Below, one piece after another: positions 1 through 64,000 of a stretch of 64,000 bases of DNA (the first letter of the stretch is position 1; every line of letters starts with the position of its first letter). This DNA comes from Serinibacter salmoneus. GTDB taxonomy: Bacteria > Actinomycetota > Actinomycetes > Actinomycetales > Beutenbergiaceae. The notes below the pieces were generated by a model. That model had not been told where the DNA came from and searched no databases. It saw only the letters and a program-made list of their open reading frames with translations. Made by a program: the position numbers and the translations under genes. The stretch lies in assembly GCF_002563925.1 (NCBI RefSeq), contig NZ_PDJD01000001.1, positions 310,001 to 374,000 on the forward strand, written 5' to 3'.

Positions 1-1
1 G

Positions 2-190
2 GAGCGGGTCGCGGTGCAGGGCCTGGCGGACTCCCTGATGTCCCTGGCCGGGGCGGCGGGTGGGGCGCTCGCGGGGGTGGGCCTCGCCGTCGTGGGCTAC
101 GGCGGGCTGAACGCCGCCGGGGGAGCGGTGGCCGCCCTGGCGATCGTGGCCGTGCTGGCGGTGCTTCGCCGCCCCCGAGTTGCCCCGTGA
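2..190 (+). CDS. Major facilitator superfamily transporter, C-terminal fragment
   Basis: This is the last 62 residues of a gene that begins before the window, ending at a TGA at 188-190. The peptide has two hydrophobic Ala/Gly/Val/Leu-rich stretches separated by a short Gly-rich turn (GYGGLNAAG) and a basic tail (LRRPR), the usual look of the final two transmembrane helices of an MFS permease; the opening ERVAVQGLADSLMS resembles the helix-10/11 region of drug-efflux MFS proteins. Substrate cannot be judged. Its stop codon overlaps the first base of the CstR-type operator at 190-205, so the next operon starts directly on top of this gene's end. Confidence 0.6.
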   Translation, partial: ERVAVQGLADSLMSLAGAAGGALAGVGLAVVGYGGLNAAGGAVAALAIVAVLAVLRRPRVAP

Positions 191-208
191 TACCCCTGGG
201 GGTATAGT
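180..208 (+). promoter_or_regulatory. Promoter of the sulfur-stress operon
   Basis: A TTGCCC box at 180-185 and a TATAGT box at 203-208 are separated by exactly 17 bp. The start codon of the thioredoxin gene at 216 lies 7 nt after the -10 box, so transcription would begin at or next to the A of the ATG, giving a leaderless mRNA; no Shine-Dalgarno sequence is present. The operator at 190-205 fills the spacer and shares its last three bases with the -10 box. Confidence 0.65.
190..205. promoter_or_regulatory. CstR/CsoR-type operator, site 1
   Basis: The sequence ATACCCCTGGGGGTAT is a perfect 7-2-7 inverted repeat, matching the TACCC...GGGTA half-site pattern known for CsoR/CstR repressors. It sits between the -35 and -10 boxes of an operon that itself encodes a CstR-like repressor, so autoregulation is expected. 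Two sister sites are at 3038 and 3719. Confidence 0.75.
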
Positions 209-215
209 CCTGCGC

Positions 216-611
216 ATGGCAACCCGTGAGATCACCCTCGAGAACATCGAGGACACCATTACCGCCGGCGGCATCGTGCTGCTGGACTTCTGGGCGGACT
301 GGTGCCCCCCGTGCCGCGCCTTCGGTCCCGTCTTCGAGAAGTCCTCGCAGGCGCACCCCGAGGCCGTCTTCGGCAAGATCGACACCGAGGCGCAGCAGCA
401 GCTCGCCGCCTCCTTCGGCATCACCTCCATCCCCACCCTCGCGGTCTTCCGCGACGGGATCATGGTCTTCAACCAGCCCGGTGCGCTCGCCGGCCCCCAG
501 CTCGAGGCCCTCTACCAGCAGGTCGCGGCGCTGGACATGGACGAGGTCCGCGCGAAGATCGCCGCGGCCCAGCAGGCCCAGCAGGGTCAGCAGCAGGAGG
601 CTCGCGCATGA
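216..611 (+). CDS. trxA: Thioredoxin
   Basis: 131-residue thioredoxin with the fold's motifs in order: LLDFWADWCPPC near residues 20-33, with the redox pair C30 and C33 in a WCPPC active site (the common form is WCGPC), and the cis-Pro loop TSIPTLAVFRDG near 70-80. The C-terminus carries a Gln/Ala-rich tail. As a cytoplasmic reductase it can clear protein persulfides and feed electrons to the neighbouring CoA-disulfide reductase-rhodanese. The ATG at 216 is chosen because it lies 7 nt after the -10 box of a leaderless promoter and begins the conserved fold; the open frame extends to 180 but that would run through the promoter and operator. It overlaps the next gene by 4 nt (ATGA), showing translational coupling. 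Confidence 0.88.
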   Translation: MATREITLENIEDTITAGGIVLLDFWADWCPPCRAFGPVFEKSSQAHPEAVFGKIDTEAQQQLAASFGITSIPTLAVFRDGIMVFNQPGALAGPQLEALYQQVAALDMDEVRAKIAAAQQAQQGQQQEARA

Positions 612-2332
612 GGCTCGTGGTCGTCGGCGGCGTGGCCGGGGGGATGAGCGCGGCCGCGCGCGCCCGCCGGTTGGACGAGCACGCCGAGATCATCGTGCTG
701 GAGCGGGGCGAGCACCCCTCCTTCGCCAACTGTGGCCTGCCCTACTACGTGGGCGGGGAGATCCGTCAGGAGTCCAAGCTCCTGGTCCAGACCCCCGAGT
801 CGCTGCGCGCCGCGCTGGACCTCGACGTGCGCGTCCGCCACGACGTGACCGCCGTCGACCCGCACGCCCGTACCCTCACCGCCACTACGCCCGACGGCGA
901 GATCACCCTCGGCTACGACGCCCTCGTGCTCGCGCCGGGCGCCGCCGCCGTGGTGCCGCCGATCCCGGGCCTGGCCGACTCCCTGGCCTCCGGTGTGGTC
1001 AAGACGCTGCGCACGGTGGGCGACGCCATCGCGATGCGGGCGGCACTGCCCCAGGCTCGCCGCGCCGTGGTGCTCGGTGCCGGCTTCATCGGTCTGGAGG
1101 CCGCCGAGGCGCTGCGGCTGCAGGGCCTGGAGGTCGACGTGGTCGAGCTGGCCGAGCACGTGCTGCCGCCGCTGGAGCGCGAGATGGCCTCCCTGGTCAC
1201 CGACGAACTGGTCCGCCTGGGGATCTCCGTGCACGACGGCGTGGCCGCCACGGCGCTCGAGGACGCCGCGGGTGAGGCGGCCGTGGAGGTGGTGCTCGAC
1301 GACGGCGCTCGACTCCCCGCGGACCTCGTGGTCCTCTCGGTGGGCGTGCGCCCCGACACGGCGCCGTTCGAGGCGGCCGGCGTGGAGTGCGAACGCGGGG
1401 CGATCGTGGTCGATTCCCGCGGGCGCACCAACGTGCCGGGCATCTGGGCCGTGGGTGACGCCACGGTCAGCGAGGATGCCGTGACCGGGGCGCGCCGCCC
1501 GGTGGCGCTGGCCGGTCCCGCCAACCGCGGTGGTCGGCTCGTGGCCGACGACATCCTCGCGCCGGAGCGTGCCCGCCCGATGCCGCGCCCGGTGGGCACC
1601 GCGATCGTGCGGGTCGGCGAACTGACCGCGGCCATGACCGGCGCCAATCGCGCCGCCCTCGAGAGCGCCGGGATCGCGTTCGAGACCCTCCACCTGCACC
1701 CCGGCAGTCACGCCGGCTACTTCCCCGGCGCCGAGCAGATCCACCTGCTCGTGCACCTGGGCACCGGCGGTGAGCACGAGGGGCGCCTGCTGGGCGCCCA
1801 GGCCGTGGGGGCCGACGGCGTGGACAAGCGGATCGACGTGCTCGCCACCGCCATCCGGCACGAGGCGATGGCCGCCGACCTGATGGACCTCGACCTCGCC
1901 TACGCCCCGCCCTACGGCAGTGCGAAGGACCCGGTGAACCTCGCTGGGATGATGGCCGACAACCTCGCGGAGGGCTCGCTCGCCGTGTGGCAGGCGCGCG
2001 ATCTCGACGCCGTGCGGGGGGCCTCGCTGATCCTGGACGTGCGCAGCCCCGGCGAGTTCGCCTCCGGCCATATCCCGGGTGCGCTCAACGTGCCGCACAC
2101 GCAGTTGCGCGAGCGGATGAGCGAGGTGCGCGCGGCCGCTGCCGGCCGCCCGGTCCGCGTGCACTGCGCGAGCGGGATGCGCTCCTACCTCGCGCACCGG
2201 CTCCTGGTGGCGGAGGGCTTCGACTCGGCCAACCTCTCCGGCGGGATCCTCACGCTGGAGGCGTGGCTGGGGCGGGAGGCCGCCGAGGTACTCGTGACTC
2301 CCGAGGCTGCGGTTCCCGAGGCTGTGCGATGA
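608..2332 (+). CDS. cdr: CoA-disulfide reductase with C-terminal rhodanese domain
   Basis: 574-residue flavoprotein. The N-terminus has the FAD dinucleotide motif VVVGGVAGG and the SFANCGLPYYVGG signature, whose C42 matches the single catalytic cysteine of CoA-disulfide/persulfide reductases. A second nucleotide-binding motif (VVLGAGFIGLEAAEAL, near 155) binds NAD(P)H, and the FAD site IWAVGDA follows near 280. After the dimerisation domain comes a rhodanese domain (about residues 465-560) with active loop HCASGMRS and catalytic C520. The family reduces CoA-disulfide, CoA-persulfide or polysulfide in the cytoplasm. The fusion, together with thioredoxin, a CstR-like repressor and another rhodanese, indicates detoxification or use of reactive sulfur species. 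It overlaps both neighbours by 4 nt. Confidence 0.88.
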   Translation: MRLVVVGGVAGGMSAAARARRLDEHAEIIVLERGEHPSFANCGLPYYVGGEIRQESKLLVQTPESLRAALDLDVRVRHDVTAVDPHARTLTATTPDGEITLGYDALVLAPGAAAVVPPIPGLADSLASGVVKTLRTVGDAIAMRAALPQARRAVVLGAGFIGLEAAEALRLQGLEVDVVELAEHVLPPLEREMASLVTDELVRLGISVHDGVAATALEDAAGEAAVEVVLDDGARLPADLVVLSVGVRPDTAPFEAAGVECERGAIVVDSRGRTNVPGIWAVGDATVSEDAVTGARRPVALAGPANRGGRLVADDILAPERARPMPRPVGTAIVRVGELTAAMTGANRAALESAGIAFETLHLHPGSHAGYFPGAEQIHLLVHLGTGGEHEGRLLGAQAVGADGVDKRIDVLATAIRHEAMAADLMDLDLAYAPPYGSAKDPVNLAGMMADNLAEGSLAVWQARDLDAVRGASLILDVRSPGEFASGHIPGALNVPHTQLRERMSEVRAAAAGRPVRVHCASGMRSYLAHRLLVAEGFDSANLSGGILTLEAWLGREAAEVLVTPEAAVPEAVR

Positions 2333-2631
2333 TCACCTGCCACGTCACGCCCGGCGTCCGCGCGATGCGGGTGCTGGCGGCCGTGGTGCTCGCGGCGTTC
2401 TCCGGCTCGATGTGGTCGAGTAACCTGCTGTGCGCCGTGCCCGCGGCGATCTGCGCCACCTTCCTGCTGATCGGGGCCATCACCGGATGGTGCCCCACCC
2501 AGTTGCTGCAGGGCCGCTCCGGTCGCGGCGGCCGGGCCGAGCGGGCGGCGTCCGATGCCGGGGACCTCGGCTTCCCCACCGCACCCACGCCGATCACCAT
2601 CGGCTCGCACAAGGAGTCACGTCATGACTGA
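2329..2631 (+). CDS. DUF2892 (YgaP-type) membrane protein
   Basis: 100-residue protein with two hydrophobic helices (roughly residues 13-30 and 35-53) and the family ending of the second helix, ITGWCPTQLLQG, where the Cys resembles that in the transmembrane part of YgaP rhodaneses. The rest is a soluble, low-complexity tail. DUF2892 proteins are often fused to, or next to, rhodanese domains and are thought to carry sulfur-related chemistry at the membrane; here the rhodanese is on the upstream protein. The start overlaps the reductase stop as ATGA, and the 3' end overlaps cstR by 8 nt, so the four genes are one tightly coupled operon. Confidence 0.75.
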   Translation: MITCHVTPGVRAMRVLAAVVLAAFSGSMWSSNLLCAVPAAICATFLLIGAITGWCPTQLLQGRSGRGGRAERAASDAGDLGFPTAPTPITIGSHKESRHD

Positions 2632-2965
2632 CCAGGCAGGCTTCGAGCTGACGAGCGAGCAACTCGCCACGCAGCGCAAGATCCTCAACCGGCTGCGGCG
2701 AGCCGCCGGCCAACTGAACGGCGTCATCGCGGCGGTGGAGTCCGGCGCCCCGTGCCGTGACGTGGTCACCCAGCTCTCCGCCGTCTCCAGCGCGCTGGAC
2801 CGGGCGGGCTTCGCGATCGTCTCCTCGGCGATGCGGGACTGCCTGGTGGACGACGCAGAGCAGCCAGGCGAGGGCGCCGGGTCCGCTGCCGGGTCTCCCC
2901 GGCGAGGTAAGCGCGAGAACCTCACGCCCGAGGAACTCGAGAAGATCTTCATGATGCTCGCCTGA
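2624..2965 (+). CDS. cstR: CsoR-family repressor, CstR (persulfide-sensing) type
   Basis: 113-residue all-helical DUF156/CsoR-family repressor, with the core ILNRLRRAAGQLNGVIAAVESG. The family has two conserved cysteines, here C44 (in GAPCRDVV) and C73 (in MRDCL), 29 residues apart as in both CsoR and CstR. The copper-binding His four residues before the second Cys is replaced by Ala69, so the protein cannot form the Cys-His-Cys copper site; a two-Cys protein without that His is the CstR pattern, in which persulfides cross-link the cysteines and release DNA. The operon's thioredoxin and rhodanese content agrees. An AAGGAG ribosome site lies at 2611-2616. Expected targets are the three operators in this window. 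Confidence 0.85.
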   Translation: MTDQAGFELTSEQLATQRKILNRLRRAAGQLNGVIAAVESGAPCRDVVTQLSAVSSALDRAGFAIVSSAMRDCLVDDAEQPGEGAGSAAGSPRRGKRENLTPEELEKIFMMLA

Positions 2966-3000
2966 CCGGCGAGCGCTCCCCACCCACTCCCTTTGTCAGG

Positions 3001-3026
3001 GGTTCCGTCCGGTCCCGGGCGGAACC
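3001..3026 (+). terminator. Hairpin after cstR
   Basis: Inverted repeat of GGTTCCG and CGGAACC that extends inward to about 11 bp with one G-T wobble and a very small loop. It lies 36 nt after the cstR stop. There is no T-tract, so it may act with Rho or simply slow the polymerase; it would separate the cstR operon from the small gene at 3059. Confidence 0.5.
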
Positions 3027-3037
3027 ATCGAATCCCG

Positions 3038-3053
3038 ATACCCCAGGAGGTAT
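3038..3053. promoter_or_regulatory. CstR/CsoR-type operator, site 2, overlapping a ribosome site
   Basis: ATACCCCAGGAGGTAT has 7-bp arms with one mismatch. Unlike the other two sites it contains the AGGAGG Shine-Dalgarno sequence (3045-3050) of the gene starting at 3059, so part of the likeness could come from the ribosome site. Repressor bound here would sit within the transcript start region of that gene. Confidence 0.5.
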
Positions 3054-3058
3054 TCATC

Positions 3059-3214
3059 ATGTGTCAGGCAGTGACGTGTCGTAAGTGCGGCAAGGTGACG
3101 TGGTCCGGTTGCGGTCAGCACGTGGACCAGGTCATGCGCGGCGTTCCGAAGTCGCAGCAGTGCGAGGGTCACGCGGCCGAGCCGGGCTTCTTCTCCAAGC
3201 TCTTCACCCGCTGA
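3059..3214 (+). CDS. Small Cys-rich protein, putative zinc-binding
   Basis: 51-residue protein beginning MCQAVTCRKCGKVTW, with cysteines at 2, 7, 10 and 18 and another near 38; the CxxC and CGQH elements suggest a zinc ribbon-like site. Short proteins of this kind are common in actinobacteria and are annotated as hypothetical. The ATG at 3059 follows an ideal AGGAGG by 8 nt; the open frame extends upstream to 2993 but only through the hairpin and operator. Position between cstR and the rhodanese lipoprotein, plus an operator-like sequence at its ribosome site, suggests it belongs to the same sulfur-stress regulon, perhaps as a Cys-based sulfur or metal carrier; this role is inference. Confidence 0.7.
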   Translation: MCQAVTCRKCGKVTWSGCGQHVDQVMRGVPKSQQCEGHAAEPGFFSKLFTR

Positions 3215-3237
3215 GACTCACCCGGGCCGGGTGGCCT

Positions 3238-3271
3238 GACGCCCCGGAGCCGATCGCGGCTCCGGGGCGTC
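3238..3271. terminator. Strong bidirectional hairpin between convergent genes
   Basis: Perfect 15-bp inverted repeat (arms 3238-3252 and 3257-3271) with a 4-nt loop, placed between the small Cys-rich gene (+) and the rhodanese lipoprotein gene (-). It is followed by an 18-nt tandem duplication (3271-3288 and 3289-3306). Confidence 0.75.
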
Positions 3272-3319
3272 TCTCGTGCCTGGCGGGTCTCTCGTGCCTG
3301 GCGGGTCCGAGGTCGGGCG

Positions 3320-3709
3320 TCAGTCCGTCACGATCGGCAGGTCGGTCGCCTCCGCCGCCTCGCTCACGCTCCCGAGGTCGATCACCTCGCCGAAGCCCGC
3401 CTCGGCCATCAACTGGGCGGCCTGCGCGGATCGGTTCCCGGAGCGGCAGTAGACGGCGTAGGTCTCCGCGGGGTCCAGCGCGGCCAGTTGGGCGTCGAAG
3501 TCCAGCCCGGAGACGTCGATGTTGAGCGCCCCCTCGAGGTGGCCGTCGGCGAACTCCGCCGGGGTGCGCACGTCGAGCACGACCGTGGAGTCCTCGACCA
3601 CGGCCGCGGCGCTCGGGTCGGTCTCGTCGGTCGATCCCGCACATCCGGCGAGGGTTGCGGCGCCGAGCGCGAGCGCGGCGAAGGAGAGGCTGAGTCGGGA
3701 AGGTCGCAT
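3320..3709 (-). CDS. Rhodanese-domain lipoprotein
   Basis: 129-residue exported lipoprotein. The signal sequence MRPSRLSLSFAALALGAATLAGC ends in a clear lipobox (LAGC, lipidated C23). A single rhodanese domain follows, with VVLDVRTPAEFADGHLEGALNIDV (CH2A-type motif) and the active loop VYCRSGNRS with catalytic C88. The extracytoplasmic rhodanese would move sulfane sulfur outside the membrane, complementing the cytoplasmic reductase-rhodanese of the neighbouring operon. Its promoter repeats the same operator and -10 geometry as the thioredoxin operon, and the ATG follows the -10 box by 6 nt, so the message is predicted to be leaderless. Confidence 0.85.
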   Translation of the reverse strand: MRPSRLSLSFAALALGAATLAGCAGSTDETDPSAAAVVEDSTVVLDVRTPAEFADGHLEGALNIDVSGLDFDAQLAALDPAETYAVYCRSGNRSAQAAQLMAEAGFGEVIDLGSVSEAAEATDLPIVTD

Positions 3710-3715
3710 GACCTC

Positions 3716-3734
3716 AGAATACCCCTATGGGTAT
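3716..3734 (-). promoter_or_regulatory. CstR-type operator site 3 overlapping the -10 box of the rhodanese gene
   Basis: The operator ATACCCCTATGGGTAT occupies 3719-3734 (6-bp perfect arms). Read on the minus strand, the -10 box TATTCT (3721-3716) shares its first three bases with the operator's end, exactly as in site 1, and the ATG at 3709 follows after 6 nt. The matching geometry in two promoters supports a real, shared control system. Confidence 0.7.
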
Positions 3735-3774
3735 CAGCGGGGTGCCGTGGCGGGGCGGGGATGTGGCGGGCAGA

Positions 3775-4806
3775 ATGAGCGATGTGAAGATCCCCGCCGA
3801 CCAGGTCAGCGACGCCCCCAGATTCGTTGCCGACGTCCCGATCCCCAGCGCCGATGCCGTCCACGCACTGCTGGAGGAGGCCTACGACTCCTTCCGTGAC
3901 GTCACGGAAGGGGCTCTCTCCAGCGCCGTGCCTTCCCTCCAGCTCGCGAACCCCGACCACTTCGGGCTCGCGGTCATGGGGGTCAACGGGCGACTGCACG
4001 AGCGCGGCGACTCCCGGGTCCCGTTCACGATCCAGAGCGTCTCCAAGCCCTTCACCTACGCGCTGGTGGCGCAGGCCCACGGGATCGAGTTCATCCGCGA
4101 GAGGATCGGCGTGAACGCGACGGGCCTGCCCTTCAACTCCGCCCAGGCGGTCGAGCAGGGGGTCCCGGGCCCGACCAACCCCCTGGTCAACGCGGGTGCG
4201 ATCGCCACGGCGAGCTACGCCGTCGGGGAGGGCGTGGAGGAGCGCTGGTCCTGGCTGCGCAACGGTCTGTCCCGGTTCGCGGGGCGTGACCTGACGCTGA
4301 ACCACGACGTGCTGGAGAGCGAACGCGCCACCAACTACCGCAACCGTGCGCTGGGCAACCTCATGCGTTCCTTCGGGGCACTGACCGGTAGCCCGCTGGA
4401 CGCGGTGGAGATCTACACCCGCGCCTGCAGTCTGGAGGTCACAGCCGCGGACCTCGCCGCGATGGGCGCGGTGCTCGCCGACGGCGGTGTGCACCCCGTG
4501 ACCGGGCAGCGCGTGGTCAGCGCGGAGGTCGCGCGGCTCACGCTCGCCGTGATGCTGGTCGCCGGGATGTATGAGACCTCCGGGGACTGGCTGGTGGACG
4601 TCGGGATGCCGGGGAAGTCCGGGATCGGCGGTGGCATGGTGACCGTCGCGCCCGGGAAGGGGGCGTTCTCCACCTTCTCCCCGCTGCTGGACCATGCCGG
4701 CAACTCCGTGCGCGGCGGACGCGTGGCCACGATGATCGGGCGCACCCTCGGGTTGGACATGCTCGCCTCGCGGCCCTACACGCGCAGCGAGTCCGACGCC
4801 GACTGA
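3775..4806 (+). CDS. glsA: Glutaminase
   Basis: 343-residue serine-dependent glutaminase that hydrolyses glutamine to glutamate and ammonia in the cytoplasm. The beta-lactamase-like fold is marked by the SxxK pair S88-K91 (QSVSKPF), the PTNPLVNAGAIA motif, the NYRNRALGNLM segment and the late KSGIGGGMV motif, and the length is normal for the family. The ATG at 3775 (MSDVKIP) is preferred; the open frame reaches 3727 but that would overlap the operator region. The gene stands alone, divergent from the rhodanese gene. A 62-bp palindromic repeat follows it. Confidence 0.88.
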   Translation: MSDVKIPADQVSDAPRFVADVPIPSADAVHALLEEAYDSFRDVTEGALSSAVPSLQLANPDHFGLAVMGVNGRLHERGDSRVPFTIQSVSKPFTYALVAQAHGIEFIRERIGVNATGLPFNSAQAVEQGVPGPTNPLVNAGAIATASYAVGEGVEERWSWLRNGLSRFAGRDLTLNHDVLESERATNYRNRALGNLMRSFGALTGSPLDAVEIYTRACSLEVTAADLAAMGAVLADGGVHPVTGQRVVSAEVARLTLAVMLVAGMYETSGDWLVDVGMPGKSGIGGGMVTVAPGKGAFSTFSPLLDHAGNSVRGGRVATMIGRTLGLDMLASRPYTRSESDAD

Positions 4807-4833
4807 CCCGCGCGCCACCGACTGGCACCCCCT

Positions 4834-4895
4834 CGCCGAGCGTGCGGTTGGGCAGGGCTGCGTGCGCTGCGGGCTGCGCAAGGACCCGCTCGGCG
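4834..4895. repeat. 62-bp CGCCGAGCG palindromic element, copy 1
   Basis: Ends are the perfect 9-bp terminal inverted repeat CGCCGAGCG / CGCTCGGCG. The internal sequence is alignable without gaps to full copies at 56216-56277, 56335-56396 and (inverted) 58839-58900. Located 27 nt after the glutaminase stop. Confidence 0.75.
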
Positions 4896-5135
4896 GCGGA
4901 TCGCGCCGCATTGCAAGGAGCGGCGGCGGGCCATGCAAGCGAGCCGTGACGCGACCGTCATCGACGGGGGCAAAGACACTCATGCGGTGCTGAACCTCGT
5001 GCAGCGAGTTGTAAAGCCACCGACTTGCTTGCTGTAACGAGGATCACTCGTCACAATCGAGGGGCCAGAAGCGGCGCGAGGACGCGCCGCGCAGGCGCCC
5101 CGACGTGACCCTGACGACGACGAACAGGACCGCCC
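4896..5135 (+). promoter_or_regulatory. Intergenic region with candidate amylopullulanase promoter
   Basis: No gene is supported in this stretch. A TTGCTG box (5029-5034) and a CACAAT box (5052-5057) are 17 bp apart and would start transcription near 5064, giving a leader of about 70 nt before the GTG at 5136. The 4985-5060 segment is less GC-rich than its surroundings, as expected of a promoter. No recognised maltose-type operator was found. Confidence 0.35.
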
Positions 5136-8100
5136 GTGCCTCATGCACCTCGCGCCTCCCACACCCCGGGAGATCCCGCCGCCTCCGCCACCCCCGGAGC
5201 CGTCCGACGCCCGAGGGGCCGAACCGGCCCCCGCCGTCGGGCAGCCGCGCTGCTCGCCACCCTCGGCCTCGTGACGGCCGGCGCCGCAACCGCTGTCCCG
5301 AGCCTCGCCGAGCCGCTCGAGCCCGAGCGCACCGCCACCCTCGTGGGTGACCTGCAGACGGAACTCGGCTGCGAGAGCGACTGGGCGCCGGACTGTGAGG
5401 CCACCCTGCTCACGCCCACCGGCACCGAGGGGGTCTACACCCTTGAGGGGGAGCTGCCTGCCGGGTCCTATGAGTACAAGATCGCGATCGACGGCGCGTG
5501 GGACGAGGCCTACGGCCTGGACGGCGGCGGGGACAACATCCCGCTGACCATCGGCGGGGACGCCACCCTTCGCTTCAGCTACGACGACACCACCCACCGC
5601 ACCGCGCTCACCCCGCTGACCCTCGCTGCGGACGAGGACGCCGCCGCCGACGCGGCGGTGCTCGCCGACCCGGTGCGCAACGAGGGCGCCGGGGAGTCCT
5701 TCTACTTCGTCATGACCGACCGGTTCGCCAACGGTGACCCCGGAAACGACACCGCCGGCATCGCCGGAGACCGCCTCGAGCACGGCTTCGACCCCACCGA
5801 CAAGGGCTTCTTCCACGGCGGCGATGTGCAGGGCCTGCGCGACCAGCTCGACTACATCGAGGGTCTGGGCACCACCGCGATCTGGCTCACGCCTTCCTTC
5901 AAGAACGCCCCCGTGCAGGGCACCGGCGCGGACGCGTCGGCCGGCTACCACGGTTACTGGATCACCGACTTCACCCAGATCGACCCGCACCTGGGCACCA
6001 ACGCCGAGCTCGAGGCCCTCATCGCGGAGGCCCACGCCCGTGACATCAAGGTGTACTTCGACATCATCACCAATCACACGGCGGACGTGATCGACTACGC
6101 CGAGGGCGAGTACTCCTACATCGACCAGGCGACCAGCCCCTACCTGGACGCTGAGGGGACCCCGTTCGACCCCGCCGACTACGCCGGCGGCGACACCTTC
6201 CCGGCGATGGACCCCGCCACCTCCTTCCCCTACACCCCGGTGATCGCCGCCGAGGACGCCGACCTGAAGGTCCCCGCCTGGCTGAACGACCCGACGCTCT
6301 ACCACAACCGTGGCGACTCGACCTGGAGCGGGGAGTCGGTCACCTACGGCGACTTCGTGGGCCTGGACGACCTCATGACCGAGCACCCAGACGTGGTGGA
6401 CGGCTTCATCGAGATCTACGAGGCCTGGGTGGACCTGGGTATCGACGGGTTCCGCATCGACACGGTCAAGCACGTGAACTTCGAGTTCTGGGAGCTGTTC
6501 TCCGCCGCGATCGCCGAGCACGCCGACGCCGTGGGCAACCCGGACTTCTTCGCCTTCGGTGAGGTGTACGACGCCGACGCCGCCCTGCTCTCCCCGTACG
6601 TGCGGGACACCGCGATGGACGCCACCCTGGACTTCGCGTTCCAGTCCGTCGCCTCCTCCTGGGCCACCGGCGGCAACAGCGCGGGCCTGGCGAACCTGTT
6701 CGCCGCGGACGACCTCTACACCACCGCCACCACCAACGCCCAGGCGCAGCCGACCTTCCTCGGCAACCACGACATGGGCCGGATCGGGTACGACGTGCGG
6801 GGAGCCGATGACCCCGTGGCGGCCTCCGCCGTCGCCCACTCCCTCATGTACCTCACCCGTGGCCAGCCGGTGGTCTACTACGGCGACGAGCAGGGATTCG
6901 TGGGGGACGGCGACCTCGGCGGCACCGACAAGGACGCCCGGCAGTCGCTGTTCGCCACCCAGGTCACCGAGTTCGCCGAGCAGAACCTGCTGGACGGCAC
7001 CCAGGCCGGGAGCGTGGACCGCTACGACACCGACGCCGCGCTGTACGAGCACATCGCCACCCTGGCCGACCTGCGCCAGTCCACCCCGGCCCTGACCGAG
7101 GGCGCGCAGATCACCCGCCTGGCCGACGGCGGCACCTTCGTCGCCTCCCGGGTGCACCCGGACGAGCGGATCGAGCACCTCGTGGCCGTGACCAACGGCG
7201 CCGAGCAGACCGTCACCGTCACCACCCTCACGCCGGGCGCCACCTACACCCCGCTGCTGACCCTCTCCGGTGAGGAGACCCTCCCGGCGGGAGCCCCGGT
7301 GACCGCCACGGCCGACGGCGAGATCACCCTGACCATCCCGGCGCGCGGCGCCGTGGTGCTCGTGGCGGACACCGAGGTGGCCGCCGGTGACGATACGAGC
7401 ATCACCGTCGAGGCCCCCACCCCGGGCGCCGCGATGGAGGGCGTCGCGCCCGTGGCCGCCGCCATCGACGCCGACACCTGGGCACAGACCTCCTTCGCCT
7501 ACCGCGTGGTCGGCGCGAGCGAGTGGACCCCGCTCGGGGTCGCGGAGACCACCAGCCCGCGGGTGTTCCACGACGTGACCGACCTGGCCGCCGGCACCCT
7601 GATCGAGTACCGCGCCGTGCGCACCGACGCCGCCGGGACCACCACCGGGACCTCCACCTTCGCCGGCATCGGCCACGCGGTGGACGGCGTGGTCGAGGAC
7701 GGCGGGGGAGAGGGTGACCTCTTCGTCACCGTGCCCGGCAGCCACAACGCGGCCATGGGCTGCACCGGCGACTGGCAGCCCGGCTGCGAGGCGGCCGCGC
7801 TGAGCGAGGCCACCGGCGGCATCTACACCGGCACCTTCGACATCCCCGCCGGCACGTACGAGTACAAGGCGGCCGTGGGCGGCACCTGGGACATCAACTA
7901 CGGCGCCGGCGGTGAGCCGAACGGTGCCAACATCGTCTACACCCACGAGGGCGGCGATATCACCTTCTACTTCGACCCCGACACGGGGATCGTGTGGAAC
8001 ACCGCGCAGGGCCCGATCATCACCCTCGCCGGCAGCTTCCAGTCCGAACTGGGCTGCGACGACTGGTCCCCGGACCAGTTGTGCGCCTGGATGCAGCCCA

Positions 8101-11100
8101 GCGGCGAGGACGGCATCTTCACCTTCGCCACCACCGAGTTGCCGGCCGGAGCGTATGAGACCAAGGTGACCCATGGGCTCTCGTGGGCCGAGAACTACGG
8201 GGCCGACGGCGTGAGTGACGGCGCCAACATCCCGTTCAGCGTCTCGGAGGGAACCCAGGTGGTCTTCACCTACGACGTCGCGACCCACCTGCTCACCATC
8301 GAGGTCGCCGATCCGCCGCTGGCGGGCACCGGCGAGGAGCGTGCGCACTGGGTGAGCGCCGACCTGCTCGCCTACCCGGCCGCCCTCGGCTCGGGAGGGT
8401 CTTACGCGCTGCACCACTCACCGGACGCCACCCTGGAGGTGGTCGACGGCGCGGTCACCGGGGGCGAGGCGCTCGCCCTGGAGGTGGTCGAGGAGGGCCT
8501 GCCGCAGGACATCGCGGACCGGTTCCCGGCGCTCGCGGACTTCACCGCGCTGCGACTCGTGGACGCCGATGCCGCCCAGGCAGCGCAGGCGCTGCGCGGG
8601 CAGGTGATGGTCTCCCGCAGCGACGGCGAGACGCTGACGGCGTTCACCGGGGTGCAGATCCCCGGGGTGCTGGACGACCTGTACGCCGCGGACCTGGCCG
8701 AGGTGACCCTCGGCCTGGACTGGGGCGGGACCAACCCGCTGGTGGCGGCGCTCGCCACCATGGCGGGCCCGGCCGCGGCGGCCGACGCGGCCGAGGCGGC
8801 CGACGCGACCGAGGCGGCTGCGGGTGATGCTCAGGCCACCGCGACGGTGTGGGCCCCGACCGCGCAGAGCGTGGAGCTCGTGCGCTGGGACGGCGCGACC
8901 GGCTCGGAGACCGTGCTCACCGCGGACCGGGACGACGCCGCGGGCTCCTGGAGCGCCGGACCGCTCGCGGCGGGCGACGCCTACCGGTGGCGGATCACCG
9001 TCTACGCGCCGGCGACCGGGGCGATCGAGACCAACGAGGTCACCGATCCCTACTCCGTGGCGCTGACGACGAACTCGGTGGCGAGCGTCGCCGTCGACCT
9101 CTCCGACCCGGCGCTCGCGCCGAGCGAGTGGGCCGAGACCGCCTCCCCGGTGGTGGCGCGGGACGTGGACCAGACGATCTGGGAACTGCACGTGCGCGAC
9201 TTCTCCATCGGGGACGAGACGGTGCCGGAGGCCGACCGCGGCACCTACCGGGCCTTCACGCACACCGATTCGGCGGGGATGACCCACCTGCGGGAGCTCG
9301 CCGAGGCGGGGATCACCACGGTGCACCTGCTGCCCACCTTCGACATCGCCTCCATCGAGGAGGACCCCGAGGCGCAGGCCGCCCCGGAGTGCGATCTGGC
9401 GGGCATGGCGCCCGACAGCGCCGATCAGCAGGAGTGCGTGGGGGCCATCCGCGGCGAGGACGGCTACAACTGGGGATACGACCCGTACCACTTCATGGCG
9501 CCCGAGGGCTCCTACGCCACCAGCCCGGAGGGTACCGAGCGGGTGAGCGAGTTCCGCGAGATGGTCGGCGCACTGCACGCCGCGGACCTGCAGGTGGTGC
9601 TGGACCAGGTGTACAACCACACCGCTGCCTCGGGTCAGGCACCCACGTCGGTGCTGGACCGGGTGGTGCCGGGCTACTACCACCGGCTGAACGCGGCTGG
9701 TGGCGTGGAGACCTCCACCTGCTGCCAGAACATCGCCACCGAGCACGAGGTGGCCGAGCGGCTCATGGTCGACTCGGTGGTGCTGTGGGCGCGGGACTAC
9801 AAGGTGGACGGATTCCGGTTCGACCTCATGGGTCACCACAGCCTCGCGAACATGCAGGCGGTGCGTGAGGCGCTGGATGCCCTGACCCTGGAGGAGGACG
9901 GCGTGGACGGCTCGGCCGTCTACCTCTACGGGGAGGGATGGGACTTCGGCGAGGTCGCCGGGGACGCCCTGTTCGAGCAGGCCCGGCAGGCGAACCTCGC
10001 CGGGACAGGCATCGGGTCCTTCAACGACAGGCTGCGCGACGGCGTGCACGGCGGTTCGCCGGTGGACGGCTCCTCCACGTTCGACCAGGGCTTCGGCACG
10101 GGCCTGGGTACCGACCCGAACGGGCGCTCCCGCACCGGTGCCGAGGACCTCGGGCACCTGACCGACCTGGTCAAGCTCGGCATGGCCGGGAACCTCGCGG
10201 AGTACTCCTTCACCGCCTCGACCGGCGAGACCGTCACGGGCGCCGAGGTGGACTACAACGGCTCGCCGGCCGGGTATGCCGGGCAGCCCTCGGAGACCAT
10301 CAACTACGTGGACGCCCACGACAACGAGACCCTGTTCGATCTCGCGGTCTTCAAGCTCCCGACGGACACTCCGATGGACGAGAGGGTGCGGGCCAACACG
10401 GTGCAGCTGGCGACCGTGGCGCTCGGCCAGTCGCCCTCGTTCTGGCACGCCGGCACCGAACTGCTGCGCTCGAAGTCGCTGGACCGGGACTCCTACGACT
10501 CCGGTGACTGGTTCAACCGGATCGACTGGACGGGGCAGGAGAACACCTTCGGTTCCGGCCTGCCGGGGGCGTGGTCGAACGAGGAGAAGTGGGACCTGAT
10601 GGCCCCGCTGCTCGCCGACGCCTCGCTCAAGCCGGATGCCGCCGCCATGGCGTCCTCCTACGCCCAGGCGCTGGACCTGCTGCGGGTGCGCTCCTCGGTG
10701 GACCTGCTGCGGCTCGGCTCCACGCAGGCGGTGCAGGAGAAGGTCACCTTCCCCGGCTCCGGCCCGGACGAGGCGCCCGGCACCATCGCGATGCTCATCG
10801 ACGACACGGTCGGCTCCCCGGCCTCGGAGTCGCTGGACGGGGCGCTGGTGCTGATCAACGCCTCCCCGGATGCCGTGACCCGGTCCTTCCCCGAGCTGGC
10901 GGGGCGCGAGTTCGTGCTCAACCAGGTGCAGGCCGAGGGGTCCGACGACGTCGTGACCTCCGTGTCCCTCACCGCGGAGGGATCGGTGGAGGTGCCGGCC
11001 CGCTCCTACGTGGTGCTGGTGGAGGAGGCCGAGGTGCAGCCGCCGCCGACCGGTGACCCGACCGAGACGCCGACCGGGGCGCCCACCTCACCCGGCCCCT

Positions 11101-11255
11101 CGCCGTCGGGCACGACGGGTTCGGGCGGCTCGGGTTCGGACGGCTCCGATGGGCTGCCGAGCACCGGCGCGAGCGTGGCCGGTCTCGTGCTGGCCGCACT
11201 GGCCCTGGTGGGCTTCGGCACCCTACTGATCAGGCGTCGCGCCACCCGCGCCTGA
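5136..11255 (+). CDS. Cell-wall-anchored bifunctional amylopullulanase
   Basis: 2039-residue secreted alpha-glucan hydrolase. Order: signal peptide (hydrophobic AAALLATLGLVTAGAA near 35-50), an X25-type starch-binding module (about 65-155), a GH13 alpha-amylase unit (about 180-740) with GFRIDTVKH, FGEVYD and FLGNHD motifs, two more X25 modules (about 860-1050), a CBM48-like domain (from about 1235), then a GH13 pullulanase unit with the hallmark YNWGYDPYHF (about 1445), DGFRFDLMGHH (1558), GEGWDFG (1597) and DAHDNETLFD (1727). A Pro/Thr/Ser/Gly-rich spacer leads to LPSTG (2007-2011), a hydrophobic helix and RRR: a sortase anchor. The enzyme would cut alpha-1,4 and alpha-1,6 bonds of starch or glycogen on the cell surface. 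The start is GTG with a weak AGGA upstream. The only sortase in the window (31657) is a pilus type, so a housekeeping sortase elsewhere probably anchors it. Confidence 0.9.
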   Translation: MPHAPRASHTPGDPAASATPGAVRRPRGRTGPRRRAAALLATLGLVTAGAATAVPSLAEPLEPERTATLVGDLQTELGCESDWAPDCEATLLTPTGTEGVYTLEGELPAGSYEYKIAIDGAWDEAYGLDGGGDNIPLTIGGDATLRFSYDDTTHRTALTPLTLAADEDAAADAAVLADPVRNEGAGESFYFVMTDRFANGDPGNDTAGIAGDRLEHGFDPTDKGFFHGGDVQGLRDQLDYIEGLGTTAIWLTPSFKNAPVQGTGADASAGYHGYWITDFTQIDPHLGTNAELEALIAEAHARDIKVYFDIITNHTADVIDYAEGEYSYIDQATSPYLDAEGTPFDPADYAGGDTFPAMDPATSFPYTPVIAAEDADLKVPAWLNDPTLYHNRGDSTWSGESVTYGDFVGLDDLMTEHPDVVDGFIEIYEAWVDLGIDGFRIDTVKHVNFEFWELFSAAIAEHADAVGNPDFFAFGEVYDADAALLSPYVRDTAMDATLDFAFQSVASSWATGGNSAGLANLFAADDLYTTATTNAQAQPTFLGNHDMGRIGYDVRGADDPVAASAVAHSLMYLTRGQPVVYYGDEQGFVGDGDLGGTDKDARQSLFATQVTEFAEQNLLDGTQAGSVDRYDTDAALYEHIATLADLRQSTPALTEGAQITRLADGGTFVASRVHPDERIEHLVAVTNGAEQTVTVTTLTPGATYTPLLTLSGEETLPAGAPVTATADGEITLTIPARGAVVLVADTEVAAGDDTSITVEAPTPGAAMEGVAPVAAAIDADTWAQTSFAYRVVGASEWTPLGVAETTSPRVFHDVTDLAAGTLIEYRAVRTDAAGTTTGTSTFAGIGHAVDGVVEDGGGEGDLFVTVPGSHNAAMGCTGDWQPGCEAAALSEATGGIYTGTFDIPAGTYEYKAAVGGTWDINYGAGGEPNGANIVYTHEGGDITFYFDPDTGIVWNTAQGPIITLAGSFQSELGCDDWSPDQLCAWMQPSGEDGIFTFATTELPAGAYETKVTHGLSWAENYGADGVSDGANIPFSVSEGTQVVFTYDVATHLLTIEVADPPLAGTGEERAHWVSADLLAYPAALGSGGSYALHHSPDATLEVVDGAVTGGEALALEVVEEGLPQDIADRFPALADFTALRLVDADAAQAAQALRGQVMVSRSDGETLTAFTGVQIPGVLDDLYAADLAEVTLGLDWGGTNPLVAALATMAGPAAAADAAEAADATEAAAGDAQATATVWAPTAQSVELVRWDGATGSETVLTADRDDAAGSWSAGPLAAGDAYRWRITVYAPATGAIETNEVTDPYSVALTTNSVASVAVDLSDPALAPSEWAETASPVVARDVDQTIWELHVRDFSIGDETVPEADRGTYRAFTHTDSAGMTHLRELAEAGITTVHLLPTFDIASIEEDPEAQAAPECDLAGMAPDSADQQECVGAIRGEDGYNWGYDPYHFMAPEGSYATSPEGTERVSEFREMVGALHAADLQVVLDQVYNHTAASGQAPTSVLDRVVPGYYHRLNAAGGVETSTCCQNIATEHEVAERLMVDSVVLWARDYKVDGFRFDLMGHHSLANMQAVREALDALTLEEDGVDGSAVYLYGEGWDFGEVAGDALFEQARQANLAGTGIGSFNDRLRDGVHGGSPVDGSSTFDQGFGTGLGTDPNGRSRTGAEDLGHLTDLVKLGMAGNLAEYSFTASTGETVTGAEVDYNGSPAGYAGQPSETINYVDAHDNETLFDLAVFKLPTDTPMDERVRANTVQLATVALGQSPSFWHAGTELLRSKSLDRDSYDSGDWFNRIDWTGQENTFGSGLPGAWSNEEKWDLMAPLLADASLKPDAAAMASSYAQALDLLRVRSSVDLLRLGSTQAVQEKVTFPGSGPDEAPGTIAMLIDDTVGSPASESLDGALVLINASPDAVTRSFPELAGREFVLNQVQAEGSDDVVTSVSLTAEGSVEVPARSYVVLVEEAEVQPPPTGDPTETPTGAPTSPGPSPSGTTGSGGSGSDGSDGLPSTGASVAGLVLAALALVGFGTLLIRRRATRA

Positions 11256-11289
11256 CAACCCGCGCCTGACGACCCGCGCCTGACGACCC

Positions 11290-11327
11290 GACGCCCCCTG
11301 GCCCGCTCTCGCGGCCCAGGGGGCGTC
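11290..11327. terminator. Bidirectional hairpin terminator
   Basis: Perfect 12-bp inverted repeat (arms 11290-11301 and 11316-11327) with a 14-nt loop, between the convergent amylopullulanase and ogt genes. Just before it, from 11248, a 15-bp unit containing CCCGCGCCTGACGA is repeated about three times over the stop codon. Confidence 0.75.
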
Positions 11328-11356
11328 GTCGTCCAGGCTGCCCGCCCTCACCCTCC

Positions 11357-11398
11357 ACGAGGTGGTTCTGCAGCCACCACGAGGTGGTTATGCAGGCC
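11357..11398. repeat. 22-bp repeat array A, 2 units
   Basis: Two head-to-tail copies at 11357 and 11379 of the 22-bp unit containing CGAGGTGGTT.TGCAG, the reverse orientation of the family core. It lies between convergent genes, just after the hairpin terminator. Confidence 0.75.
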
Positions 11399-11410
11399 CG
11401 ACTCAGCGAC

Positions 11411-11956
11411 TCAGCTCGCGAACCGCGCCTCGTGTGCCTGCAGGGCCCGCTTGATCTCCAGGCCGTAGAAGAACCCGCCCAGGCCACCGTCGCGGCGCAC
11501 GATCCGGTGGCACGGCACGATGAGCGCCACGTGGTTGCGGGCGCACGCGCTGGCTGCGGCGCGCACCGCGCTCGGTCGCCCGGCCGCCGTCGCGAGTTCT
11601 GTGTAGGTCACGGGGTGCCCCGCGCTGACCCGGCGCATCGCGGCCCAGGTGGCCTGGAAGAACTCCCCGCCCTCCTGCGCGACGGCGATGCTCGCCAGGG
11701 CGTCGAGGTCACCCTGGCCGTAGCGGGCGACGGCGTCACGCACCCCGGCGGGTCCGTCACCCTCGGTGATGCCCCGCTCGCGCAGGGCGGCGGGCAGGCG
11801 GGCGAGGTTGGGTTCCTCCTCCAACCACCCGAACAGCCGCACCGCACCGTCCTCCGGGGTGAGGACGGCGTGCGCGGTGCCGGCCGGGGTGTCGTAGTGC
11901 GCCAGCACGAGCGGCGCGGCACCCGGGTCGGTTGTGGGTGAGGCGGTCGTGGTCAT
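11411..11956 (-). CDS. ogt: Methylated-DNA--protein-cysteine S-methyltransferase
   Basis: 181-residue suicide repair protein that moves the methyl group from O6-methylguanine to its own cysteine. The active site is VPCHR with C149, followed by the usual GGFFYGLEIKRALQAHE region that binds the flipped base; the helix-turn-helix part (VTYTELATAAGRPSAVRAAASACARN) precedes it. The ATG at 11956 has GGGAAG about 8 nt upstream; longer reading frames cross a repeat array and are not supported. It lies 101 nt after ada-alkA on the same strand, so the two form a DNA-alkylation repair unit interrupted by three 22-bp repeats. Confidence 0.9.
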   Translation of the reverse strand: MTTTASPTTDPGAAPLVLAHYDTPAGTAHAVLTPEDGAVRLFGWLEEEPNLARLPAALRERGITEGDGPAGVRDAVARYGQGDLDALASIAVAQEGGEFFQATWAAMRRVSAGHPVTYTELATAAGRPSAVRAAASACARNHVALIVPCHRIVRRDGGLGGFFYGLEIKRALQAHEARFAS

Positions 11957-11997
11957 GGTGTTCCCTTCCCTCGTCGTGCTGAACTCTCTCGCAGCGG

Positions 11998-12060
11998 CTG
12001 CAGAATCGCCTCGCGGTGGCTGCAGAATCGCCTCGCAGTGGCTGCAGAAATGCCTCGCTA
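11998..12060. repeat. 22-bp repeat array B, 3 units
   Basis: Units start at 11998, 12020 and 12042 (core CTGCAGAAT/A.GCCTCGC), with a decayed fourth copy near 11979-11997. The array fills the gap between ada-alkA and ogt, the only array that lies between two genes of the same direction. Confidence 0.7.
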
Positions 12061-13644
12061 GGCATAGGCGGTGGCCGTCCACAGGTGTTGCAGCGCGTAG
12101 GAGCGCCATGGGCGCCACGGCTGCGAAGCGGCCTCCGCGCGCCGGGGCGTCATCTCCTTCAGGCTCACGCCCTGCGCGGCCGCCAGGGCCTTGCGCAGCA
12201 CCAGGTCGCTCGGCATGAACGCGTCCGGATCGCGCAGGGCCCGCAGCGCGATGTAGTCCGCGGTCCACGGTCCGATTCCCGGCAGGGCCAGCAGGGACGC
12301 GCGCGTGGCCTCCGGGTCGACCCCGGGCGCCAGGCGAAGCCCGGTGTCCAAGCGCACCCCCTCGGCCAGCACCGAGGCCAGCGTGTGCACGGCGCGCGCC
12401 CGCGCCTGGGTGAGGTTCGCGGCATCCCGGATCGCCTGCGCCCCCACCTCCGCCAGGCGCGACGGCGTGGGGAAGGTGACCGCTTCGCCGTCGGGCATCC
12501 CGGTGGTCGCCTCGGTGAACGAGGCCGGCACCGGCGCGCCGAAGGCGGCGGCGATCCGCGACTGGAACGTGCGGGCCACGGCGAGGGAGACCTGCTGGCC
12601 GAGCACCGCGCAGATCGCGAGCTCGGCGCCGTCCACCGCGCCGGGCACCCGCAGCCCGGGGTGCGCGGCCACGAGCGGTGCGAGCACCTCGTCCTCACCG
12701 AGGTGGGCGCCGATGAGCGCCGGGTCGGCGTCCAGGTCCAGCCACCGGCGCACCGTGCCCACGGCGGGCATCAGGTCGCTCAGCGAGGTCAAGGTGAAGG
12801 AGGCCCGCAGCGCGGGGTGCGCGGCGCCGTCGTCCACCCCGCCCAGGTGGATCCGCGCCACGGCGGGCCCCGACGGCGCAGCCAGCGTCCGCATCGCCTC
12901 CCCGGTGTCGCTGTGGTGCTCCACGCGCTCCAGAGCGTGCGCCCGCAGGGTGCGACGCAGCGGCTCGAGGGCGAGCGGTCCGCGGAAGGTCAGGCGCAGG
13001 GCGATCGTCGCGGGGCCCAGGCCGCTGCGGCCCTCCGCCTCGGGCGGGGCGGTGCGGGTGGCCGCGCCATCACGGATGGCGGCCGCGCGCCGGAAGGACC
13101 GCGGCGGCATCCCGAACTCCTGGCGCATCACGTCGTTGAACTGCCGCAGCGAGCCGAAGCCGGCGGCGAAGGCGACGTCGGTCAGCGGCAGCGCCGTCTG
13201 CTCGATGAGCAGTCGGGCCGCATGGGCACGCCGGGTGCGCGCGAGCTGCTGCGGGGTGGCGCCGACCTCCGCGACGAGCATGCGGTGCAGGTGACGCTCG
13301 CTCACCGCGAGGCTGCGCGCCAGGCCCGCCACCCCGGCCTCGTCCACCGCGCCGTCCGCGATGAGCCGCACCGCGCGGGAGACCAGGTCGCCGCGGGCGT
13401 CCCAGTGCCGCGAGCCCGGCAGGGCATCGGGGCGGCAGCGCTTGCACGCCCGGAACCCGGCGGCGACGGCAGCCGCGGCGGCCGGGAAGTACTGGCAGTT
13501 CTCCGGGCGTGGGGTGCGCGCCGGGCAGGAGGGGCGGCAGTAGATGCCGGTCGTCACCACCCCGAGGTAGAGGCGGCCGTCCCAGCGCGCGTCACGTCCG
13601 GAGACGGCGCGGTGGGCGGCCACGGGATCCAGCGGGAGGTGCAT
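12058..13644 (-). CDS. alkA: Ada-type regulator fused to AlkA 3-methyladenine DNA glycosylase
   Basis: 528-residue fusion. Residues 1-80 form the Ada N-terminal zinc domain with YCRPSC and ACKRC, whose first Cys accepts methyl groups from phosphotriesters. Residues about 85-190 hold an AraC-type DNA-binding domain (SERHLHRMLVAEVGATPQQLAR and DVAFAAGFGSLRQFNDVMRQEFG). The C-terminal half is an AlkA glycosylase with a helix-hairpin-helix LLALPGIGPWTADYIALRAL and the nearby Asp of DPDAFMPSDLVLRKAL. It both removes alkylated bases and probably controls the response, including ogt. Such Ada-AlkA fusions are common in actinobacteria. Confidence 0.9.
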   Translation of the reverse strand: MHLPLDPVAAHRAVSGRDARWDGRLYLGVVTTGIYCRPSCPARTPRPENCQYFPAAAAAVAAGFRACKRCRPDALPGSRHWDARGDLVSRAVRLIADGAVDEAGVAGLARSLAVSERHLHRMLVAEVGATPQQLARTRRAHAARLLIEQTALPLTDVAFAAGFGSLRQFNDVMRQEFGMPPRSFRRAAAIRDGAATRTAPPEAEGRSGLGPATIALRLTFRGPLALEPLRRTLRAHALERVEHHSDTGEAMRTLAAPSGPAVARIHLGGVDDGAAHPALRASFTLTSLSDLMPAVGTVRRWLDLDADPALIGAHLGEDEVLAPLVAAHPGLRVPGAVDGAELAICAVLGQQVSLAVARTFQSRIAAAFGAPVPASFTEATTGMPDGEAVTFPTPSRLAEVGAQAIRDAANLTQARARAVHTLASVLAEGVRLDTGLRLAPGVDPEATRASLLALPGIGPWTADYIALRALRDPDAFMPSDLVLRKALAAAQGVSLKEMTPRRAEAASQPWRPWRSYALQHLWTATAYA

Positions 13645-13766
13645 GCCAGCCAGTGTGCCCCGAGTCGGCGGCTGGAACTAGCGGTGATCGGACATCGCGG
13701 TGGGCGCTCGATCGGTGTGGCGGGCGGGTGGACGCGTGACGCTACCGACGCACCCGGGTTGCGGAC

Positions 13767-15332
13767 TCAGTGCCCGACGCCGAGCTTCCCGCCCAGGCGC
13801 TCCATGCGCGCCGCGCTGTCGGGGTTGAGGCCTGTGAAGCGCACCCGGGTGCCCTTCGCTGCGTACTTCGTCTCGATCGCGTCCAGGGTCGCGACGGTGG
13901 AGGCGTCCCAGATGTGGGCGCCGGAGAAGTCGATGACCACCTCGGCCGGGTCGCTGGCGTAGTCGAAGGAGTACACCAGGTCGTTGGAGGAGGCGAAGAA
14001 CAGTTCCCCGCGCACCGCGTAGACCCGCTGCCCGTCCTCGTCGGAGGCGTCCAGGCGCACCACCTCGACCATGTGTGCCACCCGCCGGGCGAACAGCACG
14101 GAGGCCAGCAGCACCCCGGCGACCACGCCGTAGGCCAGGTTGTGGGTGATCACGGTGACCACCACGGTCAGCAGCATCACGGCGGTCTCGGGCACGGGCA
14201 TGGCGCGCAGCGTGGAGGGGCGGATGGAGTGCCAGTCGAAGGTGCCCACGCTGACCATCACCATCACGGCCACCAGCGCCGCCATCGGCATGATCGCGAC
14301 CACGTCACCCAGGCCCACCACGAGGATCAGCAGGAACACTCCGGCCAGGAACGTGGAGATGCGGGTGCGGGCCCCGGAGGCCTTCACGTTGATCATCGTC
14401 TGGCCGATCATCGCGCAGCCGCCCATGCCGCCGAAGAAGCCGGTGATGATGTTCGCGGCGCCCTGACCCCAGGCCTCGCGGGTCTTGTTGGAGTGGGAGT
14501 CGGTCACGTCGTCGACCAGCTTGGCGGTCATCAACGACTCCAGCAGCCCCACCAGCGCCATCGCGACGGCGAACGGCAGGATGATCTGCAGCGTCTCCAG
14601 CGTCAGGGGCACATCGGGGAAGAAGAGGGTGGGCAGCGACTCCGGCAGCGCCCCCTCATCGCCCACCGTGGGCACCGCGATCCCGGCCACGATCACCACG
14701 AGGGTGAGCAGCACGATCGCCACCAGCGGCGCGGGCACCACGGAGGTGAGCTTGGGGAAGAACACCATGATCGCGATGCCGACCAGCACCAGCGGGTAGA
14801 CGGCGAACGGCACGTCCTGCAGGTGCGGCAGTTGGGAGGTGAAGATGAGGATCGCCAGCGCGTTGACGAAGCCGACCATCACCGAGCGCGGGATGAACCG
14901 CATCATCTTGGCCACACCGAACAGACCGAGGGCCACCTGGATGATCCCCCCGAGGATCACGGTGGCGATCAGGTAGTCCAGCCCGTACTCGCGCACCACG
15001 GGCGCCACCACGAGGGCGACGGCGCCGGTCGCCGCGGAGATCATCGCCGGCCGGCCGCCGAGGAAGGCGATCGAGACGGCCATCGTGAAGGAGGCGAACA
15101 GCCCGACGCGGGGGTCCACCCCGGCGATGATCGAGAAGGCGATCGCCTCGGGGATCAGCGCGAGGGCGACGACGAGGCCCGCCAGCACCTCCGTCTTCAG
15201 CAGCCGCGGGCTGCGCAGGGCGGCCATCACGGAGTAGGACTGGTCCGCCTCCGGGGCGCCGTGCACCGGCGTGGGGGTGGCGGCGGGGTCGCTGATCGGG
15301 GACGTGGTGTTCGGGTTCTCGGGTGCGGTCAC
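13767..15332 (-). CDS. SulP-family anion transporter with STAS domain
   Basis: 521-residue inner-membrane protein with about 11-12 hydrophobic helices from residue 45 to 415, including the SulP signature region (VVALALIPEAIAFSIIAGVDPRVGLFASF) and GFFGGMGGCAMIGQTMINVKASGARTRIST. A C-terminal STAS domain (about 430-515) contains VVIDFSGAHIWDASTVATLDAI. SulP proteins carry sulfate or bicarbonate with proton or sodium coupling; this sequence resembles the short bacterial bicarbonate/sulfate group, and substrate is not certain. The start at 15332 leaves a 30-residue low-complexity head before the first helix. It stands alone, with 145 nt to the upstream hipA stop. Confidence 0.85.
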   Translation of the reverse strand: MTAPENPNTTSPISDPAATPTPVHGAPEADQSYSVMAALRSPRLLKTEVLAGLVVALALIPEAIAFSIIAGVDPRVGLFASFTMAVSIAFLGGRPAMISAATGAVALVVAPVVREYGLDYLIATVILGGIIQVALGLFGVAKMMRFIPRSVMVGFVNALAILIFTSQLPHLQDVPFAVYPLVLVGIAIMVFFPKLTSVVPAPLVAIVLLTLVVIVAGIAVPTVGDEGALPESLPTLFFPDVPLTLETLQIILPFAVAMALVGLLESLMTAKLVDDVTDSHSNKTREAWGQGAANIITGFFGGMGGCAMIGQTMINVKASGARTRISTFLAGVFLLILVVGLGDVVAIMPMAALVAVMVMVSVGTFDWHSIRPSTLRAMPVPETAVMLLTVVVTVITHNLAYGVVAGVLLASVLFARRVAHMVEVVRLDASDEDGQRVYAVRGELFFASSNDLVYSFDYASDPAEVVIDFSGAHIWDASTVATLDAIETKYAAKGTRVRFTGLNPDSAARMERLGGKLGVGH

Positions 15333-15477
15333 GCGGGTCCGTTCCGGCTCGGGGCACGCCGCTACGGGTGTGCACGTCGGCGTGGGCTGGAGGGCAGGCG
15401 CGCAGGCCTCGGATGGGCGCGCGCCGCGGGAACCCTACCCCGGATGGGTGCCCGGGCGCGCGTTCACGTGACCAGGC

Positions 15478-16749
15478 TCATGCCAGACGTGCGGTGGCGT
15501 CCGCTGCCTCGTCCACGCGGGGCAGGAGTCGCGATCGCAGCTCGGTGACGCTGCCGTCCCAGTCCTCGACCTCTGCCAGTGCCGTGCGGAATGCCTCGGG
15601 CAGACCGGACGCGAGGCTACGGACCCGGTCCTCGAGATGGTCGACCTCGAGGCGGAGGTCCTCGGCGAGCTCCCGGATCCGGCTGCGTGTCAGGGCATCG
15701 GCCCTCGTGCTGCCGCCGACGCTCATCGCGAGCTCGCGATCTCGCCCGGGTGGCGGGTCGTAGGCGAGGCCCGTTGCCACGTCGTACATCGGTGCCAATG
15801 TCACTGCGTCGCCATCCAGGAGAACCGCGTAGTTGCGGGCGTGGGCGTCGGGCGCGGCGACAAGCGCGTTGTAGAGCAGACCGTCGGCGAACGCGCGGAC
15901 GTTGCGGTCGGCAGCGAGGGCGGTGGCCGCGGACTCGCGCAGGAGTCGCGCGATGTCGCCAGCGGTGGGCCCCCCGTCCTCCTCGTACTTCTCCCGGACC
16001 CCGAGCGCCTGACACAGGTCCTCCTGGTGAGCCCGGGCGACGGCGCCGTCCACGAGGGGTCGGTCGAAACGCGTGGAGACCACCGCGCGTTCGGAGGCGA
16101 AGTCCAGGTACTCCGCGTGCGCCACCGCGAGCCCGAGAAGCTCGGCGGCGCGTGTGGTGACGTGCTCGATGAGTGCCTGGGATCGCACCGTACGCACCCC
16201 CGGCTTCACCACGTGTGTGCTCGGTGCTCCGCCGAGCGGCCAGAACCAGGCGTCCTCCCGGCGATGGAGGGTCAGCTTCGCCTGGGTGCCGCCGAGCGAC
16301 CAATGCTGCTCACGCATGGTCCAGGATGCCTCCTCGTCCAGGCGCATCTGTGAGAGGCGCTCCTCGACCTCCCCGGGCGTCGCCACGTCCAGCTGCCAGG
16401 GCGGTCGGAGGTCGTCACTCTCCAGGCGTTCGGGGTCGCAGAACTGGACGGCGCCGGCGCAGTCGAGGCCGATGGCATCGAGCAGGCTGAGGGGGTCGCG
16501 TGGATCGGCGCCGTGGGTGCGGCGGATCGCGGCGAGGGCCTCAGGGCTCTCGGGCAGGAGGCCCCACAGGTAGGTGGCGACCCGTTCCCCCACGAAGGAT
16601 CCCCCTTCCCGGGGGAGGGAGAGGGAGAGGGGGGTGCCGCCGTCGCGCAGTGCACGACGCGTGTAGGTGAGCCGGAGTGACCCGGCGCGGGTGCGCTCGA
16701 CGTCGGCCACGTGCTCGCCGAGCAACAGGATGGCGAGGTGGGCGGTCAT
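15478..16749 (-). CDS. hipA: HipA-like serine/threonine kinase toxin
   Basis: 423-residue HipA-family kinase, the toxin half of a type II pair. The N-terminal subdomain (LLLGEHVADVERTRAGSLRLTY) is followed by the HipA core: WSLGGTQAKLTLH (Gly-rich ATP loop), STHVVKPG with the ATP-contacting Lys, NALVAAPDAHARNYAVLL (catalytic Asp and metal-binding Asn), and PMYDVATGLAY (DxT-type metal site). HipA of E. coli phosphorylates GltX and triggers persistence. The start is the ATG at 16749, overlapping the hipB stop as ATGA. All catalytic residues appear intact, so the toxin should be active unless bound. Confidence 0.9.
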   Translation of the reverse strand: MTAHLAILLLGEHVADVERTRAGSLRLTYTRRALRDGGTPLSLSLPREGGSFVGERVATYLWGLLPESPEALAAIRRTHGADPRDPLSLLDAIGLDCAGAVQFCDPERLESDDLRPPWQLDVATPGEVEERLSQMRLDEEASWTMREQHWSLGGTQAKLTLHRREDAWFWPLGGAPSTHVVKPGVRTVRSQALIEHVTTRAAELLGLAVAHAEYLDFASERAVVSTRFDRPLVDGAVARAHQEDLCQALGVREKYEEDGGPTAGDIARLLRESAATALAADRNVRAFADGLLYNALVAAPDAHARNYAVLLDGDAVTLAPMYDVATGLAYDPPPGRDRELAMSVGGSTRADALTRSRIRELAEDLRLEVDHLEDRVRSLASGLPEAFRTALAEVEDWDGSVTELRSRLLPRVDEAADATARLA

Positions 16750-17015
16750 TCGGGTTCCTCGCTGGTGCGTGCGTCGTCGCGGATCATCAGGCTGGCTCCG
16801 AGGGTGTCCAACACCCGCAGCAGTCGGCCGACCTCGAGGCCCTCGATCCGGCCGTTCTCCAGCCCGTTGAGCCACTGGCGTGAGACCCCGGCGCGTTCGG
16901 CGAGCGCAGCCTGGGTCCAGCCGCGTTCGCGGCGCAGGCCTCCGACCGCACGGCCCAGCCGGGTGAGGGACCGTGCGTTCAGCAGCCTGCTGGGCATCGG
17001 AGCGGCGTCCGCCAT
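16746..17015 (-). CDS. hipB: HipB-like XRE antitoxin
   Basis: 89-residue DNA-binding antitoxin. The core is an XRE helix-turn-helix: LGRAVGGLRRERGWTQAALAERAGVSRQWLNGLENGRIEGLEVGRLLRVLDTLGASLMI. It would neutralise HipA and repress the pair by binding the two direct repeats immediately upstream. The start at 17015 (MADAAPMPSRLL) is preferred because it falls 8 nt after the nearer repeat; an internal ATG at 16997 is the alternative. The open frame extends to 17198 but that would translate through the repeats. Confidence 0.85.
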   Translation of the reverse strand: MADAAPMPSRLLNARSLTRLGRAVGGLRRERGWTQAALAERAGVSRQWLNGLENGRIEGLEVGRLLRVLDTLGASLMIRDDARTSEEPE

Positions 17016-17023
17016 GGAGTCAC

Positions 17024-17064
17024 TGTACGGCGACATGATTGTGGTGTCTATGTACGGCGACATG
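17024..17064. promoter_or_regulatory. Direct-repeat operator before hipBA
   Basis: TGTACGGCGACATG occurs at 17024-17037 and again at 17051-17064, 27 bp apart centre to centre (about 2.5 helical turns). Each copy is an imperfect palindrome (TGT-6-ACA). The position just upstream of hipB fits autoregulatory binding by HipB. Confidence 0.6.
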
Positions 17065-17190
17065 GCCTGCATGTCGTCATGCGTTGACATGCAGGTGCCG
17101 ACCGGGTCGTGCCCGGGCGGCCCGCCGCATAGGATCGCCAGCGGCGCGTGGTGACCTGCGTCGTCGTGAATCCCGCGTGTAAGGAGCGCC

Positions 17191-17796
17191 ATGGCCAAGC
17201 TGTACTTCCGCTACGGGGCCATGAACTCCGGCAAGAGCACGGCGCTGCTGCAGGCCGCCTTCAACTACGAGGAGCGGGGTCAGCGCGTGCTGCTCGCCAA
17301 GCCCTCGGTGGATACCAAGGGTGATCGCTCGATCGTCTCCCGCCTCGGGGTGGAGCGGGAGGTCGACTTCACCATCTCGCCGGAGCAGGACGTGGTCGCC
17401 GCCTTCCACGCCAACGCCGCCGCCGTGACCGAACGGACGAGGGAGCGGGTGGCATGCCTGCTCGTGGACGAGGCGCAGTTCCTCTCCCCCGACCAGGTGG
17501 AGGGCCTGCTGCGGATCGCCGTGCTGGAGGGCACCCCGGTCCTGGCCTACGGGATCCGCACCGACTTCCGCACCCGCGCCTTCCCCGGTTCGGCGCGTCT
17601 GCTGGAGGTCGCGCACAGCCTGGAGGAGCTCAAGACGATCTGCCGGTGCGGCCGCAAGGCGATGTTCAACGGCCGGCTCGTGGACGGGGCGTTCGTGTTC
17701 GACGGCGATCAGGTCGCCATCGATGCGGGTCACGTCACGTACGAGTCGCTGTGCCCCACGTGCTACCTGCGCGAGAGCGGCGGCCGGCTGTCCTGA
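17191..17796 (+). CDS. tdk: Thymidine kinase, type II
   Basis: 201-residue enzyme phosphorylating thymidine for dTTP salvage. The P-loop GAMNSGKSTALLQ opens the protein, LLVDEAQFL is the Walker B/DEAQ box near residue 92, and the C-terminal lasso with zinc cysteines is present (ICRCGRKA and LCPTCY). The length fits the bacterial type II class. An AAGGAGCGCC ribosome site precedes the ATG. Its 3' end overlaps the 3' end of the convergent yczE gene by 34 nt. Confidence 0.93.
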   Translation: MAKLYFRYGAMNSGKSTALLQAAFNYEERGQRVLLAKPSVDTKGDRSIVSRLGVEREVDFTISPEQDVVAAFHANAAAVTERTRERVACLLVDEAQFLSPDQVEGLLRIAVLEGTPVLAYGIRTDFRTRAFPGSARLLEVAHSLEELKTICRCGRKAMFNGRLVDGAFVFDGDQVAIDAGHVTYESLCPTCYLRESGGRLS

Positions 17797-18485
17797 GGGG
17801 CGCTGGGACTGCTGGGGGCCGCCGCCGCGTTGGGGGCCGCCGCAAGCGCTGGCACGCTCACCCACGGCAGGAAGAACTGCACCACCGGCCCGATCGCGAG
17901 CGCGTACAGCGCGGTGCCCAGGCCCACGCTGCCGCCCAGCAGCCAGCCCAGCGCCAGGACGGTGACCTCGATGACGGTGCGGATCGTGCGGATGGAGAAC
18001 CGGGTGCGCTCGGCGAGGGCGACCCACAGCCCGTCGCGCGGTCCGGCGCCGAGGCGCGCGCCCACGTACAGCGCGCCCGCGAGCCCGTTCAGCACCACCC
18101 CGGCGAGGAGGAACGTGATCTGCCATGCGAGATGCTCGGGCGCGGGGAAGAGCCAGAGGCCGAGGTCCGCGAACAGGCCGATGAGCAGCACGTTCGCGAT
18201 GGTGCCGACCCCCACCCGCTGCCGCAGCGGGATCCACGCCAGCAGCACCAGGGCGCCCACGAGGATCACCACGGTGCCGAAGGTCAGTCCGGTGCGCATC
18301 GCGAGGCCCTCGTGCAGCACGTCCCACGGGTCCAGTCCGAGGCCGGCCTGCACGAGCACCGCCATGGACAGGCCGTACAGGGCGAGGCCGCCGACGAGTT
18401 GGGGCAGGCGGCGTCCCATCCCGGGTTCGCGGAACTGGTCCAGCGGGTGCCGCACGAGGCTGCGGAGGGTGGCTGCGGTGGTCAT
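17763..18485 (-). CDS. yczE: YczE/YitT-family membrane protein
   Basis: 240-residue protein with five or six hydrophobic helices and the family segment LVQAGLGLDPWDVLHEGLAMRTGLTFGTVVILVGALVLL, and GALYVGARLGAGPRDGLWVALAERT repeating the same Gly-x-Gly-Pro-(W)D theme. Function is not established; an export role has been suggested for relatives. It is divergent from a MocR regulator by 61 nt, the arrangement known for the YczR-YczE pairing, so the regulator probably controls it. The ATG at 18485 begins MTTAATLRS. Confidence 0.75.
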   Translation of the reverse strand: MTTAATLRSLVRHPLDQFREPGMGRRLPQLVGGLALYGLSMAVLVQAGLGLDPWDVLHEGLAMRTGLTFGTVVILVGALVLLAWIPLRQRVGVGTIANVLLIGLFADLGLWLFPAPEHLAWQITFLLAGVVLNGLAGALYVGARLGAGPRDGLWVALAERTRFSIRTIRTVIEVTVLALGWLLGGSVGLGTALYALAIGPVVQFFLPWVSVPALAAAPNAAAAPSSPSAPQDSRPPLSRR

Positions 18486-18511
18486 GGCGTCCACTCTGCG
18501 CCTCAGTGGCA

Positions 18512-18540
18512 TTCAAATCGATAGCCAATTCTGGTGTACT
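18512..18540 (+). promoter_or_regulatory. Promoter of the MocR gene in the divergent intergenic region
   Basis: TTCAAA (18512-18517) and TGTACT (18535-18540) are 17 bp apart and the ATG at 18547 follows after 6 nt, so the mRNA should be leaderless. The 61-bp divergent region is AT-richer than its surroundings and would hold the operator controlling both genes. Confidence 0.5.
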
Positions 18541-18546
18541 GGACTC

Positions 18547-20001
18547 ATGCCCGATCCCTCGGCCCAGCGCCTGGCCCGCCTGCTCACCACCCACCTCGGG
18601 GGTGAGGGGCTCGCCCGTCCCGCCTACCGCTCCCTCGCCGCGGCGATCCGCGCCCTGGCGGTGGACGGTCGACTCGCGCAGGACTCCCGGCTGCCCAGTG
18701 AGCGGGAGCTCGCCGCCGCGCTGGGACTCTCGCGCACCACGACCACCCGCGCCTACGCCTCGCTCGTGGCGGAGGGGTGGGCTACCAGCGCGCAGGGCTC
18801 CGGCACCTTCCTGCACATCCCAGGCGGCGCCACGCACGCCCGCGCCCCGCTCGTGCCGCTGGAGGGCGTGGAGATCGACCTCACCGCGGCCGCCGGCACC
18901 TGCGTGCCGGGCACGAATGCCCTGATCACCGAGGCGCTCGGCGACCTGCCGGCCGTCCTGCAGGGCCGCGGGTACGAGCCGATCGGGTACCCGCCGCTGC
19001 GGGAGGCGATCGCGGCGCACTACGCCGCGCGGGGACTGCCCACCTCGCCCGACCAGATCGTGGTGACCTCCGGGGCCATGGCGGCGATCGCCGTCGTGCT
19101 GCGCGCCACGCTGCGCCGCGGCGACCGGGCCGCGGTGGAGGCGACGACGCACCCCACCTCCCTGGGTGCGCTGCGGGGGGCCGGGGCGCGCCTGGTGGCG
19201 CTGCCGGCCGGCGAGGAACGGGTGTGGGACCCGGCCGCGGCGGCCGCCGTGATGCGCGGCGCCGAGCCGCGCCTGACGTACCTGATCCCGGACTTCCACA
19301 ATCCCACCGGGGCCCTGATGCCCGAGGACGATCGCGCCCGCCTCGGCCGGCTCTCCGCCGCACACGGTGGGGTCGTGCTCGCGGACGAGGCCCTGGTGGA
19401 CCTGCGCCTGGACCCCGTGGCGATGCCGCTGCCGTTCGCGGCGCACCACCCGGAGGCCTTCAGTGTGGGCAGCGTGTCCAAGCCGCTGTGGGGCGGGGTG
19501 CGGGTGGGGTGGGTGCGCGCCCCGCGCTCGGGGGTCTCGGCGGTGCGCGCCGCGCGCCTCACGCTGGACCTGGGGGCCTCGGCGCTGGATCAACTGGTCG
19601 CCGCCCGGTTCCTGCGCGACCCGGGGGTTGTGCTCGCGGGGCGCCTGGCGGAGCTGCGGGGGATGCGGGAGGCGTGGCTGGGCGCGATGGCGGCGCACGA
19701 GACGCTGTCGGGGTGGCGCGTGGCGTCACCGCCGGGTGGGCTGGCGCTGTGGGTCGGCCTGGGGGAGCGGGTGGCGCCCGAGATGGCGGCCGCCGCCCGG
19801 AGGCGGGGGGTCGCCGTCGCCGTCGGGCCGCAGTTCAGCGCGGAGGGCGGGGCGCGGGACCGGATCCGGCTGCCGCTGACGGCCCGCGTGGACGTGCCGA
19901 CGCTGGCCGGGGTGCTCGCGGAGTCCTACGCCGAGGCGCTGACCGGCGCGGACGCCAGGGCGGGGGCGTCGGTCAAGCCGACCCCGGCGCCCGTGGTGTA
20001 G
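18547..20001 (+). CDS. MocR-family regulator, YczR type
   Basis: 484-residue fusion of a GntR winged helix (RLPSERELAAALGLSRTTTTRAYASLVAEGWATSAQGSGTFL, residues about 40-90) with a fold-type I aminotransferase domain. The PLP-binding lysine is in SVGSVSKPLWGG, and DFHNPTGALM and DEALVDLRL are the aminotransferase substrate/PLP contacts. MocR proteins sense PLP or amino compounds and switch neighbouring genes; divergence from yczE makes this a YczR-type member. The ATG at 18547 is leaderless; longer frames run antisense through yczE. A 22-bp repeat array separates its stop from the convergent ABC permease gene. Confidence 0.85.
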   Translation: MPDPSAQRLARLLTTHLGGEGLARPAYRSLAAAIRALAVDGRLAQDSRLPSERELAAALGLSRTTTTRAYASLVAEGWATSAQGSGTFLHIPGGATHARAPLVPLEGVEIDLTAAAGTCVPGTNALITEALGDLPAVLQGRGYEPIGYPPLREAIAAHYAARGLPTSPDQIVVTSGAMAAIAVVLRATLRRGDRAAVEATTHPTSLGALRGAGARLVALPAGEERVWDPAAAAAVMRGAEPRLTYLIPDFHNPTGALMPEDDRARLGRLSAAHGGVVLADEALVDLRLDPVAMPLPFAAHHPEAFSVGSVSKPLWGGVRVGWVRAPRSGVSAVRAARLTLDLGASALDQLVAARFLRDPGVVLAGRLAELRGMREAWLGAMAAHETLSGWRVASPPGGLALWVGLGERVAPEMAAAARRRGVAVAVGPQFSAEGGARDRIRLPLTARVDVPTLAGVLAESYAEALTGADARAGASVKPTPAPVV

Positions 20002-20010
20002 CCACGGGAC

Positions 20011-20193
20011 CTGCAGAACCACCTCGAGGTGCCTGCAGAACCACCTCGAGGTGCCTGCAGAACCACCTCGAGGTGCCTGCAGAACCACCTCGCGAAGTTT
20101 GGTGCACCCCGCGAGGTGGTTGTGCCCCCACCGCGAGGTGGTTGTGCCCCCACCGCGAGGTGGTTCTGCAGGTACGGCGAGGTAGTTCTGCAG
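20011..20193. repeat. 22-bp repeat array C, 4 + 4 inverted units
   Basis: Four units in one orientation start at 20011, 20033, 20055 and 20077 (CTGCAGAACCACCTCGAGG type). Four in the opposite orientation start at 20111, 20133, 20155 and 20177 (GCGAGGTGGTTGTGCC or ...TTCTGCAG). The two halves face each other across about 16 nt, so the transcript of either strand can fold into a hairpin of roughly 80 bp per arm. It lies between convergent genes. Confidence 0.85.
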
Positions 20194-20198
20194 GTCGG

Positions 20199-21140
20199 CT
20201 AGGAGGTGATGTCCGCGGTGGTGAACCGGGCCCAGGCCAGGGAGCCGAAGATCGCCACCCAGGCGGCCTGCACCCACACGCCCTGCCAGATCACGTCCGA
20301 GCTGACCGAGAACCGCAGGAACTCCGCGAAGTCGAACCAGTGGTGGGTCAGCAGGCCGGGGTGGATCGTGGAGAGCTGCGGGATGGAGTCCAGCACGGTG
20401 GAGACGATGGTCGCCACCAGCGTGGCGGCCATCGCGCCGATGGGCACCTCGGTGAGCGTGGAGAAGAACAGGCCGAGCGCGATCAAACCCGTGAGCGACA
20501 TCGCCACGTAGGCCGTGACCCCGAGCATCCGCCCGATCCCGGCGCCGACGCCCACGCTCTGCCCCGACAGCAGCGTGAGGTCGCCGAAGCCGAACAGGAT
20601 CCCGCCGGTGAGGAAGGCCACCGCCGCGAGGATCAGCACCGCCAGCATCACCTGCACCAGCGCGCCCAGGGCCTTGACCAGCAGCAGCTGGCCGCGGCGC
20701 ACCGGCACGAGCAGCAGGTAGCGCAGCGTCCCGGCGCCCGCCTCGCCCGCCACCGCGTCCCCGGAGGCGACCGAGACCACCAGCGGCAGCAGGAACGGCA
20801 GGCACATGAACAGCGAGGTGATGACGAGGAAGAGTCCGTTCTCGCTCACCCGGGAGATGAACCCCGGCCCCTGGCCGGCGTAGGCGGAGTCGTTCACGAC
20901 CCACAGCACCACGCCGAGCAGGATCGGCACCGCCGCCACCAGGGCCACCAGCAGTTGGTTGCGGCGCCGCCCGAGCACGAGCAGCAACTCGCTGGCGAGC
21001 ATCCGCCCGAAGGCGCCGGGTTCGGAACGCGAGGCGAACGGGTCGATCACGGGACGGGTGCTCGACGGCGCACTCCCACTGGTCGGCGCAGTCCCGGTGG
21101 TCTCGGCTCGCCCAGTGGCCCCCGACTCATCGGGCGACAT
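20199..21140 (-). CDS. ABC-2 type transporter permease
   Basis: 313-residue membrane subunit. After a 50-residue Ser/Thr/Pro-rich cytoplasmic head there are six hydrophobic segments (LLVALVAAVPILLGVVLWVV, LFLVITSLFMCLPFLLPLVVSVASG, LVQVMLAVLILAAVAFLTGG, MLGVTAYVAMSLTGLIALGLFF, VLDSIPQLS loop, then WVAIFGSLAWARF). The segment DAVAGEAGAGTLRYLLLVPVRRGQLLLVKAL is the typical ABC-2 coupling region. With the overlapping ATPase gene it forms an exporter, substrate unknown. It overlaps the ATPase gene by 14 nt. Confidence 0.85.
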   Translation of the reverse strand: MSPDESGATGRAETTGTAPTSGSAPSSTRPVIDPFASRSEPGAFGRMLASELLLVLGRRRNQLLVALVAAVPILLGVVLWVVNDSAYAGQGPGFISRVSENGLFLVITSLFMCLPFLLPLVVSVASGDAVAGEAGAGTLRYLLLVPVRRGQLLLVKALGALVQVMLAVLILAAVAFLTGGILFGFGDLTLLSGQSVGVGAGIGRMLGVTAYVAMSLTGLIALGLFFSTLTEVPIGAMAATLVATIVSTVLDSIPQLSTIHPGLLTHHWFDFAEFLRFSVSSDVIWQGVWVQAAWVAIFGSLAWARFTTADITS

Positions 21141-22167
21141 CGAATCCCTCCCCGGTCAGTTCCACGAACGTCTCCTCCAGGCTCGGCCGCTCGGTGCGCA
21201 CCCCCAGCACCGCGAGGCGCGCGGCCACCAGCGCCGGCGCGATCGCGGCCACGGGTTGTGCGCCGAGCTCCAGGCGCAGGTCAGCGACGCCGTCGGCCTT
21301 CCCGCGAGCCCCGCCACCGGACCCGTGGGCCCCGTCGGACACCACCATCCCGAGCGAGGCCAGCACCTCCCGCGCCGCGTCGGCCTCCTCGGCGCGGGTG
21401 GTCACCACCACCACCTCCCGCTCCGGGGCGATCGAGGCGCGCGGCCCCTGTGCGAGCAACCGACCGCGGCTCATCACCCCGATGTGGCTGCACACCTGCT
21501 CCATCTCGGCCAGCAGGTGGGAGGAGACCAGCACCGTGGTGCCCTCGGCCGCGAGCTCGCGCACCAGGGTGCGCACCTCGCGGGTGCCCTGCGGGTCCAG
21601 CCCGTTGGTGGGCTCGTCCAGCACCAGCAGGTCCCGCGGACGCAGCAGCGCGGCCGCCAGGCCCAGGCGCTGCTTCATCCCGAGGCTGTACTGCCGGTAC
21701 TTCTTACCCGCGGCGGCGCCGAGCCCCACCCGCTCCAGCGCCGCATCGATCCGACGGGCGGAGGTGGCGGGCGCCGCGGAGGCGTCCATCGCGTCCAGCC
21801 GCCGCAGGTTCGCCAGACCGCTGAGGTAGGGCTGGAACGCCGGGCCCTCCACCAGGGCGCCCACGCGGGGCAGCACCCGGGCGGCGTCCTCGGGCATGGC
21901 CCGCCCGAGCATCTCCACGGATCCGGCGGTCGCGGAGATCAGCCCGAGCAGCATCCGGATCGTGGTCGTCTTGCCGGACCCGTTCGGCCCGAGGAACCCG
22001 TACACGGCCCCGGCGGGCACCTCCAGGTCGATCCCGTCCACGGCCACCTGGCCGCTGCGGAAGCGCTTGGTGAGCCCCCGGGTACGCACGACGGCGTCGC
22101 CCGGGGTGAGTGACGCCGTCGCGCCTGATGCCGTGGCCGAAGAGGCCGTGGCTGAGGAGGCGGTCAC
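21127..22167 (-). CDS. ABC transporter ATP-binding protein
   Basis: 346-residue ATPase of the drug/lantibiotic-export (CcmA-like) class. Walker A GFLGPNGSGKTTTIRMLLGL, signature YSLGMKQRLGLAAALL, Walker B DLLVLDEPTNGLDPQGT and switch His in LVSSHLLAEME are intact. It powers the overlapping ABC-2 permease. The gene starts with GTG at 22167, 1 nt after the stop of the LolA-like gene, so the three minus-strand genes form one operon. The N-terminus has a repeated SSATAS/GATAS stretch that is dispensable to the fold. Confidence 0.9.
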   Translation of the reverse strand: MTASSATASSATASGATASLTPGDAVVRTRGLTKRFRSGQVAVDGIDLEVPAGAVYGFLGPNGSGKTTTIRMLLGLISATAGSVEMLGRAMPEDAARVLPRVGALVEGPAFQPYLSGLANLRRLDAMDASAAPATSARRIDAALERVGLGAAAGKKYRQYSLGMKQRLGLAAALLRPRDLLVLDEPTNGLDPQGTREVRTLVRELAAEGTTVLVSSHLLAEMEQVCSHIGVMSRGRLLAQGPRASIAPEREVVVVTTRAEEADAAREVLASLGMVVSDGAHGSGGGARGKADGVADLRLELGAQPVAAIAPALVAARLAVLGVRTERPSLEETFVELTGEGFDVAR

Positions 22168-22168
22168 C

Positions 22169-23416
22169 TCAGGCGAGCCCGGCCTCGGCGAGCAGCGCCT
22201 GGGTGGGCACGGAGCCGACGTAGAGCACGCCGTCGTCCGTGATCAGCGCGCTCAGGAGGGTCGAGCTGAACAGGCGGCCGCCCTCCACGGGCGTGGTGAG
22301 CTGGTCGAACAGGGCGTTCCCGTCGACGCCGAAGCCGTCGCCCTCACCCTTGAACTCCTCCATGAGGTCACCGTTGCGTCCGTCGGCGAACGGGGAGTCG
22401 GCGAGCTCGGCCTGCACCTGCTCGGGGTCACCGGACAGCAGCGCGGTCAGGTCCACGTCCTCCACCCGCACGATCTCGGCCCAGCCCTCACCGGACACGC
22501 TCACGCCCTCGGGCAGCGTGGCGCCCTCGGTAGCCTCATTTGTGAGGTCGCCGGGCAGCGTGGGCGCCTCGCCCTGGTGCATCGACTGCTCGCGCAGGTC
22601 ATCGGCGGAGAGCGCGTGCTCGGTGACCGCCGCGCCCGCCGGCGCCGAGAACGCCAGCGCGGCATCGCTCGGGGTCTCGTACGTCAGGTCGGTGAACGCG
22701 AGCTCGAGGGCCGGGGCCCCCGGCTCCTGCGTGCTCCACACCTGCACCGACAGCGGGAGGTAGGTCTCGCCGTCGACGGCGATGCTCACCTCCTGCAGCA
22801 GCGTGCCCGGTGTGGTGGGCGTGAGCAGGAGCTGGTAGGCGTCGCGGCCGGCCACGCGCACGTCCTCACCGAGGGTGACCTGCGCGTTCTCCTCGGCGAC
22901 GGCCAGAAGGTGCTCGGCGAACTCGGTCGGGGTGGGCACCTCCCCGGTCGGCATGGCCTCCTGGGCGGCGAACTCCTCGGACATGGCGAGGGACTCCGTG
23001 TCCAGCGACAGATGCGTCACCGCATTGTCGGCGGAGGAGTAGGTCCACATCTGCGGCCCGTCCATCACCACGGAGTACTCCGAGGCGGAGCCGAGCAGCG
23101 CCACGCGGGAGCGCTCGGCACCATCGGTCCACACCCGGATCGTGGAGGACCCGGACAGCAGGTTGAGGGGGTCGGCGCCCCCGGTCATCTCCGCGGTGAG
23201 CTCGGGCAGGCCGAGGCGCGCGGTGTACACGGCGGTGCCGGACAGCGCGAACGGTTCGGCGGCGGCCACGTCGGCGAGCAGGTCGGTCGGGGTGGTCTCC
23301 GGGAGGTCGCCGGCGTCGGCGCTGGCGAGGGTGGGGACGGCGACGGCGGCGGCGACCGCGAGGGCGACGGCGCCCGGCACGGCCCAGCGGGCTCGAGTCC
23401 TGGCAGTGGCGTTCAT
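22169..23416 (-). CDS. LolA-like (DUF2092) exported protein
   Basis: 415-residue secreted or membrane-anchored protein: signal sequence WAVPGAVALAVAAAVAVPTLASA followed by a LolA/RseB-like beta-rich half-barrel (about 40-230; FALSGTAVYTARLGLPEL, STIRVWTDGAERSRVALL, MWTYSSADNAVTHLSL, YQLLLTPTTPGTLLQEVSIAVDGETYLPLSVQVW). Such proteins in actinobacteria are annotated DUF2092 and are often encoded with an ABC exporter, as here. A role in handing lipophilic cargo to or from the transporter is plausible but unproven. Divergent from the two-component system, with 94 nt between starts. Confidence 0.75.
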   Translation of the reverse strand: MNATARTRARWAVPGAVALAVAAAVAVPTLASADAGDLPETTPTDLLADVAAAEPFALSGTAVYTARLGLPELTAEMTGGADPLNLLSGSSTIRVWTDGAERSRVALLGSASEYSVVMDGPQMWTYSSADNAVTHLSLDTESLAMSEEFAAQEAMPTGEVPTPTEFAEHLLAVAEENAQVTLGEDVRVAGRDAYQLLLTPTTPGTLLQEVSIAVDGETYLPLSVQVWSTQEPGAPALELAFTDLTYETPSDAALAFSAPAGAAVTEHALSADDLREQSMHQGEAPTLPGDLTNEATEGATLPEGVSVSGEGWAEIVRVEDVDLTALLSGDPEQVQAELADSPFADGRNGDLMEEFKGEGDGFGVDGNALFDQLTTPVEGGRLFSSTLLSALITDDGVLYVGSVPTQALLAEAGLA

Positions 23417-23510
23417 GTCACCCAGTGTGCTCCCGGGTCACTGTGGCCACGCTGAGAGCCGCGGGCCCCAGCACGGACGGCGGGGCGCGCCGGGTGGGAT
23501 GCTGGGCGCC

Positions 23511-24158
23511 ATGCGCATCCTCGTGGTCGACGACGAACGCTCCCTCGCGCGCGCCATCAAGCGCGGGCTGGAGGCGGAGGGGTTCACGGTCGACCTGGAG
23601 CACGACGGCGTGCGGGGCCTGGCCGCGATCCGCCTCGGGGACTACGACGCGGTGGTGCTGGACATCATGCTGCCCGGCCGCAACGGCTACGACGTGGTGA
23701 CCACCCTGCGCGAGGAGGGCAACTGGACCCCCGTGCTGCTGCTCTCGGCCAAGGACGGGGAGTACGACGTGGCCGACGGGCTGGACGTGGGCGCGGACGA
23801 CTACCTCACCAAGCCGTTCGCCTTCGTGGTGCTGGTGGCGCGCATCCGGGCGATCGCCCGCAGGCCGGCGACGGCGCGCCCCGCCACCCTGGAGGTGGGC
23901 GCGGTGACGCTGGACCCGGCGCTGCACGAGGTGCGGGTGGCGGGGGAGAAGGTGGAGCTCACCTCACGGGAGTTCGCGCTACTGGAGTACCTGATGCGCC
24001 ACCGCGAGCGCGTGGTGAGCAAGACGGAACTCCTCGAGCACGTGTGGGACTCCGAGGACGTCAACCTCGTGGAGCAGTACGTGGGGTACGTGCGGCGCAA
24101 GATCGGGCGGGAGCGGATCGCCACGGTGCGCGGCGCCGGCTACCGGGCGGTGGGGTAG
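23511..24158 (+). CDS. OmpR-family response regulator
   Basis: 215-residue regulator. Receiver domain: acidic pair in VVDDERS, phospho-acceptor Asp in VVLDIMLPGRNG (about residue 51), Thr/Ser in LLLSAKDG and Lys in YLTKPF. The C-terminal winged helix has LTSREFALLEYLMRHRERVVSKTELLEHVWD and ends VRGAGYRAVG. The ATG at 23511 starts the conserved MRILVVDDE; an ATG 12 nt upstream is also possible. The stop touches the GTG of the histidine kinase gene. Divergence from the LolA-like/ABC operon suggests that operon as a target. Confidence 0.92.
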   Translation: MRILVVDDERSLARAIKRGLEAEGFTVDLEHDGVRGLAAIRLGDYDAVVLDIMLPGRNGYDVVTTLREEGNWTPVLLLSAKDGEYDVADGLDVGADDYLTKPFAFVVLVARIRAIARRPATARPATLEVGAVTLDPALHEVRVAGEKVELTSREFALLEYLMRHRERVVSKTELLEHVWDSEDVNLVEQYVGYVRRKIGRERIATVRGAGYRAVG

Positions 24159-25655
24159 GTGGGCCGGACCCCCACCCTGCGCGGCAAACTGACCCTGGTG
24201 ACGGCCGGGGCGCTCGCGGTGGCGCTCGCGGTCGGGGCGGCCGTGCTGGTCGCCCTGCTGCAGGCCGCGAGGATCTCTGCGCTGGACGGGGTGGTGACCC
24301 AGCGTGCGGCGGTGGTGGCCACCCTGGTGGCGACCGACCGGATGCCGCAGACCCTGGACTCCCAGTTCGGCGAGGTGGTGCAGGTCCTGGACGCGCAGGG
24401 CTCGGTGGTGGCGACCACCTCGAACGCCTCCCTCACGTTGCCGGCGGTGACGCCCGAGGTGGCGTTGCACCTGGTCGCGGCCTCGGTGGACGAGGCGGGT
24501 GGGCCGTCGGGCGCTGGCGTGGACGGCGCAGCCGGCATCGAGGACGCCGTGACGGTGGTGCGCGCGGACAGTCCCTACGGCGGCGCCTCCCGCGTGGCAG
24601 GGGTCGCGGTGCCCTCGCCCGACGGCGCCCGGCTGGTGGTGGCCGCGACCCCGCTGCGGGACGTGGCCGAGACGGTGCGCACCCTCGTGGTTGCGTTCCT
24701 GCTGGTGGTCCCGGTGCTGGTGGCGGGGCTCGCGGCCGGGGTGTGGCACGTGCTCGGGCGCGCCCTGCGCCCGGTGGAGGACCTGCGGGTGGCGGCGGAC
24801 GCCGTCGCCTCCTCCGGCGGTGCGGGTGTGCTCCCGGTGCCGGAGTCGGGGGAGCTGGCCGCCCTGGCCACCACGCTGAACGCGATGCTGACGCGGTTGG
24901 ACGAGGCGGCGGCGGCCTCCCGCGCGGCGGCCGAGCGCGAGCGGGTGGCGGCCGACGGGGCGCGGCGGGCGGCGCAGCGGCAGCGGGACTTCGTGGCCGA
25001 TGCCGCGCACGAGCTGCGCTCCCCGATCGCCTCGCTCAGCGCGGAGCTGGAGGTCGCCCAGCAGCACCCGCAGGCCTACCCGCGCGAGGAACTGGTGGCG
25101 GATCTGGCGGCGGACGTGGCGCGGATGCGGGTGCTTGTGGAGGACCTGCTGCTGCTGGCGCGGGTGGGCGTGCGACCCCTGGCCTCGCGGGAGTTGGATC
25201 TCGCGGAGGTGGCCCGCGGGGCGGTGCGCGGGGTGGCCGGCGAGGTGGCGGTGCCGGTCGTCGGCGCGGGATCGGCGCGGGGGGATCGCGACGCGAGTGA
25301 CCGGGTGCTGCGCAATCTCGTGGCGAATGCGCTGCGGCACGCAACCGGCGGCGCCGGCGGGGCCAGCGGGGTCGAGGTGGTGGTGGCCGACGGCCTGGTG
25401 AACGTGATCGACGACGGCATCGGCATCCCCCCGGGCGAGCGGGAGCGGGTGTTCGAGCGGTTCGTGCGGCTGGAGGAGGCCCGCGAGCGTGACGCCGGCG
25501 GCTCGGGTCTCGGGCTGGCGATCGCGCGGGAACTCGCGCGGGAGATGGGCGGCGATGTGGTGCTGCGGGGGCGGCCCGACGGCGAATCGGGGCTGTGCGC
25601 GCAGCTGCGGCTGCCGTCGGGTGGCGAGGGGAGATCTACGCCGCCTCAGCGCTGA
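24159..25655 (+). CDS. Sensor histidine kinase
   Basis: 498-residue membrane sensor with two transmembrane helices (LTLVTAGALAVALAVGAAVLVALLQ near 10-35 and VVAFLLVVPVLVAGLAAGVWHVLG near 170-195) flanking an extracytoplasmic sensor of about 140 residues. A HAMP-like linker leads to the dimerisation box DFVADAAHELRSPIASL with the phospho-accepting His. ATP-binding motifs: NLVANALRHA (N box), VIDDGIGIPPGERERVFERF (G1/F) and GGSGLGLAIARELA (G2). Start is GTG at 24159 directly after the regulator stop, so translation is coupled. Confidence 0.9.
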   Translation: MGRTPTLRGKLTLVTAGALAVALAVGAAVLVALLQAARISALDGVVTQRAAVVATLVATDRMPQTLDSQFGEVVQVLDAQGSVVATTSNASLTLPAVTPEVALHLVAASVDEAGGPSGAGVDGAAGIEDAVTVVRADSPYGGASRVAGVAVPSPDGARLVVAATPLRDVAETVRTLVVAFLLVVPVLVAGLAAGVWHVLGRALRPVEDLRVAADAVASSGGAGVLPVPESGELAALATTLNAMLTRLDEAAAASRAAAERERVAADGARRAAQRQRDFVADAAHELRSPIASLSAELEVAQQHPQAYPREELVADLAADVARMRVLVEDLLLLARVGVRPLASRELDLAEVARGAVRGVAGEVAVPVVGAGSARGDRDASDRVLRNLVANALRHATGGAGGASGVEVVVADGLVNVIDDGIGIPPGERERVFERFVRLEEARERDAGGSGLGLAIARELAREMGGDVVLRGRPDGESGLCAQLRLPSGGEGRSTPPQR

Positions 25656-25779
25656 CGCGGTCGTGACGCAATTGTGACGCTGTATTGCGTCGGACCGGTG
25701 GCAGGGTGCCACGATGCGTCGTAAGTTTTCTTGACCGGGTTCGCTCGGGGGTCGTCGGTAATGGGGCCGGGGCCGATGC

Positions 25780-28700
25780 GTGGGGAGACTGCGCGTGGGA
25801 GCAAGGACGTCGAGTGGGGCCGAGCGCGGCGGGAGATGCCGCCGCCGAGGCCTCGGTCGCGTAGGTCGGCGCTGGGTCGTCGCGGCGCTGACCACTGCCC
25901 TGATGCTGGTGAGCGGGCCCGCACTCGCGCTGCGCTTCGCGAACGTCTCGGGCGGCACGACCGCGACGCAGTCGTTCCCGCAGGTGGTCTCGGGCTCCTC
26001 GACCGCGGCCCCGGTGACCGCCACCTGGACCCAGCAGAGCCTCGGAGGTTACTTCCAGGATGAAGGAACGGACTCCTGGCCGTGGTCCGGTTCCACGTAC
26101 GCCATGTACAACAACACCCTGCCGTCCAGCCCCACGGCACGTGAACTCGAGGTCTACTCACGAGGTTGCGCCTACCCGAGCGGCACCAGCTACTGCGGCG
26201 GCCGTGGCACCATCACCCTGACCTTCTCCAGCGCGGTGACCGACCCTGTGCTGTACGTCGCGGGCTTCGGCGGGGACTACGGCAGCGTCCAGACCTCAGG
26301 TGTGCTGGACATCGCCTCGGCGACGAACGGCGGGACCCCCACGACCGTCTCCTTTGGGAGCCTGTTCAGCAACAACAACAGCAATGGGTCCTCCACCCTG
26401 CAGATCACACCTACGCGACTGCAGACCAGTGCGACCCGCCCGGGCACGGAGTGCAACAGCAACAGCGGCGGCGACGACCTGAACGGGCGTGCGGGATGCG
26501 GGATGGTGACACTGACGGGCACCATGACGCAGATCACCTTCGACGTCTCGGTGAAACTCAACTCCGCCAGCGCCGGCACGATCTCCTCCAGTGCGAATGC
26601 CTACGACACCATCCGCTACTACGTCGCACTGCAGGACGCGCAGGTGCCGGTCGCGCATCCCGACGAGGTGACCGTGGGCCTGGGGCAGCAGTCCCTGCCG
26701 CTGGATCTCGTCGCGAACGACACCCCGCTCAGCGGCATCCCGTTCGTGCCCTCGAGTGTGCGGTTCCTGGGCACCGGAGGCTTCACGCTGAGCAATGGCA
26801 CCGCCACCCAGGGGTACACCACGGCGGTGCACGACCTCACCGGCACCACCTACCAGATCGCTGCCGACGGCCGCGTCACGGTGACCGCCAACGGCGTGAT
26901 CGGGCCCGTAACCCCACTCACGTACCGTGTCACGGACGAGGCCGGTAACACCACGACCTCCACGCTGTCGGTCACGATCGTCACAGCGCCGATGCAGTGC
27001 GTCGACACCGTCTACAAGCAGACCTTGGGTGCCATCCAGATCATCCCGACGGCGGAGGTGACGGGCTCGGGTACCTACACGCCGACCCGATACATCACCT
27101 ACCCGACCCAGGCCGAGGCGACGTCGAACGCGCTGGGCGTGGCACCGAACGGGACCCGTTTCTACATGACCGGCACGTGGAGCGGAACCGAGGGCGGCAG
27201 CGTGATCTGGTTCGACTCCACCACCGGCCAGTGGGGCCACCAGGCCGCGACGGGCGCCTCGACAGCGCTGGCCGGGGCAGTGAACCCGGTGAACGGCAAC
27301 TACTACTACGGGACGGTGGACCGGGGGGCGCCGCTGTACATGGTCGATCACAGCACCGGCGCGGTCAGCGTGGTCGGGCTGATGCCAGGAAGTGGTACCC
27401 CCGGGCTCAACGGCGACATCGCCTTCACCTCCACCGGTGACCTCCTCGTCGTCGCGGGGCTCGGCACCGTCAGCGCGCTTCGTATGGTGACGGCCGCCGA
27501 TCTTGCGCAGGGCGTGAGCACCCAGGTGCTCCCCTCGACCACGATCCCCACGAGTCTCACGCATGTCGGCGTCGGTATCGCCTTCGATGAGCACGGCTAC
27601 CTGTACACCCTCTCCTCGGGCGATGGGCTGCGCCGGATCGACCCGCTCTCGGCGCAGGTCCTGGCCGGCCCCCGCGTCATCAGCGGAGGGAGCTACGACA
27701 TGTCGGGCTGTGGCTTCCCGCCGACACTCACCCTGCGCAAGGACGTCACGCAGCGCATCGACCCGAGCGATCAGTTCCAGCTCAGCATCGCGAGCGCCTG
27801 GACGACCACGCAGAGTGCGACGACGACCGACTCCGTGAACGGTGTGCAGGCAGCCACCGTCAACACGATCCTCGTGCCGGGACGCACCTACACGCTTGCC
27901 GAGGCGGCCGCCGGCACCACGACTCTGGATACCTACGCGAGCAGTTACGCGTGCGTGGACGCCACCACCGGCAACCCGCTCGACTCCGGCGCGGGCACGT
28001 CCTTCACCTTCTCCCGTGCGCAGACGGCGGGCCTGGCCGTGGTCTGCACGTTCACCAACGAGCCGCCACCGCCGGAGCTGACCACCACGAAGTCGCTCCT
28101 GGAGGTCAACGATGAGGCCGCCACCGTGGATCAGGAGGTCGCCGCGGGCGACGAGCTGACCTACCGGATCGGCGTCACCAACGCGGGCAGCACGCCGGGC
28201 ACCGTCACGCTGACCGAGACCGTGCCCGTGAACAGCGCCTACACCGGTGCCGGCTGGACCTGCCTCCCCAATGCCCAGGCGGGGAGTACCTGCACGACCG
28301 CCGTCACGGTGGCCGCGCTGGGATCGGCGTCCGCGGACTTCGAGGTGACCCTCGTCGACCCCCTGCCCTCCGGCACGTTGAGCATCGTGAACACGGTGAC
28401 CGCGACCTACGACGGGCAGGACGTCTGCGCCGAGGACGGTTGCACCGTGACCACCCCCACCGTCGCCACCCCGGTCGTGACGAAGGACCTCGTCCGCTTC
28501 GGCACGACCGTCGGGGAGTTCGACGTCGAGCCAGGCTTCACCGCGGATCCCGGCGTCGAGTTGATCTACGAGATCTCCGTGACGAATGCGGGCAATCCGA
28601 CGACGGCGCCCGTCACCCTGACCGAGACCGTCCCGGTGGGTACCACCTACTCGGGCACCGGCTGGACATGCACGCCGGACGGGTCAGCAGGCAACGTGTG

Positions 28701-29859
28701 CACCTATGACGTCCCCCCGCCCGTGGCACCAGGTGAGACGGTGGAGTTCCGCGTCACCGTGGACGATCCGCTGGACCCGGCCGTCAACGAGATCGTGAAC
28801 ACGGTGACCGCGACGTACGACGGGCAGGAGGTCTGCGCCGAGGACGGCTGCACCGTGACCACCCCGCTGTCGCCCGCGTGGACCCTGACGAAGGTGGCGA
28901 GCCTCGCCGGGTCACCGCTGACCGACCTCGACACCGTGCGTCCGGGCGATGTGATCACCTACACTGTCACGGCCACCGCGCTGCGGGGCACCGTCACCGA
29001 GATCGACCTCGTGGACGAACTCGGGGACGTGCTCGACGACGCCACCCTGGTACCCGAATCCATCGCGCTGACGGTGGGCGGGGTCTCGCAGACAGCGCCC
29101 GAGGTGACCGGCACCGCGCCGGACCAGCAGCTCCTGGCCGAGGTCGCCACCCTGACCGCCCCCGACTCGGCGGTGCTCACCTACCAGGTGACGATCGACG
29201 CGGACGCGTGGACCGCCGTCGTCGGCAATGTGGCCACGGGCAGCGCCAACGAGACACCGCCGGTGCAGTGCGCGGCGGGCGGACCGGTCGTGTTCGGCCC
29301 CACACCCACCGGATGCTTCGTCACCCTGCACACGCCCGCCTACCTGCTGCTGCAGAAGTTGGGGCAGGGGATCAACGGGGAGACCCCGATGGATGGCGCC
29401 GCCTTCGCGGTCTTCGAGGACGACGGCGGAGCCCCGGGTCAGGAGATCACCGATCCGGGCGTGGAGCCCGGTGGGGAGTCCGGTGAGGCGAGCGGCCTAT
29501 TCACGATCGCGAGCCTGTCGGCCGGCACGTACTGGCTGCGCGAGACCCAGGCCCCGGCGGGACACAACCTGCTCGCGCAGGACGTGCAGTTCACCGTGGC
29601 CATCGACTACGACGCCGACCCCGTCACGACCACGGTGACGATCGCTCCCGGCACGCCCCAGGTGACGGCGTCGGTGGACGCCGAGGGCACGTGGACGATC
29701 CAGGTCACCGACACCACCCCCTTCGATCTACCGCTGGCCGGCGGTCCGGGGACCCACCGCGTCACCCTGACCGGCCTGGCATTGCTCGCCGGGGCCGCCC
29801 TCGCTCTCCTGGTGCGCCTGCGGCGCCCGGGACACGGGGAGGTGAGGCCCACGCCATGA
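25780..29859 (+). CDS. Pilus tip adhesin-like giant surface protein with LPLAGG sorting signal
   Basis: 1359-residue secreted protein. An Arg-rich N-terminus leads into a signal helix (RRWVVAALTTALMLVSGPALA). Then: a novel N-terminal domain with paired cysteines (RGCAYPSGTSYCGG), a CshA-like beta domain (VANDTPLSG...TYRVTDEAGNTTTST, about 300-400), a propeller-like stretch (about 420-640), a prealbumin-like domain ending VVCTFTNEPP (about 645-765), two DUF11-type repeats (about 766-890 and 896-1030) that end in near-identical NTVTATYDGQ.VCAEDGCTVTTP, an isopeptide-type domain (about 1033-1184) and a Cna_B domain with YWLRETQAPAGHNLL (about 1186-1314). It ends LPLAGG (from 1317), a membrane helix and basic tail; Ala replaces the usual Thr of LPxTG. 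First gene of the pilus operon; probably the tip or adhesive subunit. Start is GTG 25780. Confidence 0.82.
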   Translation: MGRLRVGARTSSGAERGGRCRRRGLGRVGRRWVVAALTTALMLVSGPALALRFANVSGGTTATQSFPQVVSGSSTAAPVTATWTQQSLGGYFQDEGTDSWPWSGSTYAMYNNTLPSSPTARELEVYSRGCAYPSGTSYCGGRGTITLTFSSAVTDPVLYVAGFGGDYGSVQTSGVLDIASATNGGTPTTVSFGSLFSNNNSNGSSTLQITPTRLQTSATRPGTECNSNSGGDDLNGRAGCGMVTLTGTMTQITFDVSVKLNSASAGTISSSANAYDTIRYYVALQDAQVPVAHPDEVTVGLGQQSLPLDLVANDTPLSGIPFVPSSVRFLGTGGFTLSNGTATQGYTTAVHDLTGTTYQIAADGRVTVTANGVIGPVTPLTYRVTDEAGNTTTSTLSVTIVTAPMQCVDTVYKQTLGAIQIIPTAEVTGSGTYTPTRYITYPTQAEATSNALGVAPNGTRFYMTGTWSGTEGGSVIWFDSTTGQWGHQAATGASTALAGAVNPVNGNYYYGTVDRGAPLYMVDHSTGAVSVVGLMPGSGTPGLNGDIAFTSTGDLLVVAGLGTVSALRMVTAADLAQGVSTQVLPSTTIPTSLTHVGVGIAFDEHGYLYTLSSGDGLRRIDPLSAQVLAGPRVISGGSYDMSGCGFPPTLTLRKDVTQRIDPSDQFQLSIASAWTTTQSATTTDSVNGVQAATVNTILVPGRTYTLAEAAAGTTTLDTYASSYACVDATTGNPLDSGAGTSFTFSRAQTAGLAVVCTFTNEPPPPELTTTKSLLEVNDEAATVDQEVAAGDELTYRIGVTNAGSTPGTVTLTETVPVNSAYTGAGWTCLPNAQAGSTCTTAVTVAALGSASADFEVTLVDPLPSGTLSIVNTVTATYDGQDVCAEDGCTVTTPTVATPVVTKDLVRFGTTVGEFDVEPGFTADPGVELIYEISVTNAGNPTTAPVTLTETVPVGTTYSGTGWTCTPDGSAGNVCTYDVPPPVAPGETVEFRVTVDDPLDPAVNEIVNTVTATYDGQEVCAEDGCTVTTPLSPAWTLTKVASLAGSPLTDLDTVRPGDVITYTVTATALRGTVTEIDLVDELGDVLDDATLVPESIALTVGGVSQTAPEVTGTAPDQQLLAEVATLTAPDSAVLTYQVTIDADAWTAVVGNVATGSANETPPVQCAAGGPVVFGPTPTGCFVTLHTPAYLLLQKLGQGINGETPMDGAAFAVFEDDGGAPGQEITDPGVEPGGESGEASGLFTIASLSAGTYWLRETQAPAGHNLLAQDVQFTVAIDYDADPVTTTVTIAPGTPQVTASVDAEGTWTIQVTDTTPFDLPLAGGPGTHRVTLTGLALLAGAALALLVRLRRPGHGEVRPTP

Positions 29860-29984
29860 CCTGCGGCACCACGTGCCACCGCGACCCTGCGAGGTGTACA
29901 GGGCCACCGTGAGCACCCGTCTCATTCCTTTGACCTGATCCCTTCGACCCGGGCAACGACGCCCCCCGTACCAAGGAGAAGCCC
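29860..29984 (+). other. Gap between pilus genes
   Basis: 125 nt between the tip adhesin and the major pilin. It carries the pilin ribosome site (AAGGAG, about 29972-29977). No terminator is evident, so read-through from the adhesin gene is likely, but a separate promoter for the more abundant pilin cannot be excluded. Confidence 0.4.
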
Positions 29985-31514
29985 ATGAGAACGTCCATCC
30001 ACCGCAGGCTGTGGGGTGGGGCCGTGGCCCTGCTCGCCGCGGCCGGCCTCACCCTCGGAGCAGGCGTGGCCGCCACCGCCGCGCCGATCATCGATCAGAC
30101 GACCGGCACCCTGCACGTCCTGAAGCACGAGACCCCCGGCGGAGCCGCGGGCGACGGGACGGCGCTGACACCCGCCCCGGGCACACCGACCATCGACGGT
30201 GTCGTGTTCACGATCACCCAACTCGACTACGACCTGAACACGAACGCCGGATGGACCGATCTCGCGGCGCTCGAGGGCGACGTGGATGCCGCCCTTGTCC
30301 TCGGCGGTGGGTACACCAGTTCGGTGGAGACCGGAGCGGCCGGCACCGCGGGTGAGGCGCTGTTCGAGAACATCCCGGTCGGTGCCTACCTCGTGAAGGA
30401 GACCGACACGCCTCCTGGTGTCACCGCAGCGGCCCCGTTCATCGTCACCGTGCCGATCACGAACCCCGATAGCACCGACGAGTGGCTCTACGACGTCTAC
30501 GTCTACCCGAAGAATGCCGTCACCGAGGCGCCGGAGAAGACCGTCTCGGACGCGTCGGCCGCAGGTCTGGGCGACCCCGTGGTCTACACGATCACCTCGG
30601 AGATCCCGGACCTGAACACTGGTCAGTCCATCGACTTGTACGCTGTGCGTGACACCCTGGCGCCACAGTTGACGCTCACGGGAGTGACGGTGGCCTTCGT
30701 CGGCACGCAGACCGGTGCCCCGCTGGACACTGCGGACTACGTGGTGACACCGACGCCGCCTGCCGCGGGGGCGGACGTGATCGTGAAGTTCACAGCGTCC
30801 GGCCTCGGGAAGCTCACGGCGAACCAGGACCTCCAGGTGGCGACGACGATCACCACCTTTGTCAACGAGGTCTCCGCCACGGGGATCATCGCCAACGCGC
30901 CGGCGCTCTACCCCAACGGCCCGTCCTGGGGTCCGGACATCACCACGCCGGCGCCCGATCCGGCGTCCCCGGGCGTCCCGGGCACCCCCGTGGAGACCCG
31001 GTGGGGGAACATCTCCCTGACGAAGGTCTCGGCCGGTACCGATGACGGATTGCCGGGAGCCTCATTCCAGGTCTACACGTCCCGGGAGGCGGCCATCGAG
31101 GGGGACCCGAACGAGGCGGTGGCAGCGGATGACGACGGCGACCCGGCGACGCCGCCGGTGACCACCTTCACTACCGGCACAGACGGACTCCTCACCATCT
31201 CGGGTCTGCGGTACAGCGAGTTCGCTGACGGCGAGGCGATCGTGGCGCCGGGTGAGCCCCAGACGTACTGGCTGCGTGAGATCACGGCCCCAGACGAACA
31301 CGAACTGCTTGCCGAGCCGTACGGCCCGATCACCGTGGACGGTGTCCCGGTCGACGGCGAACTCGAGATCGAGAACGCACCGGCGAACGGCGGTTTCGAG
31401 CTGCCCTTCACCGGTGCCACCGGTCAGTGGATGTACCCCGCCGCGGGTGCTCTGCTGCTCGCCGGTGCCGGTCTGGTGCTCGTGGCGCGCAACCGCCGCA
31501 AGGTGCAGCACTGA
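29985..31514 (+). CDS. Major pilin subunit, SpaA/FimP type
   Basis: 509-residue pilus backbone protein. After the signal peptide (LWGGAVALLAAAGLTLGAGVAATAAP) come the hallmarks of sortase-linked pilins: the pilin motif YDVYVYPKN with Y174 and a Lys that joins the next subunit, a fimbrial D2-type isopeptide domain (about 185-310, PEKTVSDASAAGLGDPVVYTITSEIP), a Cna_B domain (about 335-465) with the E-box YWLREITAPDEHELL near 428, then LPFTG at 473-477, a helix (MYPAAGALLLAGAGLVLVARN) and a basic tail. The adjacent class C sortase polymerises it through the LPFTG Thr and pilin-motif Lys. Confidence 0.92.
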   Translation: MRTSIHRRLWGGAVALLAAAGLTLGAGVAATAAPIIDQTTGTLHVLKHETPGGAAGDGTALTPAPGTPTIDGVVFTITQLDYDLNTNAGWTDLAALEGDVDAALVLGGGYTSSVETGAAGTAGEALFENIPVGAYLVKETDTPPGVTAAAPFIVTVPITNPDSTDEWLYDVYVYPKNAVTEAPEKTVSDASAAGLGDPVVYTITSEIPDLNTGQSIDLYAVRDTLAPQLTLTGVTVAFVGTQTGAPLDTADYVVTPTPPAAGADVIVKFTASGLGKLTANQDLQVATTITTFVNEVSATGIIANAPALYPNGPSWGPDITTPAPDPASPGVPGTPVETRWGNISLTKVSAGTDDGLPGASFQVYTSREAAIEGDPNEAVAADDDGDPATPPVTTFTTGTDGLLTISGLRYSEFADGEAIVAPGEPQTYWLREITAPDEHELLAEPYGPITVDGVPVDGELEIENAPANGGFELPFTGATGQWMYPAAGALLLAGAGLVLVARNRRKVQH

Positions 31515-31656
31515 GCGGCCGCCACGCACTCGTCGCCGGCAGCAGCCGGTGACGTGAGGTAGCCGGGTGCGCCGGGGGTCCCACGACCTCCGGCGCACCG
31601 CGGCCCCCACCCACAGCCCAGACCATCCACCACCCCCGCACCGACCTGGAGGCGAC

Positions 31657-32580
31657 GTGAGCGCATCGACCCCGCTGCTGCGGTTCACCCGCGGCGCGCG
31701 CCCGCGACCCTCGCCGGGTGCCGTGCTGATCGCTCTTATGGCGATCGCCGGCCTGGTGGTGGTGATGTACCCCGCGATCGCGAGCTGGTTCTCCGCCCGC
31801 GCGCAGTCCAGCACCGTGGCGGCGTACGCGAATGAGATCGCCTCGACTCCGAGCGAGGTGCTCACGGACACGCTCGCGCAGGCCCAGGAGTACAACGCCG
31901 CGATCCCCGAGATCCTGCTGACCGACCCCTACACCCTCGATGATGCGATGTCCGGGCGCGGCGGAGCGTACGAGACCTATGAGGAGCAACTCCGGCTCGC
32001 GTCCGACACCCGCGAGTCCCCGCCCATGGCACGCATCCGGATTCCCACGATCGACGTGAACCTGCCCGTCTACCACGGCACCGAGGACATGGTGCTGGAA
32101 CGCGGCGCCGGGCACCTGTTCGGCTCGTCGCTGCCGGTGGGTGGCGAGGGCACGCACTCGGTGATCACCGCCCATGCGGGCCTCGTGGAGGCGACGATGT
32201 TCGATCACCTCGTCGACGTCGCCGAGGGCGACGAGATTCTCATCGACGTGATGGGGGAGCAGCTGACCTACCGGGTGACCGGCTCCGAGACCGTGCTGCC
32301 CACCGAGGTCTCCTCGCTGCGGCTGGAGCCAGGGGAGGACCTGCTGACACTGGTGACCTGCACCCCGATCGGCGTCAACTCCCACCGCCTGCTGGTTCAC
32401 GCCGAGCGCGTGGCGGTGCCGCAGGAGTCCGCTGAGCCGAGCACCACGCAACTCTCCGACGGGACCGGTGGCCCCGGTTTCCCGTGGTGGGCCGTGCAAC
32501 TCGCCGGCGGGGTCGCACTGATCCTCGCCGTGGTCACGCTCGCCGAGCGCGCGGGTGGACGCCGTCGCCCGACCTCCTGA
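31657..32580 (+). CDS. srtC: Class C (pilin-polymerising) sortase
   Basis: 307-residue membrane transpeptidase. N-terminal helix GAVLIALMAIAGLVVVMYPAIASW and C-terminal helix WAVQLAGGVALILAVVTLAERA give the two anchors typical of class C. The lid motif DPY (LLTDPYTLDDA) that plugs the active site is present. Catalytic residues are H173 (VITAHAGL), C235 (TLVTCTPIG, the TLxTC box) and R244 (NSHRLLV). Start is GTG 31657, 6 nt after a GGAGG ribosome site; longer frames are not supported. Third gene of the pilus operon; builds the covalent pilus from the neighbouring pilin. Confidence 0.93.
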   Translation: MSASTPLLRFTRGARPRPSPGAVLIALMAIAGLVVVMYPAIASWFSARAQSSTVAAYANEIASTPSEVLTDTLAQAQEYNAAIPEILLTDPYTLDDAMSGRGGAYETYEEQLRLASDTRESPPMARIRIPTIDVNLPVYHGTEDMVLERGAGHLFGSSLPVGGEGTHSVITAHAGLVEATMFDHLVDVAEGDEILIDVMGEQLTYRVTGSETVLPTEVSSLRLEPGEDLLTLVTCTPIGVNSHRLLVHAERVAVPQESAEPSTTQLSDGTGGPGFPWWAVQLAGGVALILAVVTLAERAGGRRRPTS

Positions 32581-32605
32581 CGCAAGCCCGACGCCTGGGG
32601 CTGAC

Positions 32606-32965
32606 TCAGCCCTTCGGCTCGCGCAGGATCGAGGTCATCTTCTTGCCGCGGGCCACCTCGTCCACGAGCTTGTCCATCCAACGGATCTGCTGCATCAGCG
32701 GGTCGGAGATCTCCTCCACCCGCACCCCGCAGATCACGCCGGTGATGAGGTCGGCGTGCGGGTTCATCGCCGGGGCCTGCGCGAAGAACTCCTCCATGGT
32801 GCGCTCGTCGGCATTGGCCTCGGCCAGCCCCTCGTCGTCGTACCCCGTCAGCCACGTCAGCACCTGATGCAACTCGGCGACCGTGTGGTCCTTCTTCTCC
32901 ACCTTGGTCACGTAGTGCGGATAGATGCTGGCGAAGCTCGTGTCGTAGATGCGGTGCCGGGTCAT
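32606..32965 (-). CDS. DUF2200 family protein
   Basis: 119-residue cytoplasmic protein matching the DUF2200 family throughout (RIYDTSFASIYPHYVTKVEKKDHTVAELHQVLTWLTGY, then DLITGVICGVRVEEISDPLMQQIRWMDKLVDEVARGKKM). Function is unknown; the N-terminus is His/Tyr-rich and highly conserved in the family, so a small-molecule or metal-binding role is possible. A GGAGA ribosome site precedes the ATG at 32965. A 15-nt palindrome (32598-32612) lies on its stop codon, facing the convergent sortase gene. Confidence 0.8.
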   Translation of the reverse strand: MTRHRIYDTSFASIYPHYVTKVEKKDHTVAELHQVLTWLTGYDDEGLAEANADERTMEEFFAQAPAMNPHADLITGVICGVRVEEISDPLMQQIRWMDKLVDEVARGKKMTSILREPKG

Positions 32966-33013
32966 CGTCGTCTCCTCGGTCCTCTGGTCGCTCGGTCGGT
33001 GCTGACGCGCACC

Positions 33014-33868
33014 CTACTGCGACGGGACTGCCGGGATCTTGATCTCCTCGACAACCGCCCCGGACTCGTCGATGAGGGTGATGGCGACCGCGTCGACAGA
33101 CTCGGCGCCGGAGCCCTCCTGGGGCCACCACGCCAGGGCGAACCCCTCGGCCACCGTGGCATCGACCTCGAACCCGGAGCCGAGGGTGAGAACCACCCGC
33201 TCGACGTCGTCGGCGACCTGTGCCCCGAAGACCACGGCGTCCCATGCGAATCCCGGTTGTCCCGCAGCGGCGTGGTGCGTCGCCTGACTGAGATGCCAGT
33301 TCCCGATGGTCTCGCCCGTGTCGAGGTCGGTGAGGCGAGTGGTCGCACGCATGCCGCCCCAGCCGGACTCCGCCGTGAGGCAGGTGCTCCACGCCTCACT
33401 CCCGGCGGAGAGCACGAGCACCGCCTCGCCGCGCTGCTCGGCGGCCACAGGCTGCAGGTCGTCCACTCGCGGTGGGTCGGGGTGTGTGGCGCCGCCTCGG
33501 TCGATCCCGTCCTGTGAACGGTCGGCCGCGCAGGCGTACTCGGCCCACGCGGAGAGGTCGGATGCCGCTACAGGGGCAGGGTCGGGAACCCATCCGGCAT
33601 GCGCCACCGGTGCGGTCGGCCCGGAGGGCCACAGGACGACGGCACCGGTCACCGCGGCGGCCAGGCCGAGCCCGGCGAGGGACCACCTGCGGCGGCGGGT
33701 CCGGCAAAGGTCTCCCGATGTGCCCCGATCGCCGGCGGACTGCTGCTCGTGCTCGATCCGGGACCAGAGCGCGGCGAACGCGGCGTCATCGGCGCCGATC
33801 GCCCGCGCCGTCGACTCTCCTTCTGGCGCTGGATCCAGGTCGCGTAGCAACTCCATCGCGTCAGTCAT
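33014..33868 (-). CDS. Membrane-anchored anti-sigma-like protein
   Basis: 284-residue protein of unrecognised family. Residues 1-60 are cytoplasmic and acidic (MELLRDLDPAPEGE...), then RRRRWSLAGLGLAAAVTGAVVLW is a single membrane helix and the remainder is extracytoplasmic with several Trp and Cys residues. The layout (short cytoplasmic part with LRDLDPAP..., one helix, secreted C-terminal part) and overlap of its start by 8 nt with the upstream ECF sigma gene are typical of a cognate anti-sigma factor or signal-sensing partner. No zinc HxxxCxxC motif is seen, so it is not a ZAS-type anti-sigma factor. The LRDLDP opening is common in actinobacterial CU044_5270-like proteins. Confidence 0.6.
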   Translation of the reverse strand: MTDAMELLRDLDPAPEGESTARAIGADDAAFAALWSRIEHEQQSAGDRGTSGDLCRTRRRRWSLAGLGLAAAVTGAVVLWPSGPTAPVAHAGWVPDPAPVAASDLSAWAEYACAADRSQDGIDRGGATHPDPPRVDDLQPVAAEQRGEAVLVLSAGSEAWSTCLTAESGWGGMRATTRLTDLDTGETIGNWHLSQATHHAAAGQPGFAWDAVVFGAQVADDVERVVLTLGSGFEVDATVAEGFALAWWPQEGSGAESVDAVAITLIDESGAVVEEIKIPAVPSQ

Positions 33869-34394
33869 GGTGCACCTCCCGTGAGTCGGGCACCTCATCG
33901 GGTGCCTCCTGCATGGACTTCTCGAGTCGAGCGCGAGCCCGGTGCAGCCGCACCGCGAAGGTTCCGCCGGAGATGCCGAGCACCGCACCGGCCTGGTCGT
34001 TGGTCAGACCGTCCCAGGCGATGAGAGTGAGCACCTCCCGGGCGTCCTCTGGGAGCGTGCCCCAGGCGTCGGAGAGTGCCAGACGCCGGGCGGGATCGCC
34101 GTCGTGCACCGCCTCGGACCGGGCCTCGTGGCCCAGGGTGGCGAGCATCTCGCGTTGCCTGTCCCCGGCACGCAGCGCGGTCCCGATGTGGTTGCGGACG
34201 GTGGCGAGCAGCCACGGCAAGGCGTCCTGAGGGACGTCCTCGCGCCGTCTCCAGGCCACGAGGAAGGTCTCGCTGGTGAGGTCCTCGGCCGGCAACCACG
34301 GCGTCCGCCGCTGGACGTAACGCTGCACGGCGTCGGCGTGTGTGCGCCACAGGTCCCGCAGCCACTCCCGGTCGCGCGTTGTCTCTGTCGTCAT
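33861..34394 (-). CDS. ECF RNA polymerase sigma factor
   Basis: 177-residue sigma-70 family protein with the ECF two-domain layout. Sigma-2 region: WLRDLWRTHADAVQRYVQRRTPWLPAEDLTSETFLVAWRRREDVP, with DALPWLLATVRNHIGTALRAGDRQ downstream. Sigma-4 region: LPEDAREVLTLIAWDGLTNDQAGAVLGISGGTFAVRLHRARARLEKSM. The start ATG at 34394 (MTTETTRD) gives a normal ECF length. The 8-nt overlap with the next gene implies co-translation with its membrane partner. Target promoters are unknown. Confidence 0.88.
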   Translation of the reverse strand: MTTETTRDREWLRDLWRTHADAVQRYVQRRTPWLPAEDLTSETFLVAWRRREDVPQDALPWLLATVRNHIGTALRAGDRQREMLATLGHEARSEAVHDGDPARRLALSDAWGTLPEDAREVLTLIAWDGLTNDQAGAVLGISGGTFAVRLHRARARLEKSMQEAPDEVPDSREVHHD

Positions 34395-34473
34395 CCTCGA
34401 CCTCCTCACCCCGTCTCTTGCGTCAGGGCGGCCAGGATTACAGGTCGGATCCGATCCCTGCCGAGAAAGCAGA

Positions 34474-34504
34474 ACGCGCCCCCGCCGAGGTGGCGGGGGC
34501 GCGT
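34474..34504 (-). terminator. Intrinsic terminator of the SHOCT-protein gene
   Basis: Near-perfect 12-13-bp GC-rich stem (arms about 34474-34486 and 34492-34504) with a 5-nt loop, 20 nt after the stop of the minus-strand gene at 34524. Downstream on that strand is TTCTGCTTTCTC, a T-rich tail. Confidence 0.8.
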
Positions 34505-34523
34505 CGCGCGGAGCGGGGTGGCG

Positions 34524-34904
34524 TCAGGCGCCGACCACCTGCGCCTTGATGCGGTCGAACTCCTCCTGGGTGATGGTCCCGGAGTCCAGCAGCTGCTTGG
34601 CGGCGGCGAGCTCGGTGGCGCTGCCCTGGCGGGCGCTGTTGCGGATGTACTCCTGGGTCGCGGCCTGGGCCTCCTGCGCGGCGGCGAGGCGGCGCTCGTT
34701 CATGCCACGGCCACGCGCGATCAGGTAGATCAGCGCGCCGAGGATCGGGAAGACGATCAGCAGGACGATCCACAGCGCCTTGCCCCAGCCGCCCATCTTC
34801 TTGTCGGAGAAGAGGTCGACGATGATCTGGAACAGCACCATCAGGAACGCGATGAGGATGAAGATCTGGAGAGTGAGCAGCAGGAAGTGCCAGAACTCGG
34901 TCAT
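34524..34904 (-). CDS. PLDc_N/SHOCT-domain membrane protein
   Basis: 126-residue protein. Two helices at the N-terminus (FWHFLLLTLQIFILIAFLMVLFQIIVDLF and WGKALWIVLLIVFPILGALIYLIARGRGM) form the PLDc_N (phospholipase-D nuclease N-terminal) domain; a charged coiled segment rich in Ala/Gln follows, then a SHOCT motif at the C-terminus (LAAAKQLLDSGTITQEEFDRIKAQ). SHOCT is thought to mediate oligomerisation. The combination is frequent in actinobacteria, function unknown. Divergent from the YdeI-like gene. Confidence 0.8.
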   Translation of the reverse strand: MTEFWHFLLLTLQIFILIAFLMVLFQIIVDLFSDKKMGGWGKALWIVLLIVFPILGALIYLIARGRGMNERRLAAAQEAQAATQEYIRNSARQGSATELAAAKQLLDSGTITQEEFDRIKAQVVGA

Positions 34905-35003
34905 GAGGGGGGTCCTAACGAACATGGGGGATCTACCAGGCGAAGCATAGGCGGAAGCGCTCCCGCGCGCATCCGCTGCCGAGACGGCTGCCATAGTGGG
35001 CGC

Positions 35004-35573
35004 GTGAGCGAGATGGAGATCCTGATCCTGCCCGACGCCGCAGCCTGGCGCACCTGGTTGGACACCCACGAGTCGGTGCACGACGGCGTGTGGCTCGTTC
35101 TGGCCAAGAAGGGCACCACCAGCCCCACCTCGCTGCGCTACGCCGAGGCCCTGGAGGAGGCGCTGTGCTCGGGGTGGATCGACGGGCAGACCCTCAAGCG
35201 CGACGAGGGCACCTACCACCAGCGCTTCACCCCGCGCCGTGCGCGCAGCATCTGGTCGGCGCGCAACGTGGGGCACATCGCCCGGCTCGAGGAGCAGGGC
35301 CGGATGCGCGATCGTGGCCGCGCGGAGGTCGAGCGCGCCCGGGCCGACGGCCGGTGGGACGCCGCCTACGGCGGCTCCGCCACCATCGAACCCTCCGCGG
35401 AGATGGCCGCGGCGCTCGCCGCAGACCCGGCCGCGGCCGCCTTCCTGGAGGCACTCACCGCGAGCGAGCGATTTGCGGTGCTCTTCCGCACGCGCACGCA
35501 GACCACCCCGGGTGGCCGGGAGCGTGCGGCGCAGCGCATGGTGGCCAAGCTCGCGCGCGGCGAGAAGCCCTGA
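35004..35573 (+). CDS. YdeI/OmpD-associated family protein
   Basis: 189-residue cytoplasmic protein with the YdeI/OmdA signature (TWLDTHESVHDGVWLVLAKKGTTSPTSLRYAEALEEALCSGWIDGQTLKRDEGTYHQRFTPRRARSIWSARNVGHIARL) followed by an Ala-rich helical domain and a C-terminal FRTRTQTTPGGRERAAQRMVAKLARGEKP. The family has been linked to protection from bacteriocins and peptides, but no biochemical role is fixed. Start is GTG 35004, preceded by a CATAGT -10-like box (34992-34997) with only 6 nt between, so the message is likely leaderless. Only 3 nt separate its stop from the convergent flavoprotein stop. Confidence 0.8.
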   Translation: MSEMEILILPDAAAWRTWLDTHESVHDGVWLVLAKKGTTSPTSLRYAEALEEALCSGWIDGQTLKRDEGTYHQRFTPRRARSIWSARNVGHIARLEEQGRMRDRGRAEVERARADGRWDAAYGGSATIEPSAEMAAALAADPAAAAFLEALTASERFAVLFRTRTQTTPGGRERAAQRMVAKLARGEKP

Positions 35574-35576
35574 GCC

Positions 35577-36578
35577 TCAGCGGCGCGCGGCCACGGCCCC
35601 GGCGGCGTCCGTCATCACGAGCTCGGCGTTGATGCCGGCGCCGGCCATCATCCCGGCCGCGGCCGAGGCGATGACCATCGCCGCCAGGTCGGTGGCGTTC
35701 CCCGCCGCATACACCCCGGGCACGGCGGTGGCGCCCCGGGCGTCCTGCGTGGCGATGAACTCCCCGAAGGGGTGCTCGGTCATGGTGCCGCCGAGCCGGG
35801 TGAACAGCTCGCCGCGGGCCAGCATGCGCCCGCCCACCACCGCGGCGTCCAGGGTGAAGCGCTGCCCGGTCGCGAGCTCCACCGCGCAGGTGTCCTCGGT
35901 GGGGTGGTGCAGGGTCGCGATCTCGCCGTCCACCACCTCCACGCCGAGGGCGGCGAGTTGCTCCCACTGCTCCTCGGTCAGCTCCAGGCCGTGGCGGAAG
36001 AGCGTGACGTGCGGCGTGAGCCGCCGGAAGAGCAGGGCCTGGTGGAGGCTGTTGGGCGAGGTGCCCAGCACGCCGACGCGCTGCCCGCGCACCTCGTACC
36101 CGTGGCAGTACGGGCAGTGCAGCACGGTGCGTCCCCAGCCCTCGCGGACGCCGGGGATGGCGGGCAACTCATCGACCAGGCCGCTGGCCAGCAGCAGGCG
36201 GCGGGCGGTCAGCGTGGCGCCGTCGGCGAGCGTGAGGGTGAAGGCGGGGTCGGCGTCGCTGCCGGTGCCCTCCACGTCGGTGACGGAGGTGGCGCGGAAG
36301 GTGGCGCCGTAGCCCTCGGCCTCCGCGCGGCCGGCGGCGCGGATCTCCATCGGGCTGCGGCCCTCGTGGCCCAATACGTTGTGCGCGTGCGCGGAGGGTG
36401 CGTTGCGCGCCTGCCCGGCATCGATCACGGTCACCGTGCGCAGGCTGCGCCCGAGCGCGACGGCGGCGGCGATCCCGGCAGGGCCGCCGCCGACGATCGC
36501 GACGTCCACAGAGGTGGCGGGGTCGGTGGCCGGGGCGGTGGCGGAATGGTTGGTGGTGGGGCTCGAGGGCCGCGTCAT
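35577..36578 (-). CDS. Thioredoxin reductase-like FAD/NAD(P) oxidoreductase
   Basis: 333-residue flavoprotein. N-terminal FAD motif VDVAIVGGGPAGIAAAVALGRS, redox pair in CPYCHGYEVRG (CxxC as in thioredoxin reductases), second nucleotide-binding GVLGTSPNSLHQALL and the FAD-closing GVYAAGNATDL motif. The second nucleotide motif departs from the canonical GxGxxA pattern (GTSPNS), which may mean altered pyridine-nucleotide use. These proteins are often annotated as NAD(P)/FAD-dependent oxidoreductase near XRE or HTH regulators. ATG 36578 begins a 20-residue Thr/Ala-rich lead; a repeat array lies upstream in the divergent gap. Confidence 0.85.
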   Translation of the reverse strand: MTRPSSPTTNHSATAPATDPATSVDVAIVGGGPAGIAAAVALGRSLRTVTVIDAGQARNAPSAHAHNVLGHEGRSPMEIRAAGRAEAEGYGATFRATSVTDVEGTGSDADPAFTLTLADGATLTARRLLLASGLVDELPAIPGVREGWGRTVLHCPYCHGYEVRGQRVGVLGTSPNSLHQALLFRRLTPHVTLFRHGLELTEEQWEQLAALGVEVVDGEIATLHHPTEDTCAVELATGQRFTLDAAVVGGRMLARGELFTRLGGTMTEHPFGEFIATQDARGATAVPGVYAAGNATDLAAMVIASAAAGMMAGAGINAELVMTDAAGAVAARR

Positions 36579-36643
36579 GCTGCCCACGATAGGACCGCCG
36601 TGCGGCAGGGTCAGCACCTCTTGCGGATCAGGCAAGAACTGAC

Positions 36644-36702
36644 GCGAGGCAGTTCTGCAGGCACCGCGAGGCAGTTCTGCAGGCACCGCGAGGCAGTTCT
36701 CG
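36644..36702. repeat. 22-bp repeat array D, 3 units
   Basis: Units at 36644, 36666 and 36688 (GCGAGGCAGTTCTGCAGG type; the last is truncated after GCGAGGCAGTTCT), plus an inverted AGAACTG fragment just before the first. This is an array between divergent genes, so it lies in promoter territory of DUF1206 and the flavoprotein. Confidence 0.8.
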
Positions 36703-36746
36703 CCCACCCCTGCCGCCCACGAGGGGTGCGGTGTCACGCTGGAGGC

Positions 36747-37559
36747 ATGTCCGACTCCGCGACCTCCCGGCCCGACGCCTCCGACGCCGCCGATGCCGCC
36801 GGAACTGTCTGGGAGCGCCTCGCTCGCGCCGGGTTCGTCGCCCTCGGTGTGCTGCACCTGCTGATCGGCTTCGCCATCGTGCGGATCGCCGTCGGCTCCT
36901 CCTCCGGTCAGGACGCCGACCAGCAGGGCGCGCTGCGCCAGCTCGCCCAGGCGCCACTCGGGGCGATCCTGCTGTGGGTGATCGCCGTCGCCTTCCTCGC
37001 GCTCGCGGCGTGGAAGATCGCGGCCGCGTTCGGCTCGGGCGCCGACGCCAAGGAGACCGTGAAGTCCCTCGGCAACGGCGTGGTGTACCTCGCGCTCGCC
37101 TTCCTCGCCGCCTCGATCGTGCTCGGCGCGGGTGGCGGCTCCGGGGACAGCTCCGCCCAGGGCTTCGCCGGCACCCTCATGCAGGCACCCGCGGGCCGCG
37201 TGCTCGTGGGCGGGATCGGCGTCGGCGTGCTCGCTGCGGGCGTCTGGCACGTGATCAAGGGCGCGCGGCAGACGTTCCTCGAGGACCTGCGCGCCGCCCC
37301 CGGCGGCGAACTCGGGCGCGGCGTGAGGATCCTGGGGACGGTCGGCTACGTCGCGAAGGGCCTGGCGCTCGCCGTCATCGGGGTGCTGTTCGCCGTCGCG
37401 GCCTGGCAGGCCGACCCGGACGAGGCGCAGGGCCTGGACGGCGCCATCTCCTCACTGCGCGACCTGCCCGGTGGCCCGATCATCGTGGCCGCCGTGGGCG
37501 TGGGGTTCGCGGCCTACGGGCTCTACGCCTTCGCGCGCGCCCGCTACGCCCGCCTGTAG
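36747..37559 (+). CDS. DUF1206 membrane protein
   Basis: 270-residue integral membrane protein of the DUF1206 family: three internal repeats of a two-helix unit (LARAGFVALGVLHLLIGFAIVRIAVG; KSLGNGVVYLALAFLAASIVLG; RILGTVGYVAKGLALAVIGVLFAVAAW), each with a Gly-rich GxVxxGxxH/YL-type motif, giving six helices. Function is not known. The ATG at 36747 has GGAGG just upstream. Followed by 17 nt to the phosphopantetheinyl transferase gene. Confidence 0.8.
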   Translation: MSDSATSRPDASDAADAAGTVWERLARAGFVALGVLHLLIGFAIVRIAVGSSSGQDADQQGALRQLAQAPLGAILLWVIAVAFLALAAWKIAAAFGSGADAKETVKSLGNGVVYLALAFLAASIVLGAGGGSGDSSAQGFAGTLMQAPAGRVLVGGIGVGVLAAGVWHVIKGARQTFLEDLRAAPGGELGRGVRILGTVGYVAKGLALAVIGVLFAVAAWQADPDEAQGLDGAISSLRDLPGGPIIVAAVGVGFAAYGLYAFARARYARL

Positions 37560-37576
37560 GCACGTACCCTCACAGC

Positions 37577-38191
37577 GTGATCCGTGCCGGGGAGACCGTG
37601 GTCGACGGCGTCCACCTTGCCTGGGCGCCCCTCGCCGCGGTGGACGGGGTGCGTGCCAGCGCCGTGGCCGACCTGGGCGCGGAGGAGCGGGAGCGCCTGG
37701 AGGAACTGAACGATGCGCGCGCCGACCGCCTGCTGCTCGGCCGGCACCTGGTGCGCACGCTCGCACGTCGGGTGGGCGCACTAGCCCCCGATGCACCCGT
37801 GCGCATCGACGCCGGCTGCCCCCGGTGCGGCCGCGAGCACGGGCGCCCGACCTTCCCCGATCTCCCGCTGGTCGCCGGCCTCAGCCACCTCGGCCCGGTG
37901 ACGATCGCCGCGGTGGCACCCCTCGCCGTCGTGTGCCGCCTGGGCGTGGACGGCGAGTTCCCGCCCGGTCCGGACGGCGCGGACCTGGTGGCGTGGACGA
38001 AGGCCGAGGCGATCGCGAAGGCGACCGGCGATGGCGTCGCCCACCTCGCCGGTCCGGGCGAGGCCGCCGCGATGGTCGCCCGAGCCGAGGCCGAGGGGTG
38101 GCGACTGGTGCGCGTTCCGGTGCCGGGCGCCGTCGTCCACCTCGCCCTGCCGCCCGCACCCGGGGCGCAGGCTCCTGCGCCTGGGGCATAG
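37577..38191 (+). CDS. 4'-phosphopantetheinyl transferase
   Basis: 204-residue Sfp-type transferase that installs the phosphopantetheine arm on carrier domains using CoA. Motifs: LGRHLVRTLARRVG, VAGLSHLG (the SH of the first CoA-contacting motif), CRLGVDGEF (magnesium-binding V/G-x-D core) and the late WTKAEAIAKATG (the W-x-K-E-A-x-x-K signature). A CPRCGREHG segment precedes the second motif, as in actinobacterial relatives. It is the likely activator of the NRPS carrier domain at 45635, 7.4 kb away. Start is GTG 37577, 6 nt after a TACCCT -10 box, hence probably leaderless. Confidence 0.85.
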   Translation: MIRAGETVVDGVHLAWAPLAAVDGVRASAVADLGAEERERLEELNDARADRLLLGRHLVRTLARRVGALAPDAPVRIDAGCPRCGREHGRPTFPDLPLVAGLSHLGPVTIAAVAPLAVVCRLGVDGEFPPGPDGADLVAWTKAEAIAKATGDGVAHLAGPGEAAAMVARAEAEGWRLVRVPVPGAVVHLALPPAPGAQAPAPGA

Positions 38192-38201
38192 ACTCCTGCG
38201 T

Positions 38202-38804
38202 ATGGCGCAAGACGATCCGCTCGACTCCCTGGTCCGCCACCGCATCCGTGGGCTGCGGCTTGCTCGCGGCTGGACCCTGGACGCCCTCGCCTCCCGGTGC
38301 TTCATGAGTGCCTCCAGCCTCAGCCGGATCGAGACGGGGCAGCGGCGGGTCGGGCTGGACCAACTCGTGACGATCGCCCGGGCGCTCGGCACGAGCCTGG
38401 ACGCTTTGGTGGAGCCCGCCGGCGACGAGGACGTGGTCATCCGCCCCGAGCCGGAGGTGATGGAGGGTCGCACCGCCTGGCTGCTGTCGCGGGAGAGCGA
38501 TGCGCGCGGCGTCACCGTGGCGAAGATGCGGATCGAGCCCCCCACCCCTGAGCAGCTCGAGCGGGACCCTATGCCGCGGGTGCACCCCGGGCGGGAGTGG
38601 TTCACCGTGCTCAGCGGCACGATCCGGCTCAGCCTGGGGGAACGGCTCATCGACGTCGAGGTCGGGCAGGCCGCCGAGTTCTCCTGCATGGAGCCGCACC
38701 GCATCGAGGCGCACGGCGGGACGGCGGAGATCCTCACGATCTTCGACCGCGACGGTGAGCGCGCCCACCTCGCGCACGGCGCCCTGCCCGCGCGCACCGA
38801 CTGA
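38202..38804 (+). CDS. XRE-family regulator with cupin domain
   Basis: 200-residue regulator: XRE helix-turn-helix at 10-65 (RIRGLRLARGWTLDALASRCFMSASSLSRIETGQRRVGLDQLVTIARALGTSLDALV) and a C-terminal cupin (RVHPGREWFTVLSGTIRLSLGERLIDVEVGQAAEFSCMEPHRIEAHGGTAEILTIFDRDG). XRE-cupin proteins often sense a metabolite in the cupin and control efflux or redox genes. The ATG at 38202 follows TAGACT (38189-38194) by 7 nt; that box overlaps the stop codon of the upstream gene. Partner genes are not evident; a 22-bp repeat hairpin follows the stop. Confidence 0.85.
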   Translation: MAQDDPLDSLVRHRIRGLRLARGWTLDALASRCFMSASSLSRIETGQRRVGLDQLVTIARALGTSLDALVEPAGDEDVVIRPEPEVMEGRTAWLLSRESDARGVTVAKMRIEPPTPEQLERDPMPRVHPGREWFTVLSGTIRLSLGERLIDVEVGQAAEFSCMEPHRIEAHGGTAEILTIFDRDGERAHLAHGALPARTD

Positions 38805-38812
38805 CCCTCCTT

Positions 38813-38901
38813 CGCGAGGCGGTTCTGCAGGCACCGCGAGGTGGTTCTGCAGGCCGCCCACCTGCAGAACCACCTCGCGGTGCCTGCAGAACTGCCTCGC
38901 G
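38813..38901. repeat. 22-bp repeat array E: 41-bp-arm hairpin of four units
   Basis: Two units in one orientation (38813-38853) face two in the other (38861-38901) across a 7-nt loop. The 41-bp arms differ at one position only. Located between the convergent XRE-cupin (+) and nadE (-) genes, ending 2 nt before the nadE stop; it may also stop transcription of both. Confidence 0.9.
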
Positions 38902-38903
38902 GA

Positions 38904-40982
38904 TCAGGGGGAGGCGGAGGGCCGCTCGGCCTGCGCCACGCCGTCCAGCGCCGCCGCGAGCTCAGCGAGCCACACAGTGGCGTTCCCGTCCGAGGGTGCC
39001 CGCCAGTCCCCGCGCGGCGAGAGCGCGCCCGCGGGAGAGACCTTCGGCCCGTTCGGGATCGCGGTGCGCTTGAACTGGGAGAACCCGAAGAACCGCTTCA
39101 GGAACACCTCCAGCCAGTACCGGATCTCCGGCAACTGGTAGGCCACCCGCGCCGATTCCGGGTATCCCGGCGGCCACGCGCCGTGCTCCGCCGAGCGCCA
39201 GGCGTGCTCGGCGAGGAACGCGATCGTGGACGGCGCCCGCCCCAGTCGCACCGTGTGGTGCAGCGCGAAGTCGTGCAGCGCGTAGGGGCCGATTGTCGCC
39301 TCCGTGGACTGCACCGCGCCGTCGGCCCCCGCCGGCACCAGCTCGGGGGAGATCTCGGTGTCCAGCACGGACTGCAACACGGCATCGGTGCTCGCATCGA
39401 ACTGCTCGGTGGAGATCACCCACCGGATCAGGTGCTGGATGAGGGTCTTGGGCACCCCGGTGTTCACGGCGTAGTGCGACATCTGATCGCCCACCCCGTA
39501 GGTGCACCAGCCGAGCGCCATCTCCGAGAGGTCCCCGGTCCCGACCACGATCCCACCGCGCTGGTTGGCCAGGCGGAACAGGTAGTCGGTGCGCAATCCG
39601 GCCTGCACGTTCTCGAACGTCACGTCGTACACCGGCTCACCGCCCGCGAACGGGTGCCCGATCCTGGTGAGCATCTCCCGCGCGGCCGGGGTGATGTCGA
39701 TCTCCAGCATCTCCGCCCCGAGTGCCCGGCCCAGCGCCCACGCATTGGACTTCGTGTGGTCGCTCGTGGCGAAGCCCGGCATCGTGACCGCGAGGATGTG
39801 CTCACGCGGCAGCCCGAGCCGGTCCACGGCCCGCGCGGCCACCAGCATCGCGTGGGTGGAGTCGAGCCCGCCAGAGACCCCGATCACCAGGCGCGGGTTG
39901 CCGATGGCGCGCATCCGCTGCTCCAGGCCGGCCACCTGGATCGAGTACGCCTCGTAGCAGTCCTGCGCGAGGCGAGCGGCGTCGTCGGGCACGAAGGGGT
40001 AGCGGTCCACCGCGCGGCGCAACCCGATGTCACCCGTGGGCGGGTCCAGGCGCACCTCGATCCGGCGGAAGGCCGAGACCCGGTCGGCGTGGGTGCGGCG
40101 GTTGTCGTCGAACGTGCCCTGCTGCAGTCGCTCCCGCCGCAGACCGGCGGCGTCGATGTCCACCACGCAGGCGCGTGGCCCGTCCGGGAAACGCTCGGTC
40201 TGTCCGAGCAATCGGCCGCGCTCGTAGACCATCGTCTGCCCGTCCCACGCGACCTCGTTCGTGGACTCCCCGGCGCCCGCGGCGGCGTAGGCGTAGGCGG
40301 CGAGGTACCGCGCCGAGGCGGAGCGGGCGAGGAGGTGACGGTCCTCGGCGCGCGCGATCGTGATCGGGCTCCCGGAGAGGTTCAGCAGGAGGGTCGCCCC
40401 CGCCAACGCGGCCTCCGCGGAGGGCGGGATCGGCACCCAGAAGTCCTCGCACACCTCCGCGTGCACCACCAGGCCCGGCACGTCCACGACGTCGAAGAGC
40501 AGATCCGGACCGAACGGCACCTCCCGGCCGGCAACCGTGATCGTGCCGCCCCGCTGGTCGTCCCCGGGTGCGTACCAGCGCCGCTCGTAGAACTCCCGAT
40601 ACGTCGGCAGCAGGGACTTCGGCGCCACCCCGAGCACCTCGCCCCGGTGGATCACCACCGCGCAGTTGTACAGCCGGCCGCCGTGTCGCAGCGGGGCCCC
40701 GACCACGATCATCGGCAGCAGGTCCGCGCTCTCGACGGCGATGGCGGCGATCGCGGACTCGGTCGCCTCCAGCACGGCATCGGCCAGAACGAGGTCCTCG
40801 ATCGCGTACCCGACCAGGCCGAGCTCCCCGAACAGGGCGACGGCGACCCCCTCCTGCGACAGGTCGTGCACCTGGGCGAGGATCGCCTGGGCATTGGCGG
40901 CCGGGTCGGCGATCCGCACCGGATGGGTCACCGTGGCCACGCGGGCGAACCCGTGCCGGTAGGAGTTGCGGAAGTCCGTCAT
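38904..40982 (-). CDS. nadE: Glutamine-dependent NAD+ synthetase
   Basis: 692-residue enzyme converting nicotinic acid adenine dinucleotide to NAD. The N-terminal nitrilase-type glutaminase domain (about 1-290) has catalytic Glu in [11 protein letters not shown], Lys in [19 protein letters not shown] and Cys in HAEVCEDFW; the C-terminal synthetase domain carries the ATP P-loop [13 protein letters not shown] (about 360) and [28 protein letters not shown]-type motif. Length matches the two-domain actinobacterial form. Cytoplasmic, essential in most bacteria. It stands alone on the minus strand; the hairpin repeat at 38813-38901 lies just after its stop. Confidence 0.95.
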   Translation of the reverse strand: [692 protein letters not shown]

Positions 40983-41019
40983 GTCACCAGTGTGCCGCGC
41001 AGCGCGGGCGGCCGGAGAG

Positions 41020-41262
41020 TCAGGCGTCGTCCTTCAGTGCGGACTTGAACCGCTGCTGCGCACCTTGTTTGGTCAGCCCGTACTGCGCGCCGATCGTGCG
41101 CCAGGGTGTGCCTGCCTCCCGCAGACTCCGGATCTGCTCGAGCTCGAGTTCCTCCATCCGCTGGCGGGCCAGTCGCACCCGGGTCAGACGCTCCAGGGGG
41201 TCCTCGACGGCGCTGAGCGCGTCGATCGCGCGCTGCAGGCGACGCTGTGAGGGCTCGGCCAC
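41020..41262 (-). CDS. Small helix-turn-helix protein
   Basis: 80-residue basic protein: a charged amphipathic helix (ERLTRVRLARQRMEELELEQIRSLREAG) followed by a helix-turn-helix (TPWRTIGAQYGLTKQGAQQRFKSAL) like that of sigma-4 or homeodomain-like small regulators. Start is GTG at 41262. No operon partner; it lies between nadE and a small membrane protein on the same strand. Probably a DNA-binding regulator; target unknown. Confidence 0.65.
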   Translation of the reverse strand: MAEPSQRRLQRAIDALSAVEDPLERLTRVRLARQRMEELELEQIRSLREAGTPWRTIGAQYGLTKQGAQQRFKSALKDDA

Positions 41263-41354
41263 GCGGCGAGCCTAGGCGCGCCGCGCATCCGGGGGGACAA
41301 CGGCGTGCGGACGGCCGGTGTGGCGCAGGCGAACGGCAGGCGAACGTGGCCGGA

Positions 41355-41645
41355 TCAGTCGTGCACGGACCAGCCCCGCTCCACCGCGAGGCTGTCGGCC
41401 TGCGCCACGTGCAGGGCGAGTCCGGCGAAGGCGCCGATCGTGAGCCCGAGGCCGATCCAGATCGCGAGCTGCGCCCATCGCTGACGCGAGCCGATGCCCA
41501 GGAGCCCGAGGAAGATCACGGCCGGGCCCGCCAACCAGGCGACCCAGCCCGAGGGCGCGATGAACAGGCCGACGGCGAGTGCACAGGCCGCCCAGAGCCA
41601 GCGCCAGGTGAGCACGTTCTGATGCGGATGCGGTGGTGAGACCAC
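41355..41645 (-). CDS. Small membrane protein of unknown function
   Basis: 96-residue protein with three hydrophobic stretches (WLWAACALAVGLFIAPSGWVAWLAGPAVIFLGLLGI and LAIWIGLGLTIGAFAGLALHVAQ). Start is GTG at 41645, preceded by GGAGGAGTCATC, a clear ribosome site. No family is recognised. It is separated by 195 nt from the divergent ThrE-like gene. Confidence 0.6.
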   Translation of the reverse strand: MVSPPHPHQNVLTWRWLWAACALAVGLFIAPSGWVAWLAGPAVIFLGLLGIGSRQRWAQLAIWIGLGLTIGAFAGLALHVAQADSLAVERGWSVHD

Positions 41646-41840
41646 GATGACTCCTCCCCTCGCGGTGTTCGCACGTTCTGCGGCGGCATCCTTGCTGCCC
41701 GACTCCCCACGATGTTATCAAACTGTGACCTGTGAGGGGTGAGACACGCCGTACGGGGGGGATGAAAGGTGCGGTCAAAGCGCGTGGCGAGCGTCACGCG
41801 CTCTGCGCCGTCACAAGGTGCACGGGGTAGCGTCCCGTTC

Positions 41841-44189
41841 ATGGTCACGCTCCACGCCGAGGTCGTCGGCCCGGTCCTGGCCTCCGGGCAGAGTGGACAG
41901 ATCGGGCAGAACGACCCGATACCGGTGTTCGCCGCTGCCACGAAGCCGGATGAGGTCGGTGAGGTGGGGCTGCTCGCCGCTACGCCGGACCTCGTCGAAT
42001 CCGCCTCGGAGTTCACCTCCCCCTCGGTGGGCGGAACCGCCACCGCGAGCCCGGCGACCCCGACCCCGTCCCCGACCCCGACCTCGGGGACGCCGGATCC
42101 GACTGAGACGGCGACCCCGACGACGACCGACTCGCCCACCACGCAGACCACCGACCCCACCGCCTCACCCTCCACCGGGGAGACGACTCAGACGCCGTCG
42201 CCGTCCCCGACCGAGGCCACCGATCCGGCCGTCACGGATCCCGGCGAGCAGGGCACGGGGGAGGACACCGGTGACCCCACGCAGGAGGAGACCGGCGAGG
42301 AGGTCGAGGTGCCCACGGCCACCGTGACGCCCGGCGAGGGCATCACGACCCAGGGGACCTCCACGCCGTTCGTGTGGAACACCCCGCCGGCGGTCTCACG
42401 CAGCGAGGTCTCCGTCCTGGCGATCGTCCTGGCCGCCGCGGTGCTCGTGGCGCTCGCGATCGGGGTCGCGGTCTTCCGCCGCAGCCGCGACGGCGAGGAC
42501 CCCGCGTCGCACGGGGGGTCGGCGCCCGTCCGCGCCGAGGGCGGCGGTGCCCAGGTGGCCGGGGAGGCCGCCTGGGTCGGCGCCGCTGCGGCGGCGGTGA
42601 CCGAGGACGCGACCGAGATTCTCGACTCGCTCGGGGATACCGCCCCACAGCCGAGCGTGGCGGACACCCAGGCCGTACCGGTCAGCGAGACGGTGAGCGC
42701 TGCCGCCCTCGCAGCGGGCGCGATCACCAACCCTGCCCCGAGTGCCGCGACGGGGAGAGGTGCGGGCGATGCGGGTGGCACGGACGAGGAGGAGGGCCAC
42801 GCCCAGGACGTCTCCACGCTGCTCGTCGTGCTCGGGGAGGCGCTACTGGACTGCGCCAGCCCGGTCGCCGAGGTGCGGCGAACCCTCGAGGCGGTCGCGG
42901 CCGTGAACGGGATCGGGAAGGCGGAGGTGATCGCGTTACCCACCGTGATCCTCGTGACGATCCCAGGCGCCCGGCGCACCTACACCGTGGCAGCTTCTGC
43001 GGGTGCGCGCTCCTACCGGTTGGACCAGGTGGGGGAGGTGTTGACGGTCGCCGACCGCGCGCGCAGCGGCACCCTGGCGCCGGCCGAAGCCGTGGCGCGT
43101 CTGCGCGCCGTGGCGCACCAGCCGCCGCCGCACCCGACCTGGTTCCTGACGCTGGGCTACATCGTCTATTCCGTGGGCCTCTCGCTCATTCTCGGCGGTT
43201 CCCTGCTGGAGGTGGTGATCACCGCTGGTCTCGGCGCCCTGCTGGGTATCCTGCAGCTCGCCACCGCGCGCACCTCCTCCTCACTGCAGGCGCTGGTGGT
43301 GCTCGTGGGCACCTTCGTGGTCTCCGCGGCGGTGTTCGGCCTGATCCGGTTGGGCGCCGATATCTCGATCCTGCCCTCGCTCGTGCCGCCACTGGTGATG
43401 TTCCTGCCCGGGGCCCTGCTCACGACCGCATTCATCGACCTCTCCACCCGGCAGATGATCGCTGGGTCGGCACGACTCGCCGCTGGTGGGATGCAACTGG
43501 TCCTGCTCGCGTTGGGGATCACGGCGGCCGGCCACCTGGTGGGGGTGCGGTCGGAGGGCATCGCCGACACCGACTCCAGCGCGGCGAGCGCCCTGGCCCC
43601 CTGGCTGGGCCTGGCGATCTTCCTCCTCGGGGTCCAGATGTACCAGTGCGTGCCCAAGCGCATGATGCCCTGGGTGAGTGTGGTGACCGTGAGTGCCTAC
43701 GCGGGTCAGGTGCTCGGCGGGGTGTTCTTCGGCGGCATCGTCTCGGCGCTGGTGGGGGCCGCGGTGATGACACCGTTGGCGATGTACGCCTCCACATTGC
43801 GCGGCGGACCCCCGACTCTCGTCTCGTTCCTGCCGGCCTTCTGGGTACTGGTGCCCGGTGCCCTCGGCCTGATCGGGGTCACCCAGGCGCTCGATTCCGA
43901 TCCGAGCGCAGGGAGCAGTTCGCTCATCAGCGCCGCTGTGACGATGGTGTCCATCTCGCTCGGCGTGCTGGTGGGCGTGGCGGCATACGGCATCGGGTCC
44001 GCGGTACGCAACCGCACCTCGGTGGTGGTCCCGTTGCTGTTCGTGCGCGATGAGCGGTTGGGGGGCTATTCGCGACACCCGGACCCCAATGTCCGATCTG
44101 TCGATGCCTCGCAACCGCCGACGGCCACGGCCGGCGACCGGTCCGGGGGGCGGGGCTCCGGGTCAGGAACGGAGCCCGGGCAAAAATAA
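41841..44189 (+). CDS. ThrE-type threonine/serine exporter with a mucin-like N-terminal extension
   Basis: 782-residue membrane protein. Residues about 300-760 contain the ThrE fold: the soluble half with LLDCASPVAEVRRTLEAVAAVNG (DUF1212) and then nine to ten helices (YIVYSVGLSLILGGSLLEVVITAGLGALLGI, AFIDLSTRQMIAGSARLAAGGMQLVLLALG, VTVSAYAGQVLGGVFFGGIVSALVGAAV, SFLPAFWVLVPGALGLIGVTQALD). The unusual part is the first 190 residues: a Thr/Pro/Ser-rich region (PTPSPTPTSGTPDPTETATPTTTDSPTT...) that precedes an extra helix (VLAIVLAAAVLVALAIGVAVFRR) and a second low-complexity linker. ThrE normally exports Thr/Ser. The ATG at 41841 follows TAGCGT by 7 nt (leaderless). A terminator hairpin follows. 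Confidence 0.85.
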   Translation: MVTLHAEVVGPVLASGQSGQIGQNDPIPVFAAATKPDEVGEVGLLAATPDLVESASEFTSPSVGGTATASPATPTPSPTPTSGTPDPTETATPTTTDSPTTQTTDPTASPSTGETTQTPSPSPTEATDPAVTDPGEQGTGEDTGDPTQEETGEEVEVPTATVTPGEGITTQGTSTPFVWNTPPAVSRSEVSVLAIVLAAAVLVALAIGVAVFRRSRDGEDPASHGGSAPVRAEGGGAQVAGEAAWVGAAAAAVTEDATEILDSLGDTAPQPSVADTQAVPVSETVSAAALAAGAITNPAPSAATGRGAGDAGGTDEEEGHAQDVSTLLVVLGEALLDCASPVAEVRRTLEAVAAVNGIGKAEVIALPTVILVTIPGARRTYTVAASAGARSYRLDQVGEVLTVADRARSGTLAPAEAVARLRAVAHQPPPHPTWFLTLGYIVYSVGLSLILGGSLLEVVITAGLGALLGILQLATARTSSSLQALVVLVGTFVVSAAVFGLIRLGADISILPSLVPPLVMFLPGALLTTAFIDLSTRQMIAGSARLAAGGMQLVLLALGITAAGHLVGVRSEGIADTDSSAASALAPWLGLAIFLLGVQMYQCVPKRMMPWVSVVTVSAYAGQVLGGVFFGGIVSALVGAAVMTPLAMYASTLRGGPPTLVSFLPAFWVLVPGALGLIGVTQALDSDPSAGSSSLISAAVTMVSISLGVLVGVAAYGIGSAVRNRTSVVVPLLFVRDERLGGYSRHPDPNVRSVDASQPPTATAGDRSGGRGSGSGTEPGQK

Positions 44190-44190
44190 G

Positions 44191-44226
44191 GCTGGCCCGT
44201 CGGCAGGGGGCGGTCGACGGGCCAGC
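44191..44226 (+). terminator. Terminator of the ThrE-like gene
   Basis: Perfect 12-bp inverted repeat (44191-44202 and 44215-44226) with a 12-nt loop directly after the stop codon, preceded by CAAAAATAAG, an A-rich run that on the opposite strand is a T-tract, so it can serve the convergent hydrolase gene too. Confidence 0.75.
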
Positions 44227-44463
44227 GATAGGAACGATAGCACCCGCGGGGCCGGGTTGTGGCGCCGGGCTCGGGTGGTGGCAGGGCTCGGCCGGAGCGG
44301 GCGGCGTAGCCAAACACCACTCCGGTGTGGAACCGCTCCCTCACCTGCGTCGCAATCCTGTTCCAGGTGATCTCTTTACGCAGAATTTGCCCGCGGTGCG
44401 GCGCGGTGTCGTCCCATGGTGTGAGACGACTGGTCACCAGGCGCCTGCCTGAAGGCGTGCGCG
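44227..44463. other. 237-bp convergent intergenic stretch, no gene
   Basis: Between the hairpin and the stop of the hydrolase gene. Visibly less GC-rich from about 44300 to 44400 than the surrounding DNA. It contains short inverted repeats (CACCTG...CAGGTG around 44341-44368 and GTCGTC...GACGAC around 44409-44431). No ORF, RNA gene or repeat family was recognised. Confidence 0.4.
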
Positions 44464-45477
44464 TCAGTCGAGCGCCGGGTCCGCGCTCGTTGACCGGGAG
44501 GCTGCGTCCGCCTCGAACGCAGCCAGTCGCTGCGAGGTCCAGGTCGTCACGGCGTCGAGGTAGTCCGTGCGCGGGCCGGCCGCGGACAGCGCGAGGTCGT
44601 GGATCCCACCCGGCACGGTGCGCAGCGTGACGTCCCGTCCCAGTCCGGGCACCTCCCGCCACATGTGGCGCACGTTCAGCACCGTGTCGCTGCCGCGCAG
44701 GTCCTCCGGCGTGGGACGGCGTCCGGGGGCGGAGCTGCGGCTGGAGGTGCACATCAGCACCGGCATCGGCAGGTCCAGGCCCCGGTGCACCCGGCGTTGC
44801 CCGCGGCGCACGGCGTGCACGAACCCGGCGCGCACCGGGTAGCCGGCCGGCGGCTTCCACTCCAGGGAGAAGTCCCACGGCCCGCCGAAGTCGGAGTGGA
44901 TCGACCGGGTGTAGTCCGAGCCGAGCCGGGAGACCACACGCGTGGCGTCACGGCTGTTGACCGCCGCGACCACGGGACCGCTGAGCAGGCGCAGAGCCGC
45001 GCGATCGTTGATGTCGTACCACGGGCTGTTCAGCACGAGCAGGTCGACCAGGTCCGGGTGGTCCGCGGCGAACAACGTGCTGATCAGGCCCCCCGTGGAG
45101 TGCCCGAGCAGCACCACCCGCTCGTGCCCCTCGGCACGTGCCACCTGGATGGCCGCGCTGATCTCCTCGTCGTAGACCGCGAGATCACGCACCATCCCGT
45201 ACATCTGGTCGCCGCGGCGCGAGCGGCCATAGCGGCGCAGGTCCACGGCGTACAGGTCCAGGCCCGCGGAGTCGAACGCCCGGCCGAGGTGCGCCTGCAG
45301 GAAGTAGTCCGAGAACCCGTGCACATACAGCACCGCCGCGCGATGACGGGGTGCCCCGTGCCGCACCAGCGTGGCCACGGGAGGGTCCGACTCGGCCGCG
45401 CCCGGGTCATCCGGCGTCACCGCCAGGGTGCGTGCCTGGTACGGCGCGCCCAACACGTCCTCGTGCCATTGCGTCAT
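44464..45477 (-). CDS. Alpha/beta hydrolase (serine aminopeptidase S33 / monoacylglycerol lipase-like)
   Basis: 337-residue hydrolase. Oxyanion-hole region AVLYVHGFSDYFLQ, nucleophile elbow VLLGHSTGGLIST (GHSTG), Asp region LMCTSSRSSAPGRRPTPEDL and catalytic His in PGGIHDLALS. No signal peptide is seen, so it is cytoplasmic. The family cleaves ester or lipid-like substrates; specificity is not clear. It is divergent from the Pls-like synthetase gene (157 nt), so a link to that pathway is possible but unproven. Confidence 0.85.
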   Translation of the reverse strand: MTQWHEDVLGAPYQARTLAVTPDDPGAAESDPPVATLVRHGAPRHRAAVLYVHGFSDYFLQAHLGRAFDSAGLDLYAVDLRRYGRSRRGDQMYGMVRDLAVYDEEISAAIQVARAEGHERVVLLGHSTGGLISTLFAADHPDLVDLLVLNSPWYDINDRAALRLLSGPVVAAVNSRDATRVVSRLGSDYTRSIHSDFGGPWDFSLEWKPPAGYPVRAGFVHAVRRGQRRVHRGLDLPMPVLMCTSSRSSAPGRRPTPEDLRGSDTVLNVRHMWREVPGLGRDVTLRTVPGGIHDLALSAAGPRTDYLDAVTTWTSQRLAAFEADAASRSTSADPALD

Positions 45478-45634
45478 GCCTCGAGATTACGCCCGGGAGC
45501 GGCGTCCACGCGCCCCCGGGCAACCCGGTGGTCGCCTCCCGTTCACCTGGCTCGGGCACAATGCCGGGGGCGCCCCCGCGCCGCCGGGCCCGCGCGGCGG
45601 CCCCGTGTCCCACCGCCGATCCCAGGAGATGCCC

Positions 45635-48600
45635 GTGCCGGGTTCGACCCCGATGGACAGCACCCCGGTGCCCAGCGACCCGATGGACCGCCTCGCCGAC
45701 GCCCCGCCGCCGCGCACCCTGGTGGACGTGCTGCGCGAGAGCGCACGCCGCCACCCCGACGCCCCCGCGATCGAGGACGAGGACGGCTTCATCAGCTACG
45801 CCGAGCTCCTGGCGCAGTTGCGGATCCGCGCCGACCTGCTGGCCCGTGACGGCGTGCGCCGCGGGGACCGGGTCGGCATCCAGATCGCCTCCGGTGGCCG
45901 TGAGCTCTACCTCTCCATCCTGGCCGTGATCGCGGCGGGCGCCGCCTACGTTCCGGTGGACGCCGACGACCCGCCCGAGCGGGCACGCCTGGTCTTCTCC
46001 GAGGCCGGGGTGCGCACCGTGCTGCGCGGCGAGGGCAGCCTCGTGGATTCCGCCGAGGCCCTGGTGGCCGCGCGCGAGGACGAGGACCCCGACGAGGACC
46101 TCGCCGGCCTCGGGGCGCCCTTCCCGCAGGAGCCCACACCGCAGGAGGACGCCTGGATCATCTTCACCTCCGGCTCCACGGGGGTTCCCAAGGGCGTGGC
46201 CGTCACGCACCGCAACGCCGCCGCGTTCGTGGATGCGGAGGCGGGCCTGTTCCTGGAGGACGCCCCGCTCGGCCCGGGCGACCGGGTGCTCGCCGGTCTC
46301 TCGGTCGCCTTCGACGCGAGCTGTGAGGAGATGTGGCTCGCCTGGCGCCACGGCGCCTGCCTGGTCCCTGCCCCGCGCGCCCTGGTGCGCAGCGGTGAGG
46401 ACCTCGGGCCGTGGCTGCAGCGTCGCGCCATCACCGTCGTCTCCACCGTCCCGACCCTGGCCGCGCTGTGGCCGGCGGAGTCGGTGGAGAATGTGCGGCT
46501 GCTGATCTTCGGCGGCGAGGCGTGCCCGCCCGAGCTCGGCGCCCGGCTGGCCTCACCCACCCGGGAGGTGTGGAACACCTACGGCCCCACCGAGGCCACG
46601 GTGGTGGCCTGCGCCGCCCCGCTGGACGGCTCCACCCCCGTACGCATCGGGTTGCCGCTGGCCGGCTGGTCGCTCGCGGTGGTGGACGCCGAGGGTCACC
46701 GGGTGCCCGAGGGCGGCAGCGGTGAACTCGTCATCGGCGGCGTGGGCCTGGCCCGCTACCTCGACCCCGCCAAGGACGCCGAGAAGTACGCGCCGATGCC
46801 GACCCTGGGGTGGGAGCGGGCCTACCGGTCCGGGGACCTGGTGCGCAACGAGGCCGAGGGCCTGGTGTTCCTGGGCCGGGCCGATGACCAGGTCAAGGTC
46901 GGCGGACGGCGCATCGAACTCGGTGAGGTGGAGGCCGCCCTGCAGAACCTCCCCGGGGTCTCCGGCGCCGCCGCCGCAGTGCGCCGCAGCGCCGCCGGCA
47001 CGCCCGTGCTGGTCGGCTACCTCACCGTGAACCAGGACTTCCAGCGCCAGGCCGCCCGGGCGATCCTCGCCGAGGAGCTGCCCGCCGCGCTGGTGCCGCT
47101 GCTCGCCGTCGTGCCCGATCTACCCACCCGCACCAGCGGCAAGGTCGACAAGGACGCCCTGCCCTGGCCCCTGCCGGGGGCGCAGGAGGATGCGCCGTCG
47201 AACCTCCCGCCCGAACACGCCTGGCTCGCCCAGCAGTGGCAGGACGTGCTCGGCATGCCGGTCACCGACCTGGACGCCGATTTCTTCGACCTCGGTGGCG
47301 GCTCGCTGACGGCCGCCCAGCTCGTCTCCCGGATCCGCACCCGCCTGCCCGAGGCGAAGGTGGGGGACATCTACGACCGGCCGCGGTTCTCCGCGATGGC
47401 CGCCATGATCGCCGAGAAGGGCTCCGCTCCCGACGGCGAGGCCTCCTTCTCCCGGCCCGTCCCCACCCCCCGGCTCACCCAGGTGGGACAGACGCTCGCC
47501 TCCGTGCCGCTGCTGGCCCTGTCCGGGGTGCGCTGGCTGCTGTGGGTGCTGCTCGCGAGCGCGATCCTGCGCGCGGTGGCCCCGGAGTCGTTCACCTTCC
47601 TGCCCGCCCTTCCCTGGCCCACGCTGCTGATCGGCACCCTGGTGCTGGCCACCCCGTGGGGGCGCATGGCGATCGCGGTCATCGCCGCGCGGGTGCTGCT
47701 CGCGGGCCTGCAACCGGGGGACTACCGGCGCGGCGGCAGCGTGCACATGCGGCTGTGGATCGCGCAACAGGTCGCCGAGCAGGTCGACGCCGTGGGCCTC
47801 GCCGGGGCGCCCTGGGTGGTGCCCTACGCCCGGGCGCTGGGTGCCACGATCGGCAAGGACGTGGTGCTGCACTCCCTGCCCCCGGTCACCGGGATGCTGC
47901 GGATCGACGACGGCGCGTCCATCGAACCCGAGGTGGACCTCGCCGGGTACTGGATCGACGGGGACACGCTACGAGTCGGCGGGATCCGGATCGGTGCCAA
48001 CGCCAGCATCGGGGCGCGCAGCACCCTCGCGCCGGGCGCGCGGATCGGCAAGGGCGTCACCCTCGCCCCCGCCTCCGCGGTGTTCGGCAAGGTGCCGGCG
48101 CAGGAGACCTGGGGCGGTTCGCCCGCGGTGCGCATCGGTGCCGGGAAGGACGACTGGCCCCGCAGCCAGCCGCCGCGGCACCGGGGCTGGTGGGCCGCCT
48201 ACGCCGCCGCCAGCGTCGGCATCGCGCTGCTGCCGATCCTCGCCTTCGCCGTCGGCGCCCTGATCCTCCTGGCCCCGGCGGCCGGCGCCGCCACCTACGG
48301 CGAGGCGATCGGCGCGATGGCGCCGTGGCTGATCCCGGCGACCCTCGCCGTCGGGCTCACCTTCGGGGGCCTCGTGCTCGTGCTGGTGCGCCTGCTGGCG
48401 CTGGGCCTGGCGGAGGGGGACCACCCCGTGCACTCCCGCATCGCCTGGCAGGCGTGGTCCACCGAGCGGCTGCTGGACTCCGCCCGCACGATCCTGTTCC
48501 CGATCTACTCCAGCCTGTTCACCCCGGTGTGGCTGCGCATGCTCGGCGCGAGGGTGGGGCGCGACGTGGAGGCCTCCACCGTGCTGCTGCTGCCCTCCAT

Positions 48601-49594
48601 GAGCCGGATCGCCGACGGCGCCTTCCTCGCCGACGACACGATGGTCGCCTCCTACGAGCTGCGCCGCGGCTGGATGCGGATCGCGCGCGCCCGGGTGGGC
48701 AAGCGGGCCTTCCTCGGCAACTCCGGGATGGCGGCCGCCGGCCACAAGGTGCCCAAGGACGGGCTGGTGGCGGTGCTGTCCGTCACCCCCTCCAAGGCCA
48801 AGGCCGGCTCCTCCTGGCTCGGCTCCCCGCCGGTGCGGCTGCGCCGCGTGCCCACCCAGGGCGACGAGCGGCTGACCTACCGGCCCGACGGGCGGCTGCG
48901 GGTGCTGCGCGCCGCGTGGGAGGTGCTGCGGATCATCCCGGTGATCCTCACCTGCGCCCTCGGGGTGGCCGTGCTGCTGCTACTCGCGTGGCTGACCCAG
49001 CACATCGGGCTGGGGTGGACGGTGCTGCTCTCCGGCCTGGTCGCGGCGCTGGCCGGGGCCGTGGCCGCCGGTGTCGCCACGGCCGCGAAGTGGGCGATCG
49101 TGGGTCCGATCCGCCCCGGGGAGCATCCGCTGTGGTCGTCCTTCGTGTGGCGCACCGAGGTCTCCGACACCTTCGTGGAGATGCTCGCCGCCCCGTGGTT
49201 CGCCCGGGCCGCCGCCGGCACCCCCGCGCTCGCGGTGTGGCTGCGCAGCCTCGGGGCCAGCATCGGGCGCGGTGCCTGGTGCGACTCCTACTGGCTGCCG
49301 GAGCCGGATGCCGTCACGCTCGGCGACGGCGCCACCGTGAACCGTGGCTGTGTGGTGCAGACCCACCTGTTCCACGACCGGGTGATGAGCGTGGACACGG
49401 TGGTGCTCGGCGAGGGCGCGACCCTCGGACCGCACTCGGTGATCCTCCCGGCGGCTAGCATCGGAGCACACGCCACCGTCGGTCCGGCCTCCCTCGTGAT
49501 GCGCGGGGAGGACGTGCCGATCGGGAGCCGGTGGAGTGGGAACCCGATCGGGCCCTGGCAGGCGGTGCGGGTGCGCACCTACCAGCGCGCCTGA
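45635..49594 (+). CDS. Pls/PosA-type membrane non-ribosomal peptide synthetase
   Basis: 1319-residue enzyme from GTG 45635 (AGGAG 6 nt upstream; ATG 45629 is an alternative). An adenylation domain (about 25-505) has IIFTSGSTGVPKGVAVTH near 176, FDASCEEMW (Asp235-equivalent for the alpha-amino group, Glu at the 239-equivalent) and RTSGKVDK with the catalytic Lys. A carrier domain follows with DADFFDLGGGSLTAAQL (Ser about 557). After that there are three soluble left-handed beta-helix (hexapeptide) modules (about 738-815, 967-1052 and 1202-1300), each set off by pairs of membrane helices. This is the A-T-(TM-C)x3 plan of the Pls family, whose founder makes epsilon-poly-L-lysine by joining identical residues without templating. 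The product is unknown, but the family predicts an amino-acid homopolymer exported at the membrane. Confidence 0.88.
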   Translation: MPGSTPMDSTPVPSDPMDRLADAPPPRTLVDVLRESARRHPDAPAIEDEDGFISYAELLAQLRIRADLLARDGVRRGDRVGIQIASGGRELYLSILAVIAAGAAYVPVDADDPPERARLVFSEAGVRTVLRGEGSLVDSAEALVAAREDEDPDEDLAGLGAPFPQEPTPQEDAWIIFTSGSTGVPKGVAVTHRNAAAFVDAEAGLFLEDAPLGPGDRVLAGLSVAFDASCEEMWLAWRHGACLVPAPRALVRSGEDLGPWLQRRAITVVSTVPTLAALWPAESVENVRLLIFGGEACPPELGARLASPTREVWNTYGPTEATVVACAAPLDGSTPVRIGLPLAGWSLAVVDAEGHRVPEGGSGELVIGGVGLARYLDPAKDAEKYAPMPTLGWERAYRSGDLVRNEAEGLVFLGRADDQVKVGGRRIELGEVEAALQNLPGVSGAAAAVRRSAAGTPVLVGYLTVNQDFQRQAARAILAEELPAALVPLLAVVPDLPTRTSGKVDKDALPWPLPGAQEDAPSNLPPEHAWLAQQWQDVLGMPVTDLDADFFDLGGGSLTAAQLVSRIRTRLPEAKVGDIYDRPRFSAMAAMIAEKGSAPDGEASFSRPVPTPRLTQVGQTLASVPLLALSGVRWLLWVLLASAILRAVAPESFTFLPALPWPTLLIGTLVLATPWGRMAIAVIAARVLLAGLQPGDYRRGGSVHMRLWIAQQVAEQVDAVGLAGAPWVVPYARALGATIGKDVVLHSLPPVTGMLRIDDGASIEPEVDLAGYWIDGDTLRVGGIRIGANASIGARSTLAPGARIGKGVTLAPASAVFGKVPAQETWGGSPAVRIGAGKDDWPRSQPPRHRGWWAAYAAASVGIALLPILAFAVGALILLAPAAGAATYGEAIGAMAPWLIPATLAVGLTFGGLVLVLVRLLALGLAEGDHPVHSRIAWQAWSTERLLDSARTILFPIYSSLFTPVWLRMLGARVGRDVEASTVLLLPSMSRIADGAFLADDTMVASYELRRGWMRIARARVGKRAFLGNSGMAAAGHKVPKDGLVAVLSVTPSKAKAGSSWLGSPPVRLRRVPTQGDERLTYRPDGRLRVLRAAWEVLRIIPVILTCALGVAVLLLLAWLTQHIGLGWTVLLSGLVAALAGAVAAGVATAAKWAIVGPIRPGEHPLWSSFVWRTEVSDTFVEMLAAPWFARAAAGTPALAVWLRSLGASIGRGAWCDSYWLPEPDAVTLGDGATVNRGCVVQTHLFHDRVMSVDTVVLGEGATLGPHSVILPAASIGAHATVGPASLVMRGEDVPIGSRWSGNPIGPWQAVRVRTYQRA

Positions 49595-49665
49595 TCGCCG
49601 CCCGGCCGATCGCCCGCAGAACCGCACGAGCACGATCCACGACACCGAAAGAAGCACCCCGACGC

Positions 49666-50970
49666 ATGGCCAAGTCCCACGGCAACGGTGACCCCTACAC
49701 CCCCGACGCGGGAAGCGACGTGTTCGAGGTCGAGATGTACGACCTCACGCTGGACTACAAGGTGGCGACCAACCGGCTCGCCGGTGAGGCGATGCTCGCG
49801 ATCATCATGCTGCGCGAGGAGAGCCACATCGAGCTCGACCTCGCGGGCCTGGCGGTCAGCGCCGTCCGGGTGAACGGGCACAAGGCGTCCTACAGCCACA
49901 AGCACGCCCGGCTGCGGGTGAAGCTCGCCCGGGCCATGGTGGCGGGCACGCACCTGGTGGTCGAGGTGGACTACGCCGGCAAGCCCGCGCCGCGCAAGAG
50001 CCGCTGGGGTCGGATCGGGTTCGAGGAGCTCACCGACGGCGCGCTCGTGGCCTCCCAGCCCACCGGCGCCCCCACCTGGTTCCCCTGCAACGACCACCCG
50101 GCGCGCAAGTCCCGCTACCGGATGGCCATCACCACCGAGAAGGCCTACCACGTCGTGGCCAACGGGATCCCGGCCGGGCACACCGACCACGGCGGCCGCC
50201 GCACCTGGCGCTTCTACCAGGACATCCCGGCGGCGACCTACCTCGCCACGGTGCAGATCGGGCGCTACCGGGAGGAGCAGGTGGACCTGGGCGGGATCCC
50301 GGGCGCGCTGATCTACCCGCCGCACCTGCGCCGTCGGGTCAAGCACGACTTCGGCCGGCTCGGGGAGATGATGGCGCTGTTCGAGGATGCCTTCGGGCCC
50401 TACCCGCTGGCGAAGTACGTGGCGGTCATCACCGACGACGACCTCGAGATCCCGATCGAGGCGCAGGGCATGGCCACGTTCGGCGCCAACCACGCCGACG
50501 GGCACCACGGCTCGGACCGGCTGATCGCGCACGAACTGGCGCACCAGTGGTTCGGCAACTCCGTCACGCCCAAGCAGTGGCGGCACATCTGGCTGAACGA
50601 GGGATTCGCCTGCTACTCGGAGTGGATGTGGTCGCAGGCGAGCGGCGCGGAGAGCACCGACGCGCTCGCGGAGCATTATCACAAGCGTCTCGCCGGACTG
50701 CCGCAGGACATCCTCGTGGGCGACCCGGGCGCGGTGGACATGTTCGACGACCGGATCTACAAGCGCGGCGCCCTGACCGTGCACGCGCTGCGCCGCACCG
50801 TGGGGGAGAAGACCTTCCGCGCGCTGGTGCGCAGCTGGACGCACGAGATGCGCCACGGGGTGGCGGACACCGAGGAGTTCATCGCGCACGCCGAGCGGAT
50901 CGCGGGGCGGTCGCTGCGGCCGCTGTTCCAGGCGTGGCTGTTCCAGACGCGTCTGCCCGCGTTGCCGTAG
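49666..50970 (+). CDS. M1-family zinc aminopeptidase
   Basis: 434-residue metallopeptidase. The zinc motif HELAHQW has H289, E290 and H293, and the third ligand E312 (NEGFACYSEW) completes HExxH-18-E. The exopeptidase region is EAQGMATFGANH where most M1 enzymes have GAMEN, so substrate preference may be altered. Tyr of the catalytic pair is in YKRGALTVHALR. It begins 72 nt after the synthetase stop on the same strand, so it is probably co-transcribed. An M1-type aminopeptidase is known to degrade epsilon-poly-lysine in poly-lysine producers, which makes a trimming or self-protection role here likely. No signal peptide is seen. Confidence 0.88.
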   Translation: MAKSHGNGDPYTPDAGSDVFEVEMYDLTLDYKVATNRLAGEAMLAIIMLREESHIELDLAGLAVSAVRVNGHKASYSHKHARLRVKLARAMVAGTHLVVEVDYAGKPAPRKSRWGRIGFEELTDGALVASQPTGAPTWFPCNDHPARKSRYRMAITTEKAYHVVANGIPAGHTDHGGRRTWRFYQDIPAATYLATVQIGRYREEQVDLGGIPGALIYPPHLRRRVKHDFGRLGEMMALFEDAFGPYPLAKYVAVITDDDLEIPIEAQGMATFGANHADGHHGSDRLIAHELAHQWFGNSVTPKQWRHIWLNEGFACYSEWMWSQASGAESTDALAEHYHKRLAGLPQDILVGDPGAVDMFDDRIYKRGALTVHALRRTVGEKTFRALVRSWTHEMRHGVADTEEFIAHAERIAGRSLRPLFQAWLFQTRLPALP

Positions 50971-51020
50971 TCGGCCGCGCGGGCAGACGGGCGGTTCCTG
51001 GTTCGTCGGTGGCCAGGGGG

Positions 51021-51069
51021 GTCAGGCCTGGTGGGTCAGGCCTAGTGGGTCAGGCCTGGTACGTCAGGC
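51021..51069. repeat. 14-bp tandem repeat, 3.5 copies, across a stop codon
   Basis: GTCAGGCCTGGTGG-type units at 51021, 51035 and 51049, with half a unit at 51063. They cover the end of the DUF1540 gene, so the last codons of that protein come from the repeat. Confidence 0.7.
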
Positions 51070-51331
51070 AGTTCGCGGTGCCACCGCCGGGGCCGATGCG
51101 TACGGCGCTCGCGGTGCACTCCAGGTCCTTGTTGAACGCGCACTCGCTGCGCTGGCAGGCGCCGACCTGCGCGACGACGCGGTCCAGGCCGCCTCGCGTG
51201 CCGATCTCGATGAAGGTGGCGCAGTCGGCGTCGTCGTCGATGGTGACGGCGAAAGCCGTGCAGCCGTCGTGGTTGTAGGAACAGCCGGCGACGGCGCACT
51301 CGACCGTCGGCATCTCCGCAAGCGTGCTCAT
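51050..51331 (-). CDS. DUF1540 protein
   Basis: 93-residue cytoplasmic protein with two DUF1540 units, each a small Cys-rich knot: VECAVAGCSYNHDGCTAFAVTIDDDADCATFIE and VGACQRSECAFNKDLECTASAVRIGPGGGTANCLTYQA. Eight cysteines and one Asn/His-rich patch suggest metal binding. Function is unknown. The start at 51331 has GAGGAGAAG upstream. It overlaps a 14-bp tandem repeat at its 3' end. Confidence 0.8.
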   Translation of the reverse strand: MSTLAEMPTVECAVAGCSYNHDGCTAFAVTIDDDADCATFIEIGTRGGLDRVVAQVGACQRSECAFNKDLECTASAVRIGPGGGTANCLTYQA

Positions 51332-51592
51332 GGTCTTCTCCTCGGTCGGGCGGGGCGCCGTGCGGCGCCTCGTGTCCAGGAATGTACGCCACGAATTGCG
51401 CGGCGTATAGAAAGCAAGCCCTTCCTTTTCGCGGGTAAGGAATGCCTTATGTGTGCATTTCGGAATGCGCGCATGTCGTTATTCGGCGGGCGCTCTCACG
51501 CGGTCTGCCGCGGTTGCCGTGGGGTCTGTCCGGGATGCGAGACGGCGCAGGGTTGCTGGCGCTCGGGCCGCGGCGGCCCTAGTCTCCTGGAC
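51332..51592 (+). promoter_or_regulatory. Gap with promoter of the Cys-Cys leader ORF
   Basis: 260 bp between divergent genes. From 51380 to 51490 the sequence is clearly AT-richer than the chromosome around it. A TAGTCT -10 box (51580-51585) stands 7 nt before the ATG at 51593; no good -35 is apparent (a TTGCTG at 51553 would leave a 21-bp spacer). The promoter for the minus-strand DUF1540 gene must also lie here. Confidence 0.45.
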
Positions 51593-51670
51593 ATGGAGAG
51601 CGCCGCGCACCGGATGCGCTGTTGTCGACGGAGCCGGATGACCCGGCCCGGTTCCGACCCCGTGCGCTAG
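51593..51670 (+). CDS. Leaderless Cys-Cys leader peptide, candidate cysteine attenuator
   Basis: 25-codon ORF beginning at the transcript start (7 nt after TAGTCT), with the Arg-rich centre MRCCRRSR containing two adjacent Cys codons (residues 9-10). It ends 66 nt before the luciferase-like gene. Leaderless short ORFs with Cys runs are known in mycobacteria as attenuators of sulfur genes: stalling on Cys codons when cysteine is low exposes or hides the downstream ribosome site. The GC-rich stretch 51670-51690 and the CCGCC-rich stretch 51710-51725 before the ribosome site could pair. The peptide itself probably has no job. Confidence 0.6.
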   Translation: MESAAHRMRCCRRSRMTRPGSDPVR

Positions 51671-51736
51671 CGGCGGAGGCGGACCGGGCGCCCAGCACCC
51701 GCCCCGCCGAACTCCCGCCTAACTGAGGACGCCCGC

Positions 51737-52186
51737 ATGACCGTTCTGCTCGCCACCCCCAGCACCGTCTCCCTCGACGCCGACCTCCCGCTCCACGCCC
51801 TGCTCGCCCATGCCCAGGTACTGGAGGCGCAGGCGCTCTCCGGAGGAGTGCCCGACGGCGCGGCGTCCCTTCGCCTGACCGGCCCCCGGGCCGCGGCGAG
51901 CGCCGCCCGTCTGGCGCGGCTGACCTCCCGGGTGCGGATCGTCGTCGCCCCTGCCGATCCGACCCGGCAGGCCGAGGCATTGGCCGCGGACCTCGCTGCC
52001 CTCGCGCTCATCGCCCCCGGCCGGGTCTCGCTCGAGGTGAGCGACGCCGCGGTGCAGCACCGAGTGCGGGCCGCCCTCGCCCGCGCCCCGCGGGTGGGGG
52101 TGGGGCACTTCGGCGGCGACCTGTTCGCGCACGGCCGCGAGGTCCCCGTGCCGCTGAGCGCCGACCTGGTGCAGCGCGCCGCCTGA
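51737..52186 (+). CDS. Short luciferase-like monooxygenase (LLM) domain protein
   Basis: 149-residue protein resembling the central part of flavin-dependent luciferase-like monooxygenases (RLARLTSRVRIVVAPADPTRQAEALAADLAALALIAPGRVSLEVSDA corresponds to the barrel strand with the usual R.GT...P...HP...E.LA.LD.LS.GR..LGVG pattern). It is far shorter than the 330-residue family norm, so it is either a shortened paralogue, a half-barrel partner or a degenerate copy. Many LLM enzymes release sulfite from alkanesulfonates, which would fit the Cys-Cys leader in front. GAGGA lies 11 nt before the ATG. No other sulfur gene follows. Confidence 0.5.
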   Translation: MTVLLATPSTVSLDADLPLHALLAHAQVLEAQALSGGVPDGAASLRLTGPRAAASAARLARLTSRVRIVVAPADPTRQAEALAADLAALALIAPGRVSLEVSDAAVQHRVRAALARAPRVGVGHFGGDLFAHGREVPVPLSADLVQRAA

Positions 52187-52273
52187 GGGAACCCGCGCCG
52201 CCTGAGGGCGGTCGCCCCGGTGCCTGTCGCGGTGGCCTGTCGCGATGTCGGGCCCCCGCGGCAGGATGGGGGC

Positions 52274-53275
52274 ATGAGCGAACCGATCCGATGGGGCATC
52301 CTCGGCCCCGGCCGCATTGCCGCCAACGTCGCGAAGGACTTCGGCCACGTGTCCGATGGGGTGATCGCCGCAGTCGGCTCCCGCTCCGCGCAGCGCGCCG
52401 CCGCCTTCGCGGCCGAGCACGCCCCCGGCGCCCGGGCACACGGCAGCTACCGCGACCTGCTCGCCGACCCCGCGATCGACGCCGTGTACGTGGCCACCCC
52501 GCACTCCCAGCACGCCGCGCAGGCCATCGCCGCGATTCGTGAGCACAAGGCGGTGCTGGTCGAGAAGGCGTTCACCGCCACGCTGCCCGGCGCCCGCCGG
52601 GTGGTGGGGGAGGCGCGCTCGCGTGACGCGGTGGTGATGGAGGCGATGTGGACGAGGTTCCAGCCCGCGGTGGTGCGCGCCCGGGAGCTGATCGCCGACG
52701 GCGCGATCGGCGAGGTGCGGGCCGTCGCCGCGGACCTGGGTGTCTCGCGCGAGTTCGACCCGAACGACCGACTGTTCTCCCTCGAACTCGGCGGCGGCAC
52801 CCTGCTCGACCTCGGGGTGTACGTGGTCTCCTTCGCCCAGATGGTGCTCGGTGAGCCGGTCGGTGTCACGGCCAAGGGATCGCTGCTGTCCACCGGCGTG
52901 GATGCGGAGGCCGGGCTGCTGGTCGACTTCGGATCCGGCGCCACCGCCACGCTGCAGACCTCCTTCCGCTCCCCGATGCCGGGCAACGCCCGCATCTACG
53001 GCTCCACCGGGTGGATCGAACTGCCGCCCCGGTTCCACCACCCGCACCGCGTGATCCTGCACCGCGCCGGCAAGGAGAGCATCGAGGAGTCCCTCCCGCC
53101 CACTGGCGCCGGCTACGCCCTGGAGTTCGATGAGGTCAACCGGCTCCTCCGCGCCGGGCGCACCGAGTCCGAGGTCATGCCGCTGCGGGACTCCCTCGCG
53201 GTCATGGGCGTGTTGCAGTCCGCGGCAGATCAACTCGGCGTGGCACTCGTGGAGGATGAGCATGCCGGCCTCTAG
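52274..53275 (+). CDS. Gfo/Idh/MocA-family oxidoreductase
   Basis: 333-residue NAD(P)-dependent oxidoreductase. Rossmann motif GILGPGRIAANVAKDF at the N-terminus, the family's EK motif in VLVEKAFTA (normally EKP), MWTRFQPAVVRARELI and LDLGVYVVSFAQMVLG, which are the substrate-facing helices. Members act on sugars, inositols or sugar derivatives; this one resembles the group acting on dihydrodiols and small polyols, but substrate is uncertain. The start ATG is 6 nt after a CAGGAT box (52262-52267), so it is probably leaderless. The end overlaps the ligase gene by 14 nt. Confidence 0.85.
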   Translation: MSEPIRWGILGPGRIAANVAKDFGHVSDGVIAAVGSRSAQRAAAFAAEHAPGARAHGSYRDLLADPAIDAVYVATPHSQHAAQAIAAIREHKAVLVEKAFTATLPGARRVVGEARSRDAVVMEAMWTRFQPAVVRARELIADGAIGEVRAVAADLGVSREFDPNDRLFSLELGGGTLLDLGVYVVSFAQMVLGEPVGVTAKGSLLSTGVDAEAGLLVDFGSGATATLQTSFRSPMPGNARIYGSTGWIELPPRFHHPHRVILHRAGKESIEESLPPTGAGYALEFDEVNRLLRAGRTESEVMPLRDSLAVMGVLQSAADQLGVALVEDEHAGL

Positions 53276-54422
53276 CCCCACGCCGGCGAGTCCGGTGCTG
53301 CCCATGCTCGCCAAGCCCGTGGCGCGCGTGCCCGGGCCGGATGCCGCCGGTGGACCCTTCTCCTACGAGCCGAAATGGGACGGGTTCCGTGCCATCGTGC
53401 AGGCGGGAGCCGATGGCGTGGAGATCTTCTCCCGCAGCGGCAAGCCGATGACGCGGTACTTCCCCGATGTCGTGGTCGCGGTCGCCCAGGAGTTCTCGGG
53501 CTCGGATCTGGCTGACGGGCTGCTGCTGGACGGCGAGATCGTGCTCGCGCGGGGTTCGCGGCTGGACTTCGAACTGCTCGGGCAGCGGATCCACCCCGCG
53601 GCCTCGCGGGTGGCGATGCTCGCCGAGCACGCTCCCGCCACCCTCGTGGTGTTCGACCTGCTCGCCGCCGGCGGTCGAGACCTGGCGGGCGAGCCGCTGC
53701 GGGAGCGGCTCGCGGCGCTGGACGACCTCGCGATCACCGGTCCCCGGGTCCAGGTCACGCCTCGCTCGTTGGATGCGGGGGAGGCGGAGGGCTGGCTGGC
53801 GGAGTTCGAGGGCGCGGGGCTGGACGGCGTGATCGCCAAACCCCTGGACGCCCCCTACGCGCCGGGCAAACGCACGATGCTGAAGATCAAGCACGCCCGC
53901 ACCGCGGACGTGGTGCTCGCCGGGTACCGGGAGCACAAGGAGTCCACCCCCGAGGCGCCACTGCTCGGGTCCCTGCTGCTCGGGCTGTGGGAGGGCGAGG
54001 AGCTGCAGTTCGTGGGCGTGAGCGCCTCGTTCCCCAAGGCGCGCCGCGCGGAACTCATCGCTGAGCTCGCCCCGCTGGCGGTCGACGTCGAGGACTCCGA
54101 CGCCATGGCCGCCCACCCGTGGGGAGCGTGGGCGGACCCCGCCGCGCACGAGAGCGGGCGCAAACCCGGCGCCGTGTCGCGCTGGAGCGGCGGCAAGGAC
54201 CTGTCCTTCACCCCGCTGCGCCCGGAGCGGGTGCTGGAGGTGGGGTATGACCACATGGAGGGCACCCGGTTCCGCCACACCACCCAGTTCAAGCGGTGGC
54301 GCCCGGACCGCGAACCGCGCTCGTGCACGTATGCGCAGTTGGAGGAGGTCGTCGGGTACGACCTCGCGGAGATCCTCCCCGGTGCGCCGGCTGCCGCCGA
54401 TGACTTCCGTGGGTCGCTCTGA
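53262..54422 (+). CDS. ligC: ATP-dependent DNA ligase (LigC type)
   Basis: 386-residue ligase. Motif I is EPKWDGFRA with the adenylated Lys; LLDGEIVL (motif III), DLLAAGGRD, EGVIAKP-type motif IV (DGVIAKPLD) and KIKH (motif V) follow in order, then an OB-fold. It seals nicks, especially in actinobacterial end-joining and base-excision repair, in the cytoplasm. The ATG at 53262 has a GGAGG ribosome site 6 nt upstream (53251-53255) and is preferred over the ATG at 53256. The overlap with the upstream oxidoreductase gene suggests co-translation, though the functions are unrelated. Confidence 0.88.
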   Translation: MPASSPTPASPVLPMLAKPVARVPGPDAAGGPFSYEPKWDGFRAIVQAGADGVEIFSRSGKPMTRYFPDVVVAVAQEFSGSDLADGLLLDGEIVLARGSRLDFELLGQRIHPAASRVAMLAEHAPATLVVFDLLAAGGRDLAGEPLRERLAALDDLAITGPRVQVTPRSLDAGEAEGWLAEFEGAGLDGVIAKPLDAPYAPGKRTMLKIKHARTADVVLAGYREHKESTPEAPLLGSLLLGLWEGEELQFVGVSASFPKARRAELIAELAPLAVDVEDSDAMAAHPWGAWADPAAHESGRKPGAVSRWSGGKDLSFTPLRPERVLEVGYDHMEGTRFRHTTQFKRWRPDREPRSCTYAQLEEVVGYDLAEILPGAPAAADDFRGSL

Positions 54423-54608
54423 GGGTGTTGTGCGCGGTTTGTGACCGCCCTCACACGCTGTGTAAACACCTGCGAACAGTCCTGTTTCGTCTCTTCCAGA
54501 CGACCGGATCGGGCCTCTAGCGTCAACGGCACCACGACGGGGCGGTGCGAGAGCCCCTCGCGCGTCCCGTTTCATTTCGGCTGTTCAGCCGACGACGAGG
54601 GAGCGCCC
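54423..54608 (+). promoter_or_regulatory. Permease leader region with small palindromes
   Basis: 186 bp before the permease gene, AT-richer between 54430 and 54500 than elsewhere. It contains an imperfect palindrome (GAACAG-TC-CTGTTTC, about 54473-54487) and a perfect TCGGCTG-TT-CAGCCGA hairpin (54577-54592) close to the ribosome site GAGGGAG. Either could be a regulatory site for purine control; no riboswitch family was recognised. Confidence 0.4.
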
Positions 54609-56039
54609 ATGACCCTGACGGCGGAAGAGAAGGCGGCGAAGCGCAAGGCGCGCGCCGCGGAGAACGGGGTCGACTCGATACCCCCGATGGCGCGGCTGTT
54701 CCCGCTGGGTCTGCAGCACGTGCTCGCGCTGTACGCCGGTGCCGTGGCGGTGCCGCTGATCGTCGGTGGCGCGCTCGGCTACTCGGCGCAGGACATGGCG
54801 TTCCTCATCAGCGCCGATCTCTTCATCGCCGGGGTGGCCACGATCGTGCAATCGGTCGGGTTCTGGCGCTTCGGGGTGCGGCTCCCCCTGATGCAGGGCG
54901 TCACCTTCGCGGCCGTCGGACCGATGATCGCGATCGGCAACCAACACGGCATCACCGCGATCTTCGGGTCGGTGATCGCCTGCGGGCTGTTCATGATCCT
55001 CGTGGCGCCGTTCTTCTCCCAACTCCTGCGGTTCTTCCCGCCGATCGTCACCGGCACCGTGATCCTCATCATCGGGCTCTCCCTCATGAGTGTGGCAGCC
55101 GGGTGGATCGCCGATGGCGCCACCGAGGAGTCCCCGGGGGCGCTGCCGATCAACGTGGGCTTCGCCGCCGGCACCCTGCTGCTGATCGTGCTCATCGAGC
55201 GCTTCGCACCTCCGGCACTGGCTCGCGTCTCGGTGCTGCTCGGTCTGGTGCTCGGCACCATCGCCGCGTTGTTCGTGCCCGGGATGACCAACTGGGAGGC
55301 CGTGGGGGAGGCGGGCTGGTTCGCCGTCGTCACCCCGTTCCACTTCGGCCTGCCGACCTTCGAGATCGCCTCGATCCTCTCGATGATCGTGGTGGCGATC
55401 GTGATCATGACCGAGACGACCGGCGACATGATCGCGGTCGGGGAGATCGTGGACAAGCCCGTCACCCGCCGCCAGCTCGCCGACGGACTGCGCGCTGATG
55501 GGCTGGGCACCGTGCTGGGCGGCGCGTTCAACACCTTCCCCTACACCGCGTTCGCGCAGAACGTGGGACTGGTCTCCCTCACCGGGGTGCGCTCGCGGTA
55601 TGTCGCGACCATGGCCGGGGTGATCCTCCTGGTGCTCGGCCTGATCCCGAAGATCTCCGCGGTGGTCGAGGGCGTGCCGCGCGCCGTGCTCGGCGGCGCC
55701 GGGATCGCGCTGTTCGGGATGGTCGCGGCCTCCGGGATCCGCACCCTGGCCCGGGTGCACCTGGACAACAAGAACGTGCTGATCGTGGCGCTGTCCATCG
55801 GGATCGCGCTGTTGCCGACGGTGGAACCGGAGATCTACGCGAACTTTCCGAGCTGGTTCCAGCTGATCTTCGACTCCGGCATCTCCTCCGGTGCGATCGC
55901 CGCGATCCTGCTGAACCTGTTGTTGAACAAGAACCCCACCGCGGACGATCCCGAACGCGATGCCCGCTACTCCGCGCACGACTCGGTGCGCAGTCCGGCG
56001 GCCACCCCCGAGGAGGACATCCAGTCCTCCCACGCCTGA
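54609..56039 (+). CDS. Xanthine/uric acid permease, NCS2 family
   Basis: 476-residue transporter with about 13 hydrophobic helices. It has the NCS2 core motifs: QHVLALYAGAVAVPLIVGGALG at the first helix, FAAVGPMIAIGNQHGITAIFGSVIACG and the purine-binding TM8-TM10 region VVAIVIMTETTGDMIAVGEIVDKPV (with the conserved Glu of the ETTGD segment) and GLGTVLGGAFNTFPYTAFAQNVGLVSLTGVRSRYV. This sequence fits proton-coupled purine (xanthine/urate) uptake. It opens the purine-catabolism block. The ATG at 54609 follows GAGGGAGCGCCC. Confidence 0.88.
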   Translation: MTLTAEEKAAKRKARAAENGVDSIPPMARLFPLGLQHVLALYAGAVAVPLIVGGALGYSAQDMAFLISADLFIAGVATIVQSVGFWRFGVRLPLMQGVTFAAVGPMIAIGNQHGITAIFGSVIACGLFMILVAPFFSQLLRFFPPIVTGTVILIIGLSLMSVAAGWIADGATEESPGALPINVGFAAGTLLLIVLIERFAPPALARVSVLLGLVLGTIAALFVPGMTNWEAVGEAGWFAVVTPFHFGLPTFEIASILSMIVVAIVIMTETTGDMIAVGEIVDKPVTRRQLADGLRADGLGTVLGGAFNTFPYTAFAQNVGLVSLTGVRSRYVATMAGVILLVLGLIPKISAVVEGVPRAVLGGAGIALFGMVAASGIRTLARVHLDNKNVLIVALSIGIALLPTVEPEIYANFPSWFQLIFDSGISSGAIAAILLNLLLNKNPTADDPERDARYSAHDSVRSPAATPEEDIQSSHA

Positions 56040-56101
56040 GTGCCCCACCCGCACTCACGCACGCCTCTCACGCACGCCCCCCACGCCCCCCACGCCCCCC
56101 A

Positions 56102-56162
56102 CGCCGAGCGATGGGTTCGGCAGGCCTCAGCACGTGGGCCCTGCCGAACCCATCGCTCGGCG
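56102..56162. repeat. 61-bp perfect hairpin with CGCCGAGCG ends
   Basis: Two 23-bp arms, 56102-56124 and 56140-56162, are perfect reverse complements around a 15-nt loop. The ends match the 62-bp element family, but the inner sequence (ATGGGTTCGG) is different. It may be the terminator of the permease gene. It is preceded by four short CCCCCACG-type units (56068-56103). Confidence 0.8.
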
Positions 56163-56184
56163 CACGTGTGCCGCCACCTGCGTC

Positions 56185-56396
56185 CGCCGAGCGTGTGCTT
56201 GTGCACGGGGTGGTTCGCCGAGCGTGTGCTTGTGCAGGGTTCTGTGTGCGTGGGCCTGCGTAGGCACCCGCTCGGCGTGGTGCAGTGCGGTGCGGTGCGG
56301 TCGTCGTCGAGCGTGTGGTTGTGCACACCTGGTTCGCCGAGCGTGTTCTTGCGCAGGGTTCTGTGTGCGTGGGCCTGCGTAGGCACCCGCTCGGCG
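56185..56396. repeat. 62-bp CGCCGAGCG elements, copies 2 and 3 with half copies
   Basis: Full elements at 56216-56277 and 56335-56396 differ at only two positions. Each is preceded by a half element (56185-56205 and 56305-56325), so the block is a tandem duplication of about 119 bp. Aligned to copy 1 at 4834, the full copies keep the terminal 9-bp inverted repeats and the central CTGCG run. Confidence 0.8.
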
Positions 56397-56422
56397 CGGG
56401 AGAGGTGCGATCGTGCAGGTGC

Positions 56423-56598
56423 CTGCCGAACTGCCTCGCGGTGCCTGCCGAACTGCCTCGCGGTGCCTGCCGAACTGCCTCGCGGTGCCTGCAGAACTGC
56501 CTCGCGGTGCCTGCAGAACTGCCTCGCGGTGCCTGCAGAACTGCCTCGCGGTGCCTGCCGAACTGCCTCGCGGTGCCTGCAGAATCGCCTCGCGGTGG
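56423..56598. repeat. 22-bp repeat array F, 8 units
   Basis: Eight exact-length units from 56423 to 56598 (176 nt) with no spacer. Core CTGCCGAAC or CTGCAGAAC, then TGCC...TCGCGGTGC. The last unit (CTGCAGAATCGCC) is the most divergent and ends 1 nt before the urate hydroxylase stop. All are in one orientation, so unlike arrays C and E no internal hairpin is formed. Confidence 0.9.
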
Positions 56599-56599
56599 G

Positions 56600-57784
56600 T
56601 CAGAGCAGCCCGGACCCCACGTTCACCGGGGAGTCCTCGATGTTCCCGAGGATGCCGCGGATGATGCCGCTGCCGTCCGCGCCGCGCAGGCTCGCATACC
56701 AGGCGGCCGTGGCCTCGGGGTCGTAGGCATGCGTCTCCTCACCGCGCTTGCGGGCCCGCAGCACGAGGTCCCCGGCGCGCTCCGTGCGCGCGGCCTGGTA
56801 CCGCTCGAGCGTGTCGGCCACCGAGACGGTGTTCGTCGCGAACGCGATGCCGAGCACGAACGCGTCCTCCAGCGCCGAGCACGCCCCCTGCCCGATGTCC
56901 GGCGCTGTGTTGTGGGCGGCGTCCCCGAGGATCGCCACCCGCCCACGCACCCAGGTGTGGAACGGGTCGATGTCCCAGATCTCCACCCGGTTCATCGAGA
57001 CGGCCGGGTCGATCGTGTCGATCAGCCGCGCCACCCCCGGCGCCCAGCCCGCGAAGGCCTCGGAGAGGAAGCCCTTGCCGTCGGCGCGGTCGTAGGGCAG
57101 CCCCGCGGGCTGCGGGATGTCGAACCAGAAGTAGAACCGTCCGCCGGCCACCGGCATCACCGCGGCACGCTTGCCCTCGGCCACGTAGGTGGTCCACTGC
57201 GTGGCCGGTCCGATCTCCTCGTCCACCTCGATCAGGCCGTTCACGTTGGTGTACCCGGAGTAGGTCCGCTCGATCGGCGGCATGCCTTCCGTCACGTACG
57301 CGCGGGTCAGGGAGCGGGCCCCATCGGCACCCAGCAGCAGGTCGGCGGTGTCCGTGGAACCGTCGGCGAATGTCGCGGTCACCTGGGAGCCGTCGTCGGT
57401 GAGGCCCACCATCCTCATGCCGAGGTGGATGCGCTCCATCCCCAGGGTCTCCATGAGCAGCATCTGCAGGTCCGCCCGGGCGACAGGGTAGGGCTTCTGA
57501 CCGCTCGCCGTCGTGACCGGATCCAGGGGGAACTCGCACAGGGTCTCGCCGCTGTGCCCGTCCCGGTAGGCCATCGAGGCCATGTCGCCGCCGAGCGCCG
57601 CCACCTGCTCCCCGAGGCCCAGCCAGTTCAGCACCTTGACGCCGTTGGACCACAGCGACAGCGCCGCCCCGACCGGCTTGTTCTCGCGCATCTGGTCGTA
57701 CACGACCACCTCGTGCCCGAGCCTGGCCAGCGCGATCCCCGCGCTCGTGCCGCCGATTCCCGCCCCGATGATGATGACCTTCAT
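56600..57784 (-). CDS. hpxO: FAD-dependent urate hydroxylase
   Basis: 394-residue aromatic-hydroxylase-type flavoprotein that turns urate into 5-hydroxyisourate. N-terminal FAD motif VIIIGAGIGGTSAGIALARLG, then the HpxO segment ENKPVGAALSLWSNGVKVLNWLGLG, VARADLQMLLM, the DG motif LLLGADGARSLTRAYV, QWTTYVAEGKRAAVMPVAGGRFYFWFDIP and the FAD-closing GRVAILGDAAHNTAPDIGQGACSALEDA. Nearly every conserved block of HpxO is present. It works with the neighbouring OHCU decarboxylase-HIU hydrolase to make allantoin. Start at 57784, 8-unit repeat array after the stop. Confidence 0.92.
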   Translation of the reverse strand: MKVIIIGAGIGGTSAGIALARLGHEVVVYDQMRENKPVGAALSLWSNGVKVLNWLGLGEQVAALGGDMASMAYRDGHSGETLCEFPLDPVTTASGQKPYPVARADLQMLLMETLGMERIHLGMRMVGLTDDGSQVTATFADGSTDTADLLLGADGARSLTRAYVTEGMPPIERTYSGYTNVNGLIEVDEEIGPATQWTTYVAEGKRAAVMPVAGGRFYFWFDIPQPAGLPYDRADGKGFLSEAFAGWAPGVARLIDTIDPAVSMNRVEIWDIDPFHTWVRGRVAILGDAAHNTAPDIGQGACSALEDAFVLGIAFATNTVSVADTLERYQAARTERAGDLVLRARKRGEETHAYDPEATAAWYASLRGADGSGIIRGILGNIEDSPVNVGSGLL

Positions 57785-57886
57785 GCACCACCACGCTAGG
57801 GGCGGCGCGTCACGCCGGTGTTTCGGGCGGGAAAGAGTTGTGTGGCATGCCGTGGCCGACGGCGTATCCCGGCCGGGCGGTAGCGC

Positions 57887-58741
57887 TCAGCTCCCGCGGT
57901 AGGTGGAGTAGGCGAATGGGCTGAGCAGCAGCGGCACGTGGTAGTGCGGCCGGTCGACCACACGGAACGTGACCGACACACTCGGGTAGAACGCCTCGGT
58001 GCCCAGCGCGGCGAAGTACTCGGCGGTGGCAAAGGTCAGGGTGTAGTCGCCCGGGGGGAGGAGGTCGGGGCCCAGACCCAGCCGGCCGTCGTCGTCCGTG
58101 GTGCCGGTGGCGATCTCCCCGACCGGCCCGGTCAGCGTGACGGCGACGTCGCTCGCCGGGCGCCCGGTGGTGGCGTCGAGGATGTGGGTGGTCAGGTGGG
58201 GGTGCTCGGAGGTGACCTGCGGTGCGGGTGACCCCTCGGCCGACTCCACCCCCAGGGCGCCGCGCAGGCGTAGCAGCGCGATCTGCCGCAACTGCTCGAG
58301 GGATTCCTCGGTCTCGGTCTCCGGATCGTTCCCGAGGCGGCGCTGCAACTCCGCGAGCATCTCCTGCGGGGACCGCCCCGCGGCCCGGACGAGGAACACC
58401 CGGCCGAACTGCTCCTCGTAGTCGCGGTTCCCCGCCGCGATCAGCTCAGCGGTCTCGGCGTCCGCGCCGGCCATCGAGGACTGCTCCCGGCGCGACGCCG
58501 CAGCCTCCGCTCCCTTGCCGCTCACCCGTGCGCCGATCCGGGGGTGGTGCGCCAGGGCGGCGTCCAGGTCCCACACCGACCACTGCCGCGAGGCCGTGAG
58601 GGCCGCGTGCTCCAGCGCGCGTTCGCTGACGTAGGGCCGGCCGGCCACGACCTGTTCCACCCAGCTGGGGATGGCGGCCCAGGTGGCCACCAGCACGTCT
58701 GCATCGGACTCGGGCAGCGCATTGAAGGAGGCGAGGTCCAT
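57887..58741 (-). CDS. Bifunctional OHCU decarboxylase / 5-hydroxyisourate hydrolase
   Basis: 284-residue fusion of the two steps after urate hydroxylase. N-terminal 2-oxo-4-hydroxy-4-carboxy-5-ureidoimidazoline (OHCU) decarboxylase (about 1-165): catalytic His of ALAHHPRIG and the EEQFGRVFLVRAAGRSPQEML block. C-terminal transthyretin-like HIU hydrolase (about 180-284): LTTHILDATTGRPASDVAVTL, HYHVPLLLSPFAYSTYRGS with the hallmark final YRGS. In sequence order the decarboxylase precedes the hydrolase, although the hydrolase acts first. It lies 102 nt upstream of hpxO on the same strand, so the two genes are likely one operon. Confidence 0.92.
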   Translation of the reverse strand: MDLASFNALPESDADVLVATWAAIPSWVEQVVAGRPYVSERALEHAALTASRQWSVWDLDAALAHHPRIGARVSGKGAEAAASRREQSSMAGADAETAELIAAGNRDYEEQFGRVFLVRAAGRSPQEMLAELQRRLGNDPETETEESLEQLRQIALLRLRGALGVESAEGSPAPQVTSEHPHLTTHILDATTGRPASDVAVTLTGPVGEIATGTTDDDGRLGLGPDLLPPGDYTLTFATAEYFAALGTEAFYPSVSVTFRVVDRPHYHVPLLLSPFAYSTYRGS

Positions 58742-58838
58742 GACGCCACGCTAGCGGGCGCCGATCCGGTTCGCCGATCTGGTGCGCCGAACCGGTGCGC
58801 CGAACGATGGGTTGCGCCGTTCACCTCCGCCCCGTCCC

Positions 58839-58931
58839 CGCCGAGCGGGTCCCTGTGCAGGCCCAACGCGCTCGAGCCCTGCGCAACCGCACGCTCGGCG
58901 GGGGGTGGGGTGCGTAACCGCACGCTCGGCG
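58839..58931. repeat. 62-bp CGCCGAGCG element, copy 4 (inverted), plus half copy
   Basis: Full element at 58839-58900, in the reverse orientation of copies 1-3, and a half element (21 nt, 58911-58931). Together they occupy much of the gap between the divergent OHCU-decarboxylase and allantoinase genes. Upstream (about 58793-58818) is a decayed copy of the 56102 hairpin arm containing ATGGGTTGCGCCG. Confidence 0.75.
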
Positions 58932-58967
58932 GGGTAGATCGGCAACACGGCCGAAACCCCCGCTGGG

Positions 58968-58973
58968 TAGCGT
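58968..58973 (+). promoter_or_regulatory. -10 box of the allantoinase operon
   Basis: TAGCGT stands 6 nt before the ATG at 58980, so the allantoinase transcript is predicted to be leaderless. A clear -35 is not visible. Confidence 0.5.
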
Positions 58974-58979
58974 CACCCC

Positions 58980-60341
58980 ATGCACCTGGACCCGCGCCCG
59001 AGCAGCGTCGCCGCGCGACGCACGTTCCTCGACGGTGCCTTCCGCCCCGCCACGGTGCGGATCCAGGATGGGCTGATCACCGCCGTCGAGCCGTTCGATG
59101 AGCGCGCCGACGTGGTCGTCCCCGCCGAGGCCACCCTGCTGCCGGGCCTCGTGGACTCCCACGTGCACCTGAACGAACCCGGCCGCACCGCCTGGGAGGG
59201 GTTCGCCACCGGGACGGCCGCCGCCGCGGCAGGCGGCGTGACCACCGTGGTGGAGATGCCGCTGAACTCCCTCCCGGTGACCACCACCCCGCAGGCGCTC
59301 GCCGCCAAGCGGAAGGTCACCGCCGGCAAGCTGGCGGTCGACATCGCCTACTGGGGCGGCGCCGTACCGGAGAACCTCGGCCACCTCGCCGAACTCCTGG
59401 CGGCCGGAACGGTCGGCGTGAAGTGCTTCCTCGCGCCCAGCGGGATCGAGGAGTTCGGCCACCTGGATGACGCCCAGCTCCACGCCGCGCTCGCCGAACT
59501 CGCGGTGGTGGACGGGCTGCTGATCGTCCACGCCGAGGACCCCGCGCACCTCGCGCCCCCCGGCCCGCTCGGCACCCACTACGCGGCGTTCCTGGACTCC
59601 CGGCCACCCGCGAGCGAGGCCGTCGCGATCGCTCGCGTCATCGAGGCGGCGCGCGCCACCGGCGCCCGCGCGCACATCGTGCACGTCTCCGACGGTGCGA
59701 GCCTCCCGCTGGTCCGCCAGGCCAAGGCCGACGGCGTGCGCCTGAGCGTGGAGACCTGCCCGCACTACCTGACTCTGACCGCCGAGACCGTGCCCGACGG
59801 CGCCGCCTCCCACAAGTGCTGCCCACCCATCCGCGGTGCCGCCAACCAGGAGCTGCTCTGGGCCGGCGTGCTGGACGGCACCATCGACGCGATCGTCTCG
59901 GACCACTCACCCTCCACACCCGAGCTGAAGGAGACCGGCGACGGCGACTTCGGCCTGGCCTGGGGCGGCATCGCGGGCGTGCAGACCGGCCTGATCGCGG
60001 TCTGGACCGAGGCAAGGCGCCGCGGCATCGGCCTCGAGAGGATCCTGCCGCTGATGACCACCGGCCCGGCACGGGTGGCCGGGCTCGGCTCCCGCGGCAC
60101 CATCGCGCCGCAGGAGCCCGCCCACCTGGTGGTCTTCGCCCCGGACTCCCACACCCAGATCCGCCCGGAGACCCTGCAGTACCGCAACACGATCAGCCCG
60201 TGGCTGCACCGCACCCTGACCGGGGCCGTGGCCGCCACCTACGTGCACGGCGACCTGACCTTCACCGCGGGTCACGCGATCCTGCGCCGCGGTGGCCGTG
60301 AGATCCTGCCCGCACCCGCCCCAGCGAAGGAGCCGGCATGA
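58980..60341 (+). CDS. allB: Allantoinase
   Basis: 453-residue amidohydrolase that opens allantoin to allantoate, the step following the hpxO pathway. Metal-binding features are complete: LVDSHVHLNEPG (first two His), GVKCFLAPSG with the carboxylated Lys, LLIVHAED, ARAHIVHVSDG, and AIVSDHSPSTPELKETGDGDF with the catalytic Asp. ETCPHYLTLTAE and HKCCPPIRG contact substrate. Leaderless ATG (6 nt after TAGCGT). It overlaps the next gene by 4 nt, beginning a three-gene catabolic operon. Confidence 0.95.
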   Translation: MHLDPRPSSVAARRTFLDGAFRPATVRIQDGLITAVEPFDERADVVVPAEATLLPGLVDSHVHLNEPGRTAWEGFATGTAAAAAGGVTTVVEMPLNSLPVTTTPQALAAKRKVTAGKLAVDIAYWGGAVPENLGHLAELLAAGTVGVKCFLAPSGIEEFGHLDDAQLHAALAELAVVDGLLIVHAEDPAHLAPPGPLGTHYAAFLDSRPPASEAVAIARVIEAARATGARAHIVHVSDGASLPLVRQAKADGVRLSVETCPHYLTLTAETVPDGAASHKCCPPIRGAANQELLWAGVLDGTIDAIVSDHSPSTPELKETGDGDFGLAWGGIAGVQTGLIAVWTEARRRGIGLERILPLMTTGPARVAGLGSRGTIAPQEPAHLVVFAPDSHTQIRPETLQYRNTISPWLHRTLTGAVAATYVHGDLTFTAGHAILRRGGREILPAPAPAKEPA

Positions 60342-61513
60342 GCGTCCTGCAGCGCCTGAGCCCCATCCCGGACGACCCGGCCGCACTCGCCCAGGTCCCC
60401 GGTGACCACTACCTGCCCGCCACCCCCGCCACGGTGCGGTGGGGGAGACTGCCCTGCGCCGTCGACCGGCCCGTGCTGCACATCGCCGACGGCGAGAGCG
60501 TCACCATCGACACGGTCAGCCACGAGGGCATCCTGGAGGACCAGGGCAAGGACCCGCTCGCGTACTTCACCGCCCAGGGGGTCGCGCCCGAGGCCGTGCT
60601 GGGCGACGCCGTCGAGATCGCCGCCACCATGGCCCGCGATCCCGAGCGCGACGGCCCCCACGTGGTCACCGGCCCGATCCACGTGGCCGGAGCCGCGGCC
60701 GGCGACCTGCTGTGCCTGACCGTCGAGCGGCTGGAACGCCGGGTGCCCTACGGCGTCATCTCCAACCGGCACGGCAAGGGCGCCCTGGTCGGCGAACTCC
60801 CGCGCGGCGCGGGGAACGTGAGCGTGTTCACCCCCGTGAAGGACGGGGCCGGGGCGCTGCCGGTGCACGACGGCGAGGATCGCCTCGTGCGGTTCGGCCT
60901 CGCCGAGTTCCTGGGAACCATGGGCGTGGCCGTCGCGGGTGAGGAGCACCCACACTCGGTGCCGCCCGGGGCGCACGGCGGGAACATCGACATCAACCTG
61001 CTCACCGAGGGCGCCCGGCTCTACCTCCCCGTGCAGGTGGCCGGGGCGCTGGCCTACGTGGGGGACCCACACTTCGCGCAGGGCGACGGCGAGGTGGCGC
61101 TGACCGCGCTGGAAGCGCCGCTGCGGGCCACGGTCCGGTTCGAGGTGGTGCCGCGCGAGCGGGCGCTCGCGGAGTTCGGGGAGGTGGCCGGGCCCATGGT
61201 GCGCACGGAGGAGTACCTCGTGCCCACCGGGATGGACCCGGACCTGAACGTGGCGATGCGCCGGTGCGTGCGCGCCGCGCTGGAGTTGATCACTGCCCGG
61301 TGGGGGATGGAGGAGCACCTCGCCTACGCCTACCTCTCCGCAGCCACGGACTTCGACATCTCCCAGGTGGTCGACATCACCTGCGGGGTGCACGCCCGGA
61401 TCCGGGAGGCGGACTTCGCGGGAGTCACGAGGACAAGCGACACCGCGAGCACAGGCGCCACCGCCAGCACAGGCGACACCGCGAGCACAGACACCAACGG
61501 GGAGCCGGCATGA
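60338..61513 (+). CDS. Acetamidase/formamidase family protein
   Basis: 391-residue amidase of the FmdA_AmdA family (HGKGALVGELP, DGEDRLVRFGLAEFLGTMGVAVAGEEHPHSVPPGAHGGNIDINLLTEGARLYLPVQVAGALAYVGDPHFAQGDGEV). Members release ammonia from short amides, mainly formamide, which can arise in nucleobase breakdown. It overlaps allantoinase by 4 nt. The C-terminus carries an imperfect Thr/Ser-rich tail (SDTASTGATASTGDTAST) produced by an 18-bp tandem repeat; the tail is not part of the family fold and may be a recent expansion. Confidence 0.88.
   Translation: MSVLQRLSPIPDDPAALAQVPGDHYLPATPATVRWGRLPCAVDRPVLHIADGESVTIDTVSHEGILEDQGKDPLAYFTAQGVAPEAVLGDAVEIAATMARDPERDGPHVVTGPIHVAGAAAGDLLCLTVERLERRVPYGVISNRHGKGALVGELPRGAGNVSVFTPVKDGAGALPVHDGEDRLVRFGLAEFLGTMGVAVAGEEHPHSVPPGAHGGNIDINLLTEGARLYLPVQVAGALAYVGDPHFAQGDGEVALTALEAPLRATVRFEVVPRERALAEFGEVAGPMVRTEEYLVPTGMDPDLNVAMRRCVRAALELITARWGMEEHLAYAYLSAATDFDISQVVDITCGVHARIREADFAGVTRTSDTASTGATASTGDTASTDTNGEPA
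61437..61490. repeat. 18-bp tandem repeat, 3 copies, coding
   Basis: Units at 61437, 61455 and 61473 (GCGACACCGCGAGCACAG, the middle one with two changes) inside the formamidase-like gene. They encode DTAST/GATAST/GDTAST, an in-frame length polymorphism. Confidence 0.8.
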
Positions 61514-63126
61514 CCGCCACGGACGCACGTTCGCTGTTCCCACCCGAGGCGCCCGAGGCGCTCCTCGACGCGTTCGTGGACTACGAACGCGCGATCGGGG
61601 AGAACGACCTCGACGCCCTGGACGACTACTTCGCGCCCGGTGAACGGACCATGCGCGGCGACGCCGGCGGCCTGCTCGTGGGGCACGCCGCGATCCACGA
61701 CTTCCGCGGCACCCGCGGCGGGGTCCCGGCCCGCACCATCGAGCGGGTGGAGTACCGCGAGCTGGCTCCGGGTGTGGTGCTGCTGCTGTCGGTCTCCCGC
61801 TACTGCGTGGGCGGCACCGGGTTGCAGACCCAGGTGTGGCAGGAGATCGAGGGCCGCTGGCTCATCACCGCCGCGCACGTCACCCCGCGGGCCACCGCCC
61901 TGAACCGCACGATCTGGCGCACCGTGGGCGACCCGCTGTTCCAGGGGGCGTGGGAGGGGCCGCTCGCGGGTCTGACCGTCGCGGTGAAGGACCTGTTCGC
62001 GGTCAAGGGGTACCGGATCGGGGCGGGCAACCCCACCTACCTGGAGGCGGCGCGCCCGGAGAAGGTGAGCGCACCCGCCGTCGCGGACCTGCTGGCCGGC
62101 GGGGCCTCGCTGCGGGGGATCGCCCGCACCGACGAGTTCGCCTACTCCGTGGCCGGGGACAACGCGCACTACGGCACACCACCGAACGCCGCCCTGCCCG
62201 GCGCCCTGCCGGGTGGGTCCTCCAATGGGGCCGCCAGCGCCGTCGCGACGGGCCAGGCGGAGATCGGCCTGGCGACCGACACCGCCGGCTCCGTACGGGT
62301 GCCCGCCTCCTACCAGGGGCTGTGGGGGCTGCGGACCACACACAACCTCGTGCCCCGGCAGGGCCTGCTGCCGCTGGCGCAGAGCTTCGACACCGTCGGC
62401 TGGCTCACCCGCGACGGCGCCACCATGCAGCGGGTGGTGGACTGGTGCCTCAGCTACGACGGCTCGGAGTCCACCGAGAGCGTGCTCGGCGCCTCCGGCA
62501 GCGACCTGCCGTGGCGCTTCGCGGTGCCGCGTGAGGTGCTCGCGATGCTCGAACCCGCCACGCGCGAGGCCTTCGAGGCGGCGCTGGGCCGGTTGGCGCA
62601 GGTAGCGGACACGGCCGGTGCGCCGGAGATCACCGAGGTGGACCTCGGGGACCTCGCCGCGATCCACGCCGAGTTCCGCACCGTGCAGGGCGCGGAGGCG
62701 TGGCGCAACAACGGCGACTGGCTGCGCGAGCACCCCGGCGCGCTCGGCCCGGCGGTGGCGCAGCGGTTCCGCGAGGCCTCCCAGGTCACGGCGGCGCAGG
62801 AGTCCGCGGCGCGCGGCGCCCTGGAGCCTGTGCGGCGCCACGTGGAGTCCCTGGTGGCCGAGTCGGTGTTGCTGCTGCCGACGGTGCCCGGACCCGCGCC
62901 CATGCGCACCGCGACCGGGGAGCGTGTGGACGCCGTGCGCACCGCCACGCTGCGGATGACGACGCCGGCCGCGGTCGCCGGGCTCCCGGCGCTCTCGGTG
63001 CCGCTGCTCACGGTGCCCTCGAGTCTCGGTCCCGCGCCGGTGGGGCTCTGCCTGATCTCTCGCGCCGACACCGACATCGCGCTGGTGCGCCTGGCCCGCC
63101 GCCTGGAGGCCGCGCTCAGGGCGTAG
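61510..63126 (+). CDS. AtzH-like domain fused to amidase-signature enzyme
   Basis: 538-residue fusion. Residues 1-125 are an AtzH/DUF3225 (SnoaL-like) domain (FVDYERAIGENDLDALDDYFAPGERTMRGDAGGLLVGHAAIHDFRGTRGG...VWQEIEGRWLITAAHVT). Residues 130-538 are an amidase-signature domain with the complete Ser-cisSer-Lys triad: Lys in LTVAVKDLFAVKG, Ser in PGGSSNGAASAVATG and Ser in ATDTAGSVRVPASY. AtzH-linked amidases belong to the biuret/allophanate branch of the cyanuric-acid pathway; here, after allantoinase and the formamidase-like gene, it may handle a ureido or carbamoyl intermediate. It overlaps the upstream gene by 4 nt (ATGA). Confidence 0.88.
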   Translation: MTATDARSLFPPEAPEALLDAFVDYERAIGENDLDALDDYFAPGERTMRGDAGGLLVGHAAIHDFRGTRGGVPARTIERVEYRELAPGVVLLLSVSRYCVGGTGLQTQVWQEIEGRWLITAAHVTPRATALNRTIWRTVGDPLFQGAWEGPLAGLTVAVKDLFAVKGYRIGAGNPTYLEAARPEKVSAPAVADLLAGGASLRGIARTDEFAYSVAGDNAHYGTPPNAALPGALPGGSSNGAASAVATGQAEIGLATDTAGSVRVPASYQGLWGLRTTHNLVPRQGLLPLAQSFDTVGWLTRDGATMQRVVDWCLSYDGSESTESVLGASGSDLPWRFAVPREVLAMLEPATREAFEAALGRLAQVADTAGAPEITEVDLGDLAAIHAEFRTVQGAEAWRNNGDWLREHPGALGPAVAQRFREASQVTAAQESAARGALEPVRRHVESLVAESVLLLPTVPGPAPMRTATGERVDAVRTATLRMTTPAAVAGLPALSVPLLTVPSSLGPAPVGLCLISRADTDIALVRLARRLEAALRA

Positions 63127-63166
63127 CCGTTGGTCAGTGGGTCTTGATCGGCAGACCCTGCAGGGG

Positions 63167-63197
63167 TTGACTCTGACACTGTGTCAGGCCGTGAAGT
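63167..63197 (+). promoter_or_regulatory. MerR-type promoter with 19-bp spacer and operator dyad
   Basis: TTGACT (63167-63172) and TGAAGT (63192-63197) are 19 bp apart, the stretched spacing characteristic of MerR-activated promoters. The spacer contains the perfect palindrome CTGACACTGTGTCAG (63173-63187). The ATG of the MerR-family gene at 63207 follows, so the regulator likely controls itself. Confidence 0.8.
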
Positions 63198-63206
63198 GGT
63201 CCCACC

Positions 63207-64000
63207 ATGTTGAGTATCGGAGACTTCGCCCGCCTCGTCGGGGTATCGGTGCGGATGCTGAGGCACTACGACAGCCTCGGGATCCTCACCCCCGCGCGGG
63301 TGGACGAGTGGACCGGCTACCGCTACTACGCCGCCAGTCAGGTCACTCGCGCCAACCGACTCGTCGCGCTGCGCGAGCTCGGGTTCGGGCTCGAGGAGGT
63401 CGGCACGCTCCTGGACGCGCCCTCGGGCACCGTGCGGGCGCTGCTGATTCGCCGGCGGCAGGAGTTGCGTGCGCAGGTCGACGCGGACACCCGCCGGCTC
63501 TCCCACGTGGAGGCGAGGCTCCGACTGATCGAGAAGGGCACCACCATGACCGAGTACACCGAGGCATCCCTGCCGGCGCTCACGCTGACGGGACGGCAAC
63601 TGACCACCGCGGCGATGAGCGCCGTCGAGCAGGAGATCGGGCCCCTGTTCGACCGTGTCAACGGCGCCATCCGTGAGGCCGGCGTCACTCTCACCGGGCC
63701 GGGCGTCGCGACCTACGACGCCTCCAGCGAGGCCGGGATGGTCGTGACGGTCGGGGAGCAGGTCGGCAGCGCCGAGGTCCCCGGGCTCGAGCGCATCGAG
63801 GTCCCGGGCGTCGAGCGGGCACTGATCACTCGCCTGGAGGGCGCGGACCTCACCGGGATCCAGTCCGCGTGGCAGTCGCTGGTCCAGGAGGCGGAACGAC
63901 GTGGCCTCACCCTCGCGGGTCCCGGCCGTGAGGTCTACGTCGAGACCCCGTTCGATGGGCCCGAGGCCACGGGGTGGGTCGTCGACCTGCAGCAACCCGT
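63207..64000 (+). CDS. MerR-family transcriptional activator, truncated at window end
   Basis: The first 264 codons of a regulator that continues past the window. Residues 1-75 form the MerR winged helix (SIGDFARLVGVSVRMLRHYDSLGILTPARVDEWTGYRYYAASQVTRANRLVALRELGFGLEEVG), followed by the dimerisation coiled coil (LLIRRRQELRAQVDADTRRLSHVEARLRLIEKG) and a GyrI-like ligand-binding domain (from about 120). This BltR/TipA-like layout usually senses drugs or other small molecules. The palindromic operator upstream argues for autoregulation; other targets must lie outside the window. Confidence 0.88.
   Translation, partial: MLSIGDFARLVGVSVRMLRHYDSLGILTPARVDEWTGYRYYAASQVTRANRLVALRELGFGLEEVGTLLDAPSGTVRALLIRRRQELRAQVDADTRRLSHVEARLRLIEKGTTMTEYTEASLPALTLTGRQLTTAAMSAVEQEIGPLFDRVNGAIREAGVTLTGPGVATYDASSEAGMVVTVGEQVGSAEVPGLERIEVPGVERALITRLEGADLTGIQSAWQSLVQEAERRGLTLAGPGREVYVETPFDGPEATGWVVDLQQP

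Follow-up and report, generated by a model that had tools for sequence, protein, structure and literature searches.

A predicted epsilon-poly-L-lysine operon in Serinibacter salmoneus, with a Pls-type synthetase and a PldII-like M1 peptidase

A gene for a Pls-type synthetase that is directly followed by a gene for an M1 zinc peptidase raises the question of which polymer the first enzyme makes and what the second does to it. We considered such a pair within a 64,000-nucleotide stretch of Serinibacter salmoneus DNA, the whole of which is called the window below. The locus is very probably an epsilon-poly-L-lysine operon, in which Pls would make the polymer and the PldII-like M1 enzyme would hydrolyse it, which would cap the length of the chains and protect the cell that makes them. 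This reading draws on the domain plan, the lysine-type pocket, the gene order, the intact zinc site and the co-inheritance of the two genes, all of them sequence characters; the product, its export, the timing of expression and the role in self-protection are what we infer. The operon type is already in print, since the paper of Jiang et al. 2021 (PMC8117764) describes an operon of pls and a peptidase gene in coryneform bacteria, including Corynebacterium variabile, and the window holds another member.

The two genes are arranged as follows:

45635 to 49594, forward strand: pls, predicted epsilon-poly-L-lysine synthetase (adenylation and thiolation domains, then three membrane-helix and beta-helix modules), 1319 aa, GTG start
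49666 to 50970, forward strand: PldII-like two-domain M1 zinc peptidase, 434 aa, with IPIEAQ replacing GAMEN and the zinc site HELAH-X18-E

The pls frame runs from the GTG at 45635 to the stop at 49592-49594, the GTG being preceded by AGGAG (45624-45628) at 6 nt and an alternative start being the ATG at 45629; the M1 frame runs from the ATG at 49666 to the stop at 50968-50970. The earlier note on this DNA had described a 1319-residue Pls-type protein with an M1 enzyme downstream, with which both frames and the domain searches agree, and had given the spacing from the pls stop to the M1 ATG as 72 nt, where we count 71 nt.

Within the synthetase, the following parts were delimited:

45731 to 47161, forward strand: adenylation domain, about residues 33-509 (Pfam AMP-binding at 33-374; alignment to PDB 7WEW)
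47222 to 47410, forward strand: thiolation (carrier) domain, residues 530-592, with DFFDLGGGSL (Pfam PP-binding)
47489 to 49549, forward strand: NRPS_term_dom (TIGR02353), polymerising membrane region, residues 619-1305 (NCBIfam match and model)
47840 to 48139, forward strand: beta-helix module C1, about residues 736-835 (bounds from the model)
48536 to 48844, forward strand: beta-helix module C2, about residues 968-1070 (bounds from the model)
49250 to 49543, forward strand: beta-helix module C3, about residues 1206-1303, containing H1244 (model and conservation filter)

TIGR02353, the Pls/PosA family of non-ribosomal peptide synthetases, gives the window Pls 702 bits where the cut-off is 423 (profile positions 3-695 of 695), and this is the sole match above cut-off in the 3.27-Mb genome. 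Pfam recognises three families only on the protein (AMP-binding, PP-binding and Hexapep, the last in two stretches), and no Pfam condensation or thioesterase domain was found on it. In the model of the C-terminal part (five models with mean pLDDT from 68 to 85, the best being used), three pairs of long helices (613-648 with 674-688, 851-882 with 888-922, and 1100-1124 with 1126-1156) are each followed by many short strands, giving three strand-rich modules; the hydrophobic stretches coincide roughly with the modelled helices, and the two together place three soluble modules between membrane helices. The full Pls plan that had been read from the sequence, adenylation and thiolation domains followed by three beta-helix modules parted by membrane helices, is thus borne out by Pfam, TIGR02353, the model and the hydrophobic stretches, and the modelled architecture agrees with the model presented in PMC10522769. 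With Foldseek, the best 50 of 539 matches of the C-terminal model are mainly hexapeptide acetyltransferases and GlmU enzymes with a few designed proteins, at TM-scores that are low among the matches listed (at best 0.16 by query length), and by sequence this part has five matches among solved structures, all weak. The three domains were reportedly dealt with in a mutational study of 2013, which PMC9205021 cites. When conservation was used to look for the active site of polymerisation, a single histidine remained, H1244 of module C3 (codon 49364-49366), which is present in 28/28 divergent rows and in all 136 close rows (a rounded value); as a lead, this is a candidate residue for bond formation. 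By eye, modules C1 and C2 carry Tyr at the place of H1244.

The order of the two genes is conserved, an M1 homologue lying downstream on the same strand in 80/80 named relatives (the best 80 of 567, a choice biased to the window type) and at 101 of 104 loci when that of the window is counted in. The distance between pls and M1 is 0.6-2.2 kb in Tsukamurella (L041, L042, L045), Williamsia (L065, L082) and L172, with intervening frames in L042 and L172.

Co-inheritance was evaluated in 394 Actinomycetes genomes, using the TIGR02353 cut-off for the Pls family and, for the peptidase, a profile made from 38 pls-linked M1s with a threshold chosen after a gap from 425 to 486 bits was visible; because only the best 2 (Pls search) and 4 (M1 search) first-look candidates per genome were scored, calls of absence rest on that first look. 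The Pls family exceeds its cut-off in 105 of the 394 genomes, and the M1 profile gives at least 486 bits in 92 genomes (at least 580 in 90 of them), the next value being 425. All 92 genomes with a PldII-like M1 also have a Pls-family gene, and among first-look candidates such an M1 was found in 0/289 genomes without one, both counts ignoring kinship; in 90 of the 92 it follows that gene on the same strand at a distance of no more than 3 kb, and in the other two (G298, G734) it lies elsewhere. Thirteen genomes have a Pls-family gene without a PldII-like M1: six with a DFE-type synthetase (G409, G468, G507, G522, G599, G721), four without an in-frame adenylation domain (G369, G439, G466, G524) and three of lysine type (G592, G414, G739), G414 and G739 being drafts of 92-93% completeness. 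This co-inheritance of the PldII-like M1 with pls is what the present analysis adds to the known operon.

Such an operon might still be silent or rarely expressed and yield little or no polymer in nature, which would be compatible with the predicted chemistry. According to PMC8117764, the C. variabile pls yields epsilon-poly-lysine in S. coelicolor, but no polymer was detectable from C. variabile itself, nor from C. glutamicum with its gene, and the tested C. variabile culture had no detectable Pls protein; by analogy with this non-production, a silent locus in the window is possible. It is nonetheless unlikely in our judgement, as both frames and the inspected motifs are intact and as the occurrence of the peptidase only alongside the synthetase (92/92 genomes) argues for selection.

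The identity of the monomer can be approached through the adenylation domain, whose ten pocket positions, located from core motifs in what we take to be GrsA numbering, are D227, A228, E231, S270, I291, G293, T315, V323, V324 and K503, that is DAESIGTVVK. The best solved match of this domain, with 629 bits and its whole length aligned, is 7WEW, entitled 'Epsilon-poly-L-lysine synthase' and presumably the S. albulus protein, and the pocket residues of the two are identical at 10/10 positions. Of 105 rows, in which the window figures twice, 103 carry the same code and 2 have no adenylation domain in frame; the code is also present in all 80 named relatives, again as the best 80 of 567 and biased to the window type. 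PMC10522769 gives Ala at pocket position 2 (Met218 in PosA) for lysine-activating members, a conserved Glu at pocket position 3 that binds the side-chain amine, Phe at position 2 in the diaminopropionate synthetase, and the codes DMEHNGTVSK for the ornithine enzyme PosA and DGESISVVNK for beta-lysine. The window Pls has the lysine-type Asp, Ala and Glu at positions 1-3 and the full code of the solved enzyme. The Glu that had been placed at the position equivalent to 239 is residue 231, and the alignment to Pls that the earlier note proposed points to lysine at all ten positions, making lysine a clear prediction for the monomer of this synthetase. Because the pocket equals that of 7WEW, we reject a new monomer; of the two products that the note had offered, a 'new relative' of the polymer is not supported, and a cationic homopolymer made and trimmed by the pair is supported by sequence.

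Loci with other codes are found in the same family. The Pls-family search gave 120 rows (119 places once two pieces of one gene are joined), and we fetched 59 of those places and one other (G335), covering the majority of the entries that were short or scored low (but not G708) and a sample of the rest. The lysine code is present in 36 of these 60 places (31 with an M1 nearby) and a DFE-type, non-lysine code in 8 (4 with an M1), the other 16 having no adenylation domain in the same frame and no adjacent M1, with one partial match at 3.6 kb. An M1 neighbour alone is therefore no proof of lysine, since 4/8 DFE-type loci also have one, and these loci, with the existence of other pocket codes in the family, are what speaks for a synthetase making some other cationic homopolymer (of ornithine, diaminobutyrate, diaminopropionate or beta-lysine) that the M1 trims. 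We regard this as very unlikely for the window, where the pocket is that of the lysine enzyme at 10/10 positions and differs from the ornithine, beta-lysine and diaminopropionate codes, and where the peptidase is not of the DFE-linked variant: the four DFE-linked M1s lie about 960 nt downstream with an extra frame between, are 37-38% identical to the window M1 and read ALETQG instead of IPIEAQ. The four loci concerned (L141, L142, L144, L146) have a DFEY[IL]GTVTK synthetase, an amidotransferase-like frame with GFCLGGYLAG (by eye) and the ALETQG two-domain M1, in that order, and are possibly a parallel operon for a polymer of a shorter diamino acid.

Both M1 domains are recognised by Pfam in the window peptidase. 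The zinc site HELAH-X18-E (H289, E290, H293 and E312) is invariant in 38/38 aligned members, as are the motif Glu E265 and Tyr365, and HEXXH is present in 102/102 rows (the window counted twice). The altered GAMEN-like motif that had been noticed in the sequence reads IPIEAQ, with only the Glu (E265) kept, so that the exopeptidase motif GAMEN as such is absent; two long M1 aminopeptidases elsewhere in the genome keep GAMEN, and their Glu aligns with E265. The model of the window enzyme has a pLDDT of 94 and its best Foldseek match is M1dr of Deinococcus radiodurans (PDB 6A8Z, 6KOZ), over about full length with a TM-score of about 0.90 and 28-29% identity. Like M1dr, the 434-aa window protein has two domains and lacks the C-terminal helical domain; the ligands in the M1dr structures are standard amino acids and a tripeptide, and we know of no link between M1dr and a polymer synthetase. 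That the window M1 is a general aminopeptidase merely lying beside pls, as its family and the ligands of M1dr could suggest, is very unlikely, given that the high-scoring subfamily was found in 0/289 genomes without a Pls-family gene and that the genome already has two other long M1s with a normal GAMEN.

In the epsilon-poly-L-lysine operon that we favour, the counterpart of the window M1 is PldII of S. albulus, with which we compare it by description: both are aminopeptidase-type enzymes encoded after pls, and we infer the same function. According to PMC9223678, PldII degrades epsilon-poly-lysine, is translationally coupled to pls, acts outside the membrane and is endo-type, and PMC9205021 likewise gives endo-type activity at the cell surface; the former also has hydrolysis beginning at the N-terminus, and the published cutting mode is not settled between these texts. 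Unlike PldII, which is reported at the cell surface, the window M1 has no signal peptide evident by eye. The homology model of PldII in PMC9223678 assigns its pair of zincs to D44/T45 and D173/K174, a placement that, with PldII compared by description, does not fit the HEXXH-X18-E of the pls-linked M1s analysed here.

The proposed mechanism starts with membrane-bound Pls, which would activate L-lysine as the adenylate and pass it to its carrier domain; the beta-helix and membrane region would then link this lysine to an epsilon-amino group, either that of a free lysine or that of the chain being extended, and the two-domain M1 would hydrolyse the polymer to shorter chains, the producer being protected. 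In epsilon-poly-lysine the residue of each scissile carbonyl bears a free alpha-amine, and because of this amine beside each scissile bond an M1 site could treat every residue inside the chain as if it were N-terminal. The missing capping domain and the remodelled GAMEN segment could then allow cutting anywhere in the chain, if the side-chain pocket is open-ended. We suggest tentatively, and as less probable than not, that the M1s linked to pls are an isopeptidase subfamily of their own, dedicated to the polymer and inherited with the synthetase, which achieves endo cutting through an aminopeptidase site.

Among known systems, the S. albulus Pls shares with the window Pls the domain plan (as given in the papers), the lysine pocket at 10/10 positions and a peptidase gene directly downstream; the sequences are clearly diverged, with the adenylation domain alignable over its full length, and the window product is a predicted one. 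The C. variabile operon belongs to a different species, and its product in S. coelicolor is described as epsilon-poly-lysine in PMC8117764; the present work adds the analysis of the M1 and the count of its co-inheritance. PosA, the delta-poly-L-ornithine synthetase of Acinetobacter baumannii, shares the superfamily and the polymerising region, but PMC10522769 gives it the ornithine pocket and a single-gene operon, in contrast to the lysine pocket and two genes of the operon described here.

The earlier note had also pointed to a phosphopantetheinyl transferase at 37577:

37577 to 38191, forward strand: possible Sfp-like phosphopantetheinyl transferase, weakly supported, 7.4 kb upstream of pls, linkage not conserved

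The family matches of this frame are weak (ACPS E=0.18, below cut-off; Sfp E=2.3), and its membership of the cluster is not supported, homologues occurring at 2/80 related loci (flanks of up to 8 kb, some short). The frame has Sfp-like motifs by eye and is 37% identical to a similar protein near pls in one Microbacterium. As to enzymes that might load the carrier domain, the genome has one ACPS-family match, which falls outside the window (599074-599340 in genome coordinates). Of the other window neighbours, within the same 80 loci (some with short flanks), NAD-synthase-like genes were found beside pls at 3/80 and GFO-type genes at 2/80, and ThrE-like, alpha/beta hydrolase, ligase-like and permease genes at 0/80. 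Composition gives no clear anomaly (G+C 0.749 for pls, 0.704 for M1, 0.723 for the window). Identity of the window Pls reaches 71% with Microbacterium proteins and is 58% with that of the one sampled genome of its own family (L159), and a quick tree places it on a long branch in a 16-row clade of Microbacterium, other Microbacteriaceae and one Propionibacteriaceae MAG; this greater nearness to Microbacterium and this placement are hints of horizontal transfer of pls.

Epsilon-poly-lysine is an approved food preservative, and pls homologues are described from eight coryneform genera, both according to PMC8117764. With the Pls family in about one quarter of the sampled Actinomycetes genomes (105/394), 92 of them with a PldII-like peptidase, and with named relatives that include Nocardia, Mycolicibacterium and Tsukamurella, the polymer would be a common actinobacterial product and not a Streptomyces speciality if most carriers of Pls make it. 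The strict co-inheritance of the peptidase would offer a direct test of chain-length limiting and self-protection in such cells. Corynebacterium glutamicum, an industrial lysine producer included as a named control, exceeds the TIGR02353 cut-off and so has a Pls-family gene.

Further loci depart from the plan seen in the window. The homologues at L122-L132 and L134 (816-1106 aa) comprise the polymerising region only, with an adenylation-domain-like frame (30-33% identity) nearby on the same strand, and are apparently split synthetases. L145 and L148 combine the lysine code with polymerising regions that have diverged (identity 34% and 26%), and a PldII-like M1 was not found; these synthetases may make a different product or one that is not trimmed.
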